IMG/VR virus record: IMGVR_UViG_3300044691_000214
Coordinates: 1-24,255 of that record
Strand: one strand, 5' to 3'
Length of the DNA: 24,255 nt
Source of the DNA: a virus
The notes beneath the pieces were generated by a model. The model did no database searches. It was not told the DNA's origin and saw only the letters and a list, made by a program, of their open reading frames with translations. Every line of letters begins with the position of its first letter. Within the stretch, counting starts at the first letter, position 1. Below are positions 1-24,255 of the stretch, piece by piece. The position numbers and the translations under genes are program-made.

Positions 1-373
1 GCGCAATCGGCAGCTTGCCGCCCCAGGCCGCCATCTTGTGGAAGCCGGTCTCGTTGAGCATGATGATGCCCCAGGGAACGTCGCTGATGATCTGCTGGCT
101 CATGTCCAGTTCAGACGGCGCTAGCGGCCCGTTCGGGTGCGAATGGATGATCGCCTGCAGCTTGCCCGAGGTCACCGCGGTCTCGTAGCGCGGGTCGTCA
201 ATGGTGAATTCGGTCAGGGACTTGGGATCAGTGTTCTCGCAGGCGACATAGGCGCCATCGGCGATGAAGCCGCAGCTCTCCTTGGGAAACTGGGCGATCG
301 CATGGACCTTTGCGGCCTCGATCGGCGCTGCGCCGAGGAACGACTTAACCGTGGCTTCATATTCCTCGATCAT
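1..373 (-). CDS. K-like tail assembly protein, JAMM/MPN domain (partial, C-terminus off window)
   Basis: The first 124 residues are visible; the gene continues past the left edge. Residues 77-90 read HSHPNGPLAPSELD, the metal-binding HxH-x7-S-x2-D signature of the JAMM/MPN (Mov34) family, and Glu32 in FPKESCGF is the expected upstream catalytic glutamate. In lambda-type phages this domain forms the N-terminal half of tail tip protein K, which usually carries an NlpC/P60 peptidase in its C-terminal half; that half would lie outside the window. The ATG at 373 overlaps the stop of the upstream L-like gene by four bases (ATGA), so translation is probably coupled. The L-then-K order agrees with lambda-like tail tip clusters. 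A stand-alone JAMM protein is possible because the C-terminus is unseen. Confidence 0.9.
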   Translation of the reverse strand, partial: MIEEYEATVKSFLGAAPIEAAKVHAIAQFPKESCGFIADGAYVACENTDPKSLTEFTIDDPRYETAVTSGKLQAIIHSHPNGPLAPSELDMSQQIISDVPWGIIMLNETGFHKMAAWGGKLPIA

Positions 374-1098
374 TGCTTCACCCGTCCGATGCCCGGAAAG
401 GCGCCCATCGGCATCACACTGCCAAAGCGAAGCTGACAGTCGGATTTCTTGCGGCCGCACTGGTCATTGGCAGCCGTGGTCGCCACGCCCAGCGGCGTGA
501 AAGCCGAACTACCGGTGAATTTGCATGGAAAGATCTTGGGGTAGACGTAACCGTCAGAGGCGGCGGCCGGGTCCGCAGGCTTGTATTGCCGATAGCGGCG
601 CGTGCAGACGTCGCGGATAAACTGACGGCGCGGTAATTTCGTGCCCTCCTGGTCGATCGCGGCCGACAGCTCCCATTCGATGAAGATCGGGTTCTCTTCG
701 GACTTGCGTTCGATCCGGAACACGTCCGGGCCGACATAGGCGGCCTCGTCGGCGTCTGCTTCGCCATCAAGAAAACGGCGAAACGTTCTGACCCGGCGAA
801 ACTCGCAGCCGGCGAGATCGCCGTAGGCGTTGACCAGGGACTGAATGAGGAGGTCGGAATTGGCGATCTGCAGCTTCGGCGACGGCAACACGCCGCCGGC
901 ATTGACCTCGAACCCGTCGACCATAATGTCGATCGCCCGGTAGAGCTGACCGCCGAAGGTGAGGCCGTCGAGATTGTCTTCGTTCGCCTTGACGAAATAG
1001 TAGATGGCCGCGCCTACGCTGGTCGCATCGAGGCGATACAGCGAAATCTTCTCGGTGAGCGAAAGGCTCTGCGAGGCCTGGGAAATAGTGACTGTCAT
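370..1098 (-). CDS. L-like minor tail (tail tip) protein, probable Fe-S protein
   Basis: The 242-residue product matches the lambda gpL family in length and motifs. The C-terminal domain has the family-like blocks DVCTRRYRQY (Cys165), IFPCKF (Cys192) and DQCGRKKSDCQLRFG (Cys214 and Cys221), ending in a Gly/Pro-rich GAFPGIG segment. These four cysteines are the likely iron-sulfur ligands; Cys98 is extra. In the family, L helps build the tail tip together with M, K and I. The ATG at 1098 has no clear Shine-Dalgarno sequence. It lies only 8 nt after a possible -10 box (TATCTT) attached to the palindromic site at 1113-1126, so the message may be leaderless. The gene begins a new unit after the M-like gene. 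Confidence 0.88.
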   Translation of the reverse strand: MTVTISQASQSLSLTEKISLYRLDATSVGAAIYYFVKANEDNLDGLTFGGQLYRAIDIMVDGFEVNAGGVLPSPKLQIANSDLLIQSLVNAYGDLAGCEFRRVRTFRRFLDGEADADEAAYVGPDVFRIERKSEENPIFIEWELSAAIDQEGTKLPRRQFIRDVCTRRYRQYKPADPAAASDGYVYPKIFPCKFTGSSAFTPLGVATTAANDQCGRKKSDCQLRFGSVMPMGAFPGIGRVKQ

Positions 1099-1112
1099 GT
1101 GGGCTTAAGATA

Positions 1113-1126
1113 AGTCAATATTGACT
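1113..1126 (-). promoter_or_regulatory. Palindromic operator-like site, copy 1 (upstream of L-like gene)
   Basis: AGTCAATATTGACT is a perfect 14-bp palindrome in the gap between the M-like and L-like genes. On the minus strand it sits between a possible -35 (TTGATC, 1130-1135) and -10 (TATCTT, 1107-1112) with a 17-bp spacer. The promoter is inferred from position and partial matches to consensus. Confidence 0.75.
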
Positions 1127-1131
1127 GTCGA

Positions 1132-1482
1132 TCAAGTGCCATCGAAGGTGAAGTTTTCCCGAAATGTGGCAGTCAGGGTGTTCGGAGTGTCCCAAAGCCG
1201 CGAGAACACCTTGCAGGTCCACTTTCGGGTAACGCCATCGCGCAGCGCGTAATAGAACGGCTGCGAGCCTTTGTGCGCCTTCAGAAAGCTGTAGATCGTG
1301 TCAGCCTGGGTTTCCAGCAAGACCGACCAGGTCAGCGTGGCGACCTCGCGGACGCTGTTCATGCCATCCGGCCCCTCTTGCGTGTAGCCGTCGCCGAACC
1401 CAGCCGACAAAATCTTGACCTCGGGATCCATCTTGGTGCCGGGACTGGGGGCGATAGGTGGAACGAACGTATCAAACGGCAC
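1132..1482 (-). CDS. M-like minor tail protein
   Basis: The 116-residue product resembles the lambda gpM family of small tail tip proteins. The family-like N-terminal stretch FVPPIAPSPGTK is followed by SAGFGDGYTQEGPDG, and the C-terminal half carries the LKAHKGSQPFYYALRDG block. M proteins join the tail tip complex after the tape measure. The ATG at 1482 is 3 nt from the tape measure stop codon, so the gene belongs to the same message. The L-like gene follows after a 33-nt gap holding the copy 1 palindrome. Confidence 0.9.
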   Translation of the reverse strand: MPFDTFVPPIAPSPGTKMDPEVKILSAGFGDGYTQEGPDGMNSVREVATLTWSVLLETQADTIYSFLKAHKGSQPFYYALRDGVTRKWTCKVFSRLWDTPNTLTATFRENFTFDGT

Positions 1483-1485
1483 GGC

Positions 1486-4400
1486 TTATCTTCCCTTCAT
1501 CATCGCGTGGATCTGACCACCCGGACGCATCTGGTTGCGAATCTCGCCGCCGACCATGGCCTTGGCGCTCTCCTGGACCTGTGTGGCGATCTGTGCGGCC
1601 AGATCCTTGTTCTGGGCCGGCGAGCCGTTCGACGCGCCGCTGACGTTAATATCGCCCATCTGGAAGCTAGAGCCGCCCTTGCCGCCGCCATACTGCTTGG
1701 CGAGATCTTCCGGCCAGCCGACCTGCTCGCCCTTTTTGGCGATGATCGGCACTTCACTGGAATCGAGACCGGGGAAGCCGCCGCTATGAAACTTCGGCGC
1801 GCCGATGAAGGCGCTGAAATCGACGTTTCGCGTAAAGGTGGGCGCACCACCAACCATCATGCCGTTATGGCCGAACGGAGTTGGGCCGTTTGGGCCTCCC
1901 AAAGTAGTTGGGCCAGCACTAAAACCACCCAACCCCAGCATGCTGGAGAACAGCTTGCTCTCGGCCGCCTTGAGGCCGAGCGAGATCAAGTCCGCTTCGA
2001 TCGACTGCACCAGTCCGCGGAAGCTGACCTGACCGTGAATGACCATCTGGGCGAGCTTGTCGTTGAACGTGTTCATCCAGCCAGTCGAGGCCTGCTCCAG
2101 GTTGTGGGAGAGATCGCCCCACTGCTTGAGCATTCCGCCGATCGGGGTGAGCTGGAACTGCTGCTTCTGAAGCGCGACGATGTTGCGGGTCACCTGCTGT
2201 TCGACGACGACGCGCGCGTCGCCGGTGGCGCTGTAGTTCTCCAGGTATTGCTGGTTGCGCGTAACGTTCTCCTGGAAGTCCTTTTGACGCGCCTCATCGG
2301 TGGTCATCAGGCTCTTTTCGATCGTGATCGTCTTGGCCTGTTCGGTTCGAACGGCCTCCAGGATCTCGCGATCGCCCATATCCTTGACGGCCTGGGTCTG
2401 CTTGGCGATCATTGCGTCGGCTTCAGGCTGGGTCTTTGCGGTAGTCGAAACCGCCGCAGCGCCGGCAGCCTTATCCTTCTCAAGTTGCCTGAGCTGGGAG
2501 GTGTAGGCGCCGCTGAACTTGAACTTGCGTTCTTCATCAATGCGATCAAGAATATCTGCCTGCTTGGCGTCGTTCGCTACCGCATCGGTCGCCTGCTTCT
2601 CGACGATCGCCTCGAACTTGGTGAGCGCGACCTTCTTCGCTGACGAAGCCGCCTCTGCCGCATCCTTCTTCTGAAGCGCCGCCATATAGTTCGCGAACAG
2701 CGGATCGTCGGGGTTGGTGTTGGCCTTGCCATACGGCCCTTCACCATCAGAAATTTGCTTCCGACCGGCGGCGTAGCTGCTAAGCTTTCCGCCGTTATCT
2801 TCACGCGCTGCGGTAGCCGCCGTCAACGCGGCCTTCTCGGCGTCGGTCAGCGCCTTGCGAGCTTCGTTTGCGGCTGCGATCTGCTGAAGTTCGGCGTTAT
2901 TGGCGTCGATCAGCTTCTGCTTGGCGCTGAGGCCAGCGGGCGACCGCTCGCGCGAATCGGTGTCGTAGAACGGTTTGAAGGTTGTTCCGCCGCCGACCTG
3001 GCCCTTGGCCCAATCCTTGAGATCGCCGACAGTGCTGATGTTCTTGAACACCGCGTAGTTGTCTTTGATCGCCCTGGTCAGCTCGGGAATGGTGCGAACC
3101 AGCGTATCGTCGGGCTTGCTGAGCGCCGCGGTCGCGCCGCCGCCACCCAGAAAATGACCCAGCTTCAGATTGGCGTCGCTCGAAGCGATGCCGTTCTCGG
3201 AGAACTTCTTGGAATTCTCGTTGGCATACCAGGCGGTTGCCTCCTTCGACATATCCGCGTTGTTGCGCCAGGCCAACGCAATCGCTTCGCCCTGCTTGAG
3301 AATGTCCGGATGCATCGACTTCATGAAGTCGAGCCAGGTCGATTCGATGAACTGCGCTGCGCCCGTTGCGGTCGAATCCTTGTTCGTTGCGGTCGGATTA
3401 CCGCCGCTCTCGCTGTTGATCAGGCGATCGGTCAGCGGGCTGCCGCTCGAAACGCTGGGCAGGTTCAGGCCACCGGTGCGGCTGAGCGCGCCCGGTAGTT
3501 GCTTCAAGCCCGTGTTCGCCAGGCTGAGCCTTTCGACCACCGAGTTGATCGGCGGCAAAATGCTCAGAAACGCCGCCTTCATATCGTCGCCAACGGTCTT
3601 GGCGCTGGTCGACAATTCAGCGAACCGCTGCTGCATCTGCTGCGTCGCGGTCAGGCCGCTATAGGCGCCGGCGGCTACGCCCTTGCGGAACTTGTCCACG
3701 TCGTTCGTTTTGCCGTCTCCACCGGCTTCCTGGGCCGCGATCTTCTCGCGCAGCGCCAGGTTGATCCGCATCAGCTCGGTGTCGGTCTTGTTCTGCGCGT
3801 TGACGCGGCGCGTGTATTCGTCGAACACGGCCTGCTGCTGAAGCAGCGCGTCGGTCGCGGCCTTGATCCGAACGTTGTCGAGCGGCCCCATGTTCTTAGA
3901 CTTGGAGGCGGCCTCATTGATCATGAAGGCGAGTGTGGCGTATTCGCCGGAGACGCCGGCGAGCTGGGCGCGCAGGCCCGCGGTCGCCGAGGCGACATCG
4001 TCGGTCTTGGCTGCGGCCTTCTGCAGCAGCTTTTCGATATCCTGCGGCTTGTCGATCTCCTGGGGGCCAGTCTTCGAGGCCTGCAGACGCGCCCTCGCCT
4101 CCGCATTCTCCCGGATCCTGGCAGTCATTGCGGCGTCAAACTTCACGCCGGCGGCTATCGCCTCCTTATTGCCCATTTCCTGCATGAGTTGGGAATTGCG
4201 CAGGTAGGTCTCGAGGATGGCTTCGCGATCGGTGTAGCCCGCGATCGCAGCATCGCGCTGCGACGCCTGGAAGTCTTTGGTGGTCTGCTCAGTGCTCTGG
4301 CGAGCTGTCTGGCGTAGCTGGAGCTGGTCGCTGTAGTTCTTGGCCGCAAGCGTCGCTCGCTCGTCGTAGCCCTTGGAGAGGCCGCGCAGCTCGTCCTCGA

Positions 4401-6000
4401 CGTCGCTATCCATCAGCGCGCGGAGCTTGTCGGCCTGCTTCTGGGCCAGCTTCACGGTTTCATCACTGAGCACGCGGCGCTTATCGTTAACCTCGGTCTC
4501 CTTCGCGGAGATATCCTCGTTCGAGGACACCTGCGGGGCATACTCACCGTTAAAGTCGGTGGGGTTCTGCTGTGATGCCTTCATCAGCTCAAGACGCTGT
4601 TCCTCCATCGCGACGTGCCTGGCGGCCAGCGCGATCTGCTTCTCGGACTCGGCGCCGTATTTGACCAGGTGCTCGTAGGCGTCCTTTGTTTTGTCGCCGA
4701 GCGTGCTGAAGGCAATCGCCAATAGGCCGATCCCGAGCACCAGAAGCGGCGCGTAGGCGGCGATCATGGTCAGACCGGATGCGATGATCGGAATGACACG
4801 CGCCAGGCCGCCCGCGGTCAGTGCGGTCGCGGTGAATGCGTCGGAGAGACTGCGCACGCCGGCGATCATGCCGCCCGTGCCGGCCATGCCGTTGGCGAAC
4901 TGCGACCACTGCAGGCGCGACGTTGCGATATCCGCGCTCATGCTGCGGAACATCTGCCCCATACCGAGCAGCGCGCCGGCTACAGCCTTGGCGCCAAAGG
5001 CAACCACCATCGCCTCGCCCAGGCCGATAATTTCGGACTTGAACTCCATTGCGGTGCCGAGCGCAGAGCGCAGCCCTTCGACGACCGCGGTCAGGCCCTG
5101 CCCCAGGCTGGCGGCGAAGCTGTTCGCCATCGAGCCGCCGAGGAAAGTGTTGATATCGCGGAGCTGGTTCTTGACCGCATTGAAGAAGCCGGCATCGCCG
5201 ACTACCAGCGCCAACGACTGGAACAGCGTCGAGGACTGCGAGATCATGCCGTTGAAGGTCTTCATCTGCGCCTGTGCGGAGCCGCCGAAGGTCAGATCCA
5301 GTTCGGCGAAGAACGACGCCAGGGCCTGTTTCGATTCGAGCGTGCCCTTGCTGATCTGAACGATCAACTGGCCGGTGGACAGGCCGATGCTTCGGGCCAT
5401 GACTTCCACGGCGCGCGGCACGGCTTCACCGAGCTGCTGCCGCAGTTCTTCCATCTGGATGACGCCCTTGCCGGACATCTGGGTGATCGCGATCGTGGCA
5501 CGTTTGAGCACGTCGTCGGTGCCACCGAAGGCTGCAACTGCGTTGACCATGCTTTTGAAGCCGCCGGCCAGCGGGTCGAGGCCGGTCGACTTCATTTTGA
5601 CGAAGGTGTCAGTCAGGGCGCCAAGCGCAAACGGTGCATTGAGCGCTTCCTGACGCAGGAACTTAATCCCGTCCGCGGCGTCCTTGGTAGGGTCTTTTGC
5701 TTTCGACAGACCACCCAGGAGGAAGCCGAGCTTCTCCATCTCGGCATTGACCTTGATGATATCGCCGGCCCAGCCCGAGGTGACTGCGCGAATGTTCTCG
5801 AACGCAGCGCGCGCCATGCCGACCGTGATCGTAATGTCGCGAAGGGCGCCAAACAGACTGCCCGTCGCTTCGTTGAGGCGATTGACCGAGGTGATCGTGC
5901 CATTGACGTGCTGACGGAAATTGTCGACCGACTCACCCGCATGAACCATGCGGGTGGTGAACGAGCCGTCGTCAAGTTCCAGTTCAACTCGGATAGACAT
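1486..6000 (-). CDS. Tape measure protein with embedded transglycosylase domain
   Basis: At 1504 residues this is the longest gene here and directly follows the tail assembly chaperones, the usual tape measure position. About residues 55-260 resemble the lambda-type tape measure N-terminal domain, with conserved-looking LDPLAGGF, AITQMSGKGVIQMEELRQQLGEAVPRA and related segments. A hydrophobic stretch near residues 390-435 may cross a membrane. Around residues 850-970 a soluble lytic transglycosylase-like domain is visible, with INSESGGNP (likely catalytic Glu near 862), GAAQF and a later AWYANE segment. Long Ala/Gln/Lys-rich helical regions flank it. The protein sets tail length and may help DNA cross the cell wall. 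The ATG at 6000 follows GGGAGA and overlaps the T frame by 17 nt. Confidence 0.95.
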   Translation of the reverse strand: MSIRVELELDDGSFTTRMVHAGESVDNFRQHVNGTITSVNRLNEATGSLFGALRDITITVGMARAAFENIRAVTSGWAGDIIKVNAEMEKLGFLLGGLSKAKDPTKDAADGIKFLRQEALNAPFALGALTDTFVKMKSTGLDPLAGGFKSMVNAVAAFGGTDDVLKRATIAITQMSGKGVIQMEELRQQLGEAVPRAVEVMARSIGLSTGQLIVQISKGTLESKQALASFFAELDLTFGGSAQAQMKTFNGMISQSSTLFQSLALVVGDAGFFNAVKNQLRDINTFLGGSMANSFAASLGQGLTAVVEGLRSALGTAMEFKSEIIGLGEAMVVAFGAKAVAGALLGMGQMFRSMSADIATSRLQWSQFANGMAGTGGMIAGVRSLSDAFTATALTAGGLARVIPIIASGLTMIAAYAPLLVLGIGLLAIAFSTLGDKTKDAYEHLVKYGAESEKQIALAARHVAMEEQRLELMKASQQNPTDFNGEYAPQVSSNEDISAKETEVNDKRRVLSDETVKLAQKQADKLRALMDSDVEDELRGLSKGYDERATLAAKNYSDQLQLRQTARQSTEQTTKDFQASQRDAAIAGYTDREAILETYLRNSQLMQEMGNKEAIAAGVKFDAAMTARIRENAEARARLQASKTGPQEIDKPQDIEKLLQKAAAKTDDVASATAGLRAQLAGVSGEYATLAFMINEAASKSKNMGPLDNVRIKAATDALLQQQAVFDEYTRRVNAQNKTDTELMRINLALREKIAAQEAGGDGKTNDVDKFRKGVAAGAYSGLTATQQMQQRFAELSTSAKTVGDDMKAAFLSILPPINSVVERLSLANTGLKQLPGALSRTGGLNLPSVSSGSPLTDRLINSESGGNPTATNKDSTATGAAQFIESTWLDFMKSMHPDILKQGEAIALAWRNNADMSKEATAWYANENSKKFSENGIASSDANLKLGHFLGGGGATAALSKPDDTLVRTIPELTRAIKDNYAVFKNISTVGDLKDWAKGQVGGGTTFKPFYDTDSRERSPAGLSAKQKLIDANNAELQQIAAANEARKALTDAEKAALTAATAAREDNGGKLSSYAAGRKQISDGEGPYGKANTNPDDPLFANYMAALQKKDAAEAASSAKKVALTKFEAIVEKQATDAVANDAKQADILDRIDEERKFKFSGAYTSQLRQLEKDKAAGAAAVSTTAKTQPEADAMIAKQTQAVKDMGDREILEAVRTEQAKTITIEKSLMTTDEARQKDFQENVTRNQQYLENYSATGDARVVVEQQVTRNIVALQKQQFQLTPIGGMLKQWGDLSHNLEQASTGWMNTFNDKLAQMVIHGQVSFRGLVQSIEADLISLGLKAAESKLFSSMLGLGGFSAGPTTLGGPNGPTPFGHNGMMVGGAPTFTRNVDFSAFIGAPKFHSGGFPGLDSSEVPIIAKKGEQVGWPEDLAKQYGGGKGGSSFQMGDINVSGASNGSPAQNKDLAAQIATQVQESAKAMVGGEIRNQMRPGGQIHAMMKGR

Positions 6001-6280
6001 TGGTCGACAGGTCTCCCAGTATGTTCAGCCTGGCCTTTCGAGCCGGGTCGATCTTCACCAGGGTCACCGCCTGTTCGGTTACGAAGACGATGCCCATCTG
6101 CTTGCGCAGGTCGGACATCATCGCTCTAATTCCTTCGCTCGACTGCGATTGGATCGCGATCGAGGCCGCCCTCATGTCTTGCTCGGCCGCAATGCGGTCG
6201 ACGTTCTTGTGGAGCATCCAGAAGGTCTTGATCGGTAGATCAAGAGTCTCCCGGTAGCCCATCGAGTAGCAGTGCAGCAC
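5984..6280 (-). CDS. Tail assembly chaperone T (made as G-T fusion by -1 frameshift)
   Basis: As an independent ORF this gives 98 residues from a GTG at 6280, but protein-like sequence continues upstream in the same frame without a stop. The codons before the GTG encode IDFGFFFSRVLHCYSMGYRE, reaching back to the slippery site in the preceding gene. The T segment is therefore probably expressed only as a C-terminal extension of the G-like protein, giving a product of about 230 residues. Helical residues such as TFWMLHKNVDRIAAEQ fit T-type chaperones, which together with G coat the tape measure protein before tube polymerisation. Its stop overlaps the tape measure start. Independent translation from the GTG is less likely because I see no clear ribosome binding site. 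Confidence 0.85.
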   Translation of the reverse strand: MLHCYSMGYRETLDLPIKTFWMLHKNVDRIAAEQDMRAASIAIQSQSSEGIRAMMSDLRKQMGIVFVTEQAVTLVKIDPARKARLNILGDLSTNVYPS

Positions 6281-6315
6281 GCGCGAGAAAAAGAAGCCGA
6301 AATCAATCGACTTGA

Positions 6316-6675
6316 TTATCCCGCGATCGGAGGGTTTGACGCGGCAACTTCAGCTTCAACCTTCGCGGTCGCTTCTTTCTGGCCGTTCATGCCGTGCGCG
6401 AGATCGACGAGCTTGTTGAGCTGGATCATCGTCATGGCGCCGAGCACCGCATCGGTCATGGTCGGGAATGCCTGCTTCAACAGTTCCTTGGTGAACTGGA
6501 GCTGCGCCTCGATGTCGGTCTGGTCGATGGTTTCGAGCTTGGAGATCAGGCGCGTGTTCGCGACGAAGCTGTCGACGGTGACGGGCACCAGCGGGTATTC
6601 GCTACCCCCGAGCTTGATGACGACCTTCTCCTGGGCGACGGCGTCGAGGTCGAAATAGGTTACGTTGTCGGTCAT
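6316..6675 (-). CDS. Tail assembly chaperone G
   Basis: This 119-residue protein lies between the tail tube gene and the tape measure gene, where tail assembly chaperones are nearly always found in siphoviruses. It has an N-terminal beta segment (KVVIKLGGSEYPLVPVTVDSF) followed by a helical domain, as in the G-type and TAC families. The last codons contain the heptamer AAACCCT in the phase required for a -1 slip, after which the T frame opens. The start is the ATG at 6675, about 8 nt after AGGA. The 5' leader of about 50 nt carries the copy 2 palindrome. Assignment rests mainly on context and on the frameshift rather than on recognised sequence identity. Confidence 0.87.
   Translation of the reverse strand: MTDNVTYFDLDAVAQEKVVIKLGGSEYPLVPVTVDSFVANTRLISKLETIDQTDIEAQLQFTKELLKQAFPTMTDAVLGAMTMIQLNKLVDLAHGMNGQKEATAKVEAEVAASNPPIAG
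6331..6337 (-). other. Programmed -1 ribosomal frameshift site (G/T chaperones)
   Basis: On the minus strand the heptamer A AAC CCT, phased with the G frame, is a canonical X XXY YYZ slippery sequence. It lies five codons before the G stop codon (6316-6318). Slipping back one base enters the T frame, which is open through to 5984. The expected fusion has about 115 residues from G plus 115 from T. Tail chaperone frameshifting at this position is conserved in lambda-like siphoviruses. I did not identify a clear downstream pseudoknot by eye. Confidence 0.88.
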
Positions 6676-6730
6676 TCGGTAGTTCCTGCTGTCTGTTGTG
6701 AAAAGACTGCCGGACCATTTCTGATCCGAC

Positions 6731-6744
6731 AGTCAATATTGACT
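6731..6744 (-). promoter_or_regulatory. Palindromic operator-like site, copy 2 (upstream of chaperone G)
   Basis: This is a perfect AGTCAATATTGACT palindrome, 55 nt upstream of the G start in the 93-nt gap after the tail tube gene. Its flanks are reversed relative to copy 1: on the minus strand it reads TAAGTCAATATTGACTGT. No convincing -10 box adjoins its downstream edge, so the promoter may lie upstream of it. Confidence 0.7.
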
Positions 6745-6751
6745 TACTTTT

Positions 6752-6778
6752 CGCCGCAAAGCAAGAGATTATGCGGCG
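6752..6778 (-). other. Small hairpin spanning the tail tube stop codon
   Basis: CGCCGCA and TGCGGCG form a perfect 7-bp stem with a 13-nt loop. The loop contains the tail tube stop codon. No U-run follows on the minus strand, so a strong intrinsic terminator is not supported. It may protect the 3' end of the tail tube message or attenuate read-through. Confidence 0.4.
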
Positions 6779-7635
6779 GAGCGGGCGTCGCCGTAGACGA
6801 ACAGCTTGCGCGTCGCCGAATCCGGGTAGGCCTTGAAGTCCACGTTGAACACGCGCTCGTTGTCCAGCTTGTAGCCGAACGACGCCTGACCGGGGGTATT
6901 CGCCAGCGGCATGGTGAAGTCTTCCGAGCGATCGTCGAGCGCCAGGGCCTGGGGATGGAACACCAGAACCTTCGCCGACTGCAGCAGGGAGATACCCACG
7001 CCGTTCGGGATCGTAACCGAAGCCACGTTCGCGTCGACGCCGCCGGTGAAAGCAGTCACGGTCACGTTGGCGCCCGTCACGAAGGTCTTGGTCAGCGTGA
7101 AGGCGTTCGCAAAAACACCCTGGTCGTCGGCGGTCAGGGTCACGAGACCGGCGAGAACCGTCGCAGTGATCTGGGAAACCAACGGGTCGAGGCAGTTGTC
7201 GATCGCAACCTTCAGGGCGGCGGCGGCCAGCGCGATCGTCGATGCCGAGGCAACGGCGATATCGTTGGAACTGACCGGGACGGTGCGGAACGTGAAGGGA
7301 ACGCCGTTCACGGAGATCTTGTCGCCATCGACCGGGGGAGCAGTCACGAAGGTCACGGTCGCGCCGGCATAGGCGCCACCGGAACCGTTGAGGACCGCGC
7401 CGGGCATGATGCGCGCCAGGTTGATCATGGTCGTTTCCGCCAAGGGAACCTTGGCGGTGCAGGTCCGGCCGATGATGATTTCGTTGATCGGCGAGTTGCC
7501 GAACTGATCGACCATGACTTCCTTGGTCGTGGTCGCAATCGTGACGTCCACGCCGCCCTTCGTGTAGCCGAGGTCGACGCCGCCAAAGGTAACCGAGCAA
7601 ACGCCCAGCTTCACATTTTCTGTATTCGAGGCCAT
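6769..7635 (-). CDS. Major tail tube protein with inserted domain
   Basis: This 288-residue protein precedes the tail chaperones and tape measure, the standard place for the tail tube subunit. Its ends look like the tube fold: an N-terminal GVCSVTFGGVDLGYTKGGV segment and a C-terminal QASFGYKLDNERVFNVDFKAYPD segment. Between about residues 95 and 190 is a Thr/Ala/Val-rich insertion containing DKISVNGVPFTFRTVP and a long alternating helix (SASTIALAAAALKVAID). A similar module is common in virion surface proteins of many phages and could project from the tube. The ATG at 7635 is preceded by AAGGA about 10 nt upstream. The gene stands alone between palindrome copies 3 and 2, as expected for a highly expressed structural protein. 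Confidence 0.88.
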   Translation of the reverse strand: MASNTENVKLGVCSVTFGGVDLGYTKGGVDVTIATTTKEVMVDQFGNSPINEIIIGRTCTAKVPLAETTMINLARIMPGAVLNGSGGAYAGATVTFVTAPPVDGDKISVNGVPFTFRTVPVSSNDIAVASASTIALAAAALKVAIDNCLDPLVSQITATVLAGLVTLTADDQGVFANAFTLTKTFVTGANVTVTAFTGGVDANVASVTIPNGVGISLLQSAKVLVFHPQALALDDRSEDFTMPLANTPGQASFGYKLDNERVFNVDFKAYPDSATRKLFVYGDARSAA

Positions 7636-7687
7636 TGAAACGGTATCCTTATGAACGGCGAAGAGAAACTTGGCTCTATCTTACAAC

Positions 7688-7701
7688 AGTCAATGTTGAC
7701 T
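7688..7701 (-). promoter_or_regulatory. Palindromic operator-like site, copy 3 (upstream of tail tube gene)
   Basis: AGTCAATGTTGACT lies in the 76-nt gap between the endolysin and tail tube genes. Unlike the others it has symmetrical flanks (ACAGTC on the left and GACTGT on the right). On the minus strand a possible -35 (TGGACA, 7701-7706), a 17-bp spacer and a -10 (TAAGAT, 7678-7683) again place the palindrome inside the promoter. Confidence 0.7.
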
Positions 7702-7711
7702 GTCCATAAGT

Positions 7712-8197
7712 TCAGCGCGAACAGAACTCGAAGTGCATCGGATCGGTGCGATGGGTGTAATCCCCGCCCCAGAGAGCGCCGGCTGCCTTGAAGATGTCCA
7801 CGACGGCCTGCGGCATGGTGCCGTGACCGGTATTGAACCCGTTTCGGGACGCATCGAGGTCGATTGCGGCGCCATATGCGTGATTCGACCAAACGGTCGC
7901 GCTGCCGCGGATCAGGCGGGAATTGAAGGCGCCGTCATAGTGCGACACGCCGGCTGCATCGACCTTGGCCTGGTCATGCTCGTAATGATCCCAGATCTGC
8001 TGGAATACCCACGCAAGCGACGGCGCCGCCTTTTGGTGGAACATGACGCCCTTGATCGGCTTGCCGGCATAGAACATCTGGTATGGAGCAACCACGGACA
8101 CCAGTCGCTGTCCCGGCTCACCCTTGGCCGGATCGCCATAGAACGCCTTCAGAGAGGCGGCGTCATCGTGGGGCCACTGCGGATGCTGAAAAGTCAT
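7712..8197 (-). CDS. Endolysin, M15-type D-Ala/L-Ala-D-Glu peptidase
   Basis: The 161-residue product is a VanY/M15-type zinc peptidase. Residues 104-114 read SNHAYGAAIDL, the first part of the zinc site (His106 and Asp113), and DPMHFEF near 152-158 supplies the last ligand (His155). WGGDYTHRTD just before it is also typical. Phage enzymes of this type (T5 endolysin, for example) cut peptide bridges in peptidoglycan at the end of infection. The ATG at 8197 is chosen over the earlier in-frame start at 8221 because GGAG lies about 7 nt upstream. No signal peptide is apparent, so a holin would be expected elsewhere. It is placed alone between the neck and tail tube genes, flanked by palindromes 4 and 3. 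Confidence 0.92.
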   Translation of the reverse strand: MTFQHPQWPHDDAASLKAFYGDPAKGEPGQRLVSVVAPYQMFYAGKPIKGVMFHQKAAPSLAWVFQQIWDHYEHDQAKVDAAGVSHYDGAFNSRLIRGSATVWSNHAYGAAIDLDASRNGFNTGHGTMPQAVVDIFKAAGALWGGDYTHRTDPMHFEFCSR

Positions 8198-8229
8198 TGG
8201 AAATCTCCAGATATGAGGCACATATTGTA

Positions 8230-8243
8230 AGTCAAGATTGACT
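8230..8243 (-). promoter_or_regulatory. Palindromic operator-like site, copy 4 (upstream of endolysin)
   Basis: AGTCAAGATTGACT lies between the tail terminator-like gene and the endolysin. On the minus strand TACAAT (8224-8229), a close match to a -10 box, starts at its edge. AGGACA lies 16 bp further upstream as a possible -35. The resulting leader to the endolysin ATG would be about 20 nt and contains GGAG. Confidence 0.75.
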
Positions 8244-8249
8244 GTTGTC

Positions 8250-8654
8250 CTAGCGCAAAACGTAGTCGGCGTGGAAATTGCAGGACCATTCGATGCCGCG
8301 GCCGACCGAGCGCGGGTAGATGATCGGCAATTTGGTCGGATAGAGCTGCTTGACCTGCATGATCAGAGCGAACGGCGCGGTCGGCGCGCGAAACTCGCGG
8401 TTGTAGAAGGTGAGAGCTGCGATAATAGCGGCCGCCTTGGCGTCGCCGGCCGCCTGCGTCTCTTCGCGGACGATCGCCTGCAGCGCGCTCTTGTAATATT
8501 TGGGGAGGGTCGGATCGACGGCTACTCCGTCGATTGGATTACGCAGCAGAATGCCCCGCACGGCGTTCGCATCCATTCGGTGCATGAAGATGTCGGTGCC
8601 GATGGTTCCGAGCCCGGCGTCTACCAGCACCTGCGCGAGAATATCCAGTCTCAT
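8250..8654 (-). CDS. Tail terminator-like / minor capsid protein
   Basis: This 134-residue protein starts MRLDILAQVLVDAGLGTIGTDIF, a pattern seen in phage tail terminator or minor capsid proteins that begin with a short helix and an IGT-type turn. Its central helix DAKAAAIIAALTFYN followed by strands ending in CNFHADYVLR also fits that alpha/beta fold. It follows a gp10-like tail completion protein, the usual order in HK97-like neck clusters. The ATG at 8654 overlaps the stop of that gene (ATGA). The likely role is capping the tail tube. Family assignment is from pattern and position and is moderately certain. Confidence 0.65.
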   Translation of the reverse strand: MRLDILAQVLVDAGLGTIGTDIFMHRMDANAVRGILLRNPIDGVAVDPTLPKYYKSALQAIVREETQAAGDAKAAAIIAALTFYNREFRAPTAPFALIMQVKQLYPTKLPIIYPRSVGRGIEWSCNFHADYVLR

Positions 8655-9088
8655 CGTTCAATATCCGCCATCGTGCCCTCAATCAGGGCCTTGTTCAGTT
8701 TCGGGAGGCTCTCGTTGAGAGCGCGCTCGAGGAATTTGCCGCCAACATAGATGCCAGGGTTTGCCGCGCGCTTGGCGATCGTGCCCACGCCAGGCTTCAT
8801 GCTCTCGTAGTTTTCGTGGATCTCAGCCGCATAGCGGTCCACATCGACGCCGCGGATGGTTCCGCCGCAGACGATGTCGATCACGAGCCGGCCCCTGCCC
8901 TCGTAGCTGATCTCCTTGTGGATGGCGTCTTCCAGCTCGCCGGTGTCGTGCGGCGCCATCAACTTTGCCAGCTCGACGATCTTGTCGGCCTGCCTGTGCA
9001 TGACCTTGCGCGCGTTGTCGGGCACCTTGGTCGCGGCGTTGCGCAACTGCGCCATCACCTGGTCGAAGCCGTCTGCGGTCATCTTCAT
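8651..9088 (-). CDS. HK97 gp10-like tail completion protein
   Basis: The 145-residue product has the hallmark helix of HK97 gp10-like proteins: DKIVELAKLMAPHDTGELEDAIH, where APxDTGxL is the family's recognisable turn. A second segment, RYAAEIHENYESMKPG, and a C-terminal helix (GGKFLERALNESLPKLNKAL) also fit. These proteins join the tail to the neck. The ATG at 9088 overlaps the preceding stop codon (ATGA). The gene sits inside a run of small, translationally coupled head-tail joining genes. Confidence 0.88.
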   Translation of the reverse strand: MKMTADGFDQVMAQLRNAATKVPDNARKVMHRQADKIVELAKLMAPHDTGELEDAIHKEISYEGRGRLVIDIVCGGTIRGVDVDRYAAEIHENYESMKPGVGTIAKRAANPGIYVGGKFLERALNESLPKLNKALIEGTMADIER

Positions 9089-9429
9089 GATACGAAGATC
9101 CCGAAATCGACCTCGAAATGATCGAGTTTGCCTAAAACATTGTTGCGCGGTGTAATGCCATTGACGACAAGATCGATCCCGAGGATCGAGAATTTATCAT
9201 TGTCGGTGATCCCGACATTGGGCAGAAACAGGATCTTGGCGACCGCGGTCTCTTCCTCGATCGTGCCGTGCGAGGCTGACTGATCGGTTCGAACCGAGGT
9301 CTTCTTGACGACGGTGCCAAGATCAGCCACGGCGCAGCGCACGAGCTTCGGTGCCGCCCAGGACGGCTCGCTATAGCCGTTCAAGCCGATGAATTTCGAC
9401 AGCATGCCGGTGGTGTTGGGGATCATCAT
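9085..9429 (-). CDS. Small head-tail joining (neck) protein, unassigned
   Basis: I do not recognise the family. The start chosen is the ATG at 9429, which overlaps the previous stop by four bases; this gives 114 residues beginning MMIPNTTGMLSKFIG. The frame extends further upstream, but that extension overlaps the preceding gene heavily and is Arg/Pro-rich, as expected for a shadow frame. The product is mostly beta in character, with ITDNDKFSILGIDLVVNGITPR as the clearest segment. A small beta-barrel stopper or head completion protein would fit its position before the gp10-like gene; this is inference from order only. Confidence 0.7.
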   Translation of the reverse strand: MMIPNTTGMLSKFIGLNGYSEPSWAAPKLVRCAVADLGTVVKKTSVRTDQSASHGTIEEETAVAKILFLPNVGITDNDKFSILGIDLVVNGITPRNNVLGKLDHFEVDFGIFVS

Positions 9430-10190
9430 GCCGAAATCGTCCTCAAAATGGCTTCCGAGTTCGGGTGGAAGATCTCGTTGCGGATCTCGGCATAGGTCGG
9501 CAGCGCGGAGCCGGCGTTGACCGAGATCTCCATGCCGTTGACCGGCGCCTTGGGGTCGGTGTGAGTAATCTCGGCGGTGTCGATGCCGTGATCGGTCAGG
9601 GTCAGGAGCACCGTTTCGTTGTAGACGGCGAGCAGATGCTGGCGCCAGACGGCGCGGATGAAGCGCTGGGCGGGCCATTTTGTCGCGCCGCGGTCGATGA
9701 ACAGGAAGTTCAGCTCGTTTGCCGGGCTGATTCGAAGCTGCATCAGGGCGGTGCGGGCCGGCAGTTGCTGAGCGCGCGCCGACATATTGACGCTCAAAAT
9801 GGTCCTTTGCAGCGACGTTCGCAGAAAAGCGATGTCGCGCTCGATCTGTATCGAAATCTCTTGCGACAGTTGCGCGTCAGATTCGTCTGCGTGCTCGCTG
9901 ACAGCTTGGGAGAGATCATCGCTACTTGCAGCGCTCAACTCGTCAAGCGTCGCTCGCTGAGCTTCTAATGCGACGGCTGTGCTCGCATCCGTGATCAACT
10001 GCCATTCGGCGTTCAGGTAGACGCCGGCGATCGCATAGGCGCCAACCGAGACGTCGGTCATCTGCTTGGGCGAGCCAAAGTGGGACTGGTCGAGCGCGCG
10101 CGAATACATGCCGCGAAACGCCTGGATCATGGCGCCATATCGATCAGCGGCAAGGTCCGCCTCACCGCTGATGAACTGGGTCAGGATCAT
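9426..10190 (-). CDS. Hypothetical neck/structural protein with central coiled coil
   Basis: Unrecognised, 254 residues. The N-terminal third is mixed. Residues from about 70 to 130 are heptad-like and rich in Ala, Glu, Ser and Gln (STAVALEAQRATLDEL, then SQEISIQIERDIAFLRTSLQ), which suggests a coiled coil. The C-terminal part has beta-like segments (NELNFLFIDRG, GMEISVNAGSALPTY). The ATG at 10190 overlaps the stop of the preceding gene. Its place between two other neck genes makes a virion structural role likely, but no specific function can be assigned. Confidence 0.72.
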   Translation of the reverse strand: MILTQFISGEADLAADRYGAMIQAFRGMYSRALDQSHFGSPKQMTDVSVGAYAIAGVYLNAEWQLITDASTAVALEAQRATLDELSAASSDDLSQAVSEHADESDAQLSQEISIQIERDIAFLRTSLQRTILSVNMSARAQQLPARTALMQLRISPANELNFLFIDRGATKWPAQRFIRAVWRQHLLAVYNETVLLTLTDHGIDTAEITHTDPKAPVNGMEISVNAGSALPTYAEIRNEIFHPNSEAILRTISA

Positions 10191-10981
10191 GAGCGGGAGA
10201 GCATGAAGCGGTTGTTGAGATAGCCGGTCAGGTAATTCAGGGCCTCACGGCAGAGCGGCAGCTTCAGCGGGCCGACACCGGACCGGAACATCATCGAGCT
10301 TTCGCCGACCTTCTCCGAGAACAGCCCGGAGCGGATCTTGTCGCCAATCGGATCGCCGGTGAGGATGTAGTTGGCCTCGGCGACCTGCGCCTTGCGCAGA
10401 CCGAGGAAGAACTCGGCCGGATAGCGGGCAAACAGGCTCGGCGTCATGCGCGGCCACATCCGCGGGGTGATCTCGGCGTAATAGTCGGGGTCGAGCAGCG
10501 CCTGGGTATCGACGATCTCGGGATAGGGAATGACGAAATTCATCCGGATCAGCCGAGCGAACGACTCCATCAGGGCGATCTGCTGGGCATTGGTGTCGGC
10601 CGCGGTCCAGCCGTCCATGCCCGGAATGTTCTGGGCCAGGTAGAGCGCGGCGGCGTGCGTCTGGAACGTGTTGATCAGAAAGGTCAGGCGATGCTGCGGG
10701 TTGATCCCGTAGAAGGTCTGGGTCGTGTAGCCGTTGCCGGCGGCGTCGGTGATGGTGAATTCGAAGACGCGCGCGCCCACCGTCGCATTGAAGGTCGGCC
10801 CGATCAACACGACGATCTCGGTGTTGCCTGGGACAACAGCCAGCGCCGTTGCGGGCACCAGCACATTGTAGGCGTCATCGAACACTACGTAGGACAGCCC
10901 GGTCGGCGTGACCGGGTTGCCGTTGAGGTCGATGAACGGCACCGTGAAAGAGACCGTCGAGTTGATCGGGAAGACGTCCAT
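10187..10981 (-). CDS. Hypothetical head-tail joining protein, beta N-terminal plus helical C-terminal domain
   Basis: Unrecognised, 264 residues. Residues 1-95 look like an immunoglobulin-type or beta-sandwich domain (STVSFTVPFIDLNGNPVTPTG, then ARVFEFTITDAAGNGY). The remainder is helical and aromatic, with YPEIVDTQALLDPDYYAEI and RYPAEFFLGLRKAQVAEANY. Such a two-part design suits a neck or adaptor protein. The ATG at 10981 overlaps the upstream stop (TAATG), so it is coupled to the preceding gene. Function is inferred from position only. Confidence 0.72.
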   Translation of the reverse strand: MDVFPINSTVSFTVPFIDLNGNPVTPTGLSYVVFDDAYNVLVPATALAVVPGNTEIVVLIGPTFNATVGARVFEFTITDAAGNGYTTQTFYGINPQHRLTFLINTFQTHAAALYLAQNIPGMDGWTAADTNAQQIALMESFARLIRMNFVIPYPEIVDTQALLDPDYYAEITPRMWPRMTPSLFARYPAEFFLGLRKAQVAEANYILTGDPIGDKIRSGLFSEKVGESSMMFRSGVGPLKLPLCREALNYLTGYLNNRFMLSRS

Positions 10982-11805
10982 TACTTGGTTTCCACGATCG
11001 GATCAGCCGGCGCGTCCTGGGGATCGACGAACTCGGGGGCCGCGCCGGGCGCGACGTAGACCGAATTGCCGCTCTCATCGACCGCGTTCGGGGTCTCATC
11101 CGCCGCAGCCAGGGCGGCCGCAACAGCCTTGAGGCCTTCTTCGGCCGTGACGCGGTTGCGCTCGATCTGGGCCAGGGTTTCGATCGCCGCGGCCTTTGCC
11201 TTGTCGACGGCCTCCAGCGTCAGGTTGCGCGCGTTCTTGGAAATCTCCTCCTCGCGGGCGATCGCGGCTGCGAGCGCGTCGTCGCTCACCTTCTTGCGGG
11301 CCAGCGTCTGTTCGTCGTCAAACTCCTTCTTGCGCGAAGCATAGGCCGACTGAGCCTTCATGATCTCGAAGATCAGCTTGTTGATGGAGCGCTCCTTGGC
11401 GTTCCATTTCGTGCCGATCGAGCGTAGACCCGCGATACCTTCCTGGTCGGCGATCGTCTTGAGCTGCTCCTCGGTGAAGATTTCGCTCTGCTTCGGACCC
11501 TTGCCGGCCTTCAGCGCGACGAGCTGCTCGGCGGCGAACTCTTCGTCCGTCATGGTCGGCAGTGCATCCTGCACTGGTGCTGAAATATCAGCCAGATTGA
11601 CCGTGCGCGCGCCGGCGCCGGCCTGCCCCAGCTCATTGGAATCGTCGTCCAGGAGCTGACAGGGGATAATCGCGGCCATTCGGTCGATCGTCAGCCGGGT
11701 AAGCGGCTCGTCGGAGATGCCGTTGGTGAACTGCATGGCGCAGAAGTCACCATTGAAGGCTTCCCAGCCGGGAGCGGTAATCTTGACGCGGTGCATGGTA
11801 GCCAT
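10981..11805 (-). CDS. Hypothetical virion-associated protein with Ala/Glu-rich coiled-coil C-terminal half
   Basis: The start chosen is ATG 11805 (MATMHRVKITAPGWEAFNG), about 7 nt after AAGGG; upstream in-frame starts lie inside the glutaredoxin-like gene. This gives 274 residues. The N-terminal 50 residues, with PGWEAFNGDFCAMQFTNGIS and RMAAIIPCQLLD, resemble a beta domain seen in other phage neck-region proteins whose role is unknown. Residues 110-150 (EEQLKTIADQEGIAGLRSIG, then SINKLIFEIMKAQ) look like a SAP/HeH-type helix-extension-helix motif. Residues 150-235 are charged, Ala-rich and probably coiled coil. The tail is acidic and Pro-rich. A DNA- or nucleic-acid-binding role for the middle motif is conceivable but unproven. 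Confidence 0.75.
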   Translation of the reverse strand: MATMHRVKITAPGWEAFNGDFCAMQFTNGISDEPLTRLTIDRMAAIIPCQLLDDDSNELGQAGAGARTVNLADISAPVQDALPTMTDEEFAAEQLVALKAGKGPKQSEIFTEEQLKTIADQEGIAGLRSIGTKWNAKERSINKLIFEIMKAQSAYASRKKEFDDEQTLARKKVSDDALAAAIAREEEISKNARNLTLEAVDKAKAAAIETLAQIERNRVTAEEGLKAVAAALAAADETPNAVDESGNSVYVAPGAAPEFVDPQDAPADPIVETK

Positions 11806-11806
11806 A

Positions 11807-12043
11807 TTATTTTCCCTTGAGGATTTGCTGGATGAGCGCGCTACTGGCGCGCAGGTCTTCGAGCCCGCCGATGCGGTGGGCTCCGATGAAGATTTGTGGA
11901 AGCACGCGCCCGAGCGCGCTAATGGGGGTGTCAGAGCCAGGCGCGTGAAGAACGCACGGGAAGGATCGAGCAACGCACCAGGCGACTGCCGCAACGCTGA
12001 AGCGGCAGCTCTCCCGTCCGTAAATCTCGACCTTGAGGCTCAT
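11807..12043 (-). CDS. Glutaredoxin-like protein (monothiol CxxS)
   Basis: The ATG at 12043 overlaps the ParA-like gene stop (ATGA) and gives 78 residues; the longer in-frame start at 12094 would lie inside that gene. The product has the short thioredoxin fold of glutaredoxins: a first strand VEIYG, then ESCRFS where the active-site CxxC is replaced by Cys13-x-x-Ser16, then LPQIFIGAHRIGGLEDL, which matches the conserved cis-Pro and glycine-rich glutathione-binding block. Glutaredoxins reduce disulfides or bind Fe-S clusters. The monothiol-type centre and the position in a structural operon suggest a role in virion protein redox or cluster delivery (the tail tip L protein here is a probable Fe-S protein), which is inference. 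Cys23 and Cys30 are additional cysteines. Confidence 0.82.
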   Translation of the reverse strand: MSLKVEIYGRESCRFSVAAVAWCVARSFPCVLHAPGSDTPISALGRVLPQIFIGAHRIGGLEDLRASSALIQQILKGK

Positions 12044-12729
12044 TCGCCGGTCAGCTTCGCTTTTGCGAACTCGGCGAATACCAGGCCGAGCCAATGACGG
12101 ACGTAGCCGCGCAGCACGAACGAGTTCTCGGAGGTGTTGGCGACGTAGTCGCGGAACGAGGTGCCCGCGATTTCGACATTCTCGACAGCCAGCTCGTTGA
12201 GCTTGGGCATGTCCAGAACGCCGTCGCCGACGTTGAGCGCCGCCTTGGTCTTGTCGTCCCAGGCGAAGAACGTCGAATCGTTGACGTGATTGGTGACCAG
12301 GAAGTGCTTGGCGCCGGCGAGCGCCGCCGCGGTCGAGGCAATCTCGGCCAGCGAGGCCATCGAACTGCCGAGAACGTGTAGCACGACGATCCGGATCTTG
12401 CCTTCGCGGACAGCTTCCATGAAGCCGATCTCGCCGAGGGTCTTGAGCGTCGGCGACAGCAGGCTGGCGGCGACGTCGATCACGGTGACCGTGGAACCCT
12501 GCAAGGTGTCGAACACCTTCATCTGTCCATCGGACTTGGTCAGGTCGACCACTTCGGTCTGGGCCGGGAAGAAGCGCTTGAGGACGCCGGCCGGCGTCTC
12601 TGCCTGCGTGTCGAAGGCACGGACGTCGACGCCCTGGGCCTTGAAGTAGTCGAGCAGCGCGCGGGAGATCATGGTTTTACCCACCCCACCCTTGTCAGCG
12701 CCTACGATAACGACCAACGGAATTGTCAT
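12040..12729 (-). CDS. ParA/MinD-family P-loop ATPase
   Basis: Residues 11-19 (ADKGGVGKT) are a deviant Walker A motif with the signature lysine of ParA/MinD ATPases. Residues 38-42 (AFDTQ) match the Walker A' strand and VTVIDVAA near 81-88 the Walker B strand. At 229 residues it is a compact ParA without an extended N-terminal DNA-binding domain. Such enzymes dimerise on ATP and position cargo such as plasmids, cell-division sites or protein complexes. It is the first gene after the major capsid gene and is cotranscribed with neck genes, which is unusual; no ParB neighbour is adjacent, although two ParB-like proteins are encoded at 21501-23031. Start ATG 12729 is preferred because the earlier GTG at 12759 lies in the terminator hairpin. 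Confidence 0.88.
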   Translation of the reverse strand: MTIPLVVIVGADKGGVGKTMISRALLDYFKAQGVDVRAFDTQAETPAGVLKRFFPAQTEVVDLTKSDGQMKVFDTLQGSTVTVIDVAASLLSPTLKTLGEIGFMEAVREGKIRIVVLHVLGSSMASLAEIASTAAALAGAKHFLVTNHVNDSTFFAWDDKTKAALNVGDGVLDMPKLNELAVENVEIAGTSFRDYVANTSENSFVLRGYVRHWLGLVFAEFAKAKLTGE

Positions 12730-12748
12730 GTGTGTTCCCAAAATGAAA

Positions 12749-12771
12749 GAGGCGGGCACCAGGCCCGCCTC
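12749..12771 (-). terminator. Rho-independent terminator after the major capsid gene
   Basis: On the minus strand GAGGCGGGC and GCCCGCCTC form a perfect 9-bp stem with a 5-nt loop, followed by TTTCATTTT. It lies 32 nt past the capsid stop codon and ends about 20 nt before the ParA-like ATG. It should end the capsid message. The stem also overlaps the predicted transcription start of the copy 5 promoter. Confidence 0.85.
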
Positions 12772-12777
12772 AATCTA

Positions 12778-12791
12778 AGTCAATCTTGACT
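12778..12791 (-). promoter_or_regulatory. Palindromic operator-like site, copy 5 (upstream of ParA-like neck operon)
   Basis: AGTCAATCTTGACT lies between the capsid stop and the capsid terminator. On the minus strand it is bracketed by TTGCGT (12795-12800) and TAGATT (12772-12777), a 17-bp spacing. The block CTTGCGTTACAGTCAA is identical to that at copy 8. Confidence 0.75.
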
Positions 12792-12802
12792 GTAACGCAA
12801 GA

Positions 12803-13711
12803 TTAAATGTTGGTGATGCCCTTCAGGCGGCCGACCGACAGGGTGCTCTTCAGCGCCGTGCCGACATACCACTTGAGGCGATACCGGGTCGCGTCCTTGT
12901 TCTGGACGGTGCCGATCAGCTCGACCTTGAGGCCGGCTGCTTCGCCGCCCACGATGCCGTGGAAACCGACAGCTTCGTCGCACTTGACCGCGTAGATCGA
13001 GGTCGTCGCGGCGTTCGTGCCCTGGACTTCATCGGTCGTGATGAAGTCGTTGACGATGACGGGAATGCCGTCGATCGCGGGAACCTGGTGACCGAAGTTC
13101 TCGATCATGACGGTATCGGCGGTGTTGCCTCCCATGCCGCGCAGAAGCTGCTTGATGGCGCGCCAGGTCGCCATACGCATCATGAAGAAGTCCGGACCGC
13201 CGTGGATCAGGATCAGGTCGCGAAGCTCGTCGAGCATCGAGAACGTCACGGAGGCACCGTTGGCACCGGCGACCAGGGTCTGGCCGGCGGGAACGAGAAC
13301 CTTCAAGCCGTCGAACGATTTCGCGTTCACCGAGTTGTTGCCGTTGATCAGCGCCCGCTTGAACATGCGGGTCATCGCCTTGGACTTCTGGGCGATCTGA
13401 ATCGCGAGCTGCGAGTTCGTGTCCGACTGGGTCGAGGTCAGGAACTTGTCCAGATCGACGTCGCCGGCCATAATGCGCAGACGGGTGTTGACCTCGGTGA
13501 AGGTCGCGGCGCCTTCGTTCACGGTGTCGTAGGGATCGAGGAAATCACCTTCGCTCAGCGTGTTTTCGCGGTTGTAGTCGTAGGACTTGCCATTGACGGT
13601 CAAGAACGGAAGCAGGGCGAACAGCGCCTCGCGATCGATAATCTCTTCGATCACGCCACGCTCAAGCTGAACCATGCTCAGCTTATTGGCTTCGACTTCG
13701 AGCAACGGCAT
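12803..13711 (-). CDS. Major capsid protein, HK97-fold
   Basis: The 302-residue product follows a scaffold-like gene and has the look of HK97-fold capsid proteins. Near residues 26-110 are DREALFALLPFLTVNGKSYDYNRE and TFTEVNTRLRIMAGDVDLDKFL, an E-loop-like and spine-helix arrangement. The A-domain shows LRDLILIHGGPDFFMMRMATWRAIKQLLRG, and GIPVIVNDFITTDEVQG is a frequent capsid strand-loop. The start is supported by a strong AAGGAG 10 nt upstream. It is a single-gene unit: a promoter region with two palindromes upstream and a strong terminator downstream, consistent with high expression. No protease gene is seen, and the short N-terminus suggests no cleaved delta domain. Confidence 0.93.
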   Translation of the reverse strand: MPLLEVEANKLSMVQLERGVIEEIIDREALFALLPFLTVNGKSYDYNRENTLSEGDFLDPYDTVNEGAATFTEVNTRLRIMAGDVDLDKFLTSTQSDTNSQLAIQIAQKSKAMTRMFKRALINGNNSVNAKSFDGLKVLVPAGQTLVAGANGASVTFSMLDELRDLILIHGGPDFFMMRMATWRAIKQLLRGMGGNTADTVMIENFGHQVPAIDGIPVIVNDFITTDEVQGTNAATTSIYAVKCDEAVGFHGIVGGEAAGLKVELIGTVQNKDATRYRLKWYVGTALKSTLSVGRLKGITNI

Positions 13712-13761
13712 TAACGTGGTCTCCTTGGGGCTATGATCGCCGGGAACTAGAATGGCATGAC

Positions 13762-13775
13762 AGTCAAGATTGACT
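13762..13775 (-). promoter_or_regulatory. Palindromic operator-like site, copy 6 (downstream of capsid promoter)
   Basis: AGTCAAGATTGACT lies 50 nt before the capsid start and in reversed flank orientation (TAAGTC first on the minus strand). It begins 11 nt after the proposed -10 TATTAT, so it would cover the start of the transcript. It pairs with copy 7 on the other side of the promoter. Confidence 0.75.
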
Positions 13776-13786
13776 TATCTGCCACT

Positions 13787-13815
13787 ATAATAGCCCGGCG
13801 ATCGGGAAAGTCCAA
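13787..13815 (-). promoter_or_regulatory. Predicted major capsid gene promoter
   Basis: On the minus strand TTGGAC (13810-13815) and TATTAT (13787-13792) are separated by exactly 17 bp. The leader to the capsid ATG would be about 70 nt and ends in AAGGAG. The two boxes are flanked on both sides, at 11 bp each, by palindrome copies 7 and 6. Box matches are partial, so this is a prediction. Confidence 0.55.
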
Positions 13816-13826
13816 GGAAATAATTA

Positions 13827-13840
13827 AGTCAGGATTGACT
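13827..13840 (-). promoter_or_regulatory. Palindromic operator-like site, copy 7 (upstream of capsid promoter)
   Basis: AGTCAGGATTGACT has one mismatch in the left half-site (AGTCAG). It lies 14 nt after the scaffold stop codon and 11 bp upstream of the proposed capsid -35 box. TAATTA follows it on the minus strand but has no good -35 partner. Confidence 0.7.
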
Positions 13841-13854
13841 GTAGCCCTTGGACG

Positions 13855-14826
13855 TTATTTCGGACCTTGCGGCAAACCTCCTGCAGCGAGACCGGCGGCG
13901 ATGCGCGCCATGCCGCGCAGCTCGTTCGGATCGCGGGTGGTGGTGCCCGATTTGACTTCTCGGGTAGCGGAGCGCGCGCCCGCCTTGATGCCGGACTTGA
14001 CCAGGCGATCCTTGTCGGGGCTCGCCTCGATGAGCTTCTTCATGGCGTCGTCGAACTTCAGCGGATTGCCTGACGCATCGACCAGGGGCGTGCGATCCTT
14101 GGCACCCCGCGGTTTGTCATGGCCGACCGTGGCGCCGTTGACGGTGTCGAAATGCGACCCATAGACGGTGCGGGCGATCGAGGGCGTCAGCACCAGCTCA
14201 TCGGCGACATAGGGGGACGTGTTGAACTGCGAGCCCACGGTGAGATCGTCGATCGTCGCCAACGCGGCGGCGAGCGCGGTCGCGTTGGAAGCGCCGGCGC
14301 CCTGCGCTGCTTCCAGCTCGGTCTTGTGGGTTGCGGCCATCTGGGTCTTGAGACGATCCCATTCGCCGGCCTTGATCGCGGCAGCTTCCTCGGCGGCGGC
14401 CGCCGCGGCTTCGGCAACCTTCTGAGCTGCGAGCAACTCCTTGGCCTTGGTGGGGTCGATGCCCTTGAAGGCTTCGAGGGCGAGATTGGCAGCGTCGAGG
14501 GCGGTCTGGGCGGCTGCGGCTTTCGCCTTGTGCGCCATCGAGTCCTTAAGCAGGGCTGCTTCACTGGCCGACAGCTTGCTCGCGGCGATACGCGCGGCTT
14601 CAGCTTCTGCGGCAGCGGCGGCATCGGAGATCACCTTGGCAGCGGCGACTTCGTCGGCGGTCTTCTTGTCGGAAATGACCTTGGCTGCGGCGACTTCGGC
14701 GGCCGCGGCTGCAGCAACCTCTTCGGCGCTGGGGCCGTCGAGCAGGCGCATGCCTTCGATCGGGAATTGGTTCTGGATGCTGCGGGACTGGGTGAGCATC
14801 GGGGTCGGGGTGTTGCGGGTCGTCAT
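13855..14826 (-). CDS. Scaffold-like capsid assembly protein
   Basis: This 323-residue protein lies between portal and major capsid genes and has the composition of phage scaffolding proteins: residues 35-170 are overwhelmingly Ala, Glu and Lys and predicted to be helical or coiled coil. EVAAAKVISD occurs twice at residues 44-53 and 59-68, an imperfect 15-residue tandem repeat. LEAFKGIDPTKAKELLAAQK followed by AGEWDRLKTQMAATHK resembles segments of other phage scaffold proteins. The C-terminal third (ARTVYGSHFDTVNGATVGHD to the end) is basic and could be the capsid-binding end. The ATG at 14826 follows a strong AAGGAG. A decoration function cannot be excluded. Confidence 0.8.
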   Translation of the reverse strand: MTTRNTPTPMLTQSRSIQNQFPIEGMRLLDGPSAEEVAAAAAAEVAAAKVISDKKTADEVAAAKVISDAAAAAEAEAARIAASKLSASEAALLKDSMAHKAKAAAAQTALDAANLALEAFKGIDPTKAKELLAAQKVAEAAAAAAEEAAAIKAGEWDRLKTQMAATHKTELEAAQGAGASNATALAAALATIDDLTVGSQFNTSPYVADELVLTPSIARTVYGSHFDTVNGATVGHDKPRGAKDRTPLVDASGNPLKFDDAMKKLIEASPDKDRLVKSGIKAGARSATREVKSGTTTRDPNELRGMARIAAGLAAGGLPQGPK

Positions 14827-14842
14827 ATCAAGTTCTCCTTAA

Positions 14843-14922
14843 AGGCACAGTTTCTCGGCCTTCGGGTTGCTCAGCGCGGTTACTCGGCTGAGGTAGGCTT
14901 GGTCCCAGCGCGGTTACTTGGC
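14843..14922 (-). repeat. Short direct repeats around the portal gene 3' end
   Basis: A 17-bp unit (minus strand GCCRAGTAACCGCGCTG) occurs at 14906-14922, where it contains the portal stop codon, and at 14872-14888 with one mismatch. A weaker copy with about 12 of 17 matches lies at 14843-14859. Spacings are 34 and 29 bp. The whole lies in the 87-nt gap before the scaffold gene. This looks like small duplication of the gene end. Confidence 0.55.
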
Positions 14923-16599
14923 CGGGGTCTTCTTGGTGACTTGCCCTTGGCGCTTGCTTGCCGTGGGTTTCGTGGTCGATTTGCCGGGCTTTGCGGCGGC
15001 TCCTCCTGGTGTTTTGGTTGCGACTGCGGGAAACATGACGTCTGGAGTATTGCCGCCGAACTTGGCGGTGATGACGGCCTGAAGATCGACGGGCCAATCC
15101 TGAAGTTCGGCGTCCATCTCTTCGCGGGTTGCGGTGTCGAGGCGCGGGAATAGCTTGTCGATCACCTGCTTCATCTGTTCCTGACGGATCAGTTTCGGCG
15201 CATCGATGATCGCCAGGCGCTCGGCCAGCGTGAATTCGTCGAACAGGCTGCGAACGTCGAATGTGTCCGGGTATTTCACCAGATGCTTCGCCGGCACGGG
15301 GGCGGAGTTCCACAGCATGACCAGCTCGATCAGCTTGTTCTCGCCGTTTTCCAGCGAGTCAGCCTTCGAGGTCAGCAGGCTGTTCATGCGCTCGAAATCG
15401 TAGGCCTTGGCGACGCCCGACGAATTGTCGATGCCGACATTGTTGTCGGACTTGGTGCGCTCGCCGGCCATGCCGATGGTGTGGTAGATCTCGTTGATGA
15501 TCTTGTTGATGACGGTGACGACCATGCCCGCCTGGCGCGGGTCCGGCGAAATAAATTCCGGCTTAGCGCCGCCCTCGCCGTCGTAGAGGAAGATTCGCTT
15601 GGTGCCCATCTCTTCCAACTGCTTGTAGGCGTCGGTGCCCGGCAGCACGTTCTGCGCCGGCATCGCGAGCTGCGAGAAGGTCTGGTCCTGAATAATGGCG
15701 TCAAGATTGGACAGATAGTTGGCGACTGCGCGATCGAGATAGGCGATGTCGTTGATCAGGCCCGGTGCCGAGTAGCGGCCGGGGCCGACCACGTGCGGCA
15801 ACGGAAAACCGGGAACACGTCCGAGCGGGTTGAAGCCCTGATCGATCTCGACCACGGTCACGGTCTTGGCTGTTTTGTCTTCATTGATGATGAACAGATG
15901 CCATTCATCTTCCATCCATAGGCGAAACTGTAGCGTGATAGCGCCGGTGCCGAGCACCGGGTCTGCGTCGTCGCGAACCCACTCGCGGATCAGAACCCAC
16001 TCATTTTCGCCACCCTTGGAGTAGCCGATATCGAGCACGTCCTGGGGCTTGACGATGTAGGCATAAACCTGCGCGCCCGCGGCCTTGGCATCGGCGACCG
16101 ACTGAACATCTTCGGGATCGACATTGGTGTCGGTAAAGATCCAGGGCCGGCCGAGAATCGAGCTTTGGGTCGAGGCCAGCTTCATGAACTGGTTGATATC
16201 CAGGCCATCTTCGGTTGCCCTCAGCCAGAACGCCTTGATAGGTTCGGGCGCATCCGTCGAGTTGCGAATGACAGGCGATTTGAAGATGTATTTCTGGACG
16301 AGGTCGGTGACCTCTTTGGTGTGATTGAAGCGGTAGCAGCGCTTGAGGCGATCCTTGTATTCCTTGTCGCCTTCCTTGATGTAGCGGAAGAGGTTGTGGC
16401 TTTCGAACGTCGTGACACCGATCTGGGTGCCATCGGTGAACCAGTGACGGCCGCCGTCGTAGGTCGCCTCCAGAAAATTCCAGTGGTCGATCAGCCCGTT
16501 ATAGTCCGGGTGCCGACGCTCCAGAAAGGCCGCAAGCTGCTGCTGCGTTCCCGCGAGAGGTGCGGGCTTCAATGCGGGCGTTGACGCGAGTTCGGCCAA
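14914..16599 (-). CDS. Portal protein
   Basis: The 561-residue product follows terL and precedes the scaffold and capsid genes. Size and order fit a portal of the SPP1 gp6-like / DUF4055-like kind. Portal-like features include NHTKEVTDLVQKYIFKSP near residues 90-110, the wing/stem segment YSAPGLINDIAYLDRAVANY near 270-290, and the long helix QAGMVVTVINKIINEIYHTIG near 370. The last 40 residues are Lys/Thr/Pro-rich and probably disordered. The portal forms the dodecameric ring through which terminase pumps DNA. The start is a TTG at 16599, the only initiation codon before an upstream in-frame stop; a weak GAAAG lies about 6 nt upstream. Confidence 0.9.
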   Translation of the reverse strand: MAELASTPALKPAPLAGTQQQLAAFLERRHPDYNGLIDHWNFLEATYDGGRHWFTDGTQIGVTTFESHNLFRYIKEGDKEYKDRLKRCYRFNHTKEVTDLVQKYIFKSPVIRNSTDAPEPIKAFWLRATEDGLDINQFMKLASTQSSILGRPWIFTDTNVDPEDVQSVADAKAAGAQVYAYIVKPQDVLDIGYSKGGENEWVLIREWVRDDADPVLGTGAITLQFRLWMEDEWHLFIINEDKTAKTVTVVEIDQGFNPLGRVPGFPLPHVVGPGRYSAPGLINDIAYLDRAVANYLSNLDAIIQDQTFSQLAMPAQNVLPGTDAYKQLEEMGTKRIFLYDGEGGAKPEFISPDPRQAGMVVTVINKIINEIYHTIGMAGERTKSDNNVGIDNSSGVAKAYDFERMNSLLTSKADSLENGENKLIELVMLWNSAPVPAKHLVKYPDTFDVRSLFDEFTLAERLAIIDAPKLIRQEQMKQVIDKLFPRLDTATREEMDAELQDWPVDLQAVITAKFGGNTPDVMFPAVATKTPGGAAAKPGKSTTKPTASKRQGQVTKKTPAK

Positions 16600-16637
16600 G
16601 ATCAGCTTTCAACTACAGAATTTGAAGGTTCAGCATA

Positions 16638-16651
16638 AGTCAACATTGACT
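16638..16651 (-). promoter_or_regulatory. Palindromic operator-like site, copy 8 (upstream of portal)
   Basis: AGTCAACATTGACT lies between terL and the portal gene. On the minus strand TTGCGT (16655-16660) and TATGCT (16632-16637) flank it at 17-bp spacing. The upstream half, CTTGCGTTACAGTCAA, is shared exactly with copy 5. Confidence 0.75.
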
Positions 16652-16662
16652 GTAACGCAAGG

Positions 16663-17937
16663 TCAAAGCGAAACACCCAGTATCTTGATGTTCCGCATCG
16701 GGAATTCGATATCGATGCAGTAGCCGAGACCGTCCGCGGGATGCTCGAAACCGCCCGACTTGTCGACCTCGGGGGTGCCGGCCTTGTAGATCGTCTGTTC
16801 CAGCGAGATGATGGTCTGCTTGCAGTTCGAGTTCACGAACAGGCGGATCTCGCCCTCGGCCGAGCGCAGCATGCGGTTGACCGAGTTGACGCGATCGGCG
16901 ATGCGCGGATGCTTGCGCTTGTATTTCAGCTTGCGGAAGCCGGCGTCCCTGAGAATGTCGAGATCGCTCTCGCCCCTGCCCTTGGTCGAGCGTGAGGCGC
17001 CCGCGGGGTCGGGGTAGATTATCACGTTCTTCATGTGCCGGTGGTAGCGCCGGCTCAGCTCGTCTGCCGTCTCCTGGGTGTTCGAGCCCATCAGAATGCA
17101 CTCGTCGATAATCCAGACCTCGCCGTTCGGCTGCGGCTGCATGATCACGGACGACATCGGGTCGATGTTGAAATCCTGTCCGACCCAAATGGGTAGTTTC
17201 GGGTTGAACTTGTATTTGTCGCCGACATGGGTGCGGCGATCGAAGGCGTAATAGACCCGGCCCGACATGGTCTCGAAGGAAGCTTCGAACTCCTGGCGGA
17301 ACGACTTTTCGTCCATGTCGGCCCGCGCCTGGTCGATTTCCTCCTTGGGGATGAACGGCGAGGTGATGGTCGGGAATTGCCAGCTCTTCCACGCATTGAC
17401 GATGCGCCGGCCCTTCTTGTTCAGATAGGTGTCGCCGCGCTTGCCGAGCTGGTAGAGATCATGCAGCCAGTTGAACGACTTCGGGGTGCCGATGATCAGC
17501 GCCTCGCCGAGCGTCGTTGCCAGCGTCGGGCGCAGAACCTTGATCCAGGTATCGGGCTTGATGTCCTGGGCCTCGTCGATGATCAGCAAATGCAGACCGA
17601 TACCGCGGAGGGTGTCGGGCTTGTCGGCGCCCTTGAGCGCGATCAGCGTGCCGTTGTAGAGGCGGATCGTCATCCGCGTTTCGTTGTAGGAGCGGACCCA
17701 GGCGCGCGGGATCGCGTCCTTCAATTCGTCCCAGAGAATGCCGCGAGCCATCTGATAGGTCGGCGCCACATACCAGATGATCTGCTTGGGGATCACGCAA
17801 CGCCGGCAGATTGCCTGCTTGGAGAGCTGGGTCTTACCCCAACGTCGCCCGGCGACAACTACTTTGAACCGTCGATGGTCTTTGAAGACCTGCCGCTGGC
17901 CGCGGTGGAGCTTGATGACGCTGTCGGCTGCGCTCAC
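16663..17937 (-). CDS. terL: Terminase large subunit
   Basis: This 424-residue protein has all the parts of a packaging motor. The ATPase half has an adenine-binding QRQVF segment, Walker A AGRRWGKT (29-36), Walker B LLIIDE (117-122) and coupling motif GTP (150-152). The RNase H-like nuclease half has three acidic clusters: GQDFNID (Asp255), YPDPAG (Asp310) and HPADGLGY (Asp402). It packages DNA into the prohead through the portal and cuts the concatemer. The GTG start at 17937 overlaps the stop of the small subunit (GTGA), after an AAGAAGG that serves as ribosome binding site. The length is typical of the family. Confidence 0.97.
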   Translation of the reverse strand: MSAADSVIKLHRGQRQVFKDHRRFKVVVAGRRWGKTQLSKQAICRRCVIPKQIIWYVAPTYQMARGILWDELKDAIPRAWVRSYNETRMTIRLYNGTLIALKGADKPDTLRGIGLHLLIIDEAQDIKPDTWIKVLRPTLATTLGEALIIGTPKSFNWLHDLYQLGKRGDTYLNKKGRRIVNAWKSWQFPTITSPFIPKEEIDQARADMDEKSFRQEFEASFETMSGRVYYAFDRRTHVGDKYKFNPKLPIWVGQDFNIDPMSSVIMQPQPNGEVWIIDECILMGSNTQETADELSRRYHRHMKNVIIYPDPAGASRSTKGRGESDLDILRDAGFRKLKYKRKHPRIADRVNSVNRMLRSAEGEIRLFVNSNCKQTIISLEQTIYKAGTPEVDKSGGFEHPADGLGYCIDIEFPMRNIKILGVSL

Positions 17938-18641
17938 ACCTTGCCTTCTTCGACGATCTCGGTGTCACCGATATCAAGGTCGAGATCGTCCCCGTCGTCC
18001 TCCTCAGAGGCGTTCTGCAACGCGGTGATTTCAGCCTGTGTCAGATCCTCGAATAGCAGTTTCGGCATGGTGGCTTCGTCGATGTCATTTTCGATATCGA
18101 GCAGGATCCACCTGGTCTTGACCATTGAGGCGTTGATGTTCTCGGCGCGCTGCAGCGCCTTGATGTCGTCACTGAGCGCCGCGGCCGTCTTGTCCGGCTT
18201 GGTGAGGTCGGCAATATCCTTCAGCGTCATGTTGAGTAGGGTCTGGATGATCTGCGACTGCTGGAACAGCGTGGTTTTGGTCTGCTCGATCCGCTCTTTG
18301 CGCTTCGAGGCGAAGGCGCCGATGATGGCGCTTGCAGTCGAGCCCGCGACGCCGCCGGCAACGGCCGCAGCAGTCTTGCCCGCGAGCAGATGCCGCTTCG
18401 AGCCGCGACCGATATAGACTCCTTCGGCCATCAGCCGCTTGAAATGACTGCGGATCGAATTGCCGGAGATATCGTAGTGATCCTCCAGCTCCTTGCGCGA
18501 CATGGTGTTGTAGGCGACGTGGTCCTCGATCTCGAGCCACTGTTGCTTGGTCAGGCGCTTGCCCGAACGGGTCGGGGGATCCTCCGCGACGACAACTTCG
18601 GGGACGATTTCAGGTGTAACTGGTTCAATAGGTTCAGACAT
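17934..18641 (-). CDS. terS: Terminase small subunit-like DNA-binding protein
   Basis: The ATG at 18641 gives 235 residues; the longer TTG start at 18659 would lie in the palindrome and is rejected. After a Pro/Glu/Val-rich N-terminus, residues 31-72 contain a helix-turn-helix (LTKQQWLEIEDHVAYN, then SRKELEDHYDISGNSIRSHF), suited to binding the packaging site. A Gly/Ala-rich linker and helical region follow (about 85-200), and the C-terminus is very acidic. Its position directly before terL with a 4-nt overlap makes it the terminase small subunit. There is little sequence upstream of the ATG that resembles a ribosome binding site, and a possible -10 (TACTGT) ends 6 nt before it. Confidence 0.82.
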   Translation of the reverse strand: MSEPIEPVTPEIVPEVVVAEDPPTRSGKRLTKQQWLEIEDHVAYNTMSRKELEDHYDISGNSIRSHFKRLMAEGVYIGRGSKRHLLAGKTAAAVAGGVAGSTASAIIGAFASKRKERIEQTKTTLFQQSQIIQTLLNMTLKDIADLTKPDKTAAALSDDIKALQRAENINASMVKTRWILLDIENDIDEATMPKLLFEDLTQAEITALQNASEEDDGDDLDLDIGDTEIVEEGKV

Positions 18642-18653
18642 TTGCTCACAGTA

Positions 18654-18667
18654 AGTCAATTATGACT
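18654..18667 (-). promoter_or_regulatory. Palindromic operator-like site, copy 9 (upstream of terminase)
   Basis: AGTCAATTATGACT has one mismatch in the right half-site. On the minus strand TGGACA (18672-18677) and TACTGT (18648-18653) flank it at 18-bp spacing. It lies 12 bp upstream of the terS start codon. Confidence 0.7.
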
Positions 18668-18685
18668 GCTATGTCCAGGCAATTC

Positions 18686-18773
18686 TTCCAAAGCCGCGTC
18701 TCGACTCTTTCTTTCTTCTCTTAAAACTTAAGAAAGAAAGTAAGTAAGTAAGAGTCGAGAGACGGTTTTGGAA
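18686..18773. repeat. Long imperfect inverted repeat with tetranucleotide repeats, upstream of terminase
   Basis: The outer arms (18686-18707 and 18752-18773) are 22 bases each and pair with only a few mismatches or small bulges: TTCCAAA, CCG and CTCGACTC match their complements. Inside, CTTTCTTTCTT on the minus strand (18731-18741) and its complement form an 11-bp inner stem around an AT-rich loop. Three tandem TAAG units (18741-18751 on the plus strand) form an asymmetric bulge. It occupies most of the 146-nt gap between the winged-helix gene and terS. No U-run follows on either strand, so it is not a simple terminator. Candidate roles are RNA processing or a packaging (cos/pac) signal. Confidence 0.8.
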
Positions 18774-18787
18774 AACGCTCCGGACGA

Positions 18788-19060
18788 TCAGAAGGGCTCG
18801 GGACGAACGAGGGGTATAAATCTCCGAAAAGCTGCGGCTGTAGGCATGATCTTCATTGGATACGGCCCAACGAGTTGCGTCTTCAGATAGCCATGACGCT
18901 CCAGGATCTTCAGCGATCCGGTTATCGCCTGGTCCGACACGGTGGCGCCGTAGCTCAGATTCGTTTTAAGCAGGGCCACGGTCATCTCCTCGCCGCGCGC
19001 CGCGGCGGTGACGATGAGGGTCATGATCTCGATCTGCTTCTTGGTTCGGGTGAACTTCAC
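18788..19060 (-). CDS. Winged-helix DNA-binding protein, putative regulator
   Basis: The GTG at 19060 overlaps the preceding stop (GTGA) and gives 90 residues. The frame is open further upstream, but that part is the shadow of the membrane miniprotein gene. After a basic start (KFTRTKKQIEIM), residues 27-62 form a helix-turn-helix pattern (ALLKTNLSYGATVSDQAITG, then SLKILERHGYLK) followed by a wing-like strand pair ending PMKIMPT. This resembles a minimal MarR-like winged helix. It is the last gene of the accessory operon. It is the only obvious small transcription-factor fold in the window outside terS, so it is a candidate reader of the dispersed palindrome; this is speculation. Confidence 0.72.
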   Translation of the reverse strand: MKFTRTKKQIEIMTLIVTAAARGEEMTVALLKTNLSYGATVSDQAITGSLKILERHGYLKTQLVGPYPMKIMPTAAAFRRFIPLVRPEPF

Positions 19061-19245
19061 AGCGCGGCGAGACCCGCGCCGATGAAGGCCCCGACGATGC
19101 CCAGCATGAACAAGGCGTCCAACAGTGAGCGGCGCTTGCACGGCGATCCGTCGATCGGGTTCCGGCGATCGGCCACAATGGCCGTCAGCATCGATATCGC
19201 GAAAATGCCAACGCCGACGTATTGCACCACGTTTTGCTCACCCAT
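19057..19245 (-). CDS. Small two-TM membrane protein
   Basis: The product is 62 residues. Two hydrophobic stretches (about residues 6-25, VVQYVGVGIFAISMLTAIVA, and 42-62, LLDALFMLGIVGAFIGAGLA) are separated by a polar loop with DRR and CKRR. No family is recognised. The ATG at 19245 overlaps the upstream stop as TGATG with AAGGA 8 nt before it; a GTG at 19248 is an alternative. Two-TM proteins of this size can be holins, but the gene is far from the endolysin and sits in the accessory operon, so membrane recruitment of a partner is equally plausible. Confidence 0.65.
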   Translation of the reverse strand: MGEQNVVQYVGVGIFAISMLTAIVADRRNPIDGSPCKRRSLLDALFMLGIVGAFIGAGLAAL

Positions 19246-20156
19246 CACATGCGTCCTTTGAAAATCTCGTTCGGACCCTGGTCGTCGAATACGGTCAGAG
19301 GTAATTTCTGCGGGATCTGGATCCGGCGATCGGGGTTCTTCCAGACGCCATACATCGGCGAGGCCAGCGTGATCTGCTGCAGGCTCTTGATGATGGTATG
19401 GGCGGTCATGGCGTCGACGCGCCCCTGCCCCTTGTCCCGGTTGTTGCCGGTCTTCTCCAGCGCCGAGTGCCGGTAGTAGAAATCCTTGCAGACCTGGAGC
19501 AATCGCTCGCGCTCCGCCGGCGTCTTGGCTTCCAGCTCGGCCACGATCGCCTCGAAGTCCTGGGGACTGGAGGCAAAATTGGTGCGGAAGAACTTCAGAC
19601 CCTCGAGATATTTGTTCGAGTTCGACGGCTTGACGAAGGAGAACCCCGCCTTCTGGCCGAACAGATTGAATTTTGACATCGAGGACTGGATCTCCATGAA
19701 GGAGTTGCCCTCCATGCGCGAGACCAGGTTCATCATGCGGTAGCCGGCGCCGATGCCCCGATACATCGTGTCCACGACGAAACGGGAGATGACGCGGAAG
19801 TTCTTGTTGATCAGCTTGTAGCGGAGCGTGTTGGTGACCTTGGTGTCGCCCGAGCCCGGCTTCATCGACGGAAACGCCAGGTGGCGCTCCTTCAGGAGGC
19901 CCTTGGGGTTCGCGGTCACGAGCACGCCGATGGTCTCGCCGTAGAGCGTCAGCTTCCAGAAGCGCGGCCCGATCGGGAGATTTTCAGCCTTGTAATGCAG
20001 ATCGTGCAGAAGATTCCAGTCAGCGATCTCCCCGCGCTCGACGAACATATCGCCCAGCAGCGAGAAACAGGGCACCGGTGCGTCCACGCGCTGCACGAGC
20101 GACTCGCACTGCTCGATCTCGTCGGACGCACCAGCGGTCTTCCCTGCAAGCGGCAT
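19245..20156 (-). CDS. GNAT-fold acyltransferase-like protein, COG2401/Mom-like
   Basis: The 303-residue protein has a GNAT core from about residue 65 to 175. WKLTLYGETIGVLV is the first hairpin. RFVVDTMYRGIGAGYRMM (125-142) is the acyl-CoA pyrophosphate-binding motif A pattern (RGxGxG). EIQSSMSKFNLFGQKAGF (155-172) resembles the SxMxxxNPFFxKAGM block I recall from the predicted acetyltransferase part of COG2401 proteins, where it is fused to an ABC ATPase. Phage Mu Mom, which modifies adenine in DNA, is another member of this superfamily. The C-terminal 130 residues are helical and unassigned. An ABC ATPase gene lies two genes upstream. DNA-base modification is possible, but no substrate is shown by the sequence. 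Confidence 0.75.
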   Translation of the reverse strand: MPLAGKTAGASDEIEQCESLVQRVDAPVPCFSLLGDMFVERGEIADWNLLHDLHYKAENLPIGPRFWKLTLYGETIGVLVTANPKGLLKERHLAFPSMKPGSGDTKVTNTLRYKLINKNFRVISRFVVDTMYRGIGAGYRMMNLVSRMEGNSFMEIQSSMSKFNLFGQKAGFSFVKPSNSNKYLEGLKFFRTNFASSPQDFEAIVAELEAKTPAERERLLQVCKDFYYRHSALEKTGNNRDKGQGRVDAMTAHTIIKSLQQITLASPMYGVWKNPDRRIQIPQKLPLTVFDDQGPNEIFKGRM

Positions 20157-20159
20157 TTG

Positions 20160-20474
20160 TTAGCCGATCGACTTCAGAAAAGTTGGCACATCGACTGGCG
20201 CCGCCGGGGTGTGCTTTGCCGCCTGGCCGATCTGGTAGGGCATCCACTCGGCGTAGCGGCCGAACTCGACCATATGCCGATCGCCTTCTTGCACCAGCGT
20301 CACCGAGGACTCGAAGCGGACCTGGCCGTTCGGATAGGTGATGCTCAGGTTGACGCAGCGATCGCCCCAGACATAGATCACGTCGGCCTTAAACGGCGCC
20401 TGATATTCAAGCAGGATTGGGTCGTTTGCGGGCGGCGTGTAGAGAACAACGCGGCCGACTGTCGGTTTGATCAT
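20160..20474 (-). CDS. Small conserved-type phage protein, unknown function
   Basis: The 104-residue product starts IKPTVGRVVLYTP and continues with KADVIYVWGDRCVNLSITYPNG, a beta-rich pattern (GRVV.Y, then ..VNL..) seen in small phage proteins of unknown role. The C-terminal WMPYQIGQAAK is followed by a Pro-rich tail. The ATG at 20474 overlaps the ABC ATPase stop, and the next gene begins 3 nt after its own stop. It therefore lies between the ATPase and the GNAT protein in a translationally coupled run. Biochemical function cannot be given. Confidence 0.75.
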   Translation of the reverse strand: MIKPTVGRVVLYTPPANDPILLEYQAPFKADVIYVWGDRCVNLSITYPNGQVRFESSVTLVQEGDRHMVEFGRYAEWMPYQIGQAAKHTPAAPVDVPTFLKSIG

Positions 20475-21115
20475 GGTGTTTTCCTTGTTTCGAGGGTGAC
20501 TTTTTCACGGAAGCGCTTGGTGATGATCAGCGACGGCCCTAGTTCCGCTGTCAGGTCGTCGTGGGTGGTCGCCACCATCAGCGTCTTGCCGCGCGCGCGG
20601 GCGACCTTCTGCATGTTGAAGGCGACGCACTTTGCGGTGACGCGGTCGAGCACGGCGCCGAACTCGTCGGCGATCCAGACGTCGGCGTCGGTGTCCATCA
20701 GCATTGCCAGCTTGAGCCGGTAGCGCTGGCCGTCCGAGAGCTGGTTCGGCGTCTTGATGTAGATCCAGGCGTCGGAGATCCCGGCCTTGGCGAGAATGTC
20801 GGCCGCCTCGGTCGTGGTCTTGCCGACCAGCTCGATCACGGGCTTGTTGGGCAGCTCGATCTTGTTGAGATCGGCGATCTTCAGACCGTCGCGATTCTCC
20901 ATGATCTGGGTCAGGAGACTCAATGCCAACGACTTGCCACCACCGGACTGCCCGGTGATGAACACCACGTCGCCTTGATTGACCTCAACTTCGAGGTTGT
21001 CGAAGATCACGAACCGCTTGTCCGTGAGACCCAAGCCGAAACCCTCGGCGATCTCAAGCACGCGCGGGGTGCGCTGCACCGATGAGGTGAAGCTCTTGGT
21101 GAGGATGTATTTCAC
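20471..21115 (-). CDS. Soluble ABC-type ATPase, COG2401-like
   Basis: The 214-residue protein is a stand-alone ABC nucleotide-binding domain with no membrane segment. Walker A is GQSGGGKS (55-62). The signature is LSDGQRYRLKLA (LSDGQ at 126-130 instead of LSGGQ). Walker B is VWIADE (146-151), the D-loop is VLD (155-157) and the H-loop histidine is His185 in ATTHDD. The TxxQLSDGQRYRLKLAML arrangement and the short helical region suit the ABC half of COG2401 proteins, in which the ATPase is fused to a predicted acetyltransferase. Here the GNAT partner is a separate gene two positions downstream. A transporter role is unlikely. The start overlaps the previous stop (ATGA). Confidence 0.9.
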   Translation of the reverse strand: MKYILTKSFTSSVQRTPRVLEIAEGFGLGLTDKRFVIFDNLEVEVNQGDVVFITGQSGGGKSLALSLLTQIMENRDGLKIADLNKIELPNKPVIELVGKTTTEAADILAKAGISDAWIYIKTPNQLSDGQRYRLKLAMLMDTDADVWIADEFGAVLDRVTAKCVAFNMQKVARARGKTLMVATTHDDLTAELGPSLIITKRFREKVTLETRKTP

Positions 21116-21504
21116 GCGGAGTCATCCTCGTCGTCGTAAAGATCGTCTTCCGGGATCTCCTCGCCGTCAGATCCGATGTATCGGACGTTGGCGTAGGTTC
21201 GGTTTATGATCTGATCCTTGACGGAATCGGCCGCAGTATTGAGAACGCACAGCTCGGGAATGCTGATATCCGGCCCCACCCCGTAGGATGACATCGGAAA
21301 GCCGAAGCAGATTGCTGCGATAGCTACCGCGGTGATCTCGCCGGTCTTGACGCGCGCGACCAGGTTTTCGACCAGATCCAGCAGCTTCGCGTCAGGCACG
21401 AACTCGGCGTCATCGTCTGTGGGACTGGGCGGCGTGAATTCCTTGCGGGTGCCGATGCTGATGACCTTCGGCGGAACGATCGCTTCCTTGATTTCCTCGG
21501 TCAT
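21112..21504 (-). CDS. Hypothetical acidic protein
   Basis: Unrecognised, 130 residues. The N-terminus is polar and Pro-rich. Residues 40-100 contain a helical core (AKLLDLVENLVARVKTGEIT, then AVAIAAICFGFP). The C-terminal 25 residues are strongly acidic (EEIPEDDLYDDEDDSA). A middle segment GEITAVAIAAI has the look of small phage proteins with a short alpha/beta unit. Both ends overlap neighbours by 4 nt, so it is part of the coupled accessory operon between a ParB-like protein and the ABC ATPase. Acidic tails of this kind often contact basic partners or mimic DNA; nothing more specific can be said. Confidence 0.72.
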   Translation of the reverse strand: MTEEIKEAIVPPKVISIGTRKEFTPPSPTDDDAEFVPDAKLLDLVENLVARVKTGEITAVAIAAICFGFPMSSYGVGPDISIPELCVLNTAADSVKDQIINRTYANVRYIGSDGEEIPEDDLYDDEDDSA

Positions 21505-22196
21505 GCCGCGATGCCCAAGGTGTCGATGTAAGCGACCAGGGCGGCGGCGCCGGTGAGACCTGTCTTGGTCTCGACGCTGTTCATGAAGCCCCGCACGCGC
21601 CGGCTCTGCTCGATGGTGACCCGTTTGAAGCCCAGAGCGTCGGTGACGGGCGCTGCGGTGCTATCGACCGCGGCTTCAGAGGCTGTGTTCTCGACTTTCT
21701 GGGTCTCTACGGCTGCGTTGATGTCCTCGACCATCGCATCCATGTTCATGTCGTCGAACGAGGCGGTCAGGCGCTCCAGCTCGACGTCGCCGAAACCAAG
21801 CGTATCCATCTCGATCTCGCCAGCCTCGGCCAGCTCGGAGACCTGTGCCTGCAGCAGCTCGGTGTCGTAGTTGGTGCCGGAGGTGGCATTGTCCGAAATG
21901 CGCAGCGCATCGGCCTCCGCATCGGTCAGATCGTGGCGAACAATGACGGGAACCTGTTTCCAGCCCTCGCCCAGCGCCGCGAGGCGGCGCCCGTGGCCCG
22001 TGATGATCTCACCGGAAGGCTTGACGTTGAGCGGGTTGGCGATGCCGTATTTGCGGATCGACTTGCGCAGCAGCACCACCTCTTCCTCGGGGTGCTTCTT
22101 GGCGTTCTTCGAGCTTTCGAAGATCTTGGCGATGTCCCAGCTTTCGACCGGCAGCATCAGGCCGTCGCGCGTCGCCACCGGCTTAATCGTGGTCAT
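21501..22196 (-). CDS. ParB/Srx-fold protein 2
   Basis: The 231-residue product has an N-terminal ParB/sulfiredoxin-like domain. The sequence runs through LLRKSIRKYGIANPLNV, then EIITGHGRRLAAL (GHGRR at 67-71, equivalent to the ParB GxxRR nucleotide-binding motif), then VPVIVRHDLTDAEADALRISDN. This layout is typical of phage ParB-like proteins, which are often found next to DNA-modification genes. No KorB-type helix-turn-helix is obvious after it; the rest is helical and acidic with a Val/Ala/Thr-rich linker. It could bind CTP or act as a DNA-associated ATPase or nuclease; the sequence does not decide. The ATG at 22196 lies 14 nt inside the preceding zinc-ribbon gene. Confidence 0.88.
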   Translation of the reverse strand: MTTIKPVATRDGLMLPVESWDIAKIFESSKNAKKHPEEEVVLLRKSIRKYGIANPLNVKPSGEIITGHGRRLAALGEGWKQVPVIVRHDLTDAEADALRISDNATSGTNYDTELLQAQVSELAEAGEIEMDTLGFGDVELERLTASFDDMNMDAMVEDINAAVETQKVENTASEAAVDSTAAPVTDALGFKRVTIEQSRRVRGFMNSVETKTGLTGAAALVAYIDTLGIAA

Positions 22197-22371
22197 GTTC
22201 GTAATCCTGTCCGGCGTAGAGCGCCATTAATTCGTCGTCGTCGAGTTCGCTGTCGTCGTCCTTCTCCTCGAAGAACTCCCCTGCCCCGCACGGCACGCAC
22301 TTGGCGCTGGGGCGGTGCGGGTTGAAGAATTTGCAGGAGGGGCAGTCCTTGTGGCGCGGCTTGAAGGCCAT
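22183..22371 (-). CDS. Zinc-ribbon-like miniprotein with acidic tail
   Basis: The 62-residue protein contains two cysteine pairs (CPSC at residues 10-13 and CVPC near 25-28) separated by a short basic/aromatic loop, which suggests one structural zinc site. The second half is strongly acidic (EEKDDDSELDDDE) and ends in YEHDHD. The ATG at 22371 comes directly after the stop of ParB-like protein 1, and its 3' end overlaps ParB-like protein 2, so it is translationally tied to both. An adaptor role between the two is a guess. Confidence 0.75.
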   Translation of the reverse strand: MAFKPRHKDCPSCKFFNPHRPSAKCVPCGAGEFFEEKDDDSELDDDELMALYAGQDYEHDHD

Positions 22372-23031
22372 CTACTCGGCCACCGCGAAAAGCTGATGCA
22401 CCAGGGCGTCGCCGGCGTTGGTGAGATCGTCCGAGGAGGTGAACGCCTGGCGCTTCTTCACCTTCGTCAGCAGTTCGGTGATGCTCTCGGCATCGCCCAG
22501 CGTGACCTTGAAGCGCATAATGGTGTGGGTCTTCGGGGCCTTCTCGGCCGCCGGGCCAGGCTCGGCGCCGTCTTCTTCGTCGAACCCGTCGGGAATTTCC
22601 AATGCGTCGAGCGCTATATCTACGCTTGAGCAGATCGCGCTCATGTCGGCGGCGGTGTAGGGCAGGATATTTTGCAGATCTTCCGGGTCGTCGAGACCCT
22701 CAATCAGCCGGGCCAGCTCGATGGTGTCGTCGGCGCCGTATCGCATGTTGTCGGCGAGCGAGATCTTTTTGGCCTTGTCGTCGCTGATTTCGCCGAGATT
22801 GAAGATCGGGACCAACTTGATGCCGGCTGCGATCGCCTCAGACCAGCGGTGCTCGCCGCCCAGAATTTCGTAACCGTCGATCTCCCGATTGGTCCGCACC
22901 ACGAACGGCTTGAAAATGCCCAGTGTGGCGATCGACGTGCCCAGCTTGGTCTCGTTGTCGGGCGAAACCCGGTTTGTATTCCAGGGGTTGGGCCGCATCG
23001 TATGCGGGTCGACCATCAATTGCTTGGACAC
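22372..23031 (-). CDS. ParB/Srx-fold protein 1
   Basis: The 219-residue product begins with a ParB/Srx domain: NPWNTNRVSPDNETKLGTSI, LGIFKPFVVR, then YEILGGEHRWSEAIAAG (GGEHRW at 58-63 replaces the usual GERR) and KKISLADNMRYG. The ADN triplet resembles the ENxQR block of ParB. No separate DNA-binding domain is obvious in the remaining helical, acidic half. It is the first gene of the accessory operon. The GTG start at 23031 has AAGGA 6 nt upstream. The leader contains palindrome copy 10, shared with the divergent helicase. Compared with protein 2, the motif sequence differs enough to suggest two separate families rather than recent duplication. Confidence 0.87.
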   Translation of the reverse strand: MSKQLMVDPHTMRPNPWNTNRVSPDNETKLGTSIATLGIFKPFVVRTNREIDGYEILGGEHRWSEAIAAGIKLVPIFNLGEISDDKAKKISLADNMRYGADDTIELARLIEGLDDPEDLQNILPYTAADMSAICSSVDIALDALEIPDGFDEEDGAEPGPAAEKAPKTHTIMRFKVTLGDAESITELLTKVKKRQAFTSSDDLTNAGDALVHQLFAVAE

Positions 23032-23050
23032 GGGATCCTTGGGGTTATAC

Positions 23051-23064
23051 AGTCAGCGTTGACT
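23051..23064. promoter_or_regulatory. Palindromic operator-like site, copy 10 (divergent intergenic region)
   Basis: AGTCAGCGTTGACT has one mismatched half-site and lies in the 68-nt gap between divergent ParB-like and helicase genes. On the plus strand TATCTT (23065-23070) abuts it, and the following bases TTGACTTATCTTAA are identical to those at copy 1. The -35 side is weak. It may control both directions. Confidence 0.7.
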
Positions 23065-23099
23065 TATCTTAAACACACCTTTAGGACCATGTCCAGAGC

Positions 23100-24255
23100 A
23101 TGACTAAAATCATTACCATCGCCGCAAATGCGGTTGTCGCGAAGATCATCGACGCCTCGGACGAGGTGAAGACGTTCGTCTCCGACAAGCTCTCCTTCCT
23201 GGTCGAGGGGGCGTCGATGATGTCGTCGTTCCAGAATTCGAGCTGGAACGGCCGCACGTCACTGTTCAGCCGGCGGACGTCGACCTTCCCTGCTGGCTTC
23301 GTGTTCCTGATCCACAGCGAGCTGACCCGCAAAGGCTACACGGTCAGGATCGTGCAGAAGGGTCTGCCGGCGCCGCAAGGTCCGATCGCGCCCAAGGTCG
23401 ACGACTTCGCGCCCGACCCGCGCTACGATTTCCACGACAAGGCACTGGTTCAGGTGCTCAAGCACGGCCGCGGGATTCTGCAGGTCGCCACCGGTGGCGG
23501 CAAATCGCGCATCTGCAAGCTGATCGTGGCGCGCTATCGGCGCCCGACGCTGTTTCTGACCACGCGCGGCGTCCTGATGTATCAGATGAAGCGCGATTTC
23601 GAGAAGAACTGCGGCTTTCGCCCTGGCATCATCGGCGACGGGCACTGGGAACCGAAGACCGGCTTGAATACCGGCATGGTCCAGACCCTGGTGCAGCAGC
23701 TCGCGACCCCGAATATCGACGAAGAGCGCCGCGAGCACGTGCGCCTGATCACCGAAGCGGGGCAGAAGCGGACGCCGGCGCAGTTCCAGGCGCTGGCGAA
23801 GGCCTCCTTTGCGGCCAAACAGAAGCTCCGCGATCGCGCGGTCGACTTTCTGTCCTCGATCGAGGTCGTGATCGGCGAAGAGGCCCACGAAGCGGGCGGC
23901 AACTCCTATTACGAGATCCTGCGTCACTGCAAGAACGCCCAGATTCGCGTCGCGCTGACGGCGACACCGTTCATGCGGGACAATGCAGAGGACAATATGC
24001 GGCTGATGGCTGCATTTGGGCCTATTTTGCTCAAGGTGTCCGAGAAGCTGCTGATCGACCGCGGCATCCTGGCGAAGCCCTACTTCGTGTTCGACGATCC
24101 GCCGGCGCACCCGAAGCTGCGGAAGTCGTCGCCCTATCAGCGCGCTGTCTCGCTCGGTATCGCCGAGAGTGCCCCGCGGAACCAGCGCATCGCCGACTGG
24201 GCCTATAAAGCGAGCCAGCACGGGCTTTCAGTGCTGATTCTGGTCGCGCGCAAGG
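23100..24255 (+). CDS. SF2 helicase, UvsW/RadD-like (partial, C-terminus off window)
   Basis: This is the only clear plus-strand gene; 385 residues are visible and the frame is still open at the window edge. Motif I is LQVATGGGKSRIC (Walker A at about 129-136), motif II is VVIGEEAHE (260-264) and motif III is VALTATPFM (284-292), followed by segments like RGILAKPYFVF typical of type III restriction-helicase/UvsW proteins. The N-terminal 105 residues are an extra domain of unknown role. Such helicases unwind branched DNA in phage recombination or replication restart. The ATG at 23100 follows a tiny 4-codon ORF that begins at 23089 and whose stop overlaps it; AGGA lies before the tiny ORF. The start is therefore slightly uncertain. 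Confidence 0.9.
   Translation, partial: MTKIITIAANAVVAKIIDASDEVKTFVSDKLSFLVEGASMMSSFQNSSWNGRTSLFSRRTSTFPAGFVFLIHSELTRKGYTVRIVQKGLPAPQGPIAPKVDDFAPDPRYDFHDKALVQVLKHGRGILQVATGGGKSRICKLIVARYRRPTLFLTTRGVLMYQMKRDFEKNCGFRPGIIGDGHWEPKTGLNTGMVQTLVQQLATPNIDEERREHVRLITEAGQKRTPAQFQALAKASFAAKQKLRDRAVDFLSSIEVVIGEEAHEAGGNSYYEILRHCKNAQIRVALTATPFMRDNAEDNMRLMAAFGPILLKVSEKLLIDRGILAKPYFVFDDPPAHPKLRKSSPYQRAVSLGIAESAPRNQRIADWAYKASQHGLSVLILVARK

Follow-up and report, generated by a model that had tools for sequence, protein, structure and literature searches.

Why should a tailed virus carry, upstream of its terminase genes, a soluble ABC ATPase, a GNAT acyltransferase and two ParB-fold proteins in one tightly coupled operon? 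The question arises from a viral record of 24,255 nucleotides, a stretch of a large phage (IMG/VR record IMGVR_UViG_3300044691_000214; the whole stretch is called the window below), in which a preliminary description had proposed an operon at positions 19245-23031. Our best reading, a prediction that we hold with moderate confidence, is that the products of these genes acylate viral DNA before it is packaged, in a reaction gated by ATP and assisted by ParB.

Layout of the operon

All seven ORFs of the operon (window positions 19245-23031) were verified, on the minus strand and where the preliminary description had placed them. They are tightly coupled, with spacings between consecutive genes from ParB1 to the GNAT of 0, -14, -4, -4, -4 and +3 nt, and the coupling runs past the GNAT gene into an ORF at 19057-19248; the genes for the small and large terminase subunits (TerS and TerL) come next. 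The region comprises the following features.

23100-24255, plus strand: UvsW-like DEAD/DEAH helicase, divergent, open at the window end; the module's conserved upstream border
22372-23031, minus strand: ParB1, ParB-CTPase-fold protein, 219 aa, phrog_723; the operon's first gene, divergent from the UvsW-like helicase
22183-22371, minus strand: Cys4 zinc-ribbon miniprotein, 62 aa, C-x2-C...C-x2-C; an optional member
21501-22196, minus strand: ParB2, ParB-CTPase-fold protein, 231 aa, phrog_930; other viruses have this type fused to DNA methyltransferases
21112-21504, minus strand: acidic protein, 130 aa, pI 4.1; no family found, not conserved across loci
20471-21115, minus strand: soluble ABC ATPase, 214 aa, ABC_tran E 2.6e-13; equivalent to the N-terminal half of fused ABC-GNAT proteins
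20160-20474, minus strand: small spacer protein, 104 aa; partial phrog_2293 match, E 1.8e-10; not conserved
19245-20156, minus strand: GNAT acyltransferase half, 303 aa, pI 9.4; phrog_886, E 9e-114
19057-19248, minus strand: small ORF with a 4-nt overlap with the GNAT gene; no conservation
18788-19141, minus strand: small basic protein, pI 11.5; phrog_900, E 1e-5
17934-18659, minus strand: probable terminase small subunit or DNA-binding protein; phrog_867, E 1.6e-26, with a 4-nt TerL overlap
16663-17937, minus strand: terminase large subunit; phrog_2, E 6e-51

An ABC-GNAT protein split between two genes

The Walker A (GQSGGGKS), signature (LSDGQ), Walker B/catalytic (WIADE) and H-loop (TTHDD) motifs of the ATPase are all intact. 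They are invariant or nearly so over 32 aligned split ABC proteins, with Walker A and TTHxD kept in 81/81, and no permease gene was found within the operon of this 24-kb record. The split ABC and GNAT proteins correspond to the N- and C-terminal halves of fused ABC-GNAT proteins: in hhalign comparisons, the split GNAT matches the GNAT half of fused members at E 3e-6, and with wider alignments at a probability of 98% and E 6e-14, while the split GNAT profile finds archaeal fusions, mostly at E 1e-15 to 1e-27. In a tree, the split ABC halves fall into a clade of their own, far from the phage fusions (branch 100/100). The proposal that a COG2401-like ABC-GNAT protein, with one-protein relatives in archaea, is here divided between two genes is thus borne out; the COG2401 name itself comes from public annotation (the Cyrano record).

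Is such a system new? The preliminary description knew of no described system with this exact gene set. That view is not supported: DNA modification by acylation was already predicted for the class that pairs a GNAT with an ABC ATPase (Iyer 2013, as cited in PMC7824862), and the operon is therefore a variant of an already predicted class. It displays the features of that class, namely, intact ABC motifs and a GNAT homologous to the fused C-terminal half. To our knowledge, no member of the ABC-GNAT class is known to acylate DNA.

The GNAT half and its likeness to Mom

The GNAT contains an HY motif at residues 54-55 and the motif EIQSSMSK. An acyl-CoA site, the loss of which would argue against the proposed function, is present as the loop R133-G-I-G-A-G138, and the R/Q-x-x-G-x-G pattern is kept in the family alignment. 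By sequence, the protein is weak in Pfam (E 0.05), has no PHROG match to phrog_1384 (Mom) and finds nothing in the PDB. The widely used phrog_886 annotation, "ABC transporter ATP-binding subunit," is a misnomer: of the two partners, this protein is the GNAT.

An AlphaFold model (pLDDT 88) compared with known structures has a GNAT fold (Z 11.5). Against Mom of phage Mu (8bv8), it gives a Z of 11.2 and an rmsd of 3.6; at 160 residues, this alignment is the longest listed, although its Z is tied with those of protein- and small-molecule GNATs; Foldseek places both TmcA, a cytidine acetyltransferase, and Mom within the first 12 matches. The HY motif is invariant in the GNAT family and in all 8 aligned Mom proteins. 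Can the protein then be called a Mom? Membership by sequence was rejected: with Mu Mom alone or an 8-member Mom alignment as the hhalign query and split, fused and combined GNAT profiles as targets, probabilities were 0.1-40% (31-40% in the Mom-family profile comparison), below significance, and the term "Mom-type" given to this GNAT at the outset is not supported in its strict sense.

ParB proteins and small proteins

ParB1 matches Pfam ParB_N (E 1.9e-11) and phrog_723 (E 6.5e-54), and a second ParB_N match occurs in the operon (E 4e-7). ParB2 matches phrog_930 (E 6e-58); its N-terminal part matches phrog_498, a DNA methyltransferase family (E 6e-31), the PADLOC MTase_II profile matches its residues 16-168 (E 5e-18), and HCTV-2 gp11, a ParB-methyltransferase protein, matches it at 41.5%. 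In phages Appa and Martha, Mom is directly or nearly preceded by a ParB gene. The Mom-like fold, the HY motif and ParB types that are elsewhere paired with Mom or DNA methylases together make DNA modification a plausible function, as first suggested.

The order ParB1, ParB2, ABC, GNAT recurs in viral contigs wherever the contig is long enough, which argues that the operon is more than a chance arrangement. The small proteins vary from locus to locus. Zinc-ribbon homologues are found in 36/87 loci (the window's neighbours counted), with the four cysteines kept in 34/36; with the window included, homologues of the acidic protein, which has no family match in Pfam and PHROG searches, occur in 7/87 loci, those of the ABC-GNAT spacer protein in 6/87, and a phrog_900-type basic protein between GNAT and TerS in 52/87 (~60%). 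Homologues of the UvsW-like helicase (35-65%) occupy the same place in 63 loci and are annotated as UvsW/DEAD helicases in related records.

Distribution in phages and archaea

Exactly the same 30 phage records have the closest terminases (relatives of SSU5, nickie and RHEph10; TerL identity, 56-68%) and carry both the GNAT and the ABC ATPase. The module is therefore core to this lineage (30/30) and not "accessory," as the operon had been called; the small proteins alone come and go. Co-occurrence in other phages is thus strong and extends to related viral loci: in 78/80 viral contigs, the gene immediately upstream of the fused form encodes a ParB, TerL being recognised in 52, and ParB-ABC-GNAT sets are also present in phages of 34 and 62 kb not known as plasmids. 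Overall, related sets turn up in many tailed viruses, of archaea as well as of bacteria. Profile comparison excluded one further candidate for an ABC-GNAT set, the genes that lie between ParB and packaging genes in cyanophage MED4-184.

Most of the archaeal fused copies have provirus genes for terminase, portal, capsid or tail proteins around them, and our survey suggests that the fused COG2401-like proteins of archaeal genomes often sit in proviruses. A homologue occurs in only 30/200 genomes of the phylum, some genomes carry two or three, and some copies have an internal stop; given these features and the predominantly virion-gene neighbours, we judge a cellular housekeeping role unlikely. 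No ParB was recognised at the archaeal fused ABC-GNAT loci, which implies that ParB is not always needed. At one archaeal locus (L203), a clear virion neighbour was not seen.

Proposed mechanism

Reasoning from homology, the domain split, synteny, conservation of the ATPase and acyl-CoA motifs, and fold, we infer a DNA substrate, an acyl group, ATP gating, a role for ParB, late expression and an anti-restriction benefit. In this model, the GNAT half would acylate a DNA base at an exocyclic amine, with an acyl-CoA as the donor, and the soluble ABC ATPase, as an ATP-gated dimer, would either load the GNAT onto double-stranded DNA or move it there. The ParB-fold proteins would bind DNA in an NTP-dependent way or confer specificity, a role modelled on ParB domains that apparently serve other adjacent viral DNA-modifying enzymes. 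The acyl-marked DNA would then be packaged, and the mark would most likely shield the incoming genome from restriction in the next host.

We count for DNA acylation the equivalence of the two proteins to the fused halves, the upstream ParB (78/80), the constancy of the module (30/30), the basic GNAT (pI 9.4), the archaeal fused copies amid head and packaging genes, and the earlier, independent prediction (Iyer 2013, as cited in PMC7824862). Against it, we count the nonsignificant Mom comparison, the many substrates that GNAT folds acylate, the archaeal loci without a recognised ParB, and a place inside virion gene clusters that equally suits a packaging or virion-protein role. Also on this side, PADLOC matched no defence or anti-defence model as a system, and no modified base in these phages is reported in the literature searched. 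Searches within PMC11780129 and PMC13390438 yielded no modification data on this lineage.

We speculate more tentatively, regarding it as possible rather than probable, that SSU5-group phage-plasmids and many bacterial and archaeal tailed viruses contain an acylated DNA base, so far undetected, that is made just before packaging by an ABC-GNAT machine, which ParB guides in the bacterial viruses. Acyl marking would then be old and common in tailed viruses.

Alternative explanations

Could the operon serve packaging or virion assembly, with the bases left unmodified? ABC-GNAT might acylate a terminase, portal or capsid protein or remodel DNA-protein complexes, while the ParB proteins mark DNA for packaging. 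This idea fits with how closely the genes are linked to those for terminase or other head proteins, in tailed viruses of bacteria and archaea alike, and presence throughout the lineage suits an assembly function more than an optional counter-defence gene. However, fused forms accompany widely differing terminases (21-63% identity to queries), and the next nearest terminases, those of small Pelagibacter and Vibrio phages, are absent from the GNAT list; together, these observations imply no specific terminase partner. This reading also gives no account of the HY motif or the Mom-like fold, and elsewhere this type of ParB goes with enzymes that modify DNA. We consider a packaging factor somewhat unlikely.

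Does the GNAT instead acylate a host protein or RNA (RNA polymerase, a ribosomal protein or tRNA), with the ABC ATPase targeting it? Other phage GNATs act in this way, as when Rac of phiKMV-like phages acetylates RNA polymerase (PMC7824862), and in fold the GNAT resembles RimI, Ard1 and TmcA about as well as it does Mom. Such host takeover is nonetheless improbable given that the genes sit with packaging and head genes and not in an early region, that ParB-fold partners are present, and that the system is conserved over bacterial and archaeal hosts with few common host targets.

Finally, the SSU5 group consists of phage-plasmids, and ParB1 and ParB2 might be plasmid partition proteins with the ABC/GNAT pair as a DNA segregation accessory, but although ParA-like genes lie near some members (a P-loop protein at 12040-12759 of the window, far from the ParB genes, and 6330-7019 of locus L028), they are too sporadic, with relatives at just 2 of the searched loci and in varying places, and this reading, which also sits poorly with the 34- and 62-kb phages and with integrated archaeal copies that have no recognisable ParB, is very improbable.

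Implications

If DNA acylation is indeed the function, a phage-plasmid lineage reaching Salmonella, E. coli, Klebsiella, Pseudomonas and Rhizobium would make a seemingly unsought modified base, and restriction-based and nanopore work on these phages would be affected. The long-predicted ABC-GNAT class would become open to experiment for the first time, in hosts that are easy to work with.

Comparison with known systems

Mom of phage Mu (phrog_1384, PDB 8bv8) has the GNAT fold and the HY motif in common with the operon's GNAT, and it has ParB neighbours in two actinophages. In contrast, Mom has neither the canonical R-x-x-G-x-G loop nor an ABC ATPase partner; it has its own QSFAD motif and shows no significant sequence relation. 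The RNA cytidine acetyltransferases TmcA/NAT10 likewise couple an ATPase to a nucleobase-acetylating GNAT, but their ATPase is a helicase and not an ABC protein, their substrate is RNA, and the likeness to our GNAT is at the level of fold only.

The ParB-DNA methyltransferase fusions (phrog_498, HCTV-2 gp11 and Streptococcus phage Javan254) contain the same ParB type as the operon and in some phages, e.g., Javan254, lie directly before packaging genes, as the operon does; they carry a methyltransferase domain where the operon has ABC and GNAT.

The fused ABC-GNAT proteins of phages (phrog_11143), including Gordonia phage Sisko gp2 and those of Pseudoalteromonas phage SL25 and Tenacibaculum phage pT24, have the same two domains, and as in the operon, ParB lies upstream and terminase downstream in most viral contigs with a fused form, as well as in Sisko and SL25. 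The operon differs from these in its separate ABC and GNAT, its spacer gene, its two ParB proteins and its longer GNAT. Outside its own lineage, the split ABC finds its closest relatives in the archaeal COG2401/MK0520-type ABC-GNAT proteins (40-44% identity), which have the same domain order in a single chain of ~490 aa, whereas the operon and its relatives use two genes.

Organization of the module

The left part of the 24,255-base window consists of minus-strand siphophage morphogenesis genes in one cluster (tail protein L, tape measure, Ig-domain protein, major head protein, portal, TerL, and TerS), and the ParB-ABC-GNAT module lies directly upstream of TerS/TerL. Every open reading frame that the preliminary description had named was recovered at its coordinates.

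19245-23031, minus strand: module (ParB1, zinc ribbon, ParB2, acidic protein, ABC, spacer protein, GNAT)
19245-20156, minus strand: GNAT gene, matching phrog_886
12040-12759: ParA/MinD-like P-loop ATPase (PF01656, E 5e-7) amid the structural genes

The start/stop spacings from ParB1 to GNAT are 0, -14, -4, -4, -4, and +3 nt, which makes translational coupling across these genes likely. Relatives of the ParA/MinD-like ATPase occur at two other loci, L016 (13488-14180) and L028 (6330-7019); at L028 the gene sits within the module, with ParB2 on one side and ABC on the other.

A conserved pair, split or fused

The 30 phage records that bear the GNAT are identical to the 30 that bear the ABC protein (>50% identity), and the same 30 provide the best TerL matches (56-68%), after which the next match falls to 43%. 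Thus, the GNAT/ABC pair is universal in the window's phage lineage, as sampled. The gene order in six phage records is divergent UvsW helicase, ParB1, ParB2, ABC, GNAT; TerS/TerL come next in 4/6, those where the stretch reaches that far, as the SSU5 and Cyrano stretches end at the record end before this position. The four core genes (ParB1, ParB2, ABC, and GNAT) recur among 80 IMG/VR loci and these six records. Counting the window's own copy, the zinc ribbon is found in 36 of 87 loci, the acidic protein in 7, and the spacer protein in 6. The ABC-GNAT gap of split loci is filled by small open reading frames that vary by phage (DUF2829 and others; e.g., L003, 8080-8883), resembling an insertion hotspot.

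Gordonia phage Sisko, Pseudoalteromonas phage SL25, and one uncultured phage encode a fused protein of 356-406 aa, ABC at the N terminus and GNAT at the C terminus, a family represented by phrog_11143. In profile comparisons, the split ABC maps to the N-half of this fusion (probability 99%, E 1e-19) and the split GNAT to its C-half (88%, E 3e-6; with wider alignments, 98%, E 6e-14). A ParB lies directly upstream of the fusion in 78 of 80 viral contigs (the other two begin inside the fusion) and TerL was recognized in 52, these contigs being the best matches to one query rather than independent draws.

With the split ABC as query, a species-genome scan also recovered archaeal proteins, about 490 aa long, that carry ABC and GNAT in one chain; their GNAT domains are matched by the profile of the split GNAT, in most cases with E 1e-15 to 1e-27. 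The archaeal fusion is present in 30/200 genomes (one phylum), near TerL (L271, L199), portal (L270, L272), major capsid (L269), tail tube (L265), head protease (L274), or tail genes (L205); no clear virion neighbor was found at L203, and no ParB was seen at the archaeal fused loci. At L199, a type I-like HsdM N6 methylase gene (10782-12677) lies downstream of ABC-GNAT and TerL. Two-gene versions occur in Actinomycetota and Planctomycetota bins as well. In the ABC-domain tree, a 100/100 branch sets phage fusions against split-phage plus archaeal-fused proteins, a separation that does not prove the direction of the split.

In Tenacibaculum phage pT24 (L007, 5815-6987), ABC-GNAT is annotated as two genes about 70 nt apart; possible causes are a frameshift, an intron, and an error in sequencing. 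On the Halomonas sulfidaeris chromosome (L191, 8822-9763), an intact ABC adjoins a GNAT scattered across three reading frames, probably a decaying integrated copy.

What might the module do?

Both ParB proteins match ParB_N (ParB1, E 1.9e-11; ParB2, E 4e-7), and ParB2 aligns with the ParB portion of viral DNA methyltransferases (phrog_498, E 6e-31; PADLOC MTase_II, E 5e-18). The ABC protein carries the full motif set of an active ATPase, and the operon encodes no membrane partner for it; the ABC domain of the archaeal fusion (model pLDDT 88.3, pTM 0.84) adopts the common NBD fold of the transporter type (Z 17.7 with HrtA). The GNAT has a marginal Pfam match (E 0.05) but matches phrog_886 at E 9e-114. 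PHROG and RefSeq name phrog_886 "ABC transporter ATP-binding subunit," a misnomer for the GNAT half of the pair, which lacks ATPase motifs; the name probably derives from the COG2401 description, and the error has passed to many phage records.

The GNAT model (mean pLDDT 88.1, pTM 0.77) matches GNAT structures at Z 10-11.5, including Mu Mom (8bv8; Z 11.2, rmsd 3.6, 160 residues), which is tied with others on Z and has the longest alignment; TmcA and Mom are both in the Foldseek first 12. The acyl-CoA loop R-G-I-G-A-G fits the strict pattern in 82/86 proteins, the other four being three near variants and one that the pattern leaves unresolved. An HY motif (H258, Y259) is invariant over archaeal and phage fusions and is present in 85/86 split GNATs and 8/8 aligned Mom proteins.

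The reading that best joins these facts is DNA acylation, to which we give an even chance, with DNA the presumed substrate. It is favored by the fold-level nucleobase-type relatives of the GNAT, by its basic character, by ParB partners that elsewhere accompany methylases and Mom, and by a position beside packaging genes, as expected of a prepackaging mark. That neighborhood by itself would fit a packaging or virion-protein role equally well, an alternative we consider rather unlikely. Among actinophages, a ParB-like gene lies directly upstream of the Mom-like gene in Appa (L249, 3469-4621) and one gene upstream in Martha (L250, 2193-3561).

Relation to known systems

DNA acylation by such a pair has been proposed before: PMC7824862 credits Iyer et al. 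2013 with the prediction that a GNAT working with an ABC ATPase makes an uncharacterized acyl modification of a DNA base, and cites phage pT24. A bacterial ParB-fold/acetyltransferase fusion is reported to bind GTP (PMC12704722), which by analogy suggests a possible way in which ParB could serve the GNAT. To these, the present analysis adds the split, two-ParB form of the module, its universality in the SSU5-nickie-RHEph10 lineage as sampled, the provirus setting of the archaeal fused copies, and the misnaming of phrog_886.
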